Of a stretch of DNA of 64,000 nucleotides, positions 1 through 64,000 are shown piece after piece. The stretch is taken from positions 124,001 to 188,000 of the forward strand of contig NZ_NEVT01000008.1 in the NCBI RefSeq assembly GCF_002261345.1, given 5' to 3'. Origin of the DNA: Bordetella genomosp. 2 (lineage in GTDB: Bacteria > Pseudomonadota > Gammaproteobacteria > Burkholderiales > Burkholderiaceae_B). The translations under genes and the position numbers were made by a program. Positions within the stretch are counted from its first letter, which is position 1, and every line of letters starts with the position of its first letter. The notes under the pieces were generated by a model that saw only the letters and a program-made list of their open reading frames with translations, was not told the origin of the DNA and made no database searches.

Positions 1-249
1 AACGGCGACAAGGCCTGGTTCGGCTGGCCCGACTTCCCGCAGATCGAAGCGCTGCGCACCAAGCTGGCCCTGACCTCCGACCCGGCCGAGCAGAAGAAAA
101 TCGCCGACGAAGTGCAGCGCATCGGCATCGACGAGGGCCTGTACGTGCCGCTCGGCCAGATGTCGGTGCCGACGGCCTACTCGATCAAGCTCAGCGGCCT
201 GGTGCACGCCCCCATCATGGCGTTCTGGAACGTCAAGAAAGCGCCCTGA
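1..249 (+). CDS. ABC transporter substrate-binding protein, family 5 (C-terminal 82 residues)
   Basis: Open from base 1 in frame 1 and ending at TGA 247-249; the start lies outside the window. The visible tail (W-F-G-W-P-D-F near its start, GLYVPLG, and a C-terminal MAFWNVKKAP) reads like the end of periplasmic binding proteins of the peptide/nickel/opine importers (SBP_bac_5). It would capture the substrate in the periplasm and deliver it to the permease pair encoded just downstream (next start 18 bp away). The call rests on the tail plus the operon context; the substrate cannot be told from this fragment. Confidence 0.75.
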   Translation, partial: NGDKAWFGWPDFPQIEALRTKLALTSDPAEQKKIADEVQRIGIDEGLYVPLGQMSVPTAYSIKLSGLVHAPIMAFWNVKKAP

Positions 250-267
250 TCCTGGCGAGAGGTCCCG

Positions 268-1209
268 ATGCTGGCATTCATCCTGCGGCGGCTGCTGGCC
301 ACCATCCCCGTGCTGGTGCTGGTGGCCGTGGTCGTCTTCGCGATCCTCCGGCTCAGCCCTGGCGACCCCGCCGTCATCATGGCCGGCGACGGCGCCACGC
401 CGGAGCGCATCGCCCAGATCCGCCAGGTCATGGGCCTGGACCAGCCGCTGGTGAAGCAGTTCTTCCTGTGGGCCGGCCGGCTGCTGCAAGGCGACATCGG
501 CACCTCGCTCATGTCCGGGGTGCCGGTCCGCCAGCTGATCGGCCAGCGTCTCGAACCCTCGCTCAGCCTGGCGGCGCTGACGCTGCTGCTCACGCTGGTC
601 GTCGCCATTCCGCTCGGCATCCTGGCCGCGTGGCGCCAGGGCCGCCTGCTCGACCGCCTGGTGATGGGCTTCTCGGTGCTGGGCTTCTCGGTGCCGGTCT
701 TCGTCACCGCCTACGTGCTCATCTGGGCCTTCGCCATCGAGCTGGACTGGTTCAAGGTGCAGGGCTACGCGCCGCTGTCGGGCGGCTTCTGGCCGTTCCT
801 GCACCGCCTGATCCTGCCGGCCCTGGCGCTGTCTACCATCTATGTGGCGCTGATCGCCCGCATCACGCGCACCAGCGTCATCGAGGTCATGGGCGAGGAC
901 TTCATCCGCACCGCGCGCGCCAAGGGGCTCGGCGAAACCGGCGTCCTGCTGGGGCACGCGCTGCGCAACGCCGCCGTGCCGATCGCCACCGTGGTGGGCG
1001 TGGGCATCGCGCTGCTGATCAGCGGCGTGGTGGTCACCGAATCGGTGTTCAATATCCCCGGGCTGGGACGGCTGGTGGTCGAAGCCGTGCTGGCGCGCGA
1101 CTACCCCGTCATACAGGGCCTGACGCTGTTCTTCGCCTTCGTATACGTCTTCATCAATCTGGTCGTCGATTGCGCCTATACGCTGTTCGACCCGCGCATC
1201 AGGTATTGA
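268..1209 (+). CDS. Peptide/nickel-type ABC transporter permease (DppB-like)
   Basis: A 313-residue inner-membrane permease of the length usual for the DppB/GsiC family. The start MLAFILRRLLATIPVL with the following hydrophobic helix is the classical N-terminus of this group, and the R-L-S-P-G-D-P-A motif follows at about residue 31. The cytoplasmic EAA-type loop that docks on the ATPase is visible around residues 204-235 (EVMGEDFIRTARAKGLGE, then H-A-L-R-N-A). Several membrane helices are evident from hydrophobicity. It is preceded by the binding protein and followed 2 bp later by the second permease, so the genes form one operon. Substrate unknown; the neighbouring M81 metallopeptidase hints at a peptide or modified peptide. 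Confidence 0.93.
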   Translation: MLAFILRRLLATIPVLVLVAVVVFAILRLSPGDPAVIMAGDGATPERIAQIRQVMGLDQPLVKQFFLWAGRLLQGDIGTSLMSGVPVRQLIGQRLEPSLSLAALTLLLTLVVAIPLGILAAWRQGRLLDRLVMGFSVLGFSVPVFVTAYVLIWAFAIELDWFKVQGYAPLSGGFWPFLHRLILPALALSTIYVALIARITRTSVIEVMGEDFIRTARAKGLGETGVLLGHALRNAAVPIATVVGVGIALLISGVVVTESVFNIPGLGRLVVEAVLARDYPVIQGLTLFFAFVYVFINLVVDCAYTLFDPRIRY

Positions 1210-1211
1210 CC

Positions 1212-2111
1212 ATGGCCACGCAATCCGACGCCCTGCCCCGCGCCGCCGGCCTGCCCGGCGCCGATCCGCGCGCCTCCGCCTGGCGGCGGGTGCGCCATAC
1301 CCTGAAGACCTGGCCGGTGCTGCTGGCGCTGGTGGTGCTGTCGCTGGTCGTCCTGGCGGCGCTGCTGGCGCCGTGGCTGGGCACCGTCAGCCCCACCGCC
1401 ATCGACCCCGGCAACCGGCTCAAGCCGCCATTCGGCGGCTACCTGCTCGGCACCGACGCGTTCGGCCGCGACATCTGGTCGCGCGTCGTCTACGGGGCCC
1501 GCGTCTCGCTGATCGCCGGCCTGGGCGCCGCCGTGATCAGCGTCGCCGCCGGCCTGGCGATCGGCCTGGTGGCAGGGTGGTTCCGGTCGCTCGACGGCTT
1601 CATCATGCGCGTCATGGACGCGGTCATGGCCATTCCCGGCATTCTGCTGGCCATTGCCCTGGTGTCGGTCACGGGCGCCAGCCTGACCACCGTCCTGGTG
1701 GCCATCACCATTCCCGAGATCCCGCGCGTGGTGCGCCTGGTGCGCGGCCAGATACTCAGCGTGCGCGGCGAGCCCTATGTCGAGGCGGCCCTGGCGCTGG
1801 GCACGCCGCTGCATTTGCTGCTGTGGCGCCATCTGGTCCCCAGCACGGTGGCGCCGCTGACGGTGCAGGGCACGTACGTGTTCGCCTCCGCCATGCTCAC
1901 CGAAGCCATCCTCAGCTTCCTGGGCGCCGGCATCCCGCCCGAAATCGCCTCGTGGGGCAACATCATGTCCGAGGGCCGCATGTATTTCCGCATGCTGCCG
2001 GGCCTCATCCTGTTCCCCGGCCTGTTCCTGTCGCTGACCGTGCTCAGCGTGAATATCCTGGGCGATGCGCTGCGCGACGCGCTCGACCCCAAGATGGTGC
2101 GCAGGATCTGA
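1212..2111 (+). CDS. Peptide/nickel-type ABC transporter permease (DppC-like)
   Basis: A 299-residue partner permease. The ATG at 1212 was chosen because it lies 2 bp after the stop of the upstream permease; the frame stays open far upstream only because of high GC. The protein has the DppC layout: a hydrophilic N-terminus, a first membrane helix at about residues 33-55, the L-L-G-T-D-A-F-G-R-D-I-W-S-R motif at about residue 80, and the EAA-type loop around residues 175-210 (R-G-E-P-Y-V-E-A-A-L-A-L-G). With the DppB-like protein it would form the heterodimeric channel. The 4-bp gap to the ATPase gene indicates translational coupling. Confidence 0.93.
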   Translation: MATQSDALPRAAGLPGADPRASAWRRVRHTLKTWPVLLALVVLSLVVLAALLAPWLGTVSPTAIDPGNRLKPPFGGYLLGTDAFGRDIWSRVVYGARVSLIAGLGAAVISVAAGLAIGLVAGWFRSLDGFIMRVMDAVMAIPGILLAIALVSVTGASLTTVLVAITIPEIPRVVRLVRGQILSVRGEPYVEAALALGTPLHLLLWRHLVPSTVAPLTVQGTYVFASAMLTEAILSFLGAGIPPEIASWGNIMSEGRMYFRMLPGLILFPGLFLSLTVLSVNILGDALRDALDPKMVRRI

Positions 2112-2114
2112 ACC

Positions 2115-3773
2115 ATGTCCTATTCCCCCAATCCGCCCGCCGGCGACACCACTTCCGCGGTACTGGCCATCCGCAACCTGTCGGTCGCGGTGGCGGGCGC
2201 CGGCAACCGGGTGGTGCGCAACCTCAGCCTGGACGTGCATGCCGGCGAGACCGTCTGCGTGGTCGGCGAATCCGGTTCCGGCAAATCGGTCAGCTCGCTG
2301 GCGGTCATGGGGCTGCTGCCCCCCGGCGTGCTCGAGCCCACCGGCGCCATCCGGGTCGAAGGCGAGGACATCCTCAGCGCCACGCCGCGCCGCCTGCGCG
2401 AATTGCGCGCCACGCGCATGGCCATGGTGTTCCAGGAACCCATGACCGCGCTGAACCCGGTGCATACCGTCGGCCGCCAGGTCGACGAAGTGCTGCGCCT
2501 GCACCGCCGCATGACGCGCGCCCAGCGGCGCGCCAAGGTGCTCGACATGTTCCGCTCGGTGCATCTGCCCGATCCGGAGCGCATCTATGAGTCCTACCCC
2601 CACCAATTGTCGGGCGGCCAGCGCCAGCGCATCGTCATCGCCATGGCGCTCATCCTCGAGCCGCGCCTGCTGATCGCCGACGAGCCCACCACGGCGCTGG
2701 ACGTCACCACTCAGAAGCAGATCCTCGCCCTCATCAAGGAATTGCAGGTCAAGCACCGCACCGCCGTGCTGTTCATCACGCACGACTTCGGCGTGGTGGC
2801 CGAGATCGCCGATCGCATCGTGGTCATGAACCAGGGCGACCTGGTCGAAACCGGCACGCGCGACGATATCCTGGCGCGGCCGCAACAGAGTTACACCCGC
2901 CGCCTGGTGTCGTCCGTGCCCAGCCTGGTGCCGCTGCGCCGCGACGCGCCGGACGGCGCCACGGTGCTGAGCGTGCACGGGCTGGGCCGCGTCTACACCG
3001 ACAAGCGGCCCTTCTGGAGCGGCGGCAAGCGCGCCGTGCTGGCCGCCGACGACGTCAACCTGACGCTGCGCAAGGGCGAGATCCTCGGCATCGTCGGCGA
3101 ATCAGGCTCAGGCAAGTCCACGGTGGCGCGCTGCATCCTGCGGCTGATCGAGCCCACGGCAGGCAGCATGCGCATCGGCGGCGACGACATCTCGGCGCTC
3201 GCCGGCGCGGCGCTGCGGCCGATGCGCCGGCGCATCCAGATCGTCTTCCAGGATCCTTACCGCTCGCTCAACCCGCGTCGCAAGGTGGGCGAGTCCATCA
3301 TCGAGGGGCTGTTGAATTTCGGCGAACCGCGCCAGCAGGCGCTCGAGCGCGCCGCGGCCACCCTGAAGGTGGTCGGGCTGGACGGCAATGCCATGGAACG
3401 CTACCCGCACCAGTTTTCGGGCGGCCAGCGGCAGCGCATCTGCATTGCCCGGGCCCTGGTGATGGAACCGGAAGTCCTGGTGGCGGACGAAGCCGTCTCG
3501 GCGCTCGACGTATCCGTCCAGGCCCAGGTACTGGAACTGCTCGAGCAGATCCGCAGCCGCACCGGCGTGGGCGTGCTCTTCATCACGCACGACCTGCGCG
3601 TGGCCGCGCAGATCTGCGACACCATCATGGTCATGCAGCACGGCCGCGTGGTCGAGACCGGCGCCGCCGAACTCGTGCTGACCCGGCCGTCGCACGACTA
3701 CACCCGCGCGCTGATCGACGCCGCGCCCGGGCGCGGCTGGGACTTCCGCAACTTCCGGCCGCTGGCGGCATAA
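2115..3773 (+). CDS. Double-ATPase ABC transporter subunit (DppD-DppF-like fusion)
   Basis: A 552-residue protein carrying two complete ABC ATPase domains, so one polypeptide replaces the usual DppD/DppF pair, as in GsiA-type systems. Domain 1: Walker A GESGSGKS near residue 50, signature LSGGQRQR near 165, Walker B LLIADEP near 185. Domain 2: Walker [10 protein letters not shown] near 328, signature FSGGQRQR near 434, Walker B LVADE near 454. Each half ends with the oligopeptide/dipeptide C-terminal extension (S-Y-T-R-R-L and H-D-Y-T-R-A-L). It energises import through the two permeases encoded just upstream. All catalytic motifs look intact. Confidence 0.95.
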
Positions 3774-3852
3774 AGTGACATCGATCCCCGAGCGCCACGC
3801 GCCCTCCCCCGCGGCCCGGCCACACTCGTAAACCCACTTGGAGCACGACACC

Positions 3853-5328
3853 ATGCGCTGGTTGCTGGCAATGATCAAGCACGAGACCAACACTTTTTCC
3901 CCGGTGCCGACGCCGCTCGAACGCTTCTTTCGCGGCAGTCCCGAGATACTCGCCGGCGAACGCGCCATCCGTGCCTACGAACACACCGACAGCGGCCTGG
4001 GCGGCTATATCGAAGTCGCGCGCCGCGAAGGCGCGGAGATCGTCGTGCCGGTGGCGGCCGAGTCCTGGCCCAGCGCGCCCGCCGACGCGGACACCTACGA
4101 ACGCCTGTGCGGGCTGGTGCTCGAGGAAGTGCGGCGCGGCGGCTACGACGCCATCTTGCTCGACCTGCACGGCGCCATGGTCGCCGAGGGAATCGAAGAC
4201 GCCGAAGGCCACCTGCTGCGCCGCCTGCGCGAAATCGACCCCGACACGCCGGTGGGCGTGACGCTCGACATGCACGCCAATATCTACGACGACATCGTGC
4301 GCCACGCCACGGTGGTGTCGGGCTTTCACACCTATCCCCACGTCGACATCCGCGCGGCCGGCGTGCGCGCCGCCGACGTCATCGCCCGCACCCTCAAGGG
4401 CGAGATCCGGCCGGTCATGGCCTGGGCCAACAAGCCCATGCTGCCGCACATCATGTGCCAGGGCACCCACGCCGATCCCAACAAATCGCTGCAAGAACGC
4501 TGCCGCGCGCTGGAGTCCCAGGGGGTGCTGGCCGCCTCGGTGTTCGTCGGGTTCCCGCACGCCGATATCCGCGAAGCCGGCTTGAGCGCGGTGATCTGCA
4601 CCGACGGCGACCTGCCCGCCGCGCAGCGTTGGCGCGACGAACTGCTGGAGGCCGCCTGGAACGGCCGCGAACAATGGGTTTTCCACTGCGAACCGCTGGC
4701 GCCCGCCATCGCGCGCGCCAAGACCATCGAGCAGGGCCCCGTCATCCTGCTCGACCACTTCGACAACACCGGCTCCGGCGGCACCATGGACACGACCGCC
4801 GTGCTGGCCGAGATCCTGCGCCAGGGCCTGGAGAACGTCGCCTTCTACGCCTTGTGCGATCCGCAGGCGGCGCAGCAGGCCGCCGCGGCGGGCGTGGGCG
4901 CCGAACTCACCCTGCCGCTGGGCGGCAAGGTGGCCATGCCGGCGCTCAAGCAGCAAAGCGAACCGCTGCCCGTCACCGGCCGGGTCAAGCTGGTGTTCGA
5001 CGGCGTATACCTGAACCGCGGGCCCATGTACCGCGGCGTACGCAACGACACCGGGCTGACCGTGGTGTTCGATACCGGCAAGGTGCAGATCGTCATCGTC
5101 TCGCGCCACCAGGAACCCTTCGATATCAACTGCCTGCTGTCGGCCGGCATCGATCCGCTGCAAAAACGCTACGTGGCGCTCAAGAGCCGCGTGCACTGGC
5201 GCGCCGGCTTCGCCGACATGGCCACCGAGATCATTCCCTGCACGGGCGTGGGCGTCACCACCTCGGACTACAGCCAGGTCGAATTCAAGCACGTGCGTCG
5301 TCCGATCTATCCGCTGGATCCCCTCTGA
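3853..5328 (+). CDS. M81 family metallopeptidase (MlrC/DUF1485-like)
   Basis: A 491-residue protein of the microcystinase C (MlrC) family, zinc peptidases that cleave small or unusual peptides. Conserved family blocks are present: K-H-E-T-N-T-F-S-P at residues 9-17, DLHGAMVAEG near 104, DMHAN near 139, G-F-H-T-Y-P-H-V-D near 157, and DNTGSGGTMD near 303, carrying the Asp/His residues expected at the metal site. I chose ATG 3853 over the in-frame TTG 3838 because TTGGAG gives a ribosome site 9 bases before it. It follows the importer genes after 79 bp, so it probably trims the imported compound in the cytoplasm; no signal peptide is visible. The physiological substrate is unknown and hydantoinase-like activities cannot be excluded. 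Confidence 0.85.
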   Translation: MRWLLAMIKHETNTFSPVPTPLERFFRGSPEILAGERAIRAYEHTDSGLGGYIEVARREGAEIVVPVAAESWPSAPADADTYERLCGLVLEEVRRGGYDAILLDLHGAMVAEGIEDAEGHLLRRLREIDPDTPVGVTLDMHANIYDDIVRHATVVSGFHTYPHVDIRAAGVRAADVIARTLKGEIRPVMAWANKPMLPHIMCQGTHADPNKSLQERCRALESQGVLAASVFVGFPHADIREAGLSAVICTDGDLPAAQRWRDELLEAAWNGREQWVFHCEPLAPAIARAKTIEQGPVILLDHFDNTGSGGTMDTTAVLAEILRQGLENVAFYALCDPQAAQQAAAAGVGAELTLPLGGKVAMPALKQQSEPLPVTGRVKLVFDGVYLNRGPMYRGVRNDTGLTVVFDTGKVQIVIVSRHQEPFDINCLLSAGIDPLQKRYVALKSRVHWRAGFADMATEIIPCTGVGVTTSDYSQVEFKHVRRPIYPLDPL

Positions 5329-5425
5329 CCAATCGCTATTTCGTCGCAACCTGATACGCACGGTAACTTCTATGAGAGGCGCCGCACGGTCGCGTCGTTA
5401 TACTCGCCGCGGGCGATCAGCGCCC

Positions 5426-5453
5426 TCCGGACGCCGCCCGGCGGCGGTCCGGA
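5426..5453. repeat. GC-rich inverted repeat ahead of the DUF945 gene
   Basis: TCCGGACGCCGCC at 5426-5438 is mirrored by GGCGGCGGTCCGGA at 5440-5453 with one bulged base. It lies about 30 bases before the next start and just after a plausible -10 (TATACT, 5399-5404), so it would sit in the 5' leader. No T-run follows, which argues against a terminator. Function unknown. Confidence 0.35.
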
Positions 5454-5484
5454 TCATATCCATTATCGAGTTGGACGAATAACA

Positions 5485-7404
5485 ATGAAGAAGGCTGTAG
5501 GGATCACCGCGGGCGTGGTCGTAGTTCTGGCGGCAGGCTGGCTGGGCGCCACCTGGTACACCGGCAAGCGCATCGAAAGCGAGGCGCCGGCCCAATTGGC
5601 GGCCGTCAACAAGGAAATGGCCGATGCCCTGGCCGGCATGGGCTTCACCCTGACCATCCAGCAGCTGGACCACGCGCGCGGCTTCTTCACCAGCCGGGCG
5701 CGCTACAGCATCGCACTGGCCAAGGCGCCCGGCGGTCCCGAGGACCTGCCCGAGGGCACGGTCGAAGTCGTCTCCGACATCGAGCACGGCCCGTTCCCCA
5801 GGCGCGCCATCGCCGGCGGCCACCTGCTGCCCAAGCTGGCGTTCGTGCACTCCGAGCTGGCCGAGACCGAGAACCTGAAGCCGTTGTTCGAGCTGACCAA
5901 GGGCGCCACGCCGCTCTGGGGCGATACCGTGGTGTCATACAACGGCGACAGCGTCGGCACCGCCGGCATTGCGCCGATCGAAATCAGCCGCGAAGACGGC
6001 AGCCTGAAGTTCAGCGGCGCGCACGCCGAAGGCCGCTTCGTGCGGGCCTCCAAGAATTCCGTCGGCCATATCGCCATCGGCCAGGTGATCCTCGATGCCA
6101 GCAAGGCCGAATCGCCGCTCAAGCTGGACATGGCGGGCCTGAACTTCGACTTCGACACCCGCATGGGCCAGTTCGGATTCGGCATCGGCAGCTCCAACGC
6201 CAAGATCGACCGCTTCGGCTTCGAAGACATCGAGACCGGCGCCAAGATCGCCTTGCAGGGGCTGGGCTACACCGTCGCGCTGACCGAGAACGACACGAAC
6301 ATCAATCTCGAGGCGGGCTACCAGGTCGGCCAGATCACCGTCAACGGCAACGATTTCGGCAAAGGCCAGGCCACCCTGAAGATGGAGCGGCTCGACGGCA
6401 AGGCCGCCGCCGAGCTGTCCAGGCTGTACCGCGAATTGGTCACCAGCATGAGCGACGACGGCGACGACGTCTCGTTGACCGAGGAACAGCGCCAGCAGGC
6501 GCTGCAACAGGTCAAGCAGCTGCTGGCCGGCAACCCGTCGTTGCGCCTGGATCCGCTCGTCTGGCAGACCGGCAAGGGCGAAAGCCGCGTGACGCTGGCG
6601 GTCGACCTGGCCAAGCCGGCCGAGGCCGACGCCGCGGCGTCGGCCGCCACCCTGCCCGACACCGTGCGCGAAGCGGTCAAGGCCATCGACCTCAAAGTCA
6701 CGCTGTCCAAGCCCATGCTGCAGGACCTCATCGCGCAGTACATGCAGGGGCAGGGCCTGGAAGCCCAGGAAGCGGCCAGCGAAGCCAGCGACCAGGTCGG
6801 TTCCCTGGCCGGCATGGCGGAAATGCTGAACATCGGCAAGAATGACGGCGACAACATCGTCGGCACCTTCCACTACGCCGACGGCACGGCCAACCTGAAT
6901 GGCCAGGCCATCCCGGCCGACGAACTGTTCGACAACCTGCTGGGCGGACTGGTTGCCGACGACGCCAGCGAGGCGGACGAGCCCGCCGGCCAGATGCTGG
7001 GCGCCGTCGACCCAACGATCATCGGCGGCATCCTGGACGAGACCGGCATCAGCTACGAAACCGATGTGTCGGAAACCGGCATGCCCTTCATCAGGATCGA
7101 TGCGGCGCACACCGGCGCCAGCAGCGTGCGGGTGGACTTCAACGATTGCGACGAAGCTTCCAGCTGCTCCGACCTGATGCTGCGCGCCGTCGTCGCGTCC
7201 GCCCGCCCCATCCCGCTGACCCGGATCAACGACTGGAATACGCGCAACCGCTGGACGCGCGCCTACCTGGAAGACAGCAAGAACGCCGTGCTGGAAATGG
7301 ACGTGAACGCCTACGGCGGAATCGGCGGCAACGGCGCCAGCTACCTGATCAGCACGTTCCTGACCACCCTGCCGGCGTTCGCCGAAGTCATGACCGCCAA
7401 GTGA
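5485..7404 (+). CDS. YdgA-like DUF945 family protein
   Basis: A 639-residue protein. It opens with a short positively charged tip and one hydrophobic segment (about residues 4-22), then the family-typical sequence around W-Y-T-G-K-R-I-E (residues 25-33). The rest is soluble and beta-rich, presumably periplasmic and membrane-anchored. This is the layout of E. coli YdgA (DUF945), whose role is not established; this copy is longer than the roughly 500-residue E. coli protein. The gene stands alone: the 156 bp upstream contain a possible -10, and a strong terminator closes it at 7446-7475. Nothing in the sequence suggests a catalytic function. Confidence 0.8.
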   Translation: MKKAVGITAGVVVVLAAGWLGATWYTGKRIESEAPAQLAAVNKEMADALAGMGFTLTIQQLDHARGFFTSRARYSIALAKAPGGPEDLPEGTVEVVSDIEHGPFPRRAIAGGHLLPKLAFVHSELAETENLKPLFELTKGATPLWGDTVVSYNGDSVGTAGIAPIEISREDGSLKFSGAHAEGRFVRASKNSVGHIAIGQVILDASKAESPLKLDMAGLNFDFDTRMGQFGFGIGSSNAKIDRFGFEDIETGAKIALQGLGYTVALTENDTNINLEAGYQVGQITVNGNDFGKGQATLKMERLDGKAAAELSRLYRELVTSMSDDGDDVSLTEEQRQQALQQVKQLLAGNPSLRLDPLVWQTGKGESRVTLAVDLAKPAEADAAASAATLPDTVREAVKAIDLKVTLSKPMLQDLIAQYMQGQGLEAQEAASEASDQVGSLAGMAEMLNIGKNDGDNIVGTFHYADGTANLNGQAIPADELFDNLLGGLVADDASEADEPAGQMLGAVDPTIIGGILDETGISYETDVSETGMPFIRIDAAHTGASSVRVDFNDCDEASSCSDLMLRAVVASARPIPLTRINDWNTRNRWTRAYLEDSKNAVLEMDVNAYGGIGGNGASYLISTFLTTLPAFAEVMTAK

Positions 7405-7410
7405 CGCCAT

Positions 7411-7475
7411 GCCATCCCACTTGCTGATGGGATGACTTTTCTCAAAACGCCCGCATGCCCAGCGGGCGTTTTTTT
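7411..7475 (+). terminator. Rho-independent terminator after the DUF945 gene
   Basis: A perfect 9-bp stem (AACGCCCGC 7446-7454, GCGGGCGTT 7462-7470) with a 7-base loop runs into an uninterrupted T tract ending at 7475. A weaker hairpin (CATCCCA/TGGGATG) stands just upstream, beginning about 7413. It separates the DUF945 gene from the glycosyltransferase that starts at 7514. Confidence 0.92.
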
Positions 7476-7513
7476 GGGCCTCCTATTACACTGCGCAACG
7501 CTCGCAGCCGACC

Positions 7514-8836
7514 ATGCCGGTCAGCTGCATTTCCGTACAGCGCATGGCTCTCCTCAACCTCGTCTCGTCCCTGTTTTCCAGGCAGCAGGTCGCGCCCGCC
7601 GGCGCGGGCCGGCAAGGCCCGCCCGGCCAAGCCGGGCAGCCGCGGGCGCCGGCCCTCTCCGAATCCCGCGCCGGTGCCCCCCGCCTGCTGTTCGTGGTCA
7701 ACAACCCGGCCTACTTCCTGTCTCACCGCCTGCCGCTGGCCCTGGCCGCGCGCCATGCCGGCTACGAGGTACACGTCGCCACCATGGCCGGCGACAGCGT
7801 CGCCCACATAGAGGCGCTTGGCCTGGCGCACCATGTGCTGCCCATGACCCGCAGCGGCCGGCACCCCGTGCGCGAACTGCACACGCTGTGGTCGCTGTGG
7901 CGCCTGTTCCGTCGCCTGCGGCCCGCCGTGGTCCACCTGGTGACGATCAAGCCGGTGCTCTACGGCGGCATCGCGGCCCGGCTGGCCCGGGTGCCGGGGG
8001 CGGTATTCGCCATTTCGGGCCTGGGGTTCACTTTCATCGAGCGCGGCGTCAAGGCCGCCCTGCTGCGGCAAGTCGTGGCGCGCCTGTATCGGCGGGCGCT
8101 GAAACACCGCAACAGCCGGGTGGTATTCCAGAACGCCAATGATCGCGACCTGCTGCGCCGCCTGGGCGCGCTGCGCGACGGCCAGGCCGTGATGACTCGC
8201 GGCTCGGGCGTGGACTTGTCCGCCTATGCCGCGGTGGCCGAACCGGCCGGCCCTCCAGTCATCGTCCTGATGGCCGCCCGTTTGCTGCGGCACAAGGGTG
8301 TGCTGGAATTCGTCGAGGCGGCACGCCTGCTGCGCAGCCGCCAAGTCCCGGTGCGCATGGTGCTGGCCGGCGGCATTGACCCGGACAACCCGGCTTCGGT
8401 CGCCCAGTCCGACGTCGATGCCTGGCGGCAAGAGGGGTGCGTCGAGGCGCTGGGTGAACGCAACGACGTAGCCATGCTGTACGCGACCTCGCATATCGCG
8501 GTGCTGCCGTCCTATCGCGAGGGCCTGCCGCGCTCGCTGATCGAGGCGGCGGCCTGCGGCCGCGCGGTGGTGACCACCGACGTGCCGGGCTGCCGCGACG
8601 CGATCGACCCCGGCCGCACCGGCCTGCTGGTGCCGCCGCGCGACGCCCGGGCGCTGGCGGCGGCAATCGAGCAACTGGCCAGCGACAGCGTGCTTCGGCA
8701 GCGGCTGGGAATGGCCGGACGCGAGCTGGCCGAACGCGAGTTCAGCATCGTCGACGCATGCCGCCAGCATCTGGATATCTACCAGGCCCTGACGGCCCCG
8801 CAACAGCGCCAGACGCTGCTCCAGCCACAAGAATGA
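7514..8836 (+). CDS. Glycosyltransferase family 4 protein
   Basis: A 440-residue GT-B fold retaining glycosyltransferase. After a proline/glycine-rich N-terminal 45 residues comes the GT4-type entry strand L-L-F-V-V-N-N-P-A-Y-F-L-S-H-R-L and an H-L-V-T-I-K-P-V block; the donor-binding E-x7-E motif is at about residue 334 (E-G-L-P-R-S-L-I-E-A-A-A-C-G). Such enzymes build O-antigen, capsule or other surface glycans at the cytoplasmic face of the inner membrane. An alternative ATG at 7544 would give 430 residues; neither start has a convincing ribosome site. No other polysaccharide gene lies nearby, so the product and sugar donor cannot be inferred. Confidence 0.85.
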   Translation: MPVSCISVQRMALLNLVSSLFSRQQVAPAGAGRQGPPGQAGQPRAPALSESRAGAPRLLFVVNNPAYFLSHRLPLALAARHAGYEVHVATMAGDSVAHIEALGLAHHVLPMTRSGRHPVRELHTLWSLWRLFRRLRPAVVHLVTIKPVLYGGIAARLARVPGAVFAISGLGFTFIERGVKAALLRQVVARLYRRALKHRNSRVVFQNANDRDLLRRLGALRDGQAVMTRGSGVDLSAYAAVAEPAGPPVIVLMAARLLRHKGVLEFVEAARLLRSRQVPVRMVLAGGIDPDNPASVAQSDVDAWRQEGCVEALGERNDVAMLYATSHIAVLPSYREGLPRSLIEAAACGRAVVTTDVPGCRDAIDPGRTGLLVPPRDARALAAAIEQLASDSVLRQRLGMAGRELAEREFSIVDACRQHLDIYQALTAPQQRQTLLQPQE

Positions 8837-8965
8837 TTTGCCGCAAGGCGTCCGTGCGGCCGCCTGGCGCGTAGGCCGCAACCCGGCCTTACACTGCCTG
8901 GCATTATCTGTCGCGGTCGATTGCACCGGCCCGGTGCATCCGTACGGCGATGCAGGGCCGTCACC

Positions 8966-9958
8966 ATGGATTTCCTCCCCCTGTTCCACCATCTCGAGGG
9001 CCGAACCGTCCTGCTCGTCGGCGGCGGGGATATCGCGCTGCGCAAGGCTCGCCTGCTGCATGCCGCGGGCGCGCGCATCCGCGCCGTCGCGCCGTGCGTA
9101 CACCCGGAACTGCGCACGCTGGCCGCCGAGCTGCACGAGCGCGGCTACGCCGAGCACGACCTGCTCCACGCAGTCCTGGCGGTCGCCGCCACCGACGACG
9201 CCACGCTCAACGCGATGGTATCGGCGCAGGCCCAGGCGCGCGCCGTGCCGGTCAACGTGGTCGACGCGCCCGCCCTGTGCACCGTGCTGTTTCCCGCCAT
9301 CGTCGACCGCTCTCCCCTGGTCGTGGCCGTCGGCAGCGGCGGCCACGCGCCTATCCTCGCGCGCCTGGTCCGCGCCAAGATCGAAACCTGGCTGCCGGCC
9401 CGCTACGGCCAGCTCGCCCAGTTCGCCAGGCACTTCCGCAGCCAGGTCAAGGCGCGCTTGCCCAGCGTGCAGCAGCGGCGCATTTTCTGGGAAGAGGCCT
9501 TCCAGGGCCCGGCCGCGGAAGCCGTCTTCGCCGGCCGTCCCGACCAGGCCGGCCGCCTGCTCGAAGCCCGGCTGGCCGGCGCCACCGCGCAGGCACCGGG
9601 CGAAGTGTATTGGGTCGATGCCGGTCCGGGCGACCCGGACTTGCTGACTTTCCGCGCGCTGCGCCTGATGCAGCAGGCCGACCTGGTCATGCACGACCGC
9701 ACGGTGCCGGCGGCCATCGTCGATCTGTGCCGCCGCGACGCGGACCGCATCGCCATCGATCCGCAAGCCGATCCGGCAACCGTCGGCCGGCTCGCCGAGC
9801 TGGCCCGGCAAGGCAAGCGGGCCTTGCGCCTGGCCGCCGGCAATACCCCGGCCGCCCGCCGCCACGCAGCGCGCGATGCACTGGCCTCCCTGGGCGTGCC
9901 CTGCCAGATGGTGCCCGGCATCGAAGCCGCGCCGCCGCCCCGCCCGGCGCCAGCCTAA
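8966..9958 (+). CDS. cysG: Siroheme synthase with truncated methyltransferase half
   Basis: A 330-residue protein. Residues 1 to about 205 match the precorrin-2 dehydrogenase/ferrochelatase half of CysG: dinucleotide site [14 protein letters not shown] at 16-29, then the dimerisation region. From about 212 a uroporphyrinogen-III methyltransferase domain begins normally (G-P-G-D-P-D-L-L-T). Around residue 292 the expected G-G-D-P-F-like loop reads A-A-G-N-T-P-A, and the protein stops shortly after V-P-G-I-E-A-A (about 316-322), leaving roughly half the methyltransferase domain missing. Full CysG is about 460 residues. It should still make siroheme from precorrin-2, with NirE (24681) supplying methylation. 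The start at 8966 is inferred from similarity; dnr follows 40 bp later. Confidence 0.85.
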
Positions 9959-9998
9959 CCTCGCGCCCATCCGGCGTCCGAATCCGCAGCATTCCACC

Positions 9999-10679
9999 AT
10001 GCAACTCCACCGCGTACATCACCAGATCCTTCGCAGCCACCACCTGTTCGAGCCGCTCAGCGAGGCGCAGCTCGATACCCTCCTGCAAACCGCGCGGCTG
10101 GTCAACGTCGACAAGGGCGCCAAGCTGTTCCACCAGGGCGAGCCCGCCCACGCGTTCTATTTCGTGATCTCCGGCACGGTCAAGATCTACCGCCTGACGC
10201 CGGACGGCCAGGAAAAGGTGTTCGAGGTCATAGGCAGCCGCCAGACATTCGCCGAAGCCATGATGCTCATGGACACCCCGGACTACGTCGCCTCCGCGCA
10301 GGCCATCGCGCCGTCGCAGCTCTACCGGTTCTCGAACAGCACCTACATGGAACTGCTGCAGAACAACAGCAAGCTCACGTTCGCGCTGCTGGCCAAGCTG
10401 TGCATCCGCCTGCACCAGCGCATCAACGAGATCGAAACACTGTCGCTCAAGAACGCCACGCACCGCGTGGTGCGGTATCTGCTGACGCAACTGGCGCGCC
10501 GCCCCGGCTCCACCAGCTTCGAACTGCCCATGGCCAAGCGGCTGGTGGCCGGGCATTTGTCCATCCAGCCCGAGACCTTCTCGCGCATCATCCGCCACCT
10601 GATCGACGAAGGCATCATCGCCCAGCAAGGCAATCACATCTCGGTCCTCAACAGCCAGCGCCTGGAACAGTTCGAATAG
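9999..10679 (+). CDS. dnr: Crp/Fnr-family denitrification regulator Dnr
   Basis: A 226-residue regulator beginning M-Q-L-H-R-V-H-H-Q-I-L-R-S-H-H-L-F-E-P-L and closely resembling pseudomonad Dnr along its length as I remember that protein. It has an N-terminal sensor beta-roll (F-Y-F-V-I-S-G-T-V-K near 50-60), the dimer helix with E-I-E-T-L-S-L-K-N-A-T-H-R, and a C-terminal winged helix whose recognition segment is S-I-Q-P-E-T-F-S-R (about 187-195). No FNR-like cysteine cluster is present, which fits a heme-based NO sensor rather than an oxygen-labile FNR. It should activate the TTGAC/TTGAT boxes found before nirS, norC and napF. The gene is next to nor, and a short DnrP-like gene follows. Confidence 0.93.
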   Translation: MQLHRVHHQILRSHHLFEPLSEAQLDTLLQTARLVNVDKGAKLFHQGEPAHAFYFVISGTVKIYRLTPDGQEKVFEVIGSRQTFAEAMMLMDTPDYVASAQAIAPSQLYRFSNSTYMELLQNNSKLTFALLAKLCIRLHQRINEIETLSLKNATHRVVRYLLTQLARRPGSTSFELPMAKRLVAGHLSIQPETFSRIIRHLIDEGIIAQQGNHISVLNSQRLEQFE

Positions 10680-10693
10680 GCCGCCCTCCGCCC

Positions 10694-10885
10694 ATGCCAC
10701 ACTGCCTGTACTGCCAACAGCAAGCGCCCGCCGACGCAACGGCATGCGATCACTGCGGCATGCCGCTGCCCACCCAGGCCGAGCGCGCCCGCCAGCGGCG
10801 CCTGCGGCGCTTTCAGGGGTTCTGCGTGGGCCTCACCCTGTTCTGCGTGCTGATGATCTACTGGCTGCCGCGCACGCTTCAATAG
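10694..10885 (+). CDS. dnrP: DnrP-like small zinc-ribbon membrane protein
   Basis: A 63-residue protein 14 bp after dnr. The N-terminus holds a zinc-ribbon pattern, C4-x2-C7 and C18-x2-C21 (C-D-H-C-G-M-P-L-P), then a very basic stretch R-Q-R-R-L-R-R-F, then one membrane helix (about 42-60, ending W-L-P-R). This matches the DnrP protein annotated beside dnr in denitrifying pseudomonads; its function is not known. Tight linkage suggests co-transcription with dnr. Its end is 9 bp from the convergent norD stop. Confidence 0.8.
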   Translation: MPHCLYCQQQAPADATACDHCGMPLPTQAERARQRRLRRFQGFCVGLTLFCVLMIYWLPRTLQ

Positions 10886-10894
10886 CGCGCGGCC

Positions 10895-12727
10895 TCAGGA
10901 ACGGGTCAACAGGCGATAGAGCTGCGGCAGGCGAAACGGCAGTTGGCCGGGCTGGCGTATCAGGGTGAAGCCGTTCGCACCGAACATGTAAGGCAGATAA
11001 TCGCCGGCTTCCCGGTCGATCGTGATGCAGAACGGCAGCAGCCCTTCGCGACGCGCCTCGATGACCGCCTGGCGGGTATCCTCCACCCCGTATCGTCCTT
11101 CGTAGCGGTCCAGGTCATTGGGCTTGCCGTCCGTCACCAGCAACAACAGTCGGCGCCGGCGCTTGCTGGCGGCGAGCAGGCGCGTGGCCTGGCGGATCGC
11201 CGCGCCCATGCGCGTGTAATAGCCGGGCCGCAGCGACTGGATGCGTCCGCGCGTGGCGTCGTCATAACGCTGCTGGAACGTCTTCAGCTCCAGCATGCGC
11301 ACCTGCTCGCGGCGCAACGACGAAAACCCATACAGCGCGAACTGGTCGCCCACGGCCGACAGCGCCTCGCCAAACAACAGCAGGCTGTCGCCGATGACAT
11401 CGATGACCCGATGCGCGTCGTCCAGGTGCGCGTCGGTGGACATGGACAGATCGGCCAGCAGCAGGCAGGCCAGGTCTCGTCGCGCCTGGCGGCGTTCCAT
11501 ATACCAGCCCCGCTCGACGCAGCGCCCGTGCTGGCGCTCGACCTGGAAATCGAGCCAGGCCTGCATATCGAGTTCGGTGCCGGACTGCTGCGCGCGCAGC
11601 CAATGGCGGTCGCTGCGCAAGTGTTCGAACTGGCGCCGCAGGCGGCGCGCCAGCGGCCCCAAGTGCTGCGGCAACGGCTGCGGCTCGCAGCGGCGCGGCC
11701 GCAGCATGTGCAACTGCACGAAGTTCGGCTGCAGGCGCTGGCGGCGATAATCCCATTCCGGCAGGGCGGCCGCCGCGCCCAGCGGCACGTCGTCGGATTC
11801 GGCCGGCGGCAGGTCCAGATCGAGCTTGAGCCCGCCCCCGCGCCGCATCCGCGTGCGCGACAAGGCGAGCTCATCCAGGTCTTGCGCCACCCGGCCCGCG
11901 TCCGGGTTGTCGGCGTCGTCGCCGCAGCGGTCCAGGTCGACGTGCTCGGACCAGCTGAACAGGCTCTCGAGCCGGAACAGCAACAGCCCTCCCTTGCCAG
12001 TACGATCCTCGACGCGGCCGGCCCGCTTGCGCGCGACCTTGGCGTCCGGGGCGCCGGATTGCGCCGTCTCTTCTTCGTCGGCGAACTGGGCCTTCTGCGG
12101 CGCCCCGAGGAATTCCGGCGGGTACAGCCACAGGGGCAGCGGCCATGGCGCCCGCTCGCTGCGCGGGAAGTGCTCGACGCTGCCGGGCATGGCCAATGCC
12201 TGGCGCAAGGCCCGCTCCAGCGCCGCTTCGTCGCGCCCCAGGCGGGCCGGATCGGGTCGTTGCCGCAGATGCGCCTCGACCAGGCGCTGGTAGCGCGGCC
12301 GCAAGGCCGGATAATGCTGCAACAATGCCACCGTCCAGCGCTGGTTGTCCCGCCCCCAGTGACGCATGCCACGCGATTGGGCGGCAAGCAGCGCCAGCCA
12401 GCGGTACAACTCCGCGTTCAGGCCCGCTTCGGGGTACACCGCCAACTGCGGCGGCAGGCGCAGGCTGTCGGCATCGCACCAGGCCACCGACATGCCATGG
12501 CCGGCCCCCGCCACCCGTTCCAGCACGCTGCGACGCAGCGGCAGGTTGCGCGTGCCCGCGGCCTCCACGCCAATCCCCCCGCTGCCCCCCATGGCGCGGA
12601 ACAACACGGCCAGGGAGCGCCGCAGGTCGTCGAGCGCGACCCGCGCATCGGGAAAATCATGGCTGGCCTGGCGGGTAATGAACCGATGCCAGATGCCGCC
12701 CACCCATTCTTCTGGTTCGAAAGCCAA
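10895..12727 (-). CDS. norD: Nitric oxide reductase activation protein NorD
   Basis: A 610-residue cytoplasmic protein of the NorD/CbbO type. Its C-terminal third is a von Willebrand A domain with the MIDAS motif D-L-S-M-S-T-D near residue 424-430 and later V-T-D-G-K-P-N-D-L. NorD works with the MoxR-type ATPase NorQ to assemble or activate the NorBC enzyme. It follows norB on the minus strand after a 103-bp gap that contains a long hairpin, so it may be expressed at a lower level than norCB. Length and domain order match the family; the start gives the typical M-A-F-E-P-E-E-W-V-G opening. Confidence 0.93.
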   Translation of the reverse strand: MAFEPEEWVGGIWHRFITRQASHDFPDARVALDDLRRSLAVLFRAMGGSGGIGVEAAGTRNLPLRRSVLERVAGAGHGMSVAWCDADSLRLPPQLAVYPEAGLNAELYRWLALLAAQSRGMRHWGRDNQRWTVALLQHYPALRPRYQRLVEAHLRQRPDPARLGRDEAALERALRQALAMPGSVEHFPRSERAPWPLPLWLYPPEFLGAPQKAQFADEEETAQSGAPDAKVARKRAGRVEDRTGKGGLLLFRLESLFSWSEHVDLDRCGDDADNPDAGRVAQDLDELALSRTRMRRGGGLKLDLDLPPAESDDVPLGAAAALPEWDYRRQRLQPNFVQLHMLRPRRCEPQPLPQHLGPLARRLRRQFEHLRSDRHWLRAQQSGTELDMQAWLDFQVERQHGRCVERGWYMERRQARRDLACLLLADLSMSTDAHLDDAHRVIDVIGDSLLLFGEALSAVGDQFALYGFSSLRREQVRMLELKTFQQRYDDATRGRIQSLRPGYYTRMGAAIRQATRLLAASKRRRRLLLLVTDGKPNDLDRYEGRYGVEDTRQAVIEARREGLLPFCITIDREAGDYLPYMFGANGFTLIRQPGQLPFRLPQLYRLLTRS

Positions 12728-12782
12728 GACAGCCTCGTCGTACGCATTGGAAAACGCCCGCGCGGCGGCGCCCGCAAAGCAA

Positions 12783-12811
12783 GACGGCCCGCTTCGATGC
12801 AGCGGGCCGTC
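12783..12811 (-). terminator. Hairpin between norB and norD
   Basis: A perfect 10-bp inverted repeat (GACGGCCCGC 12783-12792, GCGGGCCGTC 12802-12811) around a 9-base loop. Read on the minus strand, in the direction norB to norD, the stem is followed by TTGCTTTG, an imperfect T tract. It could be a leaky terminator or a 3'-end-stabilising structure for norCB mRNA. Confidence 0.55.
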
Positions 12812-12830
12812 CGGGTGCGGGCAGGCCGCG

Positions 12831-14255
<1,425 letters not shown>

Positions 14256-14696
14256 TCAGCCCTCACGGTTCGGAGGCCAGTTGAAGTTGTTGATCTTCGA
14301 AGTCCATTCGAGGAATTCGGCCACGTCGTCCACTTCCTGCTTGGTGAGGTTGAACTGCGGCATGGCGCGGCGGCCGGGAATGCCCAGCGGCTGCGCGCCC
14401 ATCCAGGCGTGCAGGAATGAGTTGAAATCCGCCTCGCCGCCGCGGCGCTCGAACACGTTGCCCAGTTCCGGCGCGAAGTACGCGCCTTCGCCGAGCAGCG
14501 TGTGACAGCCAACGCAGTTGTTCTGCTCCCAGACCAGCTTGCCGCGCACGACAGCCTCGGTCATCTGGGACTCGTTGGTGAGCTGGGGTATTTGTTTTTC
14601 GGTATGGAAGGCCAGGGCCAGGAATATCAGGATGAAGAACACGCTTCCCCCGAAATAGATGTTCCTGGCCATGCCTTTGGTGAAGGTTTCCGGCAT
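14256..14696 (-). CDS. norC: Nitric oxide reductase cytochrome c subunit NorC
   Basis: A 146-residue membrane-anchored cytochrome c: an N-terminal helix at about residues 14-31 and one heme c site, C61-V-G-C-H65, followed by E-G-A-Y-F-A-P-E-L and the M-P-Q-F-N-L-T region holding the methionine ligand. It passes electrons from periplasmic cytochromes to NorB. The start M-P-E-T-F-T-K-G-M is typical for the family. A Dnr/FNR box and -10 hexamer are placed correctly upstream (14756-14769 and 14727-14732), so this is the first gene of a norC-norB-norD transcript. Confidence 0.96.
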   Translation of the reverse strand: MPETFTKGMARNIYFGGSVFFILIFLALAFHTEKQIPQLTNESQMTEAVVRGKLVWEQNNCVGCHTLLGEGAYFAPELGNVFERRGGEADFNSFLHAWMGAQPLGIPGRRAMPQFNLTKQEVDDVAEFLEWTSKINNFNWPPNREG

Positions 14697-14726
14697 GATC
14701 GCCCCTCTTGGCTTAAGGTGGGCATC

Positions 14727-14769
14727 ATTCTAGAAAGCCGGCCTACGCGGCCCGCTTGACTGCAATCAA
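14727..14769 (-). promoter_or_regulatory. Dnr/FNR-dependent promoter of norCB
   Basis: A near-perfect box TTGACTGCAATCAA (14756-14769) stands 23 bases from a -10 hexamer TAGAAT read on the minus strand (14732-14727). That places the box centre near -41.5, the class II activation geometry of Crp/Fnr proteins. norC starts 31 bases past the -10. Confidence 0.85.
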
Positions 14770-14807
14770 GAAAGAAAAGTTGTCGGCTGCGCCCCCTTGC
14801 CGGGGCA

Positions 14808-15068
14808 TCAGCGACCAGCTACGACATTGATCAGCAGCAGGCCGGCGGCCATGGCAACGGGCCAGGCCAGCATCAGCAGCCGCCACGCGCGCGGCGCGTG
14901 GCGCAGTTCCATGAAGCCATCGATGATCAGCCAGGCCTTGGCGACGGCCAGCGCGACGACCACGGCGCCGGCGCCCGCGGCCCAGCCCAGCCCTGCCGCC
15001 CGCACGGTAGCCACGGACAGTACCGCGAGGCCCAGCCAGAAGCACAGGAGCGCTTTGATTTCGGACAT
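14808..15068 (-). CDS. norF: NorF-like small membrane protein (cytochrome oxidase subunit IV type)
   Basis: An 86-residue protein with three predicted membrane helices and the segment K-A-W-L-I-I-D-G-F-M-E-L-R-H-A-P-R, characteristic of the prokaryotic cytochrome c oxidase subunit IV/NorF family. It starts 3 bp after the norE stop and is the last gene of norQ-norE-norF. NorE and NorF are accessory proteins needed for full NO reductase activity in Paracoccus; their exact step is unknown. The family assignment is firm, the gene symbol follows from context. Confidence 0.8.
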   Translation of the reverse strand: MSEIKALLCFWLGLAVLSVATVRAAGLGWAAGAGAVVVALAVAKAWLIIDGFMELRHAPRAWRLLMLAWPVAMAAGLLLINVVAGR

Positions 15069-15071
15069 GCT

Positions 15072-15656
15072 TCAGCCCAGCAGATAGACCACGGGAAACA
15101 ACAGCACCCAGACCAGGTCGACCATGTGCCAATAGAGCACCCCCGATTCCAGGCCCGCGCACCGGCCTGGCCCGTAGCGGCGCGCCCGGCAGCGCACGGC
15201 CATCCAGGCCAGGATCACCATGCCCAGCAGCACGTGCAGGAAGTGAAACCCGGTCAGCACCCAATACAGCGTGAAGAAGGTATCATGCTCCAGGCCCAGG
15301 CCCAGCGCCCCCAGGTGGCGATACTCGGCCAGCTTCAGGCCCACATACACGCACGCCGACACCAGGGCGGCCGCCAGCAGGCGCGTCCCGCCGCGCCGGT
15401 CTTCTCGCACCCGCGCCAGCGCCATGGCGGCGAACAGCCCGCCGGTCAGCAGGCTGAGCGTCAGCGCCAGCCCCGTGGAAGCGTCCAGCACCGCGCGCCC
15501 GGCCTGGAACAGCGCCGGCTGCAAGGCCTGGGCCACGGCGAAGGCGAGGATCAGGATGCCGAACACGGTCAGCTCGGCCAGGATGAAGAACCACATCGCC
15601 AGGTCGCCGGCCAGGCGCCGGCCGGCCGCCGCCGGCCCTTCAGCCGAAATGGACAT
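15072..15656 (-). CDS. norE: NorE-like cytochrome oxidase subunit III protein
   Basis: A 194-residue protein of five or so membrane helices, homologous to heme-copper oxidase subunit III: G-D-L-A-M-W-F-F-I-L-A-E-L near residue 18, an E-H-D-T-F-F region, H-F-L-H-V-L-L-G-M in the fourth helix and W-H-M-V-D-L-V-W-V-L-L-F-P near the end. It has no redox cofactor of its own. Its start overlaps the norQ stop by 17 bp, showing translational coupling. The position between norQ and norF supports the NorE role in NO reductase assembly rather than membership of an aa3 oxidase, whose other subunits are absent. Confidence 0.88.
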   Translation of the reverse strand: MSISAEGPAAAGRRLAGDLAMWFFILAELTVFGILILAFAVAQALQPALFQAGRAVLDASTGLALTLSLLTGGLFAAMALARVREDRRGGTRLLAAALVSACVYVGLKLAEYRHLGALGLGLEHDTFFTLYWVLTGFHFLHVLLGMVILAWMAVRCRARRYGPGRCAGLESGVLYWHMVDLVWVLLFPVVYLLG

Positions 15657-16455
15657 CCACCACTTCCATCAAGGCGGCGACCGTCTGCGGATCGTCGGTC
15701 AGCGGTTCGGCCAGGCAGGCCAGGCAGGCGTCGCGCGGCGCCATGCCGCTGCGGATCATGCGCGCGGTGAAGATCAGCAGCCGCGTCGAGGCGACCTCTT
15801 CGAGGTCATGGTTCTCGAGCCGGCGCAACGCCTGCCCCAGCCCGACCACGCGAGCCGCCAGCTCGGCATCGACCTGCGCCTCGGCGGCGACGATGCGGCG
15901 TTCCTCGGCGGGCGGCGGATAGCCGAACCGCAAGGCCACGAAGCGCTGCCGCGTGCTCGGCTTCATGCCCTTGAGCAGGTTCTGGTAGCCAGGGTTGTAG
16001 GACACCACCAGCATGAATCCGGGCGGCGCGCGTAGGGTTTCCCCGGTGCGCTCGATATACAGTTCGCGGCGGTCGTCGGCCAGCGGATGCAGCACCACGG
16101 CGGTGTCCTGCCGGGCTTCGACGACCTCGTCCAGATAGCAGACGCCGCCTTCCCGCACGGCGCGTGTCAGCGGCCCGTCCTGCCACCAGGTGCCGGCGGC
16201 GCCGATCAGGTGCCGACCCACCAGGTCGGTAGCGCTCAGGTCGTCATGGCAGGCCACGGTGTAGAGCGGCAGCCTGAGGACATGAGCCATGTACTGGACG
16301 AAGCGGGTCTTGCCGCAACCCGTCGGCCCCTTTATCAGTACCGGCATGCCGTGCCGCCATGCCTGCTCGAACAGCGCGGCCTCGTTGCCCAGCGGTTGAT
16401 AGAAGGGTGCGTCGGATGCACCCGGCGCACCCAGGTGGGCCGCAGGCGAATTCAT
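15640..16455 (-). CDS. norQ: MoxR-type AAA ATPase NorQ
   Basis: A 271-residue AAA+ ATPase with Walker A G-P-T-G-C-G-K-T near residue 50, a Walker B with C-Y-L-D-E-V-V-E, and the NorQ/CbbQ C-terminal tail. With NorD it inserts or activates the non-heme iron centre of NO reductase. The frame is open to an ATG at 16536, but I chose 16455 (M-N-S-P-A-A) because AAGGA precedes it at ideal distance, it gives the usual family length, and the far-upstream ATG lies inside the Dnr box. It heads the norQ-norE-norF operon, divergent from nirS. Confidence 0.92.
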   Translation of the reverse strand: MNSPAAHLGAPGASDAPFYQPLGNEAALFEQAWRHGMPVLIKGPTGCGKTRFVQYMAHVLRLPLYTVACHDDLSATDLVGRHLIGAAGTWWQDGPLTRAVREGGVCYLDEVVEARQDTAVVLHPLADDRRELYIERTGETLRAPPGFMLVVSYNPGYQNLLKGMKPSTRQRFVALRFGYPPPAEERRIVAAEAQVDAELAARVVGLGQALRRLENHDLEEVASTRLLIFTARMIRSGMAPRDACLACLAEPLTDDPQTVAALMEVVDVHFG

Positions 16456-16508
16456 GCCTAGTCCTTGTTCAAACAGATGGTCAGCGGACATTACCTGCAA
16501 CGATGTAG

Positions 16509-18377
<1,869 letters not shown>

Positions 18378-18399
18378 CCCCTGCCGTTCCCCACCACCC

Positions 18400-18431
18400 G
18401 GCGGTTCCCGCGCATCCCTGCGGGAACCGCC
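18400..18431 (+). terminator. Stem-loop between nirS and nirT
   Basis: A perfect 12-bp stem (GGCGGTTCCCGC 18400-18411, GCGGGAACCGCC 18420-18431) with an 8-base loop stands 23 bases after the nirS stop and 9 before nirT. It is followed by AATCAAATC, not a T tract, so it is more likely an mRNA-stabilising or attenuating hairpin than a full terminator. Confidence 0.6.
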
Positions 18432-18440
18432 AATCAAATC

Positions 18441-19034
18441 ATGACACACCAAGACGGCAAGAAAGGTTTCATCGCCACCCTTCGGCGCCCAAGCGCAAAG
18501 TATTCGCTGGGCGCCCTTCTACTGGCGGGCATATTGCTCGGCGTCTTCCTCTGGGGCGGGTTCAATACCGCCCTCGAAGCCACCAACACCGAGGCGTTCT
18601 GCCTGTCGTGCCACGAAATGCGCGACAACGTCTATCCGGAGTACCAGGAGACCATCCACTACAAGAACCGCACCGGCGTGCGGGCCACCTGCCCCGATTG
18701 CCATGTCCCCAAGGACTGGACCTACAAGATGATACGCAAGGTCCAGGCGTCGCGGGAACTGTGGGGCAAGCTGGTGGGTTCCATCGACACGCGCGAGAAA
18801 TTCGAAGCCAAGCGGCTGACGCTGGCGCGTAGCGAATGGAAGCGCATGAAAGCCTCCGATTCGCGCGAATGCCGCAATTGCCACAGCCTCGAAAGCATGA
18901 AGAGCGAGGCCCAGCAGCAGCGCGCGCGCAAGCAGCATGAAATGGCCCTCGAGGACGACATGACCTGCATCGACTGCCACAAGGGTATCGCGCACCACAA
19001 GCCGCAAGGCATGACCGAAGAAGACGAAGAGTAG
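18441..19034 (+). CDS. nirT: NapC/NirT-type tetraheme cytochrome c
   Basis: A 197-residue membrane-anchored tetraheme cytochrome: one N-terminal helix (about 22-40), then heme sites C54-L-S-C-H58, C84-P-D-C-H88, C-R-N-C-H near 144 and C-I-D-C-H near 176. It would take electrons from quinol and pass them to periplasmic NirS. Placement between nirS and nirB copies the nirSTB order of Pseudomonas stutzeri. NapC at 44284 is its paralogue, with the same spacing of heme motifs and a shared segment I-D-T-R-E-K-F-E-A-K-R. Confidence 0.93.
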   Translation: MTHQDGKKGFIATLRRPSAKYSLGALLLAGILLGVFLWGGFNTALEATNTEAFCLSCHEMRDNVYPEYQETIHYKNRTGVRATCPDCHVPKDWTYKMIRKVQASRELWGKLVGSIDTREKFEAKRLTLARSEWKRMKASDSRECRNCHSLESMKSEAQQQRARKQHEMALEDDMTCIDCHKGIAHHKPQGMTEEDEE

Positions 19035-19076
19035 CGGCGGCGCTGCTCCGTCCGCATCACCCAAAGGAAACCCGAC

Positions 19077-19952
19077 ATGAAAAAGACCGTCCTGCTCGGC
19101 ACTCTTGCCGCCGCGTTCAGCCTGTCCACCGGCGCCGCGCTGGCCGCCGCGCCTTCCGACTGGAACGCCGTCAAGGCAACCGAGATCACCCTGTTCTATC
19201 CCGGCGTCTCGCCGGTCGAATGGATCACCAAGGGCACCGAGCACGGCGGCGCCAGGGCGCTCAAGAAGGGCGAGACCTGCCTCGACTGCCATTCCGAGGA
19301 AGTCGCCAAGATGGGCCAGTTGCTGGTCAGCGGCGAGAAGATCGAGCCGGCCCCCATTCCCGGCAAGGCGCCCTACATCAACGTGAAAGTGCAGGCGGCC
19401 CACGATGGCGAGCATCTCTACCTGCGTTTCAGCTGGACGCAGCCGAAATCTTCCGGCGCGCCCGCAATGGACGCCGACAACCCGGTCAAGCTCACTTATC
19501 TGCTCGAAGCAGGGTCCAAGGTCGAGCTCGCCGAGCTGGGCGGCTGCTGGGGCGCCTGCCACGGCGACGCCCGCACCATGCCGGGCGCGAGCGACGGCAG
19601 GACCAAGTACGTGAAAGGCGCGTCGCTGGCCGATGGCGTCTACTACGACCTGAATCAATGGCGCAGCGGCGAGAACAAGGGCTACGATGGCCATATCGCC
19701 GGCGAACGCGTGATGGAAGGCGGCCAGGCGCTGGTCAGCGCCGCCGGCACGCGCGACGGCGACACCTGGACGGTGCAGTTCGTCCGCAAGCTCACCGGCG
19801 GCGAAGGCGACGTCGCGCTCGAAACCGGCAAGACGTACAACTTCGGCGTGGCCCTCCACGACGACAGCAGCATCGGGCGCTTCCATCACGTGTCGCTCGG
19901 CTATCACCTGGGTATCGACGCGGCGGCGGACATCACCGCCGCGCGCCAGTAA
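19077..19952 (+). CDS. nirB: Periplasmic c-type cytochrome NirB-like (EB_dh family)
   Basis: A 291-residue protein with a clear signal peptide (about 1-23, ending G-A-A-L-A), a canonical heme site C68-L-D-C-H72 and a second unusual one, C157-W-G-A-C-H162, with three residues between the cysteines. The C-terminal half (Y-Y-D-L-N-Q-W-R-S-G, then N-F-G-V-A-L-H-D-D) resembles the heme-binding subunit of ethylbenzene/DMSO dehydrogenases. In P. stutzeri the gene at this place, nirB, encodes a diheme cytochrome c-552, so an electron-carrier role for nitrite reduction is likely. The start has AAGGAAA upstream. The symbol rests on gene order. Confidence 0.8.
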   Translation: MKKTVLLGTLAAAFSLSTGAALAAAPSDWNAVKATEITLFYPGVSPVEWITKGTEHGGARALKKGETCLDCHSEEVAKMGQLLVSGEKIEPAPIPGKAPYINVKVQAAHDGEHLYLRFSWTQPKSSGAPAMDADNPVKLTYLLEAGSKVELAELGGCWGACHGDARTMPGASDGRTKYVKGASLADGVYYDLNQWRSGENKGYDGHIAGERVMEGGQALVSAAGTRDGDTWTVQFVRKLTGGEGDVALETGKTYNFGVALHDDSSIGRFHHVSLGYHLGIDAAADITAARQ

Positions 19953-19981
19953 CGGGCAGCCCGCAGGTGTCCCGTCGCGCC

Positions 19982-20320
19982 ATGGCACGAATCCCCCGCA
20001 TCGCACGGATCCTGTCCGGCGTACTGGCGTGCTGCATGCCATTCGCCATGGTCCAGGCCGACCCGGGCAAGCTGCGCCAGGGGCAACTCGAACACCTGCT
20101 GCGGCAGGACTGCGGTTCGTGCCATGGGCTGCGCATGACAGGCGGCCTGGGCCCGCCCCTGACGCGCCAGGCGCTGGCCGGTAAGCCGCGTGAACTGCTG
20201 ATCGCCACCATCGCCCTGGGCCGCCCGGGCACCGCCATGCCCAATTGGGACGCGTTGCTCGACGAACAGGATATCGCCTGGCTGGCCGACAGGCTTCTGC
20301 AAGGATACCCCCCACCATGA
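19982..20320 (+). CDS. nirC: Monoheme cytochrome c NirC-like
   Basis: A 112-residue secreted cytochrome c with a signal peptide (about 1-26, ending M-V-Q-A) and one heme site C44-G-S-C-H48; a methionine in G-T-A-M-P-N-W (near residue 87) is the likely second ligand. NirC is an electron acceptor in the last step of heme d1 synthesis or a donor to NirS. An in-frame GTG at 19967 is an alternative start. The stop overlaps the nirF ATG (ATGA at 20317), so the two genes are coupled. Confidence 0.85.
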   Translation: MARIPRIARILSGVLACCMPFAMVQADPGKLRQGQLEHLLRQDCGSCHGLRMTGGLGPPLTRQALAGKPRELLIATIALGRPGTAMPNWDALLDEQDIAWLADRLLQGYPPP

Positions 20321-21492
20321 TGCGTCCGCTGTTGCTGTTGTGTACCGTGCTGCTCGCCGCCTGCGCGCAGCAGCCGCCGCTGCGCGGCGGCGGCGACCTG
20401 GGGGTAGTCATCGAACGCGCCGACGGCAGCCTGCAGATCGTCGACACCACGACGCGATCGAGCCTGGCCCGCGTGCAAGGCCTGGGCGACCTCTCGCACG
20501 CCTCGGTGGTGTTCTCGCGCGACCAGCGCTATGCGTACGTCTTCGGCCGCGACGGCGGGCTGACCAAGGTCGACCTGCTGGCCCGGCGCATCGACAAGCG
20601 CGTCGTCCAGGGAGGCAACAGCATAGGCGGCGCCATCAGCCAGGACGGCACCCTGATCGCCGTGGGCAACTACGAACCCGGCGGCGTGAAAGTATTCGAT
20701 GCGCGCACCCTGGACCTGGTTGCCGATATTCCCGCCACCCCGCTGGCCGATGGCGAGCGCCGTTCGCGGGTGGTGGGCGTGGTCGACGCCCCGGGGCAGC
20801 GGTTCGTGTACAGCCTGTTCGATACGGGCGAGATCTGGGTGGCGGATTTCAGCCAGGGCCCGCAGCCGGTCATCAGCCGCTACACCGGCATCGGCAACCA
20901 GCCATACGACGCACTGCTGACGCCGGACGGCCGCTACTACATGGCGGGCCTGTTCGGCGAGGACGGCATGGCCCAGCTCGACCTCTGGCACCCCGAGCGC
21001 GGCGTCAAGCGTGTGCTCGATCACTACGGCCGCGGCGGCCGCAAGCTGCCGGTGTACAAGATGCCGCACCTGGAAGGCTGGACGGTGGCCGGCGAACGCA
21101 CGTTCGTCCCGGCCGTGGGCCGGCACCAGGTGCTGGTCATGGATTCGCGCAGCTGGCGACAAGCCGCCGCCATCGACGTCGCCGGGCAGCCCGTGTTCGT
21201 CATGGCGCGCCCCGACACGCGCCAGGTATGGGTGAACTTCGCCTACCCGGACAACCACCTGGTGCAGGTCATCGACACCGAAACCCTGCGGGTCGTGGCC
21301 ACGCTCGAACCGGGGCCCGCGGTACTGCACATGGAATTCACCGCCCGCGGCGACCAGCTCTGGCTTTCCGTGCGCGACGGCGATGAAGTCCAGGTATGGG
21401 ACCCCTACCGCCTGGAACGCATCGGCCGCCTGCCGGCGCCCAGCCCGAGCGGCATCTTCTTCAGCAGCCGCGCACATGCAACGGGGCTGTAG
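20317..21492 (+). CDS. nirF: Heme d1 biosynthesis protein NirF
   Basis: A 391-residue protein related to the d1-domain propeller of NirS (N-Y-E-P-G-G-V-K-V-F-D; R-D-Q-R-Y-A-Y-V-F-G-R-D-G-G). It opens as a lipoprotein, with hydrophobic residues 4-14 and a lipobox L-L-A-A-C16, so it is probably periplasmic and outer- or inner-membrane tethered. NirF acts late in heme d1 synthesis; it binds the precursor and is described as a dehydrogenase-like or chaperone-like protein. It overlaps nirC by 4 bp. It has no heme c motif, which distinguishes it from NirN. Confidence 0.93.
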   Translation: MMRPLLLLCTVLLAACAQQPPLRGGGDLGVVIERADGSLQIVDTTTRSSLARVQGLGDLSHASVVFSRDQRYAYVFGRDGGLTKVDLLARRIDKRVVQGGNSIGGAISQDGTLIAVGNYEPGGVKVFDARTLDLVADIPATPLADGERRSRVVGVVDAPGQRFVYSLFDTGEIWVADFSQGPQPVISRYTGIGNQPYDALLTPDGRYYMAGLFGEDGMAQLDLWHPERGVKRVLDHYGRGGRKLPVYKMPHLEGWTVAGERTFVPAVGRHQVLVMDSRSWRQAAAIDVAGQPVFVMARPDTRQVWVNFAYPDNHLVQVIDTETLRVVATLEPGPAVLHMEFTARGDQLWLSVRDGDEVQVWDPYRLERIGRLPAPSPSGIFFSSRAHATGL

Positions 21493-21493
21493 C

Positions 21494-21952
21494 GTGTCGC
21501 TCGACGAATTCAGCCTGCGGGTGCTCAACCAGTACCAGCACGGCATGCCGCTGTGCGCGCGCCCGTACCAGGCAATGGCGGAAACCCTGGGCTGCAGCGA
21601 AGAGCGGTTGCTGGACTGCCTGCGCGCCCTGCGGCAGCAAGGGGTATTGAACCGGGCCGGGCCGGTTTTCGAACACCGCCGCGCCGGCGCGAGCACCTTG
21701 GCGGCGCTGGCGGTCGGCGACGACCAACTCGACAGCGTGGCAGCCGCAATCAGCCGCTATCCGGAGGTCAACCACAACTACGTACGCGATCACCACTACA
21801 ACTTGTGGTTCGTGCTGACCGCTCCGAACCGCGCCCGGATCGACAGCATCCTGGCCGAGATCACGGCCGATACCGGCCAGGAGCCGCTTGACCTGCCCAT
21901 GCGCCGCGCGTACCGCATCGATCTCGGCTTCTCGCTCGGCCCGCCAGCATGA
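21494..21952 (+). CDS. nirD: Siroheme decarboxylase subunit NirD
   Basis: A 152-residue AsnC/Lrp-like protein with an N-terminal helix-turn-helix-like part and a C-terminal ferredoxin-like domain bearing [16 protein letters not shown]. NirD, NirL, NirG and NirH together remove two acetate carboxyls from siroheme to give 12,18-didecarboxysiroheme. I chose the GTG at 21494, right after the nirF stop, because it gives the compact family N-terminus; ATG 21476 overlaps nirF and would add six residues. The C-terminus overlaps nirL by 4 bp. Confidence 0.88.
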
Positions 21953-22458
21953 ACCCCTTCTTGACGCCCGAACAGAAACAGCAGTTGCGCCGGCTGATCG
22001 AGCCCGGCCTGCCGCTGACCGAGCGCCCGTATCAGCAGCTGGCCGAACGGCTGGGCGCGAGCGAACACGCCGTGCTGGCCCAGATGCGCCGATGGCACGA
22101 CGCCGGCCTGTTCCGGCGCGTCGGGCTGGTGGTCAACCACCGTGCGCTGGGTTTTCTCGCCAACGCCATGCTGGTGCTCGATGTGCCCGACGACCGGGTC
22201 GACGCGGCCGGGCGGCTGCTGGGCCAGGCGCCCGGCGTGAATCTTTGCTATCAGCGGCCGCGCCGTCCGCCTCGGTGGCGCTACAACCTGTTCTGCATGG
22301 TGCACGGCCGCCAGCAGGCCGAGGTGCGGCGGCACATCGAGCGCCTGCTGCGCGACCTGGACCTGGCAGACCTGCCGCACGAGCTGTTGTTCAGCACGCG
22401 CGCCTTCAAGCAGTGTGGCGGCCGCTACGCGCCCGCCGGCGGGCACCGCCATGGATGA
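21949..22458 (+). CDS. nirL: Siroheme decarboxylase subunit NirL
   Basis: A 169-residue Lrp-like protein, overlapping nirD by ATGA and nirG by 8 bp. It has the segment [22 protein letters not shown], shared with NirH but not with NirD or NirG, so NirL and NirH form one subtype and NirD and NirG the other. It partners NirD in siroheme decarboxylation in the cytoplasm. Confidence 0.9.
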
Positions 22459-22894
22459 GCTCGGCCGGCGCCTGCTCGACCGCCTGCAGCACGGCATGCC
22501 GCTGGTCCGCCGTCCATGGGAGGCGCTGGCGGCGGAACTCGGCGCCAGGCCAGCCGAGCTGCGGGCGCGCGTAGAGGCCTGGCTGGCGGACGGCACCCTG
22601 ACGCGGTTCGGCCCCATGTTCGACATCGAACGCCTGGGCGGCGCATTCACCCTGGCGGCCTTGTGCGTGCCGCCCTCGCGGGTCGATGAAGTGGCGGCCA
22701 TGCTGGCCGCCATGCCGGAAGTCGCGCACAACTACCAGCGCGAGCACGTCTGGAACATGTGGTTCGTGCTGGCCTGCGCCTCGTCGCGCGATGTTGCCGC
22801 CACGATCGAACGCATCGAGCGGAGCACGGGGCTGAAAGTCCTCAATCTGCCCAAAGAACAGACTTACCATGTCGGCCTGCATTTCCCCGTCTGA
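22451..22894 (+). CDS. nirG: Siroheme decarboxylase subunit NirG
   Basis: A 147-residue Lrp-like protein of the NirD subtype ([15 protein letters not shown] near residue 100). The ATG at 22451 was preferred over the upstream in-frame 22415 because it gives [10 protein letters not shown], the expected beginning of the first helix. It overlaps nirL by 8 bp and nirH by 26 bp, so the four subunits are translated as a tightly coupled block. Confidence 0.9.
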
Positions 22895-23369
22895 CGCCTC
22901 GCTGGCCAAGCGGCTGATCCAGCTCACCCAGGCCGGCCTGCCGCTGGTGGACGACCCATGGGCCTGGCTGGGCAGCCGCCTGGGCCTGACGCCGGGCGCC
23001 ACGCTCGCCCTGTTGCAACGCCTGCAGGCCGACGGCGTCATCCGCCGCATTGCCGCCGTGCCCAACCATTACCGCCTGGGCTATCGTCAGAATGGCATGA
23101 CCGTCTGGGACGTCGACGACGAAAAGATCGACCGCCTCGGCCCGCAGGTAGGCGCACTGCCGTTCGTCAGCCATTGCTATCGGCGCCCGCGGCGCCACGG
23201 CTGGCGCTACAACCTGTTCGCCATGGTGCACGGCCGCAGCGCCAGTGAAATCGAAGATTACCGAGGACGCATCCGGACACTGCTCGGGCGCGCCAGCCTG
23301 GCCGACGACATGCTGGTCAGCACCCGCATCCTGAAGAAAACCGGCCTGCGCCTGCCGCATGCGGACTAG
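22869..23369 (+). CDS. nirH: Siroheme decarboxylase subunit NirH
   Basis: A 166-residue Lrp-like protein of the NirL subtype: C-Y-R-R-P-R-R-H-G-W-R-Y-N-L-F-A-M-V-H-G-R near residue 100-120. It is the fourth subunit of the siroheme decarboxylase set. Its end is followed by the largest gap inside the nir run (120 bp before nirJ), which contains a degenerate Dnr-like box. Confidence 0.9.
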   Translation: MSACISPSDASLAKRLIQLTQAGLPLVDDPWAWLGSRLGLTPGATLALLQRLQADGVIRRIAAVPNHYRLGYRQNGMTVWDVDDEKIDRLGPQVGALPFVSHCYRRPRRHGWRYNLFAMVHGRSASEIEDYRGRIRTLLGRASLADDMLVSTRILKKTGLRLPHAD

Positions 23370-23389
23370 CGCGACTTCCGTGAGTCTTA

Positions 23390-23403
23390 TTGTTCCCTGT
23401 CAA
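23390..23403 (+). promoter_or_regulatory. Degenerate Dnr/FNR-like box before nirJ
   Basis: TTGTTCCCTGTCAA matches the TTGAT-N4-ATCAA consensus at 8 of 10 fixed positions. It lies in the 120-bp nirH-nirJ gap; a weak -10-like CATGCT follows 22 bases later. It could be an internal promoter for nirJEN and ccm, but one half-site is poor. Confidence 0.3.
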
Positions 23404-23489
23404 GGCATCTGTTTCCGCCCTCCGCCATGCTGCCAACGTGACTGGACCAGGCCGCCGCGCAGGTCCGCCATGTCTAGAGAAACTCCCCA

Positions 23490-24662
23490 ATGTTGAGAAT
23501 CAGCCACTACCTGCGCGCCCTTGCCCACCCGGACCGCGAGCCGGCGGCCGGCGCCCGCGGCACGCCCGGCCAGCGCCCTCCCGTCGTCATCTGGAACCTG
23601 CTGCGGCGCTGCAATCTCACCTGCAAGCACTGCTACGCCACGTCGGCCGACAGCCCGTTCCGCAACGAACTCGGCACCACCGAGGCGCTGCGGGTCATCG
23701 ACGACCTGCGCGACGCCGGCGTGTGCGTGCTGATCCTCTCCGGCGGCGAGCCTCTGCTGCGGCACGATCTTTTCGAGCTTGCCGCCTACGCGCGCGAACA
23801 GGGGTTCTTCGTGGCGCTGTCCAGCAACGGCACCCTGATCGACGCAGACACGATCGAACGCGTCGCGGCAGCCCGGTTCGACTACGTCGGCATCAGCATC
23901 GACGGCCTGCAGGACGTCCACGACGCCTGGCGCCAGATGCCCGGAAGCTTCGCCAAGGCGATGCATGCCGTCCAGCTGTGCCGGCAGCACGGCATCCGCG
24001 TCGGCCTGCGCACCACGCTGACGCGCGACAACCATCCCCAGCTGCCCGCCATCCTGGATCTCATGCGCGAGCACGACGTGCACAAGTTCTACTTGTCGCA
24101 CCTGAACTACAGCGGCCGCGGCAGGCGCAGCAGCAAGTTCGACGCCCAGCACCAGATGACGCGGGACGCCATGCACCTGCTGTTCGAACGCGCCTGGGAA
24201 GACATACGCGCCGGGCGGGACAGCGATTTCGTCACGGGCAACAACGACGCGGACGCCATACTGCTGCTGCACTGGGTGGAGCGACGCCTGCCGCAGCATC
24301 GCGAACAACTCGAGCGCATGCTGCGCGCCTGGGGCGGCAACGCCTCGGGGTGTGGCATCGCGAACATCGACAACACCGGCGACGTGCACCCCGACACCTA
24401 CTGGTGGCAGCAGCAGGTCGGCAACGTGCGCCGCCAGTCGTTCCGGCAGCTCTGGACCGACCAGCCCGATCCGCTCCTGCGGCAGTTGCGCCGGCACCCC
24501 CGGCCGGTGGGCGGCCGCTGCGCCGAATGCCGCTGGCTGCCGATCTGCAACGGCAACACCCGTACCCGCGCCTGGGCCGCGGGCAACCTGTGGGGCGAAG
24601 ATCCCGGCTGCTATCTCAGCGACGCGGAGATCGGCCGGCAGCCGTCCGCCGTCGCTTCCTAG
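23490..24662 (+). CDS. nirJ: Heme d1 biosynthesis radical SAM protein NirJ
   Basis: A 390-residue radical SAM enzyme. The [4Fe-4S] motif C41-N-L-T-C45-K-H-C48 follows W-N-L-L-R-R, and the S-G-G-E-P-L-L-R glycine-rich SAM-binding stretch is near residue 88. A cysteine-rich C-terminus (S-G-C-G, G-G-R-C-A-E-C-R-W-L-P-I-C-N-G-N, G-C-Y-L) looks like a SPASM-type auxiliary cluster. NirJ removes propionate side chains from didecarboxysiroheme to leave the oxo groups of heme d1. The start A-T-G 23490 gives the typical M-L-R-I-S-H-Y-L-R opening. Confidence 0.95.
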   Translation: MLRISHYLRALAHPDREPAAGARGTPGQRPPVVIWNLLRRCNLTCKHCYATSADSPFRNELGTTEALRVIDDLRDAGVCVLILSGGEPLLRHDLFELAAYAREQGFFVALSSNGTLIDADTIERVAAARFDYVGISIDGLQDVHDAWRQMPGSFAKAMHAVQLCRQHGIRVGLRTTLTRDNHPQLPAILDLMREHDVHKFYLSHLNYSGRGRRSSKFDAQHQMTRDAMHLLFERAWEDIRAGRDSDFVTGNNDADAILLLHWVERRLPQHREQLERMLRAWGGNASGCGIANIDNTGDVHPDTYWWQQQVGNVRRQSFRQLWTDQPDPLLRQLRRHPRPVGGRCAECRWLPICNGNTRTRAWAAGNLWGEDPGCYLSDAEIGRQPSAVAS

Positions 24663-24680
24663 GCGGCACTGTCCCGCTCC

Positions 24681-25571
24681 ATGGCGCAACACAATGTCCC
24701 GGCCTACATGACCATGCCTCACGCCTCCATTACCCCCATCACGCTTCCCATCGCCCTGCAGCGGGTCTTCCGGCCCGGCGAAGTGGCGCTGGTCGGCGCC
24801 GGCCCGGGAGATCCTGGCCTGCTTACCATCGCCGCCTGGAGCCTGCTGGTCCAGGCGGACGCGCTGGTCTATGACCGTCTGGTCAGCCAGGCGCTGCTCG
24901 ACCTGCTGCCGGATACCTGTCGCCCCTACTACGTCGGCAAAGCCAGCGGGCGCCACAGCCTGCCGCAGGGCGAAATCAACCGCCTGCTGCTGCGGCTGGC
25001 GCGCCAGGGCATGCGTGTGGTGCGCCTGAAGGGCGGCGACCCGTTCATTTTCGGCCGCGGAGGCGAAGAGCTCGAGTTCCTGCTGCAGCACGGGGTCGAC
25101 TGCCAGCTGGTGCCGGGCATCACTGCGGCGTCCGGGTGCACGGCCTATGCCGGCATCCCCCTGACGCACCGCGACCTGGCGCACTCGTGCCAGTTCATCA
25201 CCGGCCACCTGCAGCAGAACGGCGAGCTCGCTCTGCCCTGGCACACCATGACGGACCCGGCCTGTACGCTGGTGTTCTACATGGGCCTGGCCAGCCTGGG
25301 TGAAATATCGCGTCACCTGACGGCCGCCGGCCTGCCGCCCGGCACACCCGCCATGCTGGTCGGCAACGGCACGCGGCAGGACCAGCAGATCGTGCGCGGC
25401 ACGCTTGCCAGCCTGCCCGAACTGGCGCGCAGCCACCGCCTGGGCACGCCGACCCTGACCGTGATCGGCCGGGTGGTCGGGCTGCTGGCCGAACGGGAAA
25501 CGGGGCATCCCGCCAGGCTGCGCGCCAACCCCATGCCGGTGCGCCCGGCGTCGGAGCCCCTATGCGGTTGA
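24681..25571 (+). CDS. nirE: Uroporphyrinogen-III C-methyltransferase NirE
   Basis: A 296-residue SAM-dependent methyltransferase that makes precorrin-2 from uroporphyrinogen III. Family motifs are intact: V-G-A-G-P-G-D-P-G-L-L-T near residue 38, V-V-R-L-K-G-G-D-P-F-I-F-G-R-G-G-E-E near 115, V-P-G-I-T-A-A near 145, and M-L-V-G-N-G-T-R-Q-D-Q near 225. ATG 24708 or 24714 would trim a non-conserved N-terminus; no start has a clear ribosome site. It overlaps nirN by 10 bp. Its complete domain contrasts with the broken one in CysG at 8966, so it may serve both siroheme and heme d1. Confidence 0.93.
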   Translation: MAQHNVPAYMTMPHASITPITLPIALQRVFRPGEVALVGAGPGDPGLLTIAAWSLLVQADALVYDRLVSQALLDLLPDTCRPYYVGKASGRHSLPQGEINRLLLRLARQGMRVVRLKGGDPFIFGRGGEELEFLLQHGVDCQLVPGITAASGCTAYAGIPLTHRDLAHSCQFITGHLQQNGELALPWHTMTDPACTLVFYMGLASLGEISRHLTAAGLPPGTPAMLVGNGTRQDQQIVRGTLASLPELARSHRLGTPTLTVIGRVVGLLAERETGHPARLRANPMPVRPASEPLCG

Positions 25572-27049
25572 GCCTGGGCATCGTATTGGCCACGGCCCTG
25601 TTGGCCCAGGGTACGGCCCTGGCCGCCGGAACGGCCGCCGAGCTTTACCGGCAGCATTGCGAAACGTGTCACGGCGCGGGCCGCCTGGGCGGGACGGGGC
25701 CCGCGCTGCTGCCGGAAAGCCTGATGCGCATCAAGCGCGACGAAGTCCGCCAGACCATACGCGACGGCCGCCCGGCCAGCCAGATGGCCGCATTCTCCGG
25801 CGTGCTGGACGACACGCAAATCGCCGGCCTGGTCGACTACCTGTACCAGCCGCCGCTCCAGCCCCCCACCTGGACGGAAGCGGATATCCGGGCCAGCCAC
25901 AGGCTGCTGGCCGACCCCGCCACGCTGCCCGCGACGCCGCAGCATGGGGCCGATCCGCTCAACCTGTTCGTCGTGGTCGAGGCCGGCGATCACCATGTGG
26001 TCATCCTCGACGGCGACCGCTTCGAGCCGCTGACGCGCTTCCCATCGCATTTTGCGCTGCACGGCGGCCCGAAATTCTCCCCGGACGGCCGGTACGTGTA
26101 CTTTGCGTCGCGGGACGGCTGGATCAGCCTCTACGACCTGCACAACCTGACGATGCTCGCCGAGATCCGCGCCGGGCTCAACACGCGCAACCTCGCGGTG
26201 AGCGGCGACGGCAAATGGGTGCTGGTGGGCAACTACCTGCCCGGCGGCCTGGTCGTGCTGAACGCGCGCGATCTGTCGCTGGTGGGCCACCTGGCCACGC
26301 CCACCGTCCAGGGCGTGCCGTCGCGGGTCAGCGCGGTGTACACGGCGCCGCCGCGGCAAAGCTTCGTGGTCGCCCTGAAGGATGCCCAGGAGATCTGGGA
26401 ACTCTCCTATGCGGGCCAGCCGGATTTTCTTCCGCGCCGCATCCCGGCCCAGGACTTCCTCGACGACTTCTCCTTCACCCCCGAGTACCGCTACCTGCTG
26501 GCGACATCGCGCAAGGCCAAGGGCGGCCAGGTCATCGACCTGGACACCGGCGCCGCGGTCACCGACATCCCTTTGCCGGGCATGCCGCATCTGGGGTCCG
26601 GCATTTACTGGCAACGCAAGCAGGGCTGGGTATTCGCCACCCCCAACATCAGCCAGGGGCTGATATCGGTGCTCGACCTGGAAACCTGGAGACTGGTGAA
26701 GGAAATCCCCACCGAAGGACCGGGGTTCTTCATGCGCAGCCACCGCAACTCGAAGTACGCCTGGACCGACGTTTTCTTCGGCCCCAACAACGACGCGGCG
26801 CACCTCATCGACAAGCAGACCCTCGAAATCGCCCATACGCTGCGGCCCATGCCCGGCAAGAACGCCGCGCACGTCGAGTTCACCCGCGACGGCCGCCACT
26901 TGCTCCTGAGCGTCTGGGACACCGAGGGCGCCCTGATCGTCTACGACAGCCAGACCCTGCAGGAACTCAAGCGCATTCCCATGAACAAGCCGTCCGGCAA
27001 GTACAACGTCGGCAACAAGATCGAGTTTGCCGAAGGCACTTCCCACTGA
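25562..27049 (+). CDS. nirN: Dihydro-heme d1 dehydrogenase NirN
   Basis: A 495-residue periplasmic paralogue of NirS: signal peptide (about 1-21, ending A-L-A-A), a cytochrome c domain with C33-E-T-C-H37, then a d1-type eight-bladed propeller ([28 protein letters not shown]). NirN performs the last oxidation in heme d1 synthesis and hands the cofactor to NirS. It is shorter at the N-terminus than NirS. Its stop is only 10 bp before ccmA, so the nir transcript almost certainly continues into the cytochrome c maturation genes. Confidence 0.94.
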
Positions 27050-27059
27050 GCGGCACGCC

Positions 27060-27725
27060 ATGCACGAACGCCCCGCACCAACAGATGCCGGCCCCGTGCT
27101 CAGCGCGGCGGACCTCGGCTGCGAACGGGACCAACGCCGCCTTTTCTCGGACGTGAGCTTCCAGCTTTGGCCTGGCGACATGCTGCGCGTGCGCGGCCCT
27201 AACGGCTGCGGCAAGAGCAGCCTGCTGCGCCTGCTGTGCGGGCTGGCCCGGCCGGCGACGGGCCGCGTGCAGGTGTTCGGCCGGGATCCGGCCCGGCCGC
27301 GGGGTGGCGCGCTGGCGGCCAGGCTGCTGTGGATCGGCCATGCCGCCGGCATCAAGGCGCTGTTGACCAGCGAGGAAAACCTGGCCTGGCTGGGCGCCCT
27401 GCAGGCTGGAGCCGCCGGCGCGGCCATCGGGCCGGCATTGGCCGCAGTGGGCCTGCGCGGTTTCGAGGACACCCCTTGCCATGCGCTGTCGGCCGGCCAG
27501 CAGCGCCGCGTCGCGCTGGCGCGCCTGTACCTGCCGGACCCGCCGCCGCTGTGGATCCTGGACGAACCGTTCACCGCGCTGGATACGCAAGGCACGGCGC
27601 AACTGGAACGGCACCTGGCGGCGCATTGCGTGCTTGGCGGCACGGTCGTGCTGACGACGCACCACGAACTGGTGCAGCGGCCGCCGGCCTGCCACGATCT
27701 TGATCTTGGACAGTACGCCGCATGA
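27060..27725 (+). CDS. ccmA: Heme exporter ATPase CcmA
   Basis: A 221-residue ABC ATPase with Walker A G-P-N-G-C-G-K-S near residue 48, signature L-S-A-G-Q-Q-R-R near 143 and Walker B L-W-I-L-D-E-P. CcmA drives release of holo-CcmE from CcmC in system I cytochrome c maturation. The ATG at 27060 is 10 bp after nirN; an in-frame ATG at 27027 inside nirN was rejected. It overlaps ccmB by 4 bp. Confidence 0.95.
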
Positions 27726-28393
27726 GCAAGGCCTTTATCCTGCTATTCACTAGTGAGCTACGTCTGCTATGCCGCCGTCCCGCGGAACTTGCCAATCCTC
27801 TGGTGTTCTTCTCTGTCGTCGTCGCCTTGTTCCCCCTAGCGCTGGGGCCGCAATCGCAGTTTCTGCAAGAAGCCGCGCCGGGGCTGCTGTGGGTGGCGGC
27901 GCTGCTGGCTGTGCTGCTTTCGCTCGACGGCCTGTTCCGCACCGACTTCGAAGACGGCTCGCTGGAACAATGGGCACTCTCGTCGCATGCCCTCGTAACG
28001 CTGGTGCTGGCCAAGGTAGCGGCGCACTGGCTGTGCAGCGGCCTCGCGCTGGTGGTGCTGGCGCCGCTGCTGGCGCTGATGCTCGGCCTGCCGGCGCACT
28101 GTCTGCCGGTGCTGCTGTTGTCGTTGCTGCTGGGCACGCCGGTGCTCAGCCTGCTGGGCGCGGTCGGGGCGGCGCTGACCGTGGGCCTGCGACGCGGCGG
28201 GCTGTTGCTGGCGCTGCTGATCCTGCCGCTGTACATCCCGGTGCTCATCCTGGGCACCGGCGCCTTGCAGGCCGCGCTGCAGGGCCTGCCCGCGACGGGG
28301 CACCTGCTGTGGCTGGCCAGCCTGGCGGCGCTGGCCATCACCGTGGCCCCCCTTGCCGTTGCGGCGGGTCTCTCCATCAGCGTCGCCGAATGA
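27722..28393 (+). CDS. ccmB: Heme exporter membrane protein CcmB
   Basis: A 223-residue protein of about six membrane helices with the family segments [18 protein letters not shown] and [15 protein letters not shown]. It is the permease partner of CcmA in the CcmABCD complex. Overlap with ccmA (ATGA) indicates coupling; 67 bp with a repeated CGCACCGGTCCG motif separate it from ccmC. Confidence 0.95.
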
Positions 28394-28460
28394 TGCGCGG
28401 CGCCCGCACCGGTCCGTCCGCCGGCCGCACCGGTCCGGCGCCCACTGACGAGCGACCCGA

Positions 28461-29216
28461 ATGATCCGGACCTGGCTGCACAAGTGGGGCTCGCCCAAGT
28501 GGTTCTACGACATGAGCGGCAAATGCCTGCCCTGGCTGGCCGGCGCCAGCGCGCTGCTGATTGCCATCGGCCTGGGATGGGGCCTGGCGTTCGCGCCGCC
28601 CGATTACCAGCAGGGCAACAGCTTCCGCATCATCTACATCCATGTGCCGGCCGCCTTGCTGGCCCAGTCCATTTATCTCGTGCTGGCGGCGGCGGGCGTG
28701 GCGGGCCTGGTCTGGAAAATGAAGCTGGCCGATGTGGCCCTGCGGCAGGCCGCCCCCATCGGCGCCTGGATGACCGTCATCGCGCTGGCCTCCGGCGCCA
28801 TCTGGGGCAAGCCCACGTGGGGCGCCTATTGGGTCTGGGACGCGCGCCTCACATCGATGCTGATCCTGCTGTTCCTGTACCTGGGCGTGATCGCGCTGGG
28901 CCAGGCAATCACCAACCGCGACAGCGCGGCCCGCGCGTGCGCGGTGCTGGCCTTGGTCGGCGTGGTCAACATTCCCATCATCAAGTACTCGGTCGAATGG
29001 TGGAACACGCTCCACCAGCCCGCCAGCTTCTCGCTCGCGCAGAAGCCGGCCATGCCGGCGCAGATGTGGTTGCCGCTGCTGCTGGCGGTGGCGGGCTTCT
29101 ATTGCTTCTTCGGCGCGGTGCTGTTCGCGCGCATGCGCCTGGAAGTGCTGCGGCGCGAGGCCGGCAGCCGCTGGGCCGGCAGCGAAATCGCCCGGCTGCT
29201 CGAGGAGCGCAGATGA
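28461..29216 (+). CDS. ccmC: Heme-handling protein CcmC
   Basis: A 251-residue six-helix membrane protein with the tryptophan-rich heme site [17 protein letters not shown] near residue 115 and flanking periplasmic histidines (I-H-V-P-A-A near 55, E-W-W-N-T-L-H-Q near 178). CcmC loads heme onto CcmE. It overlaps ccmD by 4 bp. Length agrees with E. coli CcmC (about 245). Confidence 0.96.
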
Positions 29217-29392
29217 GCGCGTTCGCGTCGTTTGCCGAATTCCTGGCCATGGACGGCCATGGCGTTTACGTCTGGGGCGCCTACGGCCTGTGCGCGATGC
29301 TGATGGCATTGAACGTCGCGCTGCCGGTGCTGGCGCGGCGCCGCTACCTGAACGACCTGGCGCGGCGCCGGCGCCGGGAGGCACTGCGATGA
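29213..29392 (+). CDS. ccmD: Small heme exporter protein CcmD
   Basis: A 59-residue protein: [19 protein letters not shown], one membrane helix, then a very basic tail ([15 protein letters not shown]). This is the CcmD signature. It aids release of holo-CcmE from CcmABC. The gene overlaps both neighbours (ATGA at each end). Confidence 0.9.
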
Positions 29393-29856
29393 CCCCTGCC
29401 CGCAAGAAGCGCCTGTACTGGATCGTGGCCCTGGTCTGCGGCGCCGGCGCGGCCGTCGCGCTGGCTCTGGCCGCCCTGCAGGAAAACATCAACCTGTTCT
29501 ATACGCCCAGCCAGATCGTCGCCGGTGAAGCGCCGCGCGACACACGCATCCGGGCCGGCGGCCTGGTCGAAACCGGTTCGCTGCAACGCTCGCCGGATTC
29601 GCTGGCGCTGCGCTTCGGCGTGACCGACGGCGCGAACAGCATCCTGGTGCGCTACCAGGGCATCCTGCCCGACCTGTTCCGCGAGGGCCAGGGCATTGTC
29701 GCGCTGGGTCGGCTCGACCAGCACGGCGTGCTGCACGCCGACGAGGTGCTGGCCAAGCACGATCAGAACTACATGCCGCCCGAGGCCATGCATGCGCTGG
29801 AACAGGGTGGCGCGGCCGGTCCCGGCCCGCAGGGCGGACGGGAGCCGGCCCGATGA
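29389..29856 (+). CDS. ccmE: Heme chaperone CcmE
   Basis: A 155-residue periplasmic protein anchored by one N-terminal helix (about 9-28). After a beta-barrel region ([16 protein letters not shown]) it carries the covalent heme-binding histidine in [14 protein letters not shown] near residue 125. The ATG at 29389 overlaps the ccmD stop; the longer frame upstream is an artefact of GC content. The C-terminal tail is glycine/proline rich. Confidence 0.95.
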
Positions 29857-31826
29857 TTCCCGAGCTCGGCCTGCTGGCCCTGATCCTGGCGCTCTGCCTC
29901 GCCGCGGTGCAGGCAAGCTTGCCGCTGGCCGGCGCCTGGCGCGGCGATCGCCGCTGGATGGAACTGGCGGCGCCGGCCGCCTGGGGGCAGTTCGCCTTCC
30001 TGTTGTTTTCCTTCGGCTGTCTTGCGCATGCCTTCCTGGCAGACGATTTCTCGGTCGCCTATGTGGCCCACAACTCCAACAGCATGCTGCCCTGGTACTA
30101 CAAGCTCAGCGCGATATGGGGCGCGCACGAGGGTTCCCTGCTGCTGTGGGCCCTGATGCTGGCCGGCTGGACCTTCGCCGTTTCCGTCGGCGCCCGCCAG
30201 TTGCCCGCCACCATGCTGGCGCGCGTGCTGGCTGTGATGGGCATGATCAGCATCGGCTTCCTGCTGTTCCTGATCGCCACCTCGAACCCGTTCGAGCGCC
30301 TGTTGCCCGACGCGCCCGCCGACGGCCGCGACCTCAATCCGCTGCTGCAGGACTTCGGGCTGATCGTCCACCCGCCCATGCTGTATATGGGCTATGTCGG
30401 CTTCTCGGTGGCGTTCGCCTTCGCCATCGCGGCGCTGCTGGACGGCAAGCTGGACGCCGCCTGGGCGCGCTGGTCGCGTCCCTGGACGACCGTCGCGTGG
30501 GCGTTCCTCGGCCTGGGCATCGCCCTGGGATCGTGGTGGGCCTACTACGAACTGGGCTGGGGCAGCTGGTGGTTCTGGGACCCGGTCGAGAATGCCTCGT
30601 TCATGCCGTGGCTGGTGGGCACGGCGCTGATGCACTCGCTGGCGGCGACCGAGAAACGCGGCGTGTTCAAGAGCTGGACCGTGCTGCTCGCCATCGCGGC
30701 GTTCTCGCTCAGCCTGCTGGGCACGTTCCTGGTCCGCTCGGGCGTGCTGACCTCGGTGCATGCCTTCGCCACCGACCCGGCGCGCGGGGTGTTCATCCTG
30801 GTATTCCTGCTGGTGGTGGTGGGCGGCTCCCTTGCGCTGTTCGCGCTGCGGGCGCCGGTCGTCAACAGCCAGGTCGGGTTCGGCATCTGGTCGCGCGAGA
30901 CGCTGCTGCTGGTCAACAACCTGCTCTTGTCAGTGGCGGCCGCGATGATCCTGCTCGGCACGCTCTATCCGCTCATCCTCGACGCGCTGACCGGCGCCAA
31001 GCTGTCGGTCGGGCCGCCCTATTTCAACGCCCTGTTCGTGCCGCTGATGGCATTGCTGATGATCGCGACCGCCATCGGCGTGCTGACCCGCTGGAAAGAC
31101 ACGCCGGCCGGCTGGCTGGCGCGCCGGCTCGCTCCGGCGCTGGCGGGCTGCGTGGTGGCCGCGCTGGCCGGCACCATGCTGCACGGCCGGTTCGATTGGG
31201 CCGTGGCGGCCGTCTGCTTGCTGGCGGCCTGGATCGTGCTCGCGGGCCTGCGCGATGTCTACGACAAGACGCGCCACCGGGGCCTGGCCAAGGGCCTGCC
31301 ATTGCTGGGACGCAGCTACTGGGGCATGCATCTCGCCCACCTGGGCTTCGCCATGTGCGCGCTGGGCGCCGTGCTGACCAGCATCGGCAATCTCGAGCGT
31401 GACCTGCGCATGGCGCCCGGCGACGTGGTCGAGCTGGGCGGCTATCGCTTCGTGTTCGAGGGCACGACCAAGATACAGGGCCCCAACTACACTGCCGACC
31501 GGGGCGGCATGAGCGTCATGCGCAACGGTCGCGAAGTCGCCCGGCTGCACCCGGAAAAGCGGGTCTACCAGGTCCAGCAGGCAACCATGACGGAAGCCGG
31601 CATCCAGGGCGGCTTCACGCGCGACCTGTTCGTGGCCCTGGGCGAACCGCTGGCCGACGGCGCCTGGGCGGTACGCGTGCACATCAAGCCGTTCGTGCGC
31701 TGGATCTGGCTGGGCGCGCTGCTGATGGCCCTGGGCGGTTTCCTGGCAGCGGCCGACCGGCGCTATCGCCCGCGGCCGGCTGTCCGGCCCGCGCAGGCCG
31801 CCTCGATCGCCGGGATGCAATCATGA
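29853..31826 (+). CDS. ccmF: Cytochrome c heme lyase subunit CcmF
   Basis: A 657-residue membrane protein with some 15 helices. The tryptophan-rich motif [18 protein letters not shown] near residue 235 and periplasmic histidines (A-H-E-G-S-L-L-L-W near 90, V-H-P-P-M-L-Y-M-G near 170) are all present. CcmF with CcmH transfers heme from CcmE to reduced apocytochromes. The length is usual for the family, and both ends overlap neighbouring genes. Confidence 0.96.
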
Positions 31827-32362
31827 AACGTGCCTTGTTGCTGCTGCCGCTGGCATTGTTCCTGGTCATTGCGATACTGCTGTACCGCGGCTTGTTCCTC
31901 GACCCCTCCAGGCTGCCCTCCGCCCTGATCGGCAAGCCGTTTCCCGCCTTCGCGCTGCCATCCCTCGACGATCCGGCCCGCACGCTGACGCGCGACCACA
32001 TCCAGGGCCGGCCGGCGCTGGTGAATGTCTGGGCGACCTGGTGTCCGTCGTGCCGGCAGGAGCACCCCGTACTGAATCAGCTGGCCAAGCAAGGCGTGGT
32101 CATCTACGGCGTCAACTACAAGGACGACCGCGACGCGGCGCAGCGCTGGCTGCGCACGCTGCACAACCCGTACCGGCTGAACATCGAAGATGCCGCCGGC
32201 GCCCTGGGGCTGGACCTCGGCGTATACGGCGCGCCCGAGACATTCTTCATCGACGCTCGCGGCATCATTCGCGAGAAGTATGTCGGCGTCATCGACGAAC
32301 GCGTCTGGCGAGAGAAACTCGCTCCCGTCTATGACGCACTGCTGCAGGAGGCCGCGCCATGA
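31823..32362 (+). CDS. ccmG: Thiol:disulfide interchange protein CcmG (DsbE)
   Basis: A 179-residue membrane-anchored thioredoxin-fold protein: an N-terminal helix (about 3-23), redox motif W-A-T-W-C-P-S-C near residue 70, and Y-G-V-N-Y-K-D followed by the conserved G-V-Y-G-A-P-E-T-F near 133 carrying the cis-proline. It keeps the apocytochrome CXXCH cysteines reduced. It overlaps ccmF and ccmH by 4 bp each. Confidence 0.95.
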   Translation: MKRALLLLPLALFLVIAILLYRGLFLDPSRLPSALIGKPFPAFALPSLDDPARTLTRDHIQGRPALVNVWATWCPSCRQEHPVLNQLAKQGVVIYGVNYKDDRDAAQRWLRTLHNPYRLNIEDAAGALGLDLGVYGAPETFFIDARGIIREKYVGVIDERVWREKLAPVYDALLQEAAP

Positions 32363-32847
32363 AACGCCTGATCGCCGCCATCGTGCTGGGCGCGGGCTTG
32401 CACGGGCAAGGCCTGGCGGCCATCGACACCCACGAGTTCGCCGACGACGGCCAGCGCCAGCGCTATCGCGACCTGGCCGCGGTGCTGCGCTGCCCCAAGT
32501 GCCAGAACCAGAACATCGCCGAATCGAACTCGCCTATCGCCAACGACTTGCGCGGCGAGATCCACCGCATGCTGGGCGAAGGCCGGAGCGATGACCAGAT
32601 CATCGACTTCATGGTCTCGCGTTACGGCGATTTCGTGTTGTACGACCCGCCATTGGCGACTCGTACCGCGCTGCTGTGGTTCGGCCCCGTCGCGCTGCTG
32701 CTGGCGGGAGGCACCGCGCTGGCGGCGATCGTCGCCAGGAGGCGCCGCGCATCGGCGGCGGCCGCGCTCCCCTTGTCCGACACCGAGCGGCGGCGCCTGG
32801 CCAGCCTGCTGGACGCCTCCGGCCCTCCCCCCGGGCAAGACTCATGA
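32359..32847 (+). CDS. ccmH: Cytochrome c maturation protein CcmH
   Basis: A 162-residue protein with a signal peptide, the redox motif L-R-C-P-K-C-Q-N-Q-N-I-A-E-S-N near residue 45, and one membrane helix near 105-125. It corresponds to the short CcmH/CycL form; the TPR half found fused in E. coli CcmH is encoded separately here as CcmI. It binds apocytochrome and passes it to CcmF. Confidence 0.94.
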   Translation: MKRLIAAIVLGAGLHGQGLAAIDTHEFADDGQRQRYRDLAAVLRCPKCQNQNIAESNSPIANDLRGEIHRMLGEGRSDDQIIDFMVSRYGDFVLYDPPLATRTALLWFGPVALLLAGGTALAAIVARRRRASAAAALPLSDTERRRLASLLDASGPPPGQDS

Positions 32848-33701
32848 CTGCTTTCTGGCTCTATGCGGCGCTGTTGCTCCTGGCGGCCCTGGCCTTCATC
32901 CTGGGGCCGCAGTTGCGGGCGCCGCGCGCGCGCGCCGATGCCGACCGCGCCGGCCTGAACGTCGGCCTTTACCGGGAACGGGTGCGCGAACTGGAAATGC
33001 AGCATGGCGCCGGCGCCCTCACCGCGGCGCAGCTCGAAGCCGCCCGGATCGAGGCGGCCCGCGAACTGCTCGACGCTGCGCACGGCAGCCCCGGCCGCGC
33101 CGCCGATGCGCCGCTGGGCCGGGCCGTTCCCCTGGCGATGGCCGTATTGGCGCCGCTGCTGGGGCTGGCCCTGTACCTGCACTGGGGCTCGCTCGACCGC
33201 GTCATGCTGGCGCGACAATACGCCGGCCACCCCGCGCAGGGCATCGAGGAAATGACGGCGCGCCTGGAGGCGTCGCTGGCGGCCGCGCCCGATTCGGCAG
33301 AAGGCTGGTTCTTCCTGGGCCGCACGTACATGGCGCAAGACCGCATGGCGGACGCGGCGCGCGCCTTCGAGCGCGCCGCCGCGCTGGCGGGAAGGCCGCC
33401 GGAACTGCTGGGCCATTGGGCCCAGGCCTTGTATTTCGCCGGGGACCAGCAATGGACGCCGCAGTTGCAGGCGCTGACCGACGAAGCGCTGGCCGGCGAC
33501 CCGCAGGAAGCGGCCAGCCTGGGGCTGGCCGGCATGGCCGCGTTCCAGGCGGAGCGCTACGCCGAAGCCGCCGCGTACTGGGAACGCCTGGCGGCTGCCC
33601 TGCCCGAAGCGGACCCAAGCCGCGCCGCCATCGCCGACGGCATTGCCCGCGCGCGCGAACTGGACCAGGCGCGCAAGGCGACAGCCCCGCCGGCGCCATG
33701 A
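32844..33701 (+). CDS. ccmI: Cytochrome c maturation TPR protein CcmI (CycH)
   Basis: A 285-residue protein: two membrane helices (about 4-22 and 93-112) flanking a cytoplasmic coiled segment (V-G-L-Y-R-E-R-V-R-E-L-E), then TPR-like repeats (A-E-G-W-F-F-L-G-R-T-Y-M, then F-E-R-A-A-A-L). CcmI recognises the C-terminus of apocytochromes. It closes the ccmABCDEFGHI run; every junction from ccmC onward overlaps by 4 bp. A long inverted repeat follows at 33708-33731. Confidence 0.9.
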   Translation: MTAFWLYAALLLLAALAFILGPQLRAPRARADADRAGLNVGLYRERVRELEMQHGAGALTAAQLEAARIEAARELLDAAHGSPGRAADAPLGRAVPLAMAVLAPLLGLALYLHWGSLDRVMLARQYAGHPAQGIEEMTARLEASLAAAPDSAEGWFFLGRTYMAQDRMADAARAFERAAALAGRPPELLGHWAQALYFAGDQQWTPQLQALTDEALAGDPQEAASLGLAGMAAFQAERYAEAAAYWERLAAALPEADPSRAAIADGIARARELDQARKATAPPAP

Positions 33702-33707
33702 CACTGC

Positions 33708-33731
33708 GCGCCGGGCAAGTTTGCCCGGCGC
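33708..33731. terminator. Bidirectional hairpin between ccmI and gcvP
   Basis: A perfect 11-bp inverted repeat, GCGCCGGGCAA (33708-33718) and TTGCCCGGCGC (33721-33731), lies between two convergent genes. The loop side is very short (2 bases between arms) and there is no long T tract, but the place suits a shared transcription end. Confidence 0.55.
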
Positions 33732-33767
33732 CGCTGCCCGAGCCTATCGAAACCGGCCCGGACGGCT

Positions 33768-36641
33768 TCAGGCGTAGGCTTCGACCGGCAGGCAGGCGCA
33801 GACCAGGTTGCGATCGCCGTAGGCGTTGTCGACCCGCGCCACCGGCGGCCAGTACTTGGCCTCGCGCAGCGAGGCCACGGGATACGCGGCCTGCTGGCGC
33901 GGGTAATCGTGGTGCCACTCTTCGGCCAGCAGCATCTGCGCAGTATGCGGGGCGTTCTTCAGCACGTTGTCGTCGCGGTCACGTTCACCGCGCTCGATCT
34001 GCGCGATCTCTTCGCGAATGGCGATCATCGCCTCGATGAAGCGATCCAGCTCGGCCAGGCCTTCGGATTCCGTGGGCTCGACCATCAGCGTGCCGGCCAC
34101 CGGGAAGCTCATGGTGGGCGCATGGAAACCGTAGTCCATCAGGCGCTTGGCGATGTCCTCGGCGCTGACGCCGCTGCTGTCCTTGAGCGGCCGCACGTCC
34201 AGGATGCACTCGTGCGCCACGCGGCCATTGCGGCCGGCATACAGCACCGGATAGTGATCGCGCAGGCGGGCCGCCACATAATTGGCGTTCAGGATGGCGA
34301 CCTCGGTGGCGCGGCGCAGGCCGTCGGCGCCCATCAGGGCGATATACGCGTACGAGATGGGCAGGATGCCGGCCGAGCCGAACGGCGCGGCCGCGACCGG
34401 CCCCACGCCGGCTTCGGCGCCAAGCTTGCCCTGCGCGTTCAGCACGCCAGGCAGGTACGGCGCCAGGTGCGAACGCACCGCCACCGGACCGACGCCCGGC
34501 CCGCCACCGCCGTGCGGAATGCAGAAGGTCTTGTGCAGGTTCAGGTGCGAGACGTCCGAGCCGAAGTGTCCCGGCTTGGCCACGCCCACCATGGCGTTCA
34601 TGTTGGCGCCGTCCAGGTAGACCTGGCCGCCCGCCTGGTGCACCAGGTCGCAGATCTGCGTGATCGCTTCCTCGAACACGCCGTGGGTCGACGGATAGGT
34701 GATCATCAAGGCGGCCAGGCGATCGCCGACCTGTTCCAGCTTGGCGCGCAGGTCGTCGATGTCGACGTTGCCCTGGGCGTCGGACGCCACCACCACCACA
34801 TCCATGCCGGCCAGTTGCGCCGAGGCCGGGTTGGTGCCGTGCGCCGAGGCGGGGATCAGGCAGACATTGCGCTGGGCCTGGCCGTTGGCGCGGTGATAGC
34901 CGCGGATGGCAAGCAGGCCGGCATATTCGCCCTGGGCGCCCGAATTGGGCTGCAGGCTGATGCCGTCGTAGCCTGTGATCTCGCACAGGGCCGCCGACAG
35001 GCGCTCGATCAGTTCGCGATAGCCGGCGCTCTGGTCGGCCGGGGCGTACGGGTGGATCAGGGCGAACTCCGGCCAAGTGATCGGAATCATCTCGGCCGTG
35101 GCGTTCAGCTTCATGGTGCACGAACCCAGCGGGATCATGCTGCGGTCCAGCGCCAGGTCCTTGTCGGACAGCTTGCGCAAGTAGCGCAGCATGTCGGTCT
35201 CGGACTGCACGCTGGAAAACACCGGGTGAGCCAGGATGGCGCCCTGGCGCTGCAACGCGGCGGGGATGCCGCCGCCGGCGGCGGCGTCGCGCGTGGCGAT
35301 GTCCAGCGCCAGGTCATCTTTCTGCAGCCCTGCCGCGAACACATTGACGAGCGCCTGCAGGTCGGCGGCGGTCACGGTTTCGTCCAGCGAGACCGCCAGG
35401 CGCGCGCCATCCACCCGGCGCAGGTTGATGCGCTCGCATTCGGCGGCCACGGCAATGGCCGGCGTGGCCGTGCCGGTTTCCAGCAGCAAGGTGTCGAAGA
35501 ACGTGTCATTGACCACCTTGACGCCCAGCTCGAGCAGCGCGCCGCGCAGGATGGCGGTGTAGCGCTGCACGCGCGTGGCGATGCGGCGGATGCCTTCAGG
35601 GCCATGCCACACGGCATACAGGCCCGCCATGACGGCCAGCAGCACCTGGGCCGTGCAGATGTTCGAGGTGGCCTTCTCGCGGCGGATGTGCTGTTCGCGC
35701 GTCTGCAGGGCCAGGCGCAGGGCCGTGTTGCCTTGCGCATCCTTGGACACGCCGACCAGGCGGCCCGGCATATTGCGCTTGTAGGCGTCCTTGCAGGCCA
35801 TGAAACCGGCATGCGGGCCGCCGAATCCGAACGGCACGCCGAAGCGCTGCGACGAACCGACCGCGATGTCGGCGCCCCACTCGCCCGGCGGCGTCAACAG
35901 GGCCAGGGCCAGCAGGTCGGTCGCGCACGTGACCACCGCGCCCTGTGCGTGGGCCGCCTCGGCCAGCGCCCGATAGTCGACCACGGCGCCCAGGCTGTGG
36001 GGATACTGCAGCAGCACGCCGAAACAAGCCGGCAGGCCCTGGGCCTCGTCGCCGACGACGACCTCGATACCCAGGCCTTCGGCGCGCGTGCGCACCACTT
36101 CGATGGTCTGCGGATGGCAGTGCGCCGACACGAAGAACACCTGGCTGGAGGACTTCGAGCCACGCCGCGCCAGCGTCATCGCTTCGGCGGCGGCCGTGCC
36201 CTCGTCCAGCAACGAGGCGTTGGAGATGTCCAGCCCGGTGAGATCCGCCACCATGGTCTGGTAGTTCAGCAGGGCTTCCAGGCGGCCTTGCGAAATCTCG
36301 GGCTGGTATGGCGTATAGGCCGTATACCAGGCCGGATTCTCGAGCACGTTGCGCAGCACCACATTGGGCGTATGCGTGCCGTAGTAACCCTGGCCGATGT
36401 AATTGCGGTAGACGCGATTGCGGCCGGCGATGGCCTTGAGCTCGGCCAGCACGTCCGGCTCGCTGCGCGAAGCGGGCAGCGCCAGCGGCGCCTGGCTGCG
36501 GATCTTCGGCGGCACCACTTCCTGGAGCAGTTCGTCCAGGCTGGAGCAACCCACGGCGGCCAGCATTTGCTGCTGCTCGTCCGCGGTCGGGCCGATGTGG
36601 CGGGGGATGAAATCGGTATGGGTGTCTAGGGCGCGCGACAT
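33768..36641 (-). CDS. gcvP: Glycine dehydrogenase (P protein of the glycine cleavage system)
   Basis: A 957-residue single-chain P protein. It decarboxylates glycine with pyridoxal phosphate and passes the methylamine group to lipoyl-GcvH. Visible blocks include the N-terminal R-H-I-G-P-T near residue 14, [10 protein letters not shown] near 103, the PLP lysine in [16 protein letters not shown] near 702, and I-G-S-C-T-M-K-L-N near 500. Length matches other proteobacterial P proteins. It is last in gcvT-gcvH-gcvP. A complementary-strand frame of 906 codons runs across it but has no family features. Confidence 0.97.
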
Positions 36642-36706
36642 GGAATATCTCGGGGTGGCGGGAAAAGCGCCGCGCGGCCCGCTGGGCGGCCGCGCGGCAT
36701 GCCGTA

Positions 36707-37084
36707 TCAGCTGTTGGCCACGGCTTCGTAGCCGGCGGCGTCCAGCAGGTTGTCGAGGTCGGCCGCGTTGTCCGGCTTGATCTTGAAGATCCAGGCGGTG
36801 TAGGCCGATTCGTTGATCAGGTTCGGCGTGCTTTCGAGCTCGTCGTTGAAAGCCACGATCTCGCCGGTGACCGGCGCGTAGATGTCAGACGCGGCCTTGA
36901 CCGACTCGACCACGCCGGCGGTATCGCCGGCCTTCAGCTTGGCGCCGACGTTCACGTCGCCGACGAAGACGAGGTCGCCGAGCTGGTCCTGAGCGTTATC
37001 GGTAATGCCGACGACGAAGACGTCGCCCTCGGCTTTGACCCATTCGTGGGATTTGGTGTACTTGCGGTCAGTGGGCAGGCTCAT
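36707..37084 (-). CDS. gcvH: Glycine cleavage system H protein
   Basis: A 125-residue lipoyl carrier. The lipoylated lysine is K63 in [10 protein letters not shown], and G-D-L-V-F-V-G-D-V precedes it. It shuttles the aminomethyl group between GcvP, GcvT and the dihydrolipoamide dehydrogenase. It lies 65 bp before gcvP and 68 bp after gcvT. The ATG at 37084 gives the expected [15 protein letters not shown] start. Confidence 0.97.
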
Positions 37085-37152
37085 GAATGAAAACTCCTGG
37101 ATATGGGAAATGCGCGCCTGCGCCGGCACCCCTGCCGGCGCATGCTGGCAGT

Positions 37153-38253
37153 TTACGGGTGTTCGACCGCCTTGCCATGGCGTACGAACGGCAATTTGCA
37201 TACCAGGGCCGGAACCCATTTGCCGCGGATATCGACCTCGACCGTCTGGCCGGGCTGGACATCGCCGGGAACCCGGGCCAGGCCGATCGACACGCCCAGC
37301 GTCGGCGACATCGTGCCGCTGGTGACCTCCCCGGCGCCGGACGGCGTGCGCACCGCCATATGGGCGCGCATGACGCCGCGTTCCTGCAGCTTCAGGCCGA
37401 CGAAGCCGCAGGGCGCGGCGAACTGCTCGAGCGCGTCGCGGCCGACGAAGCGCCGCGCCGCATCCTTGAGCGAGACCGTCCAGGACAACCCGGCCTGGTC
37501 CGGCTGGGTCAGTTCGTCCATGTCCTGGCCGTACAGGTTCATGCCGGCCTCCAGGCGCAGCGTGTCGCGCGCGCCCAGCCCGCAGGGCCGCACGCCCTGG
37601 GCGGCCAGGTCGTTCCACAGGGCCTCCGCCTGTGCGGCAGGCACGACGATCTCGAACCCGTCCTCGCCCGTGTAGCCGGTGCGGGCCACCAGCGCGTCGT
37701 CGTCGACCTGGGCCGCCACGAACGGCGTGAGCGGCTCGGTCGCGCCCTGCCAGCCCGGCCGCGCGGCCCAGACCTTGGCGCGGGCATTGGGCCCTTGAAC
37801 GGCGATCATGGCCAGGTCGCGGCGCGGGGCGATGGCCACGTCGAAACGGCCGGCCGCGGCGACGCGCTGCATCCAGGCGATGTCCTTGTCGGCCGTGGCG
37901 GCGTTGACCACCAGGCGCCATTCCTCGTCGGCGAAGAAATAGACGATCAGGTCGTCGATGATGCCGCCTTCGGGATTCAGCATGCAGGTATACAGCGCCT
38001 TGCCGGGGGCCGCGAGCCTGGCGACGTCGTTGGCCACCAGGCGGCGCAGGAACGCGCGGGCATCCGGGCCGGTGACGTCGGCATTCAGCATGTGGGAAAC
38101 GTCGAACATGCCCGCATCGCGGCGCACCGCATGATGCTCCTCGAGCTGCGAGCCATAGGCCAGCGGCATCTCCCAGCCACCGAAATCGACCATGCGGGCG
38201 CCTGCCGCGACGTGCGCAGCGGCCAGGGGAGTGCGTTTGAGGGGGGCGGACAT
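37153..38253 (-). CDS. gcvT: Aminomethyltransferase (T protein)
   Basis: A 366-residue folate-dependent enzyme that releases ammonia and forms 5,10-methylene-THF from aminomethyl-GcvH. Family marks: K-R-T-P-L-A-A-A-H near residue 6, [10 protein letters not shown] near 22, F-D-V-S-H-M near 50, and [11 protein letters not shown] near 190. The ATG at 38253 was chosen since it begins M-S-A-P-L-K-R-T-P; the open frame extends upstream into the riboswitch. It is the first gene of the gcvTHP operon. Confidence 0.96.
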
Positions 38254-38306
38254 GGACGGGCTCCGGTGCGGCGGCATCGCCAGGGTTACGGAATGCCGGC
38301 CCGGAA

Positions 38307-38340
38307 GCGGAAAACGCCCGGAACCGGCTGGATTTTCCGC
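38307..38340 (-). promoter_or_regulatory. Expression-platform hairpin below the glycine riboswitch
   Basis: GCGGAAAA (38307-38314) and TTTTCCGC (38333-38340) pair around an inner CCGG/CCGG stem, right after aptamer 2 on the minus strand. It may switch between termination and read-through, or mask translation of gcvT further on. Confidence 0.45.
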
Positions 38341-38341
38341 C

Positions 38342-38580
38342 CCTCTGTCCTTTTGCCTGAGAGTTGCCCCGCACCAGCGGGTTTGCACCTTCGGCGCCTG
38401 GGCTGCGCGCATGCCGATGGCCGCGGCGCCAGGTCTCTCCAGAGTGCTGTTTCGGCCATGCAGGCCCGGCACGGCCGGGCGGGATGGCTGATGCAGCGCG
38501 GTATGGGTTACCTGAGCGATTCCGGGCGAATTGCGCCTTCGGCGGCAGCCATGTAACAAATGGCCGCTCTCTCCCGCGAC
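38342..38580 (-). ncRNA. Tandem glycine riboswitch
   Basis: Read on the minus strand, two aptamers stand in series. Aptamer 1 (about 38580-38490) shows GGGAGAGAG, GCCGAAGGCGCAA and CTCAGGTAACC; aptamer 2 (about 38445-38342) shows GGAGAGACC, CGCCGAAGGTGCAAACCCG, CAACTCTCAGGCAAAAGG and ACAGAGG. These conserved blocks are the glycine riboswitch hallmarks. It precedes gcvT by about 90 bases and should switch the glycine cleavage operon on when glycine is high. It fills most of the 510-bp gap between gcvT and napF. Confidence 0.95.
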
Positions 38581-38662
38581 ATGCGTGACAGCGCGTGAAG
38601 CATACATCGAAAGCCAGCCGCGGAAAAGTTCGCGCTGTCAGGCCGCTGGCCCGGCCGGCAGC

Positions 38663-38735
38663 TTGACCCGTGTCAACCCTGGGTCTGGCCCCTTGACCAC
38701 AGTCAAGGTGGCCCCGGCAGGGCCATAACCATAAT
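38663..38735 (+). promoter_or_regulatory. Paired Dnr/FNR boxes and nap promoter
   Basis: TTGACCCGTGTCAA (38663-38676) and TTGACCACAGTCAA (38693-38706) start exactly 30 bp apart. The second is 23 bases from a -10 hexamer CATAAT (38730-38735). napF starts 28 bases past the -10. The arrangement copies the nirS promoter. Confidence 0.85.
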
Positions 38736-38763
38736 TCCTTACAGGTTTTATGGAATTACTTAC

Positions 38764-39237
38764 ATGGACTTCACCCGGCGCCGCCTGCTGACAGGCTCGA
38801 AGCCTCCGGTACGCCCTCCCTGGGCCATGCCCGAGGCCCGGTTCCTGGATCTCTGCACTGCCTGCGGCGACTGCATCCGGGCCTGTCCGCACGGCCTGCT
38901 GCGCCATGGCGCCGGCCGCTATCCCGTCATCGAGCCGGCCCGCGGCGGCTGCGATTTCTGCGGCAACTGCGCCGCGCGCTGCCGGCCCGGCGCGTTGCGG
39001 GCGGGCCTGGCGGCCGCCGACGCCTTCGCCTGGCGCGCCCGGCCCGGCACGGCCTGCCTGGCGCATCGCGCGGTCGAATGCCGGGTGTGCGGCGAAGCCT
39101 GCGCGGCCGGCGCCATCCGCTTCGCCCGGCAAGCCGGCGGCCCGGCCCGCCCGCGCGTCGAGCCGGCCGAATGCACCGGGTGCGGGCAATGCCTGGCCAG
39201 TTGCCCGGCCAACGCCATCGAACTGGAGGCGGCATGA
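38764..39237 (+). CDS. napF: Ferredoxin-type protein NapF
   Basis: A 157-residue cytoplasmic iron-sulfur protein with several cysteine clusters: [39 protein letters not shown] and [12 protein letters not shown]. NapF helps NapA maturation, likely its cofactor loading, before export. The ATG at 38764 follows a clear Dnr promoter. It overlaps napD by 4 bp. Confidence 0.92.
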
Positions 39238-39536
39238 GAATCGCCAGCCTCGTCATGCGGGTACCGCCCCCTCACCTGGACGCGGCCGCCGGCGCGCTGG
39301 GCGCCATCCCCGGCGTGCAGGTCCATGCGCGCGACAGCGCCACCGGCAAGCTGATCATCACCGTGGAAGACGGCCCGGGCTACAGCACCGCCGACTCCAT
39401 CCTCGCCGCCCACAAGGTTCCACACGTACTGTCGGCAACGCTGGCCTACGAATACAGCGAAGACGATGCGCCGCCCGCCGGCGAACCTTCATCCCTCCAC
39501 CGACCCCCGGCCCTGGGAGCTCCATCATGTCATTGA
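39234..39536 (+). CDS. napD: NapA signal-peptide-binding chaperone NapD
   Basis: A 100-residue protein of ferredoxin-like fold: [28 protein letters not shown], then L-S-A-T-L-A-Y-E-Y near residue 75. NapD binds the twin-arginine leader of NapA until the molybdenum cofactor is in place. It overlaps napF by 4 bp and napA by 10 bp. The C-terminal 20 residues are not conserved. Confidence 0.9.
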
Positions 39537-42070
39537 ACAGACGCGAATTCATCAAGACCAACGCGGTCGCCGCAGCGGCGGCCACCGCAGGCATTGCCCT
39601 GCCTGGCGCGGCCACGGCGCAGGCCGGCGGCGCGCCGCTGCAGGTGCGCTGGGACAAGGCGCCCTGCCGCTTCTGCGGCACGGGCTGTTCCGTGCTGGTC
39701 GGCGTCCAGGGCGGACGCGTGGTGGCCACCCAGGGCGATCCGGAAGCCCCGGTGAATCGCGGCCTGAACTGCATCAAGGGCTACTTCCTGTCGAAGATCA
39801 TGTACGGCGCCGACCGCCTGACCCGCCCCATGCTGCGCAAGAAAGGCGGGGTCTACGACAAGGACGGCGAATTCACGCCGGTCAGCTGGGACGAGGCCTT
39901 CGACATCATGGCCAGCAAATGGAAAGAGGCCCTCAAGACCAGCGGCCCGGAATCCATCGCCATGTTCGGCTCCGGCCAATGGACCATCTGGGAAGGCTAT
40001 GCCGCCTCCAAGCTGTACAAGGCGGGCTTCCGCAGCAACAACCTGGACCCCAACGCGCGCCACTGCATGGCCAGCGCCGTGGTCGGCTTCATGCGAACCT
40101 TCGGCATCGACGAACCGATGGGCTGCTACGACGACATCGAGCACGCCGATGCCTTCGTGCTGTGGGGCTCGAACATGGCCGAAATGCATCCCATCCTGTG
40201 GAGCCGCATCACCGACCGCCGCCTGACGCACCCCGGCTGCGAAGTGCACGTCCTGTCCACCTTCGAGCACCGCAGCTTCGAGCTGGCCGACAACGGCATG
40301 ATCTTCACGCCGCAGACCGACCTGGCCATCCTGAACTACCTGTGCAATTACCTGATCCAGAACGGCAAGGTCAACCAGCAGTTCGTCGAGCAGCACGTCA
40401 ACTTCAAGACCGGCGTCACCGACATCGGCTATGGCCTGCGCCCCAACGATCCGCGCGAACAGGGCGCCAGCGCCAACGGCTATCCCGGCGCCGACGGCGC
40501 GCCGAAGGGCGACCCCGGCGGCGCCGCCGCCAGCAGCTTCGAGGAATTCGCGGAGTTCGTCTCGACCTACACCCTCGAGTACACGGCCAGGCTCTCCGGC
40601 GTTCCGGCCGCGCACCTGCAGCGCATGGCCGAACTGTATGCCGACCCCGACAAGAAGGTGGTCTCGTTCTGGACCATGGGCTTCAACCAGCATACGCGCG
40701 GCACGTGGGTCAACAACATGATCTACAACGTGCACCTGCTGACCGGCAAGATCTCGCAGCCGGGCTGCGGCCCGTTCTCGCTCACCGGCCAGCCCTCGGC
40801 CTGCGGCACCGCCCGCGAGGTCGGCACCTTCGCGCATCGCCTGCCCGCCGACATGGTGGTCGGCAACCCGGCGCATCGCAAGCTGGCCGAGGAGCTGTGG
40901 CAGCTGCCGGACGGCACCATCCCGCCCAAGGTCGGCCTGCACGCCGTGGCGCAGAGCCGCGCCCTGAAGGACGGCAAGCTCAAGTGCTACTGGACCTCCA
41001 CCACCAACAACATGCAGGCCGGGCCCAACATCAACGATGAAATCTACCCCGGCTGGCGCAACCCCGCCGCCTTCGTCGTGGTATCCGACCCGTATCCGAC
41101 CGTATCCGCCCTGTCGGCCGACCTGATCCTGCCCACCGCCATGTGGGTCGAGAAAGAAGGCGCCTACGGCAATGCCGAACGCCGCACCCAGTTCTGGCGC
41201 CAGCAGGTCAAGGCGCCCGGCGAGTCGCGTTCCGACCTCTGGCAGTACCTGGAGTTCGCCAAGCGCTTCGCCATGGAGGAAGTCTGGCCCGCCGAACTGC
41301 TCGACAAGAAGCCCGAGTACCGCGGCAAGACACTCTACGACGTGCTGTTCGCCAACGGCGTGGCGGACCGCTACCCCGTGGACGACGTGCCGCGCGTCAA
41401 CGCCCACGCCATCGACGGCTACATGAACGACGAGTCCGAGCACTTCGGTTTCTACGTGCAGAAGGGGCTCTTCGAGGAATACGCCAAGTTCGGCCGCGGC
41501 CACGCCCACGACCTGGCCGATTTCGACCTGTACCACCGGTCGCGCGGCCTGCGCTGGCCCGTGGTCGATGGCAAGGAAACCCTGTGGCGCTTCCGCGAAG
41601 GCTACGACCCCTACGTCAAGGCCGGCGAGGACATCAAGTTCTACGGCAACAAGGATGGCCGCGCCAACATCTTCGCGCTGCCCTACCAGCCGCCGGCCGA
41701 GAGCCCCGACCAGGACTACGACCTCTGGCTGTGCACCGGGCGCGTGCTGGAACACTGGCATACCGGGTCGATGACCCGCCGCGTGCCCGAGCTGCACCGC
41801 GCCGCGCCGGAGGCGGTGCTGTTCATGCACCCGGACGACGCCAAGAGCCGCGGCCTGCAGCGCGGCATGCAATGCAAGATCGTCTCGCGGCGCGGCGAGG
41901 TGCTGGCCAGCGTCGAGACGCGCGGACGCAACAAGCCGCCGCGGGGCCTGGTGTTCATGCCGTTCTTCGACGAAGGCCGCCTGACCAACAAGCTGACGCT
42001 GGACGCGACCTGCCCGCTCTCGAAGGAAACCGACTTCAAGAAATGCGCGGTCAAGGTGCTCAAGGCCTGA
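39527..42070 (+). CDS. napA: Periplasmic nitrate reductase catalytic subunit NapA
   Basis: An 847-residue molybdoenzyme reducing nitrate to nitrite. The twin-arginine leader N-R-R-E-F-I-K (4-10) is followed by an alanine-rich core ending A-T-A-Q-A near 32. A [4Fe-4S] cluster is held by C47, C50, C54 and C82 ([15 protein letters not shown]). The molybdenum ligand is C180 in [17 protein letters not shown] and the C-terminal [14 protein letters not shown] motif are typical of NapA. Length is slightly above the usual 830. Confidence 0.97.
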
Positions 42071-42107
42071 CGCGGCGCAGCCGGTCCACGCCACCGCGAG
42101 CCATGCC

Positions 42108-42890
42108 ATGACGGATCAAGCCCCCGCTACCCCGGCCAGCCGCCGCCAGTTCCTGCAGCAGTCGGCCGCCGCCATCGGCGGCGCCTGCGCCGTGACCCTG
42201 GGGCTGGGCCTGTACGCCCGGCAAGCCGGCTCGCTGCCGGCCACCACCCTGCGCCCGCCCGGCGCCCTGCCGGAAGCCGACTTCCTGGCCGCCTGCGTGC
42301 GCTGCGGGCTGTGCGTGCGCGCCTGCCCCTACGACACCCTGAAGCTGGCGACCCTGGGGCGCGCCGTTCCCACCGGCACGCCTTATTTCGACGCGCGCGC
42401 GGTGCCATGCGAAATGTGCGAGGACATCCCGTGCGTGCCGGCCTGTCCCACCGGCGCGCTGGACCACGGGCTGACCGACATCGAGGACGCCCGCATGGGG
42501 CTGGCGGTGCTGATCGACCAGGAAACCTGCCTGAACTATCTCGGCCTGCGCTGCGACGTGTGCTATCGCGTCTGTCCGCTGATCGACGAGGCCATCACCC
42601 TGGAACTGCACCACAATCCGCGCTCCGACCGCCACGCCATGCTGCTGCCCACGGTCCACTCCGACCGTTGCACCGGCTGCGGCAAATGCGAGCAAAGCTG
42701 CGTGCTGCCCGGCGCGGCGGCCATCAAGGTGCTGCCGCACGCGATCGCCCAGGGCTCCGCCGCGGGCCACTATCGCAAGGGCTGGGAAGAGGCCGAGAAA
42801 GCCGGCGGCTCGCTGATCGGCGAACAGGTCCAGTTGCCGGTGCGCGGCCTGGATGATCCCGTGCCCGCCACGTCCGGAGGCCAGCCATGA
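42108..42890 (+). CDS. napG: Ferredoxin-type protein NapG
   Basis: A 260-residue periplasmic protein with a twin-arginine leader (S-R-R-Q-F-L-Q-Q near residue 10) and four [4Fe-4S] motifs: [30 protein letters not shown]...C-D-V-C-Y-R-V-C-P and [11 protein letters not shown]. With NapH it forms a quinol dehydrogenase that feeds NapC or NapB. It overlaps napH by 4 bp. Confidence 0.95.
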
Positions 42891-43819
42891 ACCCCGCGCC
42901 TCCCAAGCCCAAGCGTCCCAACGTCGCCGGGCGCAACCCCACGGCGGCCGCCACCGCCAGCAAGGGCTGGCTGCGCGCCAACCGCTGGCTGCTGCTCAGG
43001 CGCGCCACCCAGGTCGGGCTGCTGGCCCTGTTCCTGATCGGGCCGGCCACCGTATGGCTGATGCAGCGCGGCATCCTCGACCAGCCGTGGCGGCCGGTCA
43101 AAGGCAACCTGGCGTCGAGCCTCACGCTCGACCTCCTGCCCCTGACCGACCCCTACCAGCTGGCGCAGAGCCTGGCCGCCCTGCACCTGCCGCACCGCAC
43201 GGCCATCATCGGCGCCGCCATCGTGCTGGGTTTCTATCTGCTGTTCGGCGGACGCCTGTACTGTTCGTGGGTATGTCCCATGAACCCGGTCACCGATGCC
43301 GCCGCCTGGCTGCGCCGCAAGCTGAAGATCCGCGCCAGCGGCCGCACGCCGCCCAAGCACCTGCGCGTCTGGCTGCTGGCGGCCACCCTGGTCGCCTCGA
43401 CGGTCACCGGCACCATCGCCTGGGAATGGGTCAATCCCGTGTCCATGTTCCATCGCGCGCTGGTGTTCGGCTTCGGGGCGGTGTGGGCGCTGGTGCTGGG
43501 CGTGTTCCTGTACGACCTGCTGGTCGCCCCGCGCGGCTGGTGCGGCCATGTCTGCCCGGTCGGCGCCTTCTACGGGCTGCTGGGGAAGACCGCCCTGCTG
43601 CGGGTCAATGCCGCCGGGCGCGAGGCCTGCGACGACTGCATGGACTGCTACAACGTCTGCCCCGAACCCCAGGTCATCCGTCCGGCGCTCAAGTCCGCCG
43701 GCCAGGACCACCCCGTCATCCTCGCCTCCGACTGCACGACGTGCGGCCGCTGCATCGACGTCTGCAGCAAGGATGTATTCCACATGAGCCACCGGTTCTC
43801 CCACAGGAGTCAACAATGA
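42887..43819 (+). CDS. napH: Quinol dehydrogenase membrane component NapH
   Basis: A 310-residue protein with about four membrane helices. Paired cytoplasmic motifs are C-S-W-V-C-P-M-N-P near residue 125 and [10 protein letters not shown] near 220; two [4Fe-4S] sites follow, [12 protein letters not shown] and [12 protein letters not shown]. It anchors NapG. The stop overlaps the napB start by 4 bp. Confidence 0.95.
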
Positions 43820-44271
43820 AAAGCGCCATCCACAGGATCGCCCTCGGCCTGCTCGCGGGCCTGCTGATCGGTACCCCTCCGGTTTCTGCCGACGATGCGG
43901 CCACGGTCAAGAGCCTGCGCCAGAACTCGGTGGCCGAATCCGAGCACCATGCGAACATCTACCGGCAGGAGCTCGACGTGGGCGCCACCCTGCCCCGCGA
44001 CTTCGTCCAGCAGCCGCCCCTGGTGCCGCACGCCAGCAGCAATTACCCGGTGACGCTCAAGTTCAACAAGTGCCTGGACTGCCACGCGTGGGGGCGCGCG
44101 CAGGCCACCAATTCGCCGAAGATCTCCATCACCCATTTCCGCGACGCCACGGGGCGCGAACTGTCGTCGGTCAGCCCCAGCCGCTATTTCTGCATGCAGT
44201 GCCATGTCACCCAGAGCGATGCCAAGCCGTTGGTGGAAAACATCTTCCAGCGCGTCCCCAGCCTGAACTAG
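43816..44271 (+). CDS. napB: Periplasmic diheme cytochrome NapB
   Basis: A 151-residue secreted cytochrome: signal peptide (about 1-25, ending P-V-S-A), then heme sites C86-L-D-C-H90 and C126-M-Q-C-H130, with the conserved P-P-L-V-P-H ahead of the first heme. NapB passes electrons from NapC to NapA. The ATG has AGGAG upstream and overlaps the napH stop by 4 bp. Confidence 0.96.
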   Translation: MKSAIHRIALGLLAGLLIGTPPVSADDAATVKSLRQNSVAESEHHANIYRQELDVGATLPRDFVQQPPLVPHASSNYPVTLKFNKCLDCHAWGRAQATNSPKISITHFRDATGRELSSVSPSRYFCMQCHVTQSDAKPLVENIFQRVPSLN

Positions 44272-44283
44272 AGAGCGTGCAGC

Positions 44284-44901
44284 ATGAAACCGATCAACTG
44301 GATCAAGGGCCTGCCGCGACGGGCGTGGGGCATCGTGTTCAGCTCGATGGGCCTGGCGTTCGTGCTGGGCATCGTATTCTGGGGCGGCTTCAACACGGTC
44401 ATGGAATGGACCAACACCGAGAGCTTCTGCATCTCGTGCCATGAAATGAACGATAACGTCTACCAGGAATACCGCAATACCGTCCATTACTCGAACCCCA
44501 CCGGCGTGCGCGCGGTCTGCTCGGACTGCCATGTGCCCAAGGAATGGGGGCCGAAGATGGTGCGCAAGATATATGCGTCCAACGAGCTGCTGCATCATTT
44601 CCTGGGCACCATCGACACGCGCGAGAAGTTCGAGGCCAAGCGCGCGCAGCTGGCCCAGAACGAGTGGCGCCGCATGAAGGCCAACAACTCGCAGGAATGC
44701 CGCAACTGCCACGACTACAGCTACTTCGATTATGCCGGGCAGAGCCCCCGGTCGGCGCGCATGCACCAGCAAGGGTTCGACGAAGGCCAGACCTGCATCG
44801 ATTGCCACAAGGGCATCGCCCACAGCCTGCCGGCCATCGAGCAGTCCATCGGCCAGCCCAAGCCCGACGGCCTGCCGGCCGGCGTGCTGCATCCCAATTG
44901 A
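44284..44901 (+). CDS. napC: Membrane tetraheme cytochrome NapC
   Basis: A 205-residue quinol-oxidising cytochrome: one membrane helix (about 15-36) and four heme sites, C49-I-S-C-H53, C-S-D-C-H, C-R-N-C-H and C-I-D-C-H. It is the electron entry for NapAB and the last gene of napFDAGHBC. It is clearly homologous to NirT at 18441. It converges on the ZIP gene, with only 12 bp between stops. Confidence 0.96.
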   Translation: MKPINWIKGLPRRAWGIVFSSMGLAFVLGIVFWGGFNTVMEWTNTESFCISCHEMNDNVYQEYRNTVHYSNPTGVRAVCSDCHVPKEWGPKMVRKIYASNELLHHFLGTIDTREKFEAKRAQLAQNEWRRMKANNSQECRNCHDYSYFDYAGQSPRSARMHQQGFDEGQTCIDCHKGIAHSLPAIEQSIGQPKPDGLPAGVLHPN

Positions 44902-44913
44902 GCGGCCGCGCCG

Positions 44914-45807
44914 CTACGCCAGCGCCGTATCCAGCAGCATCATCAGCACGAAGCCGAGCATCAAGCCGCAAGTGGCATAGACCTCATGCCCCTTGCGGTG
45001 CGACTCGGGGATGATCTCGTGGCTGATGACGAACAACATCGCGCCCGCGGCGAACCCCAGGCCCCACGGCAGCAGCGCCGCCGACCACCCCACCACGACG
45101 GCGCCCAGCACCGCGCCGGCCGGCTCGACCAGCCCGGACAGCATGCCGAGCGCCACGGCGAAACTGCGCCGATAGCCGGCCGACAACAAGGCCAGCGCCA
45201 CCACCAGCCCCTCGGGCACGTCCTGGATGGCAATGCCGGTTGCCAGGGCGCTGCCGCGCACCGGGTCATTGCCGACATAGCCCACGCCGATCGCCAGCCC
45301 CTCGGGCAGGTTGTGCAGCGCGATGGCGAACACGAACAGCCAGGTGCGCCGCAGCCGGTGTACCTCGATGCCTTCCTTGCCCTTGATGAAATGCTCGTGA
45401 GGCAGCAGCCGGTCCATGGCCAACAGCACCGCCGCCCCGAGCAGCACGGCGCCGCCGACGATCAGCCCGGCGCTCCACGGCCCGTGGCCCAGCTCGCCGG
45501 CAGCGTCGATGCCCGGCGCGACCAGGGAGAAAGCGCACGCCGCCAGCATCACGCCGGCGCCGAACCCGAACATCGCGTCCTGCACCTTCTCGGACAGCGC
45601 CTGCGAGAACATGACCGGCACCGTCCCCAGCGCCGTGGCGCCGGCGGCCAGCAGGCCGCCCGCCAGCGCATCGGCCACATGCGGGGCGCGCGGCGCCAGG
45701 TACTGCCAGAGGGAGTGCGCGCCCAGGCAGGCCACCAGCACGGCCAGCGTCCAGACGCTGATGCTGGTGGCCTGCGGGCGGATCCGGTGGCGGCTGAAGG
45801 TATTCAT
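44914..45807 (-). CDS. ZIP family metal transporter
   Basis: A 297-residue, eight-helix membrane protein. It has the paired metal-site motifs H-N-L-P-E-G-L-A-I-G-V-G and, near residue 262, S-H-E-I-I-P-E-S-H-R-K-G-H-E; a charged loop (L-L-P-H-E-H-F-I-K-G) lies between helices. ZIP proteins bring zinc, manganese or iron into the cytoplasm. It follows sodA by 34 bp on the same strand, so manganese supply to SodA is a reasonable guess. In Pseudomonas aeruginosa a ZIP gene likewise sits beside the iron-regulated sodA. Confidence 0.9.
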   Translation of the reverse strand: MNTFSRHRIRPQATSISVWTLAVLVACLGAHSLWQYLAPRAPHVADALAGGLLAAGATALGTVPVMFSQALSEKVQDAMFGFGAGVMLAACAFSLVAPGIDAAGELGHGPWSAGLIVGGAVLLGAAVLLAMDRLLPHEHFIKGKEGIEVHRLRRTWLFVFAIALHNLPEGLAIGVGYVGNDPVRGSALATGIAIQDVPEGLVVALALLSAGYRRSFAVALGMLSGLVEPAGAVLGAVVVGWSAALLPWGLGFAAGAMLFVISHEIIPESHRKGHEVYATCGLMLGFVLMMLLDTALA

Positions 45808-45841
45808 GCAGGGCTTTCGCTGGCGGCGCGAGCGGCGGGCC

Positions 45842-46456
<615 letters not shown>

Positions 46457-46518
46457 GCAAGACTCCTTCTCGGGCTTCCGGGACGGAAGCGGTTCATCGC
46501 GCCGGCGGGCCGACGCGC

Positions 46519-46998
46519 TCAATGCTGCGGTTCGGCGCCGTCGCGCCAGGGCAGCGCGGCGGCGCGGGCGGCTCGCGGGTGACCCGGGTGGCGCCGCAGG
46601 AACTGCAGCAGTTCGGCATAGGTCACGCGGCCGTGGCGCCAGGCGGCCTCGCGCCAGCGCGGCTCCAACGCGACATCCAGCCCCATTTCATGCAGCAACT
46701 CGTGTGCCTGGCCGAAGTGCGCGGCCGCCTGGTCGAACCGACCGGCGCGCTCGTGCAGCTCGGCCAGGTTGTGGTGCGACACCACCAGCGCCGCGACAGC
46801 CGCATCCGCGTCCAGGGCCCGGCCGGGCAAAGTGTCGGCCAGGCTGAGCGCGGCGCGGTATTGCAGCAGGGCCGCCGCGGCATCGCCGCGCGCCAGCGCC
46901 CGGTTGCCGCGCAGCGTGGCACGCTGCCAGGCGCCCACGCAGGGCTCCTCGGCGGCGAACTGCGGCATGGATACGGGCAGCGGTGCCATCTGGACCAT
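46519..46998 (-). CDS. OrfX-like protein (iron-regulated, upstream of sodA)
   Basis: A 159-residue cytoplasmic protein, largely helical, with a TPR-like stretch ([18 protein letters not shown], then [11 protein letters not shown]). There is no signal peptide or catalytic motif. Gene order orfX-sodA-ZIP and length resemble the Fur-controlled fagA-fumC-orfX-sodA set of P. aeruginosa; function unknown there too. GGGAGA precedes its ATG, and a Fur-type site lies about 40 bases upstream. Confidence 0.7.
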
Positions 46999-47029
46999 GA
47001 CGTCTCCCTCAGGCTGGCGAATTTCCGTT

Positions 47030-47068
47030 AAAGATAATTCAAATGATAGTCATTTTTATTTAATATAA
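47030..47068 (-). promoter_or_regulatory. Fur-type box and AT-rich promoter of orfX-sodA
   Basis: A sharply AT-rich patch in GC-rich surroundings. Bases 47039-47057 agree with the 19-bp Fur consensus at 13 positions, with the core AATGATAGTCATT. It sits 40 bases before orfX. This predicts repression by Fur when iron is plentiful. Confidence 0.75.
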
Positions 47069-47161
47069 CAACGCCGGCAAGAAGACCTGGCCGCAGCGCC
47101 CCGGCGCCGCACCGTACCCCCCGGCACCGCGCCAGCGCCGGGCTGCCTCTGCGTGAATCGA

Positions 47162-48367
47162 CTAGAGGGCGCGGCCGCAGGCCACGCCGGAGGCCCAGGC
47201 CCACTGGAAGTTATAGCCGCCCAGCCAGCCGGTGACATCCACCGCCTCGCCGATGAAGTAAAGCCCAGGCACGCCGCGCGCCTGCATGGATTTCTGGTCC
47301 AGGCCGCGGGTATCGACCCCGCCCCGCATGACTTCGGCCTTCTTGTAGCCCGCCGTGCCGCTGGGCACCAGGCGCCACTGGTGGATATCGGCGGCCAGCG
47401 CGCGCAAGACCTTGTCGGGCGTGTCGGCCAGCCGCGCGGCGGCCAGCTTGCTGCCGCCGCCCTGCTCTGCCTGCAGCCACTGGTCGGCCAGCCGCCGCGG
47501 CCAGAGCCCGGCCAGCACCGTGTGCAATTGCTGGCGGCTGCCGGGCTTGGCGGCGATCAGCTCGGCCGCCAGGTCGCGGCCGGGCGCGAGGTCCAGCACG
47601 ATGGGTTCGCCGGGCTGCCAGTAACTGGATATCTGCAGGATGGCCGGCCCGGACAGCCCGCGATGCGTGAACAGCAAGTCTTCCAGGAACTCGCCGCGCG
47701 CGCGTCCGGCGCCGGTGCTGAGCGAAACTTCCAGCGCCACTCCCGAGAGTTCGGCGTAGGGCCGCCAATGCGCCGGGTCGAACGTCAGCGGAACCAGGGC
47801 CGGCCGGGGCTCGATCACCTTCAGGCCGAACTGCCGCGCCACCTTCAGGGCGAAATCGGTGGCGCCCAGTTGCGGGATCGCCATGCCGCCGGTGGCCATG
47901 ACCAGCTTGGCGGCGCGAATCTCGTCCTGGCTGGTGCGCAGCACGTAGCCCGCCTCCTCGCGGCCGATCTCCGCCACGCGGCACGGCATGCGCCAATGCA
48001 CGCCGCCGGACTGGCACTCGGCGCGCAGCATCTCGATGATGGCTTCGCTGCTGTCGTCGCAGAACAGCTGGCCGCGATGCTTCTCGTGCCAGGCGATGCG
48101 GTGGCGCCGCACCAGCGCCAGGAAATCCTGCGGCGTATAGCCCGCCAGCGCCGAGCGGCAGAAATGCGGGTTGTCGGACAGGAAGTTGGCCGGGCCGGCG
48201 CCGATGTTGGTGAAATTGCAGCGGCCGCCGCCGGAAATGCGGATTTTCTCGGCCAGCCGCTCGGCGTGGTCGACCAGTACGACCCGCAGGCCGCGCTGGC
48301 CGGCCACGGCGGCGCACATCATGCCGGCCGCGCCGGCGCCGATGACGGCAACGTCGTAGGCGCTCAT
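47162..48367 (-). CDS. HI0933/BaiN-like NAD(P)/FAD-dependent flavoprotein
   Basis: A 401-residue flavoprotein with the FAD-binding V-I-G-A-G-A-A-G-M-M at residues 7-16, the family mark I-R-I-S-G-G-G-R-C-N-F-T-N near 43-55, and a C-terminal G-L-Y-F-I-G-E-A-V-D-V-T-G-W-L-G-G-Y-N-F-Q-W-A. This is the HI0933/YhiN/BaiN family of reductases of largely unknown substrate. The ATG at 48367 begins M-S-A-Y-D-V-A-V-I-G. It stands alone between two unrelated operons. The 196 bp upstream (48368-48563) show nothing I recognise. Confidence 0.88.
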   Translation of the reverse strand: MSAYDVAVIGAGAAGMMCAAVAGQRGLRVVLVDHAERLAEKIRISGGGRCNFTNIGAGPANFLSDNPHFCRSALAGYTPQDFLALVRRHRIAWHEKHRGQLFCDDSSEAIIEMLRAECQSGGVHWRMPCRVAEIGREEAGYVLRTSQDEIRAAKLVMATGGMAIPQLGATDFALKVARQFGLKVIEPRPALVPLTFDPAHWRPYAELSGVALEVSLSTGAGRARGEFLEDLLFTHRGLSGPAILQISSYWQPGEPIVLDLAPGRDLAAELIAAKPGSRQQLHTVLAGLWPRRLADQWLQAEQGGGSKLAAARLADTPDKVLRALAADIHQWRLVPSGTAGYKKAEVMRGGVDTRGLDQKSMQARGVPGLYFIGEAVDVTGWLGGYNFQWAWASGVACGRAL

Positions 48368-48563
48368 GGCGCGGCGGTCCGGCAGCCGGGCTGGCCACGC
48401 ACGACGACGGCGGCGCGCACGGCGATCCGGCGCAGGCCGGCGATGGGGCAATGGGGGCGGGGCGGCAAGGGCATAGCCCGCTATTTGACCAGATCGCCGG
48501 CCATTGCGCGGGCGGCCCCGCCGGACGCCGGCGCATGCGGGACGCCAGCCGGGCGATCGAACC

Positions 48564-49379
48564 CTAGGCCTGCTCCTCGTCCGCGCCCCAGCGATAGACC
48601 GGCGGGCGCTTGTCGATGAAGCGGGCGGCGGCCTCCCGGTGGAAGGCCGTGGAGCGCGCAATGCCCTGGCCGGCGGCCTCCAGGTCCAGCATGGTGTTCA
48701 GGTCGCTGTTCAGCGAGGCGTTGAACAGCCGCTTGGTCAGGCTCAGGGCGGTCAGCGGCAGTTTGCTCATGCTGGCGGCCAGCGCCTGGGCGCGCGAGTG
48801 CACCTGCGATTCGGCGACCACCTCGAACACCATGCCCATGTCGCGGGCCTCCTCAGCGCCGAACTCGCGGGTGGAGAACGCCAGCTCCTTGGCCCGCTGC
48901 AGGCCGACGATGCGGGGCAGCGTATAGAACACGCCGCAATCCGGCACGGCGCCCAGCCGCAGGAACGACAGGCAGAAACGGGCGCGGGGCGAGGCCAGGA
49001 CCAGGTCGGCGGTCAGCGCCAGCCCGACCCCGGCGCCGTAGGCCGGCCCGTCCACCACGGCGATGATGGGCCGGTCCAGGTTGAGCAGGTCGGCGATGAC
49101 GATCTGCAGGTTCAGCATCCGGTCGCGCGCCGCATCGGCCGCCGTGTCGGCGGTCATCGTGCTGATGTCGCCGCCTGCGCAGAAGGCGCCGCCCGCCCCC
49201 TGCAGGATCAACACCTTGATGGCGCGGTCGCGGCGCACGGCGGCCACGGCCTCGCCCAGTTCGGCGCGCATGGTCTGGTCCAGCGCGTTGCGCCGCTCGG
49301 GCCGGTTCAGCGTCAGCGTAGCGACGTGATCGGCGATCGCGAACTGGATCGCCTGGTATGTCCGGCGGGGTTCCTGCAT
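48564..49379 (-). CDS. Enoyl-CoA hydratase/isomerase family protein (PaaG-like)
   Basis: A 271-residue crotonase-fold protein with oxyanion-hole segment G-G-A-F-C-A-G-G-D-I near residue 65. Both glutamates of classical hydratases are missing: the first loop reads Y-G-A-G-V-G-L-A-L-T-A-D and the second S-F-L-R-L-G-A-V-P-D-C-G. The aspartate in P-D-C-G is the arrangement of PaaG-type isomerases, so an isomerase acting on an acyl-CoA is likelier than a hydratase. It is last in the minus-strand catabolic run, 36 bp after the CoA-transferase family gene. Confidence 0.85.
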   Translation of the reverse strand: MQEPRRTYQAIQFAIADHVATLTLNRPERRNALDQTMRAELGEAVAAVRRDRAIKVLILQGAGGAFCAGGDISTMTADTAADAARDRMLNLQIVIADLLNLDRPIIAVVDGPAYGAGVGLALTADLVLASPRARFCLSFLRLGAVPDCGVFYTLPRIVGLQRAKELAFSTREFGAEEARDMGMVFEVVAESQVHSRAQALAASMSKLPLTALSLTKRLFNASLNSDLNTMLDLEAAGQGIARSTAFHREAAARFIDKRPPVYRWGADEEQA

Positions 49380-49415
49380 GATGTCTCCTTGAATGCAACG
49401 GCGGTTGCGGCGCGG

Positions 49416-50546
49416 TCAGGCAATGACGCCCCGCTGCCTGAGCCGGGCGATATCGTCGGCCGAATGCCCCAGTTCGGCCAGCAGGGCATCGGTGTGCTGC
49501 CCCGCCCGGGTGACCGGCCCGGGCGCGCCCTGGGTGCGGCTGAAGCGCGGCGCCGGGGCCGGATGGACGATGCCGTCGGTCTCCTGGAAGCTGTTGCGCG
49601 CCCGGTGATGCGGGTGGGCGCGGGCTTCTTCGAAATCCAGCACGGGCGCGAAGCAGGCATCGGTGCCTTCGAGCAGCTCGCACCATTGCTGGCGCGTGCG
49701 GGTCGCGAACAGGCGCTCCAGCTTGCCGCGCAGCGCCGGCCACGCGGCCCGGTCCCATTGCGCCTGGAAGTCGGGGTCATCCAGGCCGCAGCGTTCCAGC
49801 AGCAACGCGTAGAACTGCGGCTCGATCGCCCCGACGGAAATGAACTTGCCGTCGGCGCAGGCATAGCACCCATAGAACGGCGCGCCGCCATCCAGCATGT
49901 TCGCCTGCCGGTCCAGCGTCCATTTGCCGCTGGCCAGCATGCCATGGTAGGCGGTGGCCAGGGTGGACACGCCATCGCAGATCGCGGCGTCCACCACCTG
50001 GCCCTGGCCGCTCTGGCGCGCCTCGAACACCGCGCTGACGATGCCCAGCGCCAGCATCATGCCGCCGCCGCCGATATCGCCCAGCAGATGCAGGGGCGGG
50101 GTGGGCGGCCGGTCGGCATGCCCCATGGCGCACAGCGCGCCGGTGATGGCGATGTAGTTCAGGTCATGCCCCGCGGCCTGGGCCAGCGGACCGGTCTGCC
50201 CCCAGCCGGTCATGCGGCCGTACACCAGCCGGGGATTGCGCGCCAGGCAGACATCCGGCCCCAGCCCCAGGCGCTCCATGACGCCGGGACGAAACCCTTC
50301 TATCAATGCGTCCGACGACTCCACCAGATCCAGCACGATGGCGGTCGCGTCGGGCTGCTTGATATCCAGCGCCAGGGAGCGCCGCCCCCGGTCCACGATG
50401 GTGCCGCCCCCGCCCAGGAAACCCGGGGCCTTGCGGTCGATCCTGATGACTTCGGCCCCCAGGTCGGCGAGCATCATGGCGCAGAACGGCCCCGGCCCGA
50501 TTCCAGCCAGTTCCAGTATCCGCAGCCCGTTCAGTGGTCCTGGCAT
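49416..50546 (-). CDS. CaiB/BaiF family, alpha-methylacyl-CoA racemase-like
   Basis: A 376-residue class III CoA-transferase fold. It opens [17 protein letters not shown], then [13 protein letters not shown]. The segment [17 protein letters not shown] near residue 127 matches alpha-methylacyl-CoA racemases (His/Asp catalytic pair) rather than formyl- or succinyl-CoA transferases. It would invert the 2-methyl centre of a branched acyl-CoA so that an acyl-CoA dehydrogenase can act. ATG 50546 begins M-P-G-P-L-N-G and lies 17 bp after the IclR stop. Confidence 0.85.
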
Positions 50547-50563
50547 GTCTCCCCCAGCATTGC

Positions 50564-51301
50564 CTATGATTCGAAAAACTCGGCGCGCGCCTTGAGCATG
50601 ATCGCCACATTGGCGTCGAAGTTCTTTTCCATGCGCGAGGTGGGCCCCACCACCGACATGGCGGTCAGCTGGCCGCCGACGTATCCCGCGATGCCGATGG
50701 CGAACACGCCTTCGTTGCCCTCGTCCTTGGTGAAATAGTATTTTTTCTCGCGGCCTTCGATGATCTGCTTGCGGAACGCCTCCTTGTCCACGATGCTCTT
50801 GCTGGTGACGGCGGCCATGGGCAGGGTTTCGATCAGCGCATCGCGGGCCTTGGCGTCCATGGTGCCCAGCAGGGCCTTGCCCAGCGCGGAGGTGTGCAGG
50901 TCCACCATCGTGCCGGGCTTGAGCACGTACCGCAGCGCCCGCGGGCTTTCCTGGCAGGCGAATATCTGCACGCGGTTGCCGTCCAGGTGCGCGCACATGG
51001 ACGACTCGCCCGACTGCCGGCTGAGGATCTCCAGCGCTTCCGCCGCGAAGATCTGCATGGGGTCGGCGGCCGCGATGCCCTTCGCCACGTCCAGCAGGCG
51101 CGCGGTCGGATGGAAGAAGCGGGTCTTGGGCGCGCGCAGCAGATAGCCCGCCTGCCGCAGGGTATACAACAGGTCGGAACAGCTGCTGTCCGCCAGGCCG
51201 AGCAGCCGGGCCATTTCCGAGTTGCTCAGCGGCCGGCGCTCTCTGGCGTAGACCTCGAACACTTGAAGTACACGTTGTGCGGTCGGGAGAATCTGGGGCA
51301 T
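50564..51301 (-). CDS. IclR family transcriptional regulator
   Basis: A 245-residue regulator: N-terminal winged helix ([10 protein letters not shown] near 7-16; [16 protein letters not shown] near 24-39) and a C-terminal effector domain ([16 protein letters not shown]; the terminal part [10 protein letters not shown]). It is encoded within the minus-strand catabolic run, 63 bp after the acyl-CoA dehydrogenase gene. It likely controls the divergent promoter region at 56779-56862. The effector is presumably the substrate carboxylate or its CoA ester. Confidence 0.93.
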
Positions 51302-51364
51302 GGGCTTCGATGGTTGGCGGTGAAGGTCGCTATGAGGATGACGGGCGGTCCATTGCGCTGCCGA

Positions 51365-52540
51365 TCACTTCAAGGCCGAAACGCCCAAGACGCTCTGCGC
51401 GATCAGCAGCGACTGGATCTGGTTGGTTCCCTCGGCAATGCTCAGGTGCCGTGCGTCGCGATAATAACGCTCGACCGGGAACAAGGCCGTATAGCCCGCG
51501 CCGCCGTGCACCTGCAATGCCTGCTCGGCCACGCGCAGCACGGCGTCGGTGGCATGGCGCTTGGCCATCGAGCAGAGCATGTGACTGTCGGGCGCGTCGC
51601 GATCGAGCGCGTCGGCGGCCCTGTAGCACAGCAGGCGCGAGGTCTCCACCAGCGTCAACATGTCTGCAATCATATGCTGGACCAACTGGAACCCGGCAAT
51701 CGGCCGGCCGAACTGGACTCGCTCGCCGGCATAGCGCACCGCGGCCTCGCAGGCGGCCTCGGCAATGCCGAGCGCCGAGAACGCCACCACACAGCGGCCG
51801 ATATTCAGGTACTTCTTGGCGAGCGCGAAACCGGCGCCTTCCGCGCCGACAAGATGCTCGCGCGGGATCTCGACATCGTCGAACAGCAGTTCGCCCAGCG
51901 GGCAGCTGTGCATGCCCATCTTGGGAATCGCGCTGACCGAGAACCCCGGCATCTTGCTCTCGAACAACAGGCAGGACACTTGGCGGCGGCCCGCCTCGCC
52001 GGTCCGGACGAACACCACGCCGAGCTCGCATACGGGCCCCAGGCTGATGTAGAGCTTGCGGCCGCTGACCTTCCAGCCCTGCCCGGTGGGCACCGCCCGC
52101 GTTTCGATGTTGGCGGCGTCCGAGCCGATGTTGGGTTCGCTCAGGGCGAAGCTGGCGATCGCCTCGCCGCTGAGTATGCGCGGCAGGTACTTTTGCTTCA
52201 GTTCCGGCGAACCGCCATCTGCCAGCACGGAAGCCGCCAGGTTGCTGGTGCTGACGATGCTGCGCAGCGACGGCCACACGCGCGCGACTTCGGCGATCAG
52301 CATGCCGTAGGTGGTCATGGGCAATGCGAAACCGCCGCTGGCTTCGGGCAACAGGCCGCCCAGCAGGCCGAAGTCGTGCATGGCGCGCACGACCTGCGCC
52401 GGCACCATGCGCGATTGGGCCTCATATTCGTCGACGATGGGCGCGACCTCGCTCTGCAGGTAGCGCCGCAGGGCATCCTGCAGTTCCACCTGGTCCGCGG
52501 ACAACTGGAAATTCATGGGCAGATCCGGCATGGCGTTCAT
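51365..52540 (-). CDS. Acyl-CoA dehydrogenase
   Basis: A 391-residue FAD enzyme. FAD/substrate motifs: F-A-L-S-E-P-N-I-G-S-D-A near residue 130, then K-L-Y-I-S near 165. The catalytic glutamate is present in I-A-E-G-T-N-Q-I-Q near 377, and V-H-G-G-A-G-Y is intact. It forms the 2,3-double bond of an acyl-CoA. The ATG at 52540 overlaps the preceding lyase gene by 4 bp. A second, only distantly similar dehydrogenase lies at 62133. Confidence 0.93.
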   Translation of the reverse strand: MNAMPDLPMNFQLSADQVELQDALRRYLQSEVAPIVDEYEAQSRMVPAQVVRAMHDFGLLGGLLPEASGGFALPMTTYGMLIAEVARVWPSLRSIVSTSNLAASVLADGGSPELKQKYLPRILSGEAIASFALSEPNIGSDAANIETRAVPTGQGWKVSGRKLYISLGPVCELGVVFVRTGEAGRRQVSCLLFESKMPGFSVSAIPKMGMHSCPLGELLFDDVEIPREHLVGAEGAGFALAKKYLNIGRCVVAFSALGIAEAACEAAVRYAGERVQFGRPIAGFQLVQHMIADMLTLVETSRLLCYRAADALDRDAPDSHMLCSMAKRHATDAVLRVAEQALQVHGGAGYTALFPVERYYRDARHLSIAEGTNQIQSLLIAQSVLGVSALK

Positions 52541-53304
52541 GGCTCGCACTGCTCCGCCTGCAGTACCAGCTTCCACATCTGCGGCGCCGTGGGCGCGCCC
52601 GCTTCCTCGATGATGTGCGCGATCAGGCCGGCGGTGCGGCCCACCAACGCCAGGCCGCGCGCCGCCTTCGGGTCCAGCCCCATGTCCGCGGCGATGGCGC
52701 CCATGGCGCCGGCGCCGTTGATGGGCAGGAACTTGCCGAATTCGGCCTGGTGGACGTCGGCGATGGCGTCCAGCAGGTGCCAGCATTTGCCGTAGTAGCC
52801 GTTCTCTTGCGACACCGTGCGCAGCGCGCCGACGCGCGGATCGCCGTCGACGTGGATGGGATGCCCGACGCCGGCGATCTTTCTCTTCTGCGCGGTGTAG
52901 CGCGTCAGCAGGTCGCGCGCGCGGTCCCGGAACTGGCCGGCCGGGCTGTCGGCCGCCAGGCCGTGGGTTTCTTCCGTGAGCATCTGGGCCACGTTCTGGG
53001 TCACGCCCAGGTAGCGGTCGCCCGCGCCCAGCAGCCCCGCGGCCACCGCGCCCTGGAGCGATTCGGGCGCGCCCAGGTACGTCAGGCGGGCCGCCATGGA
53101 GATAGGCGTGAAGCCATGGTCGCAGGACGTCACCAGGATGACGTTCATCATGCGCTTGAACCTGGGCTCTGGATAATGGCCCAGAATGCACAGGCACGCC
53201 ATGTCGACGAAATCGGCATTCGGGATGATGTCGGTGGACAGGTTCTTGCCCCGCACGAAGATGTCTTCCGTGGTGGCATAGCCGATGCTGGTGCGTAGGG
53301 TCAT
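52537..53304 (-). CDS. Citryl-CoA-lyase-like protein (citrate synthase fold)
   Basis: A 255-residue protein resembling the C-terminal, citrate-synthase-like half of ATP-citrate lyase and stand-alone citryl-CoA lyase. Blocks seen: I-S-M-A-A-R-L-T-Y-L-G-A, then the histidine-bearing G-V-G-H-P-I-H-V-D-G-D-P-R near residue 150 and G-K-F-L-P-I-N-G-A-G-A-M-G-A-I near 195. It lacks the long N-terminal helical part of full citrate synthase (about 430 residues). It overlaps the ADP-forming acyl-CoA ligase gene by 4 bp, suggesting that the ligase makes a CoA thioester which this protein cleaves. The real substrate is unknown. Confidence 0.82.
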   Translation of the reverse strand: MTLRTSIGYATTEDIFVRGKNLSTDIIPNADFVDMACLCILGHYPEPRFKRMMNVILVTSCDHGFTPISMAARLTYLGAPESLQGAVAAGLLGAGDRYLGVTQNVAQMLTEETHGLAADSPAGQFRDRARDLLTRYTAQKRKIAGVGHPIHVDGDPRVGALRTVSQENGYYGKCWHLLDAIADVHQAEFGKFLPINGAGAMGAIAADMGLDPKAARGLALVGRTAGLIAHIIEEAGAPTAPQMWKLVLQAEQCEP

Positions 53305-55451
53305 GCGGTCTGCTCCGGTTCGATGGCGTTCTGCTCGAGTTCGCCGGACGCGATGATGAGCGCGTCCAGCGCGATGGCTCCCTGCTCCGGCGCCCCGACC
53401 CATACCGGGTTGAGCTCCAGCTCGACCAGCCGGCCGGCGTGGCGGGAAGCGAATTCCGAGACTTGCAGTATCAGCGCGGTCAGTGCGTCGAGGTCGGCGG
53501 GCGGCTGCCCGCGCACGCCGTCCAGGATGGCGACGTTGCGGATCTCCCGGACCATCGCCTGCGCATCGGCCGGCGCCAGGGGGATCATGCGGTGCGTGGT
53601 GTCGCGCAGGGTTTCCACCAAGATGCCGCCCAGGCCGAACGTCAGCACCTGGCCATAGGCGGCATCGCGATGCACGCCGATCAGGATCTCGCGGCCGCCG
53701 GCCGGCAGCATGGCTTCCACCAGCACGCCTTCGATGCGCGCCGCGGGCGCGGCCTGGGCGACGGCTGCGAGAATGCTGTCATAGGCCTGCGCGGCGGCGG
53801 CGGCGGAATCGATGTTCAGCCGCACGCCGCCGCATTCGGTCTTGTGGGCAATATCGGGACTGGCGACCTTCATCACCACCGGGAAGCCGATACGCGCGGC
53901 GATCTCGGCGGCCTGGCGCGCCGTGCCGGCCACTTCGTTGCGGGGCAGCGGAAAACCGGCGCGGCGCAGCACAGCCTTGGCCTGCGCCTCGCTGAATTGG
54001 CGCGGCGCGGCCGTGCCATCGGCGGCGGCGCCGACGGAATGGCCAGGCACCGCCGGCGCGGCGAGCGGCGCCGAGCCCTCGCGGGGCCAGACGCGCGACA
54101 GCGCGCCGATGGCGCCCGATATCGACAAGAAGGGCTGCAACCCATGCCGCTCCAGCAACTCGAACCCACCGCCCATGCGTCGGCTCATCCATACGGGGAT
54201 GATGGGCGTGGCGGTAGATTGCGAGACCTCGATGATCGACCGCGCAATGCCGTCGGTGACCTCGCCGTAGTCCATCGGGATGGGGAACAGCACGGCGCCG
54301 ACATTGGGGTCGTCGCACACCACGCGCAGGCAGGTGTTGGCGGCTTCGGGATCGCGCAGGATGTCGGCGGTGGTATCGACCGGGTTGGCGATATTGGCGA
54401 ACGCCGGCAGCAGGCTGCGCAGCCGCGTATTCGTCTGCTCGGTGAAGACGGCCATGGGCAGCCCGGCGGTGCCGGCGATATCGGTGGCCAGGGCGGCGGT
54501 GCCGCCGGAGAAGGTATAGATGCACAAGCCGCTGCCGGGCCGGGGCGCCGCCACCGCCAGCAGCCGCGTGACGGCCAGCAACTGGTCCAAGTCCTCGACC
54601 TCGATGGCGCCGAACTGGCGGAATACCGCGCTGTTGACCGCCGCGCTGCCGGCGATGGAGGCCGTATGCGACTGCGCCGCCCGAGCCCCGGCTTCGGAGT
54701 GCCCGACCTTGAGCACCACGACGGGCTTGCCGCGCTGGCGCGCGAGGTCCAGCGCCGCCGTCAGGCGCCGCCCGTCCTTGATGCCTTCCATCAGCAGGCC
54801 GATGACCTTGATGGCGGGGTCCTGCGCCATCCACGCGATGAAATCGGGAATTTCCAGGTCGACTTCGTTGCCCGCGGAGAACCACAGCCCGACCCCTTCG
54901 CCGTGGCTGAGGCCCTGCAGCAGGTTGCGGCCCAGCCCGCCGCCCTGGGTGGCCAGCCCGATGCCGCCGCCATTCAGGTCGTGCTGGAACGCGGGCGAGA
55001 ACGTCATGCCGATGCGATCGCGCACATTGACGAAACCGGGGCAGTTGGGACCATACACGTGCAGGCCGGTGTCCTGGCACAGGCGGGCGATGGCCCGCTC
55101 CAGTTCCTGGCCGGCCTCGCCCGCCTCGGAAAACCCGGAGGACATGACGATGGCGTAGGGAATCTTGCGCTCGACGCACTGGCGCAAGGCATCCAGCACG
55201 CGGCCGGCGTTGACGATGACCAGCGCCACGTCGATGGGCGCATCGGGCAATTCGCGGATCGACGGCCAGCATGGCGCGCCGTCGATCTCGTTGTACGCCG
55301 GGTTGACCGCGTACACCTGGCCAGGCAGGCGCGAGTGGCGCACCAGGTTCGCATACAGGCGCCCGCCCTGGCTGGCGGGCCGGGGCGAGGCCCCCACCAC
55401 CACGACATTGACCGGGTTGATGAAGCGCGCGAGATCGGCGAAGGGCTTCAT
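53301..55451 (-). CDS. ADP-forming acyl-CoA ligase (acetate-CoA ligase family)
   Basis: A 716-residue single-chain ligase: an N-terminal CoA-binding Rossmann domain (V-V-V-G-A-S-P-R-P-A near residue 19), a succinyl-CoA-ligase-like flavodoxin part with the phospho-histidine region (S-G-G-T-A-A-L-A-T-D near 315; S-H-T-A-S-I-A-G-S near 265), and a C-terminal ATP-grasp domain (G-F-P-V-V-M-K-V-A-S-P-D-I-A-H-K-T-E near 520). It makes acyl-CoA from acid, CoA and ATP with ADP release. It overlaps the MaoC gene upstream and the citryl-CoA-lyase-like gene downstream, each by 4 bp. Confidence 0.9.
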   Translation of the reverse strand: MKPFADLARFINPVNVVVVGASPRPASQGGRLYANLVRHSRLPGQVYAVNPAYNEIDGAPCWPSIRELPDAPIDVALVIVNAGRVLDALRQCVERKIPYAIVMSSGFSEAGEAGQELERAIARLCQDTGLHVYGPNCPGFVNVRDRIGMTFSPAFQHDLNGGGIGLATQGGGLGRNLLQGLSHGEGVGLWFSAGNEVDLEIPDFIAWMAQDPAIKVIGLLMEGIKDGRRLTAALDLARQRGKPVVVLKVGHSEAGARAAQSHTASIAGSAAVNSAVFRQFGAIEVEDLDQLLAVTRLLAVAAPRPGSGLCIYTFSGGTAALATDIAGTAGLPMAVFTEQTNTRLRSLLPAFANIANPVDTTADILRDPEAANTCLRVVCDDPNVGAVLFPIPMDYGEVTDGIARSIIEVSQSTATPIIPVWMSRRMGGGFELLERHGLQPFLSISGAIGALSRVWPREGSAPLAAPAVPGHSVGAAADGTAAPRQFSEAQAKAVLRRAGFPLPRNEVAGTARQAAEIAARIGFPVVMKVASPDIAHKTECGGVRLNIDSAAAAAQAYDSILAAVAQAAPAARIEGVLVEAMLPAGGREILIGVHRDAAYGQVLTFGLGGILVETLRDTTHRMIPLAPADAQAMVREIRNVAILDGVRGQPPADLDALTALILQVSEFASRHAGRLVELELNPVWVGAPEQGAIALDALIIASGELEQNAIEPEQTA

Positions 55452-55927
55452 GCGGCGGCCTCCGGCGCGCGCATCAGCATGGCGAAATCCGCCTGCACCA
55501 CGACCTCGCCGCGCTGGTTGACCGCCTCGCGCCGGAACACGACCTTGACGCGGCCGGGCCGGGCATCCGGCACGCACTCCGTGACGGTGACGCGCGCATG
55601 GACGGTATCGCCGATGAACGTGGGCTTGGGAAAACGGCAGTTCAGGTCGATCAGGGCCAGCACGCTGGGCTCGAGGCCGCGGTAGGCGACCGTCTGGGTG
55701 GTCAGCCCGGACAGCACCGACAGGACCAGCAGACCGTGGGCGATGCGCTGCCCGAAGCGGGTCGATTTGGCGTATTCGGCGTCGACGTGCAGCCGGTTGA
55801 AATCGCCCGACAGGCAGGCGAACTGCACTATGTCGGCTTCCGAGATGGTGCGGCCGGCCGATTCGAACGTATAGCCCACGTCCGGAAGCGCGGCTTGCCG
55901 GCCCGCCGGGCTGTCAGGGGTATGCAT
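55448..55927 (-). CDS. MaoC-like dehydratase
   Basis: A 159-residue single hot-dog protein. The hydratase 2 motif F-A-C-L-S-G-D-F-N-R-L-H-V-D near residue 35 carries the catalytic Asp/His pair, and F-G-Q-R-I-A-H-G-L-L follows. It should hydrate a trans-2-enoyl-CoA to the (R)-3-hydroxyacyl-CoA or dehydrate the reverse. It lies 33 bp after the SDR gene and overlaps the ligase gene by 4 bp. Confidence 0.9.
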   Translation of the reverse strand: MHTPDSPAGRQAALPDVGYTFESAGRTISEADIVQFACLSGDFNRLHVDAEYAKSTRFGQRIAHGLLVLSVLSGLTTQTVAYRGLEPSVLALIDLNCRFPKPTFIGDTVHARVTVTECVPDARPGRVKVVFRREAVNQRGEVVVQADFAMLMRAPEAAA

Positions 55928-55960
55928 GTTGTGGTGTCTCCTGTTCTTGTGGGCGGCGGG

Positions 55961-56713
55961 TCAGCTCGAGTAGCGGCCCCCGGTGACGTGCAGGGTTTCG
56001 CCGGTGATGAAGCCGGCCCGCTCGGACGCCAGGAACGCGACGGCGTCGGCGATGTCTTCCACCGCGCCGAGCCGCTGCACGGGCTGGCGGGCCAGCGCGT
56101 TGGCGCGCAGCGTTTCATAGGTGGACAGCGCGCGGATCAGGTCGGTCTCGACAAAGCCGGGCGCAATGGCATTGGCCGTAATGTTGAACTTGCCCTGCTC
56201 GTAGGCCAGCGAGCGCGTGAAGCCGATCAGCCCCGCCTTGGCCGCTGAATAATTGGTTTGCCCGGGGTTGCCCAGATGGGCGCGCGAGGCAATGTTGATG
56301 ACCCGGCCCCAGCGCTTTTCCATCATGGACGGCAGCGCCGCCTTGGTGCAGTAGTACGCGCCCTTCAGGATGGTGTCCACCACCGCGTCCCAATCGGCTT
56401 CGGGCATTTTGGTCAAGTACTTGTCGCGGGTAAAGCCGGCGTTGTTGACCAGGATATCGATCGAGCCGAACTCGCTGACGGCGCGCTCGGCCAATGCCTG
56501 GACCTGCTGCGCATCGCAGACATCGGCGACCACCCCGATGGCCTGGTGGCCGGCGTCCGCCAGTTGGCGCGTGGCCGCGTCGACCGCTTGCGGATTGATA
56601 TCGGTAATGACAATGCGCGCGCCCTCGCGCGCCATGGCGAGCGCGGACGCGAAACCGATGCCTCGGCCCGACCCGGTGACCAGCGCGACTTTTCCCGTGA
56701 GTTGCAAATCCAT
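55961..56713 (-). CDS. Short-chain dehydrogenase/reductase (FabG-like)
   Basis: A 250-residue classical SDR: cofactor site T-G-S-G-R-G-I-G near residue 13, N-N-A-G near 89, and the active residues S in N-I-A-S-R plus Y-S-A-A-K near 154-158. An aspartate in V-I-T-D-I-N suggests NAD(H) preference. It likely oxidises the 3-hydroxyacyl-CoA formed by the hydratase. ATG 56713 has AAGGGG ahead of it. It is the first gene of the minus-strand operon. Confidence 0.92.
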   Translation of the reverse strand: MDLQLTGKVALVTGSGRGIGFASALAMAREGARIVITDINPQAVDAATRQLADAGHQAIGVVADVCDAQQVQALAERAVSEFGSIDILVNNAGFTRDKYLTKMPEADWDAVVDTILKGAYYCTKAALPSMMEKRWGRVINIASRAHLGNPGQTNYSAAKAGLIGFTRSLAYEQGKFNITANAIAPGFVETDLIRALSTYETLRANALARQPVQRLGAVEDIADAVAFLASERAGFITGETLHVTGGRYSS

Positions 56714-56778
56714 TGTTTCCCCTTGGAGGCTGAGCTGCGGCGGCGGAGCCTGACGGCCCTGCCAACCTGGACATTTTC

Positions 56779-56862
56779 TACGACATACGGGAGAAGTATA
56801 CGGATACCCGGATTTCATTGCAATTAATTCCGGTACATCGTTATACTCTTCGACATGTCGTA
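56779..56862. promoter_or_regulatory. Symmetric divergent promoter pair with shared -35 hexamer
   Basis: The palindrome TTGCAA (56818-56823) serves as -35 for both directions. Toward the right, 18 bases later, is TATACT (56842-56847); toward the left, 17 bases later, is TATACT on the minus strand (56800-56795). Arms TACGACAT (56779-56786) and ATGTCGTA (56855-56862) are exact inverted copies centred on the same point, 56820.5, and lie at each start site; the right one is part of a 10-bp palindrome CGACATGTCG. They are good operator candidates for the IclR protein. Confidence 0.75.
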
Positions 56863-56904
56863 TTAAGTACGGCATGAGACCTATAACAAATCCGGAGGTG
56901 ACAA

Positions 56905-57870
56905 ATGTCTGTTGTGAAGTTGCTGTGCGCGGCGGTCCTGGGCGTGGCGACCGCCGGCGCGCTGCCGGCGCGCGCCGACTACCCCGACAAGCCCGTCAAG
57001 GTGTATGTCGGCTTCGCCCCTGGCGGGGCCACCGACCTGCTGGCGCGCTTCTACGCCGAACAGTTGTCCCGCAAGCTGGGGCAGCCCTTCATCGTCGAGA
57101 ACCGACCGGGCGCCGGCGGCAATGTGGCGATCCAGTCGCTGGCCCAGACCAAGCCGGACGGCTACACCATCGCCATGGGGGCCAACTACATTGCGTCGAA
57201 TGCGGCCCTGAAGCGCAATTCATATGACTGGGACAAGGACCTGACGCCCATCGCCCTGATAGCGTCCACGCCCAACATGCTGGTGGTGCCGCCCAATTCG
57301 CCGTTCAACAGCGTGGACGACATCATCCGGGCCGGCACCCGATCCGATTCGTTCCTGACGTTCGGTTCGGCCGGCGTGGGGTCCTCCATCCACCTGTCGG
57401 GCGAGCTCTTCAAGGCCATGACGGGCGCCAAGCTCACGCATGTGCCGTACAAGGGCGTATCGCCCGCCGAAGTGGCCCTGATGGCCGGCGACATCGACAT
57501 GATGTTCGGCAGCGTCTCCACCGAAGTGCCCCTGGTGCAGGCCGGCAAGCTGAAGATCCTGGCCGTCACCGGCCTGGAACGCATGAAAGTGTTTCCCGAC
57601 ACGCCCACGCTGGACGAGGCGGGCCTGAAAGGCTTCAACGTCGGGGCGTCCTACATGCTGGTGGCGCCCGCCAACGTGCCCGACCACATCGTGCGCCGGC
57701 TCAGCGAGGCGGTCGCCGAGATCAACGCCGGCGCCGAGGCCCCGGCCTACACCGAACGCCTGTACGCCACGCCGATGAAAGGCGGCCCGGCCGAAGCCAA
57801 GGCTTTCCTGCGCTCGGAATACGAAAAATGGAACAAGCTGGTGGCGGAGAACGCCCTCAAGCTGGACTGA
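56905..57870 (+). CDS. Bug-family tripartite tricarboxylate transporter binding protein (first)
   Basis: A 321-residue periplasmic solute-binding protein: signal peptide (about 1-24, ending L-P-A-R-A-D), then Y-P-D-K-P-V-K-V-Y-V-G-F-A-P-G-G-A-T-D-L-L-A-R-F and N-R-P-G-A-G-G-N-V-A, the classical Bug (TctC) signature. These proteins bind carboxylates. The start has GGAGGT at ideal distance. No TctA or TctB membrane genes occur in the window, so the transporter core must be elsewhere. A second Bug gene follows after 25 bp. Confidence 0.93.
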   Translation: MSVVKLLCAAVLGVATAGALPARADYPDKPVKVYVGFAPGGATDLLARFYAEQLSRKLGQPFIVENRPGAGGNVAIQSLAQTKPDGYTIAMGANYIASNAALKRNSYDWDKDLTPIALIASTPNMLVVPPNSPFNSVDDIIRAGTRSDSFLTFGSAGVGSSIHLSGELFKAMTGAKLTHVPYKGVSPAEVALMAGDIDMMFGSVSTEVPLVQAGKLKILAVTGLERMKVFPDTPTLDEAGLKGFNVGASYMLVAPANVPDHIVRRLSEAVAEINAGAEAPAYTERLYATPMKGGPAEAKAFLRSEYEKWNKLVAENALKLD

Positions 57871-57895
57871 GCCGCCCGCGCCAAAGGAGACAACC

Positions 57896-58873
57896 ATGAG
57901 ACAAGCCAAGACGGCCATTCTGGCCGCAGCCGCCAGCCTGGCGGCGATGCTGGCGGCGCCGGCGCCGGCCGCCTCCGCCTTCCCGTCCAAGCCGGTGCGC
58001 ATCATCGCGCCCAGTTCGGCGGGCGGCATCCTGGACCTGACCAGCCGCCTGGTGGGGGAAAAGCTATCCCAGCAGCTCGGTTCGCCGGTCGTGGTGGAGA
58101 ACATGGCCGGCGGCGGCGGCATCATCGGCATGCAGGGCATGCTGAATGCCGCCCCGGACGGCCATACGCTGGTCATGGGCAGCCTGGGCCCGAATGCCGC
58201 GAACTACTCGCTGTATTCCAAGCTGCCATACCAGATGTCGGACTTCGCGCCCGTCATCGGTGTCATCTCGATGCCGAGCGTGCTGGTAGTGAACCCCAAG
58301 CTGCCGGTCAAGGACCTGGCGTCGCTGCAGTCTTACGCCAAGTCGAAGAATGGCGATATCGCGATGGCCATCTCCACGATGGGCGCCTCCAGCCACCTGA
58401 TCGGCGAAGTCCTGAAAGGCGAGCTGGGCATATCGGCCATCAACGTCGTCTACAAGGGCGCGGCGCCCGCCATTACCGACCTGGTCGGCGGGCAGGTGGA
58501 TTTCATGGTCGACAACATGATCACCGCCAAGCCGATGATCGAGGCCGGCCGGCTGCGCGCCATCGCCGTGTTCAGCAAGGAACGCAGTCCGCTGATGCCC
58601 GACGTGCCCACGGTGACCGAGCTCGGCTATCCGCAGTTGACGGGCGGCACCTGGCTGGGGCTGTTCGTGTCGGCCAAGACGCCGCCGGACCGCGTCGAGC
58701 GGCTGAACGCGGAACTCAACAAGGTGCTGGCCGACCCGGGCGTGCGCGACGCCCTGGTCAAGCAAGGCGGCAACCCGGTCGGCGGCAGCAGCGCCGAATT
58801 CGACCAATTCGTGCGCGCGGAGACCGAGCGCTGGCGCAAGGTGATCCAGGCCGCGGGCATCAAAGTGGAATAA
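57896..58873 (+). CDS. Bug-family tripartite tricarboxylate transporter binding protein (second)
   Basis: A 325-residue periplasmic protein of the same family: signal peptide (about 1-27), then F-P-S-K-P-V-R-I-I-A-P-S-S-A-G-G-I-L-D and N-M-A-G-G-G-G-I-I-G near residue 65. Identity to its neighbour is clearly low by eye, so this is not a recent duplication; the two may bind different forms of substrate. The residue set A-P-S-S-A-G-G-I-L-D replaces the usual P-x-G-G-x-x-D. Confidence 0.92.
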   Translation: MRQAKTAILAAAASLAAMLAAPAPAASAFPSKPVRIIAPSSAGGILDLTSRLVGEKLSQQLGSPVVVENMAGGGGIIGMQGMLNAAPDGHTLVMGSLGPNAANYSLYSKLPYQMSDFAPVIGVISMPSVLVVNPKLPVKDLASLQSYAKSKNGDIAMAISTMGASSHLIGEVLKGELGISAINVVYKGAAPAITDLVGGQVDFMVDNMITAKPMIEAGRLRAIAVFSKERSPLMPDVPTVTELGYPQLTGGTWLGLFVSAKTPPDRVERLNAELNKVLADPGVRDALVKQGGNPVGGSSAEFDQFVRAETERWRKVIQAAGIKVE

Positions 58874-58928
58874 GTCGCGCCGGCCCCGCGCGGACCGGCG
58901 GCACGCCCCCAAGGAGGATCTCGACCCC

Positions 58929-59786
58929 ATGGCTATTCAATATGAACGTCTGCGGAACTGGCATTTCGACGACCGCACCGACCGCTACACCACCCGCGAC
59001 AGCATGCTCTATGCCCTGACCCTGGGCTACGGCCAGCGGCCGGACGATGAACACGACCTGCGCTATGTATACGAGCAGGACACGCTGGCGGTGCCGACGC
59101 TGCTGGCGGTGGTGGGCGCGCCCGGCTCATGGACCGCCGACCCGGGGACCGGCATCGACTGGCTGCGCCTGTTGCATGGCGAGCATCGCATGACCTTTCA
59201 CGCCCCGGTGCCGGCCGAGGCCGCCGTCACCAGCCGCACGCGCGTCACGCACGTGGTGGACAAAGGCGCGCAGAAAGGCGCGCTGGTGGTCACCGCGCGC
59301 GAGGTTTGCGACGCCGATAGCGGCGCCCCGCTGGCGACCATCGAGCATGTGTCGTTCTGCCGCGCCGACGGCGGATTCGGCCGGGGCGACGAGCCGCCCG
59401 AACCCTTGCCGCCGACCCCCGCCACGCCCGCGCACGACACGGTGCTGATTCCGAGCCTGCCGCAGGCGGCCCTGCTGTACCGGTTGAACGGCGACCTGAA
59501 CCCGATCCACGCGCTGCCCGCCATGGCGGCCCAGGCGGGTTTCGAGCGCCCCATCCTGCATGGCCTGTGCACCTTCGGCATGGCGGCGCGCGCCCTGCTG
59601 CGCACCTATTGTCCCGGCGAGCCGGCCCGGCTGCGCCAGTTCGCCGTGCGCTTTTCCGCGCCGATGTACCCCGGCGAGACCCTGCGCGTCGAAGCCTGGC
59701 GCGACGGCGGCAAGGTGCAGTTCCGCGCCTGGGCGCACGAGCGCAATGTGGCGGTCCTGAGCAACGGCGTGGCCGGCATCGATTGA
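58929..59786 (+). CDS. Double hot-dog MaoC-type enoyl-CoA hydratase
   Basis: A 285-residue two-domain hot-dog protein like the hydratase 2 unit of peroxisomal multifunctional enzymes. The C-terminal half carries the hydratase 2 motif Y-R-L-N-G-D-L-N-P-I-H near residue 180 followed by G-F-E-R-P-I-L-H-G-L-C; the N-terminal half has the degenerate partner fold (E-Q-D-T-L-A-V-P-T-L-L-A-V-V near residue 40). It accepts bulky or branched acyl-CoA in known relatives. The start has AGGAGG upstream. Confidence 0.9.
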   Translation: MAIQYERLRNWHFDDRTDRYTTRDSMLYALTLGYGQRPDDEHDLRYVYEQDTLAVPTLLAVVGAPGSWTADPGTGIDWLRLLHGEHRMTFHAPVPAEAAVTSRTRVTHVVDKGAQKGALVVTAREVCDADSGAPLATIEHVSFCRADGGFGRGDEPPEPLPPTPATPAHDTVLIPSLPQAALLYRLNGDLNPIHALPAMAAQAGFERPILHGLCTFGMAARALLRTYCPGEPARLRQFAVRFSAPMYPGETLRVEAWRDGGKVQFRAWAHERNVAVLSNGVAGID

Positions 59787-59805
59787 ACCCACGAGGAGCT
59801 TGCGC

Positions 59806-61347
59806 ATGAAACCCATAGAACGCCATGCGATCGACACGCCCGACCGCATCGCCTATTGCATGATCCCTTCCGGCTATGCGGTGACCTGGGCCGAACTGGA
59901 ACGCCGCAGCCGCAAGTGCGCGGCCGCGCTGCTGGCGGCCGGCCTGAAGACGGGCGATTCGATCGCCGTATTCCTGGAGAATCATCCCTACTACTTCGAG
60001 ATCCTCTGCGCCGCGCACCGCATCGGCCTGTACTACGTGACCGTCAGCCGGCACCTAAAGCGCGAGGAGGTGCAGTACATCGTGGACGACTCCGACGCGA
60101 AAGTGCTGTTCTGCTCGCGCCACACTCTGCAGGAAGTGTCGGTGGAGGCTTGCCACGCGCGCGGCACCACCTGCGTCATCATGGACGATGTCCTGGAGGG
60201 TTTCGAGTCCTACGATGACTGGACCGGCGGGCACGCCGACGACGTCCGCCTGCCCGACACGCCCGAAGGCACAGATTTCTGCTATTCGTCGGGCACCACG
60301 GGCGTGCCCAAGGGCATCAAGCGGCCGCTGGAGACCGCCAACCGCTTCTTCCGCGCCGACGAATCCGAGCGCAGCGCGTGGAAGGCGTTCGACCGCGACA
60401 CGGTGTATTTGTCGACCGCGCCGTTCTATCACACCGCGCCGGTGCGCTGGAACATGGCCGTGCTGCGCGGCGGCGGGCGCTGCGTCATGATGGAGAAGTT
60501 CGATCCCGAGCAGGCCCTGCGCGCCATCCAGGACCACCGCGTCACGCATTCGCAATGGGTGCCGACGATGTTCATCCGCATGCTGCGCCTGCCCGACGCG
60601 CAGCGCGCCCGCTACGACCTGTCGAGCCTGCGCTACGCGGTGCACGCCGCGGCGCCGTGCCCGGTCGAAGTCAAGGAGGCCATGATCGCCTGGTGGGGAC
60701 CGATCCTGTACGAGTACTACAGCGGCACCGAGCTGGTGGGCCGCACCTCGCTCAGTTCGCAGGAATGGCTGCGGCACAAGGGCTCGGTGGGCATACCGGA
60801 GTTCGGCCGCGTGCATATCGTGGGCGACGACGGCAACGAGCTGGGGCCGCGCCAGCCGGGGGTGATCTATTTTTCCGGCGGCGGCAGCTTCCAGTATCAC
60901 AACGACCCGGAGAAGACGCGCAATGCCTATAACAAGCGGGGCTGGGCGACCTACGGCGATGTGGGATACGTGGACGAGGACGGCTATGTGTACCTGACGG
61001 ACCGGCTGTCCAACACGATTGTGTCCGGCGGCGTGAACATCTACCCCCAGGAAGCGGAGAACCGCCTGTCCCTGCACCCGGCCGTGCGCGACGTGGCCGT
61101 GATCGGCGTGCCCAACCAGGAGTTCGGCGAGGAGGTCAAGGCGGTGGTGCAGCTGGTCGATCCCGACGCGGCCAGCGATGCGCTGGCCGCCGAACTGATC
61201 GCCTTCTGCCGGGAGCATATCTCGCACGTCAAATGCCCGCGCAGCGTCGACTTCGTGACCGACATGCCGCGCACGGAATCGGGCAAGCTGCTCAAGCGCC
61301 TGGTCAAGCAGCGCTACTGGCCGGACAACATGGGGATTGCCCATTAG
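59806..61347 (+). CDS. AMP-forming acyl-CoA synthetase
   Basis: A 513-residue adenylate-forming ligase: P-loop Y-S-S-G-T-T-G-V-P-K-G near residue 163, Y-E-Y-Y-S-G-T-E near 303, G-W-A-T-Y-G-D-V-G-Y near 380, and the C-terminal catalytic lysine in P-R-T-E-S-G-K-L-L-K near 492. It activates the carboxylate with CoA, ATP giving AMP. ATG 59806 with GAGGAG upstream was chosen over the TTG at 59800. It is the last gene before the 785-bp repeat region. Confidence 0.94.
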   Translation: MKPIERHAIDTPDRIAYCMIPSGYAVTWAELERRSRKCAAALLAAGLKTGDSIAVFLENHPYYFEILCAAHRIGLYYVTVSRHLKREEVQYIVDDSDAKVLFCSRHTLQEVSVEACHARGTTCVIMDDVLEGFESYDDWTGGHADDVRLPDTPEGTDFCYSSGTTGVPKGIKRPLETANRFFRADESERSAWKAFDRDTVYLSTAPFYHTAPVRWNMAVLRGGGRCVMMEKFDPEQALRAIQDHRVTHSQWVPTMFIRMLRLPDAQRARYDLSSLRYAVHAAAPCPVEVKEAMIAWWGPILYEYYSGTELVGRTSLSSQEWLRHKGSVGIPEFGRVHIVGDDGNELGPRQPGVIYFSGGGSFQYHNDPEKTRNAYNKRGWATYGDVGYVDEDGYVYLTDRLSNTIVSGGVNIYPQEAENRLSLHPAVRDVAVIGVPNQEFGEEVKAVVQLVDPDAASDALAAELIAFCREHISHVKCPRSVDFVTDMPRTESGKLLKRLVKQRYWPDNMGIAH

Positions 61348-61429
61348 TGCCAGGGAGGCTTTGTCCGTGGGCAAGAGGGAGGATGGGATGGGGGGTGTTG
61401 TGGGGTGCAGGGCCGTGGGTGCCTGGGGC

Positions 61430-61559
61430 GTCCTGGGCGGGGCTGGGGGGCGGGCCGGCCACGTCGCTCGGCTCGGGCGCGCCACCAGGCGCCCTCGGCC
61501 CCCTGCGGGGGCTACCCTCGCTCCAACTGGCCGGCCCGCCCCCCAGCCCCGCCCAGGAC
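61430..61559 (+). repeat. 130-bp stem-core element, copy 1
   Basis: Arms 61430-61461 and 61528-61559 are perfect 32-nt inverted repeats and enclose a 66-nt core (61462-61527). The core itself has smaller hairpins, for example GGGCGC/GCGCCC and CCCC/GGGG. The same core recurs inverted at 61962-62027 with only three changes. The whole element stands 82 bp after the acyl-CoA synthetase stop. It does not encode a credible protein. Confidence 0.9.
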
Positions 61560-61598
61560 TCGCGACAGCGACATGCGCCGGTCCGACAACGCCGTCGA

Positions 61599-61864
61599 TG
61601 AACGTGGCGGCGCGACCGTGGCACGACGGTGTCAGACACCCCTGGCGCACCATCCTGCTTGTGCAGGCCATGTGCGCGGGGTGTCTGACACCTGCAGCGA
61701 GGACCGCCCGTGAACGTGGCGGTGCGACCGTGGCACGACGCTGTCAGACACCCCTGGCGCACCGTCTTGCTTGTGCAGGCCGTGTGCGAGGGGTGTCTGA
61801 CACCTGCAGCAAGGACCGCCCGCGAATATGGCGACGCGACTGGGGCACGACGGTGTCAGACACC
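61599..61864 (+). repeat. 112-bp tandem repeat, 2.4 copies, of 65-nt hairpins
   Basis: Units at 61599-61710 and 61711-61822 (about seven differences) and a partial third to 61864. Each full unit holds a long hairpin, 61628-61692 and 61740-61804, whose outer 15-nt arms begin with the palindrome GGTGTCNGACACC, then GCGCAC/GTGCGC and CCTGC/GCAGG around a TTGT loop. A last palindrome stands alone at 61852-61864. Palindrome starts alternate by 52, 60, 52 and 60 bp. Confidence 0.92.
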
Positions 61865-61929
61865 TATGCATCGACATATGCATCACGCCCGGTGCAAGGC
61901 ATCGGGAGTTCCAACTGGAGATATTGCGA

Positions 61930-62059
61930 GCCCGGGCCTGCCGGCGGGGCCGGGGCGACCAGTTGGAGGGAGGGGAGCCCCCGTAGGGGGCCGAGGGCGC
62001 CTGGTGGCGCGCCCGAGCCGAGCGACGTGGCCGCCGCGGCCCCGCCGGCAGGCCCGGGC
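61930..62059 (-). repeat. 130-bp stem-core element, copy 2 (inverted)
   Basis: Arms 61930-61961 and 62028-62059 pair at 30 of 32 positions around a 66-nt core (61962-62027), whose reverse complement matches copy 1 at 63 of 66. The arms match copy 1 arms at only 20 of 32 positions, yet at 11 of the 12 changed positions both sides changed so that pairing is kept. It starts exactly 500 bp from copy 1 and ends 73 bp before the next gene. Outside these elements and the tandem repeat I see nothing else in 61348-62132. Confidence 0.9.
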
Positions 62060-62132
62060 GCCTCAAGAACCCAACCTCCCAACGCCCCGAAGCAATCATC
62101 GACACCCATCAACGCAACCCTGAGGAACCCCC

Positions 62133-63290
62133 ATGGCGAACATCCAGGCCGGCCCGCGCCGGCGGCAAGGTTTTAGCGCGGAACACGACGAGTTCCGCAG
62201 GACCATCGCGCGCTTCATCCAGGACGAGGTGAGCCCCTTCCACGCGCAATGGGAAGCCGACGGGCACGTCCCCCGCGACCTGTGGCGCAAGGCGGGCCGG
62301 GTCGGCATGCTGCTCACCAACATCCCCGACGAATACGGCGGCGCCGGCGGCGACTTTCTCTATACCGTGGTAGTGCTGGAAGAGATCGCCCGCTCGCTGT
62401 CGAGCGGCATCACCGGCTTCACCACGCACTCGGACATCGTCGCCCCGTACCTGCTCAACTTCGGCACCGAGGCCCAGAAACACGCCTCCCTGCCGGGCAT
62501 GGCGCAAGGCGACATCGTCGGCGCCGTCGCCATGACCGAACCGGGCGCCGGCAGCGACCTGAAAGCCATCCGCACCACGGCGCAGAAAACCGCCCACGGC
62601 TACCTGGTCAACGGCCAGAAGACCTTCATTACCAACGGCCTGCATGCCGATCGCGTGATGGTGGTGGCCAAGACCGACCCGGCCGCGGGCGCGCGCGGCA
62701 TCAGCCTGTTCTGGGTCGACACGGCCACGCCCGGATTCAAGCGCGGCCGCCTGCTGGACAAGGTCGGGCAAAAGGCGCAGGACACTTGCGAACTGTTCTT
62801 CCAGGACATGGAAGTGCCGGCCGACACGCTGCTGGGCGAGCCCGGCCAGGGATTCGGCTACCTGATGAAAGAACTGGTCCGGGAACGCCTGATGATCGCC
62901 GTGCGCTGCGCCGCGGCGCTGGAGGCCGCGCTGGACTGGACTATCGACTATACCAAGGAGCGGCGCGCCTTCGACAAGGCGCTGATCGACAACCAGCATA
63001 TCCGCTTCAAGCTGGCCGACATCAAGGCCCTGGCCGCCGCCACCCGCGCCTTCGTGGACGACTGCATCGGGCGCTACATGGCCGGCGAGCTGGATGCCGC
63101 CGGCGCGGCCATGGCGAAGCTCTGGGCGACCGAAGCCACGCGCGCCATCGACGACCTGATGCAGTTCTACGGCGGCTACGGCTACATGCGCGAATACCCC
63201 ATCGGGCGGGCCTATACCGACGTGCGCCCCAACCGCATCTACGGCGGGTCCTCGGAGATCATGCGCGAACTCATCGCGCGATCCCTGTAG
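62133..63290 (+). CDS. Acyl-CoA dehydrogenase (long-chain/isovaleryl-like subgroup)
   Basis: A 385-residue FAD enzyme: V-A-M-T-E-P-G-A-G-S-D-L near residue 130, K-T-F-I-T-N-G near 163, Q-F-Y-G-G-Y-G-Y-M near 345. The C-terminal loop reads I-Y-G-G-S-S-E-I-M, with glycine where many family members keep the catalytic glutamate; the long-chain and isovaleryl enzymes share this and use a base elsewhere. It follows the repeat region, and a thiolase-like gene comes 35 bp after, so it belongs to the plus-strand catabolic set. Confidence 0.92.
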   Translation: MANIQAGPRRRQGFSAEHDEFRRTIARFIQDEVSPFHAQWEADGHVPRDLWRKAGRVGMLLTNIPDEYGGAGGDFLYTVVVLEEIARSLSSGITGFTTHSDIVAPYLLNFGTEAQKHASLPGMAQGDIVGAVAMTEPGAGSDLKAIRTTAQKTAHGYLVNGQKTFITNGLHADRVMVVAKTDPAAGARGISLFWVDTATPGFKRGRLLDKVGQKAQDTCELFFQDMEVPADTLLGEPGQGFGYLMKELVRERLMIAVRCAAALEAALDWTIDYTKERRAFDKALIDNQHIRFKLADIKALAAATRAFVDDCIGRYMAGELDAAGAAMAKLWATEATRAIDDLMQFYGGYGYMREYPIGRAYTDVRPNRIYGGSSEIMRELIARSL

Positions 63291-63325
63291 GCGCCTGCCG
63301 GCACAACCAAGGACGGGAATTATCC

Positions 63326-64000
63326 ATGACCAAACACTTATCGGGATCCGTCGCCATCGTCGGCGCGGCCGAATCGGACCTGGGCAAAGTGCCCGGACTG
63401 AGCGCGCTGGAACTGCAGGGCCAGGCCGCCCAGCGGGCACTGCGCGACGCCGGGCTGACCCTGCGCGACGTCGACGGCGTCTTCGCCCATACCGACGACC
63501 GGTTCTCGGGCCTGCAGGTGGCGGAATACCTCGGCGTCCGCCCCCGCTACGTCGACTCCACCAACGTGGGCGGCATGTCCAACGTGCTGCACATCCGCCA
63601 CGCCATGGCCGCCATCCAGGCCGGCATGTGCGACGTGGCGCTGATCACCTACGGCAGCACCCAGCTGTCGGACGGCTCGCGCAAACTGGGCGTGACGGCC
63701 GAAGACGCGCGCAGCCCGCGCGGGCAGTTCATCACCCCCTACGGGCAGCTCAGCCCTATCGGCTACTACGCCATGGTGGCCCGCCTGCACATGCACCGCT
63801 ACGGCACCACGCCGCAAGCCCTCGCGGAGGTGGCGGTGGCCGCGCGCCAGTGGGCCATGCTCAACCCCAAGGCGTACAAGCGCGACCCGCTGACCATCGA
63901 CGACGTGCTCGCGTCGGCCTATATCGCCGAGCCGCTGCGGCAGCGCGACTGCTGCCTGGTCACCGACGCGGGCGGCGCGCTGGTCGTCACCGCCGCCGGG
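63326..64000 (+). CDS. Thiolase-like protein (N-terminal 225 residues; runs off the window)
   Basis: Open to the window edge from ATG 63326. It resembles acetyl-CoA acetyltransferase/SCP-2 thiolase-type proteins (V-A-I-V-G-A-A-E-S-D-L-G-K near residue 9; A-L-E-L-Q-G-Q-A-A-Q-R-A-L-R-D-A-G; S-P-I-G-Y-Y-A-M near 143). Where thiolases have the nucleophilic cysteine, this protein reads N-V-G-G-M-S-N-V-L-H-I (about 79-89), with no cysteine. It may therefore be a lyase-like relative (Ltp2 type) instead of a thiolase. Position after the dehydrogenase supports a role in the last chain-cleaving step. Confidence 0.85.
   Translation, partial: MTKHLSGSVAIVGAAESDLGKVPGLSALELQGQAAQRALRDAGLTLRDVDGVFAHTDDRFSGLQVAEYLGVRPRYVDSTNVGGMSNVLHIRHAMAAIQAGMCDVALITYGSTQLSDGSRKLGVTAEDARSPRGQFITPYGQLSPIGYYAMVARLHMHRYGTTPQALAEVAVAARQWAMLNPKAYKRDPLTIDDVLASAYIAEPLRQRDCCLVTDAGGALVVTAAG

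What the first reader, a model, noticed from the sequence alone, without database searches (positions are those of the whole stretch)
61430..62059. Two 130-bp elements with a conserved core and compensatory, self-complementary arms
Seen directly: the 66-nt cores at 61462-61527 and 61962-62027 (inverted) match at 63 of 66, whereas the 32-nt arms around them match at only 20 of 32 between copies. Within each copy the arms pair (32 of 32 and 30 of 32). At 11 of the 12 arm positions that differ between copies, both sides changed together. One of the two imperfect pairs in copy 2 would be a G-U wobble in the transcript of one orientation. Sequence drifting faster than pairing is what is expected when a stem is maintained, either as RNA or as a DNA cruciform, or when the arms convert each other. 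Core conserved, stem covarying is an unusual pattern for a plain intergenic repeat. I do not recognise a named family.
Basis: partly seen in the sequence, partly recalled or inferred. Interest (0 to 1): 0.85.

Follow-up and report, generated by a model that had tools for sequence, protein, structure and literature searches.

The report
Mobile-like repeat with T-shaped hairpin ends
Bordetella-type bacteria carry many copies of a small dispersed DNA element whose two ends each fold into a T-shaped hairpin with a near-fixed tip and a freely changing but matching stem, which makes it a natural test bed for how such stems stay paired.

Summary
The two 130-nt hairpins are the inverted ends of one ~658-bp element (about 61416-62073). 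The genome holds 30 cores at 96% identity or more: 11 inverted pairs (each one A-arm plus one B-arm hairpin) and 8 singles. The hairpin is in 9 of 9 held genomes of the genus (Bordetella) and 17 of 268 of the family. Covariation is real: of 45 loci found by core sequence alone, 44 have arms pairing better than all 270 control positions; the stem half outside the search model pairs at 1969 of 2044 cells.

Two forces are visible. Orthologous hairpins show 30 double changes, 16 of them transversions, and one inverted core: template switching between arms. Leftover mismatches are strand-biased: 70 would be G-U on the outward strand, 15 on the other. That points to a single-stranded form, probably RNA. 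REP palindromes like those around the genome's Y1 (RAYT-type) gene are packed inside.

It works like a MITE with structured ends (NEMIS/ERIC-like). No transposase, target duplication or transcript is shown. It may be the published Bor-1 repeat, whose sequence I could not see.

The parts
61416..61563 (+). Left terminal inverted repeat (A end): outer flank TGGGTGCCTGGGGC plus hairpin plus first inner bases
   Evidence: 118 of 148 identical to the right end inverted; outer and inner flanks compared across copies
61430..61559 (+). A-type T-shaped hairpin, core read CACGTCG...CTCCAAC on +
   Evidence: arms 32/32 paired; R1 model hit 61444-61545, 102.6 bits
61430..61461 (+). A hairpin outer stem arm
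   Evidence: I2
61462..61527 (+). conserved 66-nt core with two small hairpins
   Evidence: 63/66 identical to the other copy; inner helices counted
61475..61494 (+). core inner hairpin 1 (GGGCGC...GCGCCC)
   Evidence: helix 3 (varies there; invariant in the 21 sequences); placed from the columns of alignment A3
61497..61513 (+). core inner hairpin 2 (GGCCCC...GGGGCT)
   Evidence: helix 4, helix 3 (both-sided changes in both); placed from alignment A3
61528..61559 (+). A hairpin inner stem arm
   Evidence: I2
61592..61864 (+). inner region: two 112-bp tandem units (91% alike) plus part of a third, carrying inverted doublets of the REP palindrome GGTGTC(A/T)GACACC
   Evidence: the same palindrome flanks the genome's Y1 gene
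61926..62073 (-). Right terminal inverted repeat (B end), outer flank ...GCCTCAAGAACCCA
61930..62059 (-). B-type T-shaped hairpin, inverted relative to the A end
   Evidence: arms 30/32 paired; R1 hit 61944-62045 -, 89.9 bits
61962..62027 (-). conserved core of the B hairpin
59800..61347 (+). upstream neighbour: AMP-binding (acyl-CoA synthetase-like) gene; context only
   Evidence: PF00501, PF13193
62133..63290 (+). downstream neighbour: acyl-CoA dehydrogenase gene; context only
   Evidence: PF00441, PF02771, PF02770

Best explanation
A dispersed, MITE-like, apparently non-coding element of Bordetella and a few relatives, about 370-700 bp. Each end carries a ~130-nt T-shaped hairpin: a stem of about 30 bp of free sequence, capped by a conserved core of about 66 nt with two small hairpins. 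Shown: the paired inverted architecture, A/B pairs of shared arm type at many loci of one genome, dispersal over sites, and real covariation. Strongly supported: the arms are kept alike by template switching (one arm is copied from the other, occasionally flipping the core). Inferred: leftover mismatches are biased towards those that are G-U on the strand reading from the element's inside outwards, so what selection sees is a single strand in that direction, most likely RNA hairpins in read-through or element-borne transcripts, acting on mRNA processing or stability as NEMIS and ERIC are said to do. Amplification was presumably by a transposase supplied in trans that has not been identified.
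For: Architecture: 11 of 11 own-genome pairs are core + then core -, one A plus one B arm class; 17 more +/- pairs among the other loci examined (16 Bordetella, 1 G014); in genus g56, 20 loci fetched partly because pairs were visible give 15 +/- pairs, one -/- pair and 4 singles. Covariation. Stem 29-33 bp in 115 of 145 hairpins. Template switching: in 13 orthologous hairpins, 30 pair positions changed on both sides with pairing kept, 15 on one side, 1 on both without pairing; 14 of the 30 are transition-type and 16 transversion-type (recounted), so most did not need a G-U intermediate; the core is inverted between orthologues L183 and L191, alignment score 215.5 as is and 335 with the core turned. 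Strand bias: 52:12 over 108 distinct copies, p 4.6e-7 if independent; 70:15 over 141 copies, same direction in Bordetella 50:10, g56 18:3, left ends 18:1, right ends 21:5, singles 31:9, inner stem half 31:4, outer half 39:11; it holds where the outward strand is antisense to tandem neighbours, 9:0, as where it is sense, 16:6. Singles between tandem genes read outward-strand-sense in 22 of 27. Dispersal: the gap that holds the L181 element in G146 is without it in G002, which has its own element in the next gap.
Against: No target-site duplication or clean empty site was found; no transposase is identified (only the Y1 family was searched). Eight positions are shared between Bordetella species by flanking genes, so present mobility is doubtful. 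No transcript evidence. Only 70 of 3948 stem cells (1.8%) are outward-strand G-U, which I recall as few for a conserved RNA stem. One core pair is a near-invariant G-U on the opposite strand (104 of 109). Two of 13 genomes go against the bias, each with very few cases: G018 0:1, G136 1:2. Predicted RNA stability does not discriminate the strands once base composition is allowed for. The strand bias could be mutational (C-to-T on a transcribed strand), which would still imply outward transcription.
Confidence: 0.5

Rival explanations
1. The stem pairing is a mutational by-product only: long inverted repeats are homogenised by template switching, no function is attached to pairing, and the core persists by recent amplification.
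For: Double changes with many transversions, core inversion, published mechanism (PMC8794818 abstract and passages; PMC8604942 passages).
Against: Homogenisation alone predicts G.T = A.C, observed 15:70. A motif survey of 146 hairpins recognises only two with the core reversed relative to its flanks, although flips clearly can occur. Cores stay 79% alike between copies of several genera while arms are 43% alike.
Confidence: 0.25
2. The element is purely a cis-acting RNA element (mRNA stabiliser or processing site) inherited vertically; pairs and singles are not transposition products.
For: Strand-biased mismatches; 22 of 27 tandem-context singles in one orientation; 8 flank-matched positions shared between species.
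Against: In the own genome 11 loci, and in G007 three, share the same A and B arm types, which needs copying of the whole pair; reciprocal presence and absence in neighbouring gaps; at several shared positions the hairpins themselves look unrelated; hairpins antisense to tandem genes show the same bias.
Confidence: 0.25
3. DNA-level architecture element: cruciform or protein-binding site (gyrase, nucleoid protein), BIME-like.
For: Strict Watson-Crick pairing, 3805 of 3948 cells; inverted paired units as in BIMEs (recalled); placement between genes.
Against: A double-stranded cruciform has no preferred strand, so the 70:15 bias is unexplained; stem sequence is free, so a sequence-specific binder could only read the core and flanks.
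Confidence: 0.12
4. Bidirectional transcription terminators between genes.
For: Very stable hairpins near gene ends; 22 of 83 loci lie between convergent genes.
Against: No T run follows the stem in the flanks listed: outward mostly G(T/C)CTCAAGAAC or GCCCTACGAAG, inward CTC(A/G)CA and the like; 15 of 83 loci lie between divergent genes. A terminator scan was not run.
Confidence: 0.05

Closest known systems
Bor / Bor-1 repeats of Bordetella (PMC1590033 passages, PMC2267715 passages and section 8)
   Same: Bordetella, intergenic, many copies, predicted conserved stem-loop; Bor-1 model 117 bp with 196 (92 complete) copies in B. bronchiseptica and 93 bp with 128 (78) in B. pertussis.
   Different: The text that I could read prints no sequence, no paired A/B ends and no covarying arms. 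Identity with the present family could not be tested.
NEMIS/Correia elements, ERIC (MITEs with RNA-level effects)
   Same: Short, intergenic, inverted ends, hairpins that can sit in transcripts; RNA-level action of ERIC is stated in PMC2267715 and RNase III binding of Correia elements in the abstract listing of PMC2649163.
   Different: Here each end is itself a complete T-shaped hairpin and the two ends differ in stem sequence; no RNA processing data.
REPIN/BIME with RAYT (Y1 transposase)
   Same: Inverted paired palindromic units; REPs of the type that flanks the genome's Y1 gene lie inside the element.
   Different: The REP palindrome GGTGTC(A/T)GACACC is a separate repeat nested within; the 130-nt hairpin is not seen in the 3.3 kb around the Y1 gene.
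Parvovirus-type T-shaped terminal repeats (recalled)
   Same: Similar size and T shape; core flip between arms occurs.
   Different: No replication protein looked for, chromosomal, flips rare, no relationship claimed.

Membership tests
MITE (miniature inverted-repeat transposable element) | terminal inverted repeats | tested here: met
   118 of 148 identical inverted ends in the window; pairs recur in other genomes
MITE (miniature inverted-repeat transposable element) | short and without a coding gene | tested here: inconclusive
   length about 658 bp; the ORF listing gives several overlapping frames over the repeats, the longest 279 aa with a TTG start; no family search was run on them
MITE (miniature inverted-repeat transposable element) | dispersed copies with site presence/absence | tested here: met
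MITE (miniature inverted-repeat transposable element) | target-site duplication | tested here: inconclusive
   none seen by eye; no clean empty site
MITE (miniature inverted-repeat transposable element) | parent autonomous transposon sharing the ends | not tested
   no search for a gene-bearing copy was made; only the Y1 family was searched
Bor-1 repeat | sequence match to the published Bor-1 model | not testable with these tools
Bor-1 repeat | intergenic structured repeat in Bordetella | tested here: met
REPIN/BIME | units flank or share sequence with the RAYT gene's own REPs | tested here: not met
   the repeats found around the Y1 gene are GGTGTC(A/T)GACACC palindromes
Rho-independent terminator | T run directly after the hairpin | tested here: not met
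   read from the flanks listed
Rfam RNA family | match at gathering score | tested here: not met
   only two glycine riboswitches in the window; 11 hits at E<=10 over 61340-62140, all far below their gathering scores

The most novel reading that the evidence does not exclude
A mobile element whose ends are recognised by shape rather than by stem sequence: a T-shaped hairpin of measured stem length (about 30 bp) with a directional conserved tip, read as a single strand in the outward direction, so that the stem is free to drift while template switching repairs it. That would be an end-recognition mode not described for inverted-repeat elements that I know of, and the two ends (A and B) would keep separate stem lineages.
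Probability: 0.2. Interest if true: 0.85.

Novelty: new variant of a known kind. Interest (0 to 1): 0.6.

Why it matters
Compensatory change in stems is usually read as proof of RNA function. Here many copies in related genomes show both stem repair by template switching (double transversions, a flipped core) and a strand-biased residue that template switching alone does not predict. That lets the two causes of covariation be separated quantitatively in one family, and warns that covariation tests can be inflated by arm conversion. For Bordetella genomics it describes a set of repeats between genes, one of which ends a contig in the own genome.

Tried and rejected
Rfam: no match. RAYT as the direct mover of the hairpins: the one Y1 gene found is surrounded by the small REP palindrome, so it explains the inner repeats, not the ends. 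Strand preference by folding energy: the outward strand is more stable in 126 of 145, but shuffled cores (40 sampled) show the same offset, so this is not evidence. First orthologue tally used a wrong register for shifted arms and is withdrawn; one search replaces it. From I left out the pair L104/L156 (3 both-sided, 7 one-sided, 5 gaps) because the hairpins align poorly and may not be orthologous; with it the totals are 33 and 22. Search for a target-site duplication in G135/G136/G146 and G002: sites are without the element but the flanks are too diverged, and G136 carries a deletion remnant rather than an empty site. The pattern fitted only the shorter core variant, so its two hits (Bordetella petrii MY10) are no survey. 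The A-end-upstream tendency in tandem pairs (12 of 16, by hand, G014 left out) is weak and is not used.

The statement that I did not find the composite element in print rests on searches (open-access papers only). Papers seen: PMC1590033 passages, PMC2267715 passages and section 8, PMC3733652 one passage, PMC10969869 a term search with no hits, PMC8794818 abstract, start of introduction and passages, PMC8604942 passages, PMC2649163 the start of its abstract in a listing; other titles only as listings.

Full report
1. Observation. The window holds two inverted 130-nt hairpins as described: core 63 of 66, arms 20 of 32 between copies, 32 and 30 of 32 within copies. Thirteen pair positions differ, eleven on both sides. 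The inverted similarity runs further, 61416-61563 against 61926-62073, 118 of 148. So these are the ends of one ~658-bp element between an AMP-binding gene and an acyl-CoA dehydrogenase gene, both on +.

2. Own genome. The core alone finds 33 matches: 30 at 96% identity or more, one at 82%, two partial. Twenty-two of the 30 form 11 pairs, each core + then core -, 185-469 bp between cores. Two arm families exist, A (GTCC...GGAC) and B (GCC...GGC, once GCTC...GAGC); each of the 11 pairs has one of each. Of the 8 singles one sits at a contig end, and three show a damaged partner end: C1:154660, C6:423443 and C3:22582. This fits loss of palindromes by deletion.

3. Relatives. By core BLAST 10 of 61 genomes match: own, 7 of 8 others of the genus, 2 of 28 from other genera of the family, 0 of 24 from other families of the order. 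A covariance model (R1) finds it in 9 of 9 genomes of the genus (7 to 43 matches each, lower bounds because at most 150 candidates are scored) and in 17 of 268 genomes, 5 of 43 genera, of the family under stricter filters, one genus with single weak matches only. Pairs recur: 17 in the other loci examined (16 Bordetella, 1 G014). Of 20 loci of genus g56, fetched partly because pairs were visible, 15 are +/- (one with a weak left hit), one is -/- and 4 are single. From core spacing the element is about 370-700 bp.

4. Covariation. Unbiased test: of 47 loci fetched by core sequence only, 2 lie at contig ends; of the other 45, 44 have a stem scoring above all 270 control positions, the exception being L037 (22 of 28 paired). 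Over 146 hairpins, mostly found with R1, own-arm pairing is 96% (register chosen to pair best) and pairing with another copy's arm 44%; mean identity (60 sampled) 43% for arms, 79% for cores. R1 contains only the inner 14 stem pairs; positions 15-28, outside it, pair at 1969 of 2044 cells, positions 1-14 at 1956 of 2044. On alignment A4 (111 matches, 109 distinct, fitted to the model) 98.2% of cells pair against 70.9% in shuffles and at most 50.8% when slid; all four helices, including both small core hairpins, have both-sided changes. On A3 (21 sequences, MAFFT) the values are 94.4%, 77.4% and at most 53.4%; there the first small hairpin never varies, and the second has three both-sided pairs. 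The stem is 29-33 bp in 115 of 145 hairpins: length is kept, sequence is not. Outside the stem, flanks are similar between many copies: inward (T)G(C/T)GAG, outward G(T/C)CTCAAGAAC(T/C)CA at many B ends and GCCCTACGAA-like at many A ends.

5. How pairing is kept. In 13 hairpins at flank-matched sites of related species (sites), 30 pair positions changed on both sides with pairing kept, 15 on one side, 1 on both without pairing (L104/L156 left out, see Tried and rejected). Sixteen of the 30 are transversions (recounted), which cannot pass through G-U. Between L183 (G135) and L191 (G136), whose flanks are about 93% identical, the core is inverted while arms and flanks stay: alignment score 215.5, or 335 with the core turned. 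L177 (G146) also has a core reversed relative to its flanks; a motif survey of the 146 hairpins raised three candidates, and the third, L145, has flanks of the normal order on reading. Arm homogenisation and spacer inversion are published marks of template switching (PMC8604942; PMC8794818).

6. A strand. If nothing but homogenisation acted, leftover G.T and A.C mismatches should be equally common. Written on the strand with CACGTCG at the 5' end, 108 distinct copies give 12 G.T and 52 A.C (p 4.6e-7 if independent, which related copies are not; 12 and 48 after merging identical contexts). With genus g56 added: 141 copies, 3948 cells, 3805 Watson-Crick, 15 G.T, 70 A.C, 58 other; one hairpin (L190 left) dropped for under 22 of 28 paired. 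A.C there is G-U on the opposite strand, the one reading outward from the element's middle. The bias is the same at left ends (18:1) and right ends (21:5), which lie on opposite chromosome strands, so it is not a replication-strand effect; it holds for hairpins whose outward strand is antisense to tandem genes (9:0) as for sense ones (16:6). Against: the window's own right copy has a G.T, not an A.C; the core's second hairpin has a near-invariant G-U on the other strand; G018 (0:1) and G136 (1:2) of 13 genomes go the other way; folding energies do not discriminate.

7. Genes around. Of 83 loci (28 pairs, 55 singles), 44 lie between tandem genes, 22 convergent, 15 divergent, 2 undetermined, by a simple codon-usage gene caller of my own; in the window itself 23 gaps of 60 bp or more are 19 tandem, 1 convergent, 3 divergent, too few for a firm base rate. 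Singles between tandem genes have the outward strand in gene sense in 22 of 27; some of these are orthologues of each other.

8. Mobility. Shared arm types over 11 loci of the own genome and three of G007 mean the pair was copied as a unit. The gap with the L181 element (G146) is without it in G002, while G002 has an element in the neighbouring gap, which has none in G146. The L182 element (G135) is a deletion remnant in G136 and absent in G146. Eight positions have both flanks shared between Bordetella species, so the family is old; at some of these the hairpins themselves look unrelated. No target duplication could be read. The window element begins TG and ends CA; that many transposon ends do so is recalled knowledge.

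9. Inner repeats. The middle carries inverted doublets of GGTGTC(A/T)GACACC. The genome has 354 such palindromes; 44 lie in 6440 bp of inner region over 20 loci (400 bp taken beside each single), though two of the 11 pairs have none. The same palindrome, in seven doublet units, flanks the one Y1 (IS200-like) gene found; calling that gene a RAYT is my inference from its REPs. So REPs accumulate inside the element; they are nested, not its ends.

10. Verdict. A MITE-like family with T-shaped structured ends; works like NEMIS/ERIC at most by inference; possibly the Bor-1 repeat of the literature, which could not be checked. Template-switch repair is well supported, selection on an outward single strand moderately, transposition mechanism unknown.

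Noticed in passing
window 38335-38586 (-): Tandem glycine riboswitch aptamers (RF00504, 56.8 and 51.7 bits).
   Followed up: no
L068 1098-1269 and 2155-2326 (G000:C8 about 91865-93093): A 172-bp direct repeat (99%) lies on both sides of the Y1 gene and includes the 3' end of the upstream gene, suggesting a duplication around that locus.
   Followed up: no
G000:C8:26-95 (L004, L067): A contig begins inside a copy of the hairpin, so the element probably broke the assembly.
   Followed up: no
G000:C8:47877-47946 (L061): One own-genome copy has a core only 82% like the query and resembles the type of other Bordetella genomes; may be an older lineage or acquired.
   Followed up: no
L119 (G003), right of the remaining hairpin: A plain hairpin with long arms and no core stands where the partner would be, as if the core had been lost.
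   Followed up: no
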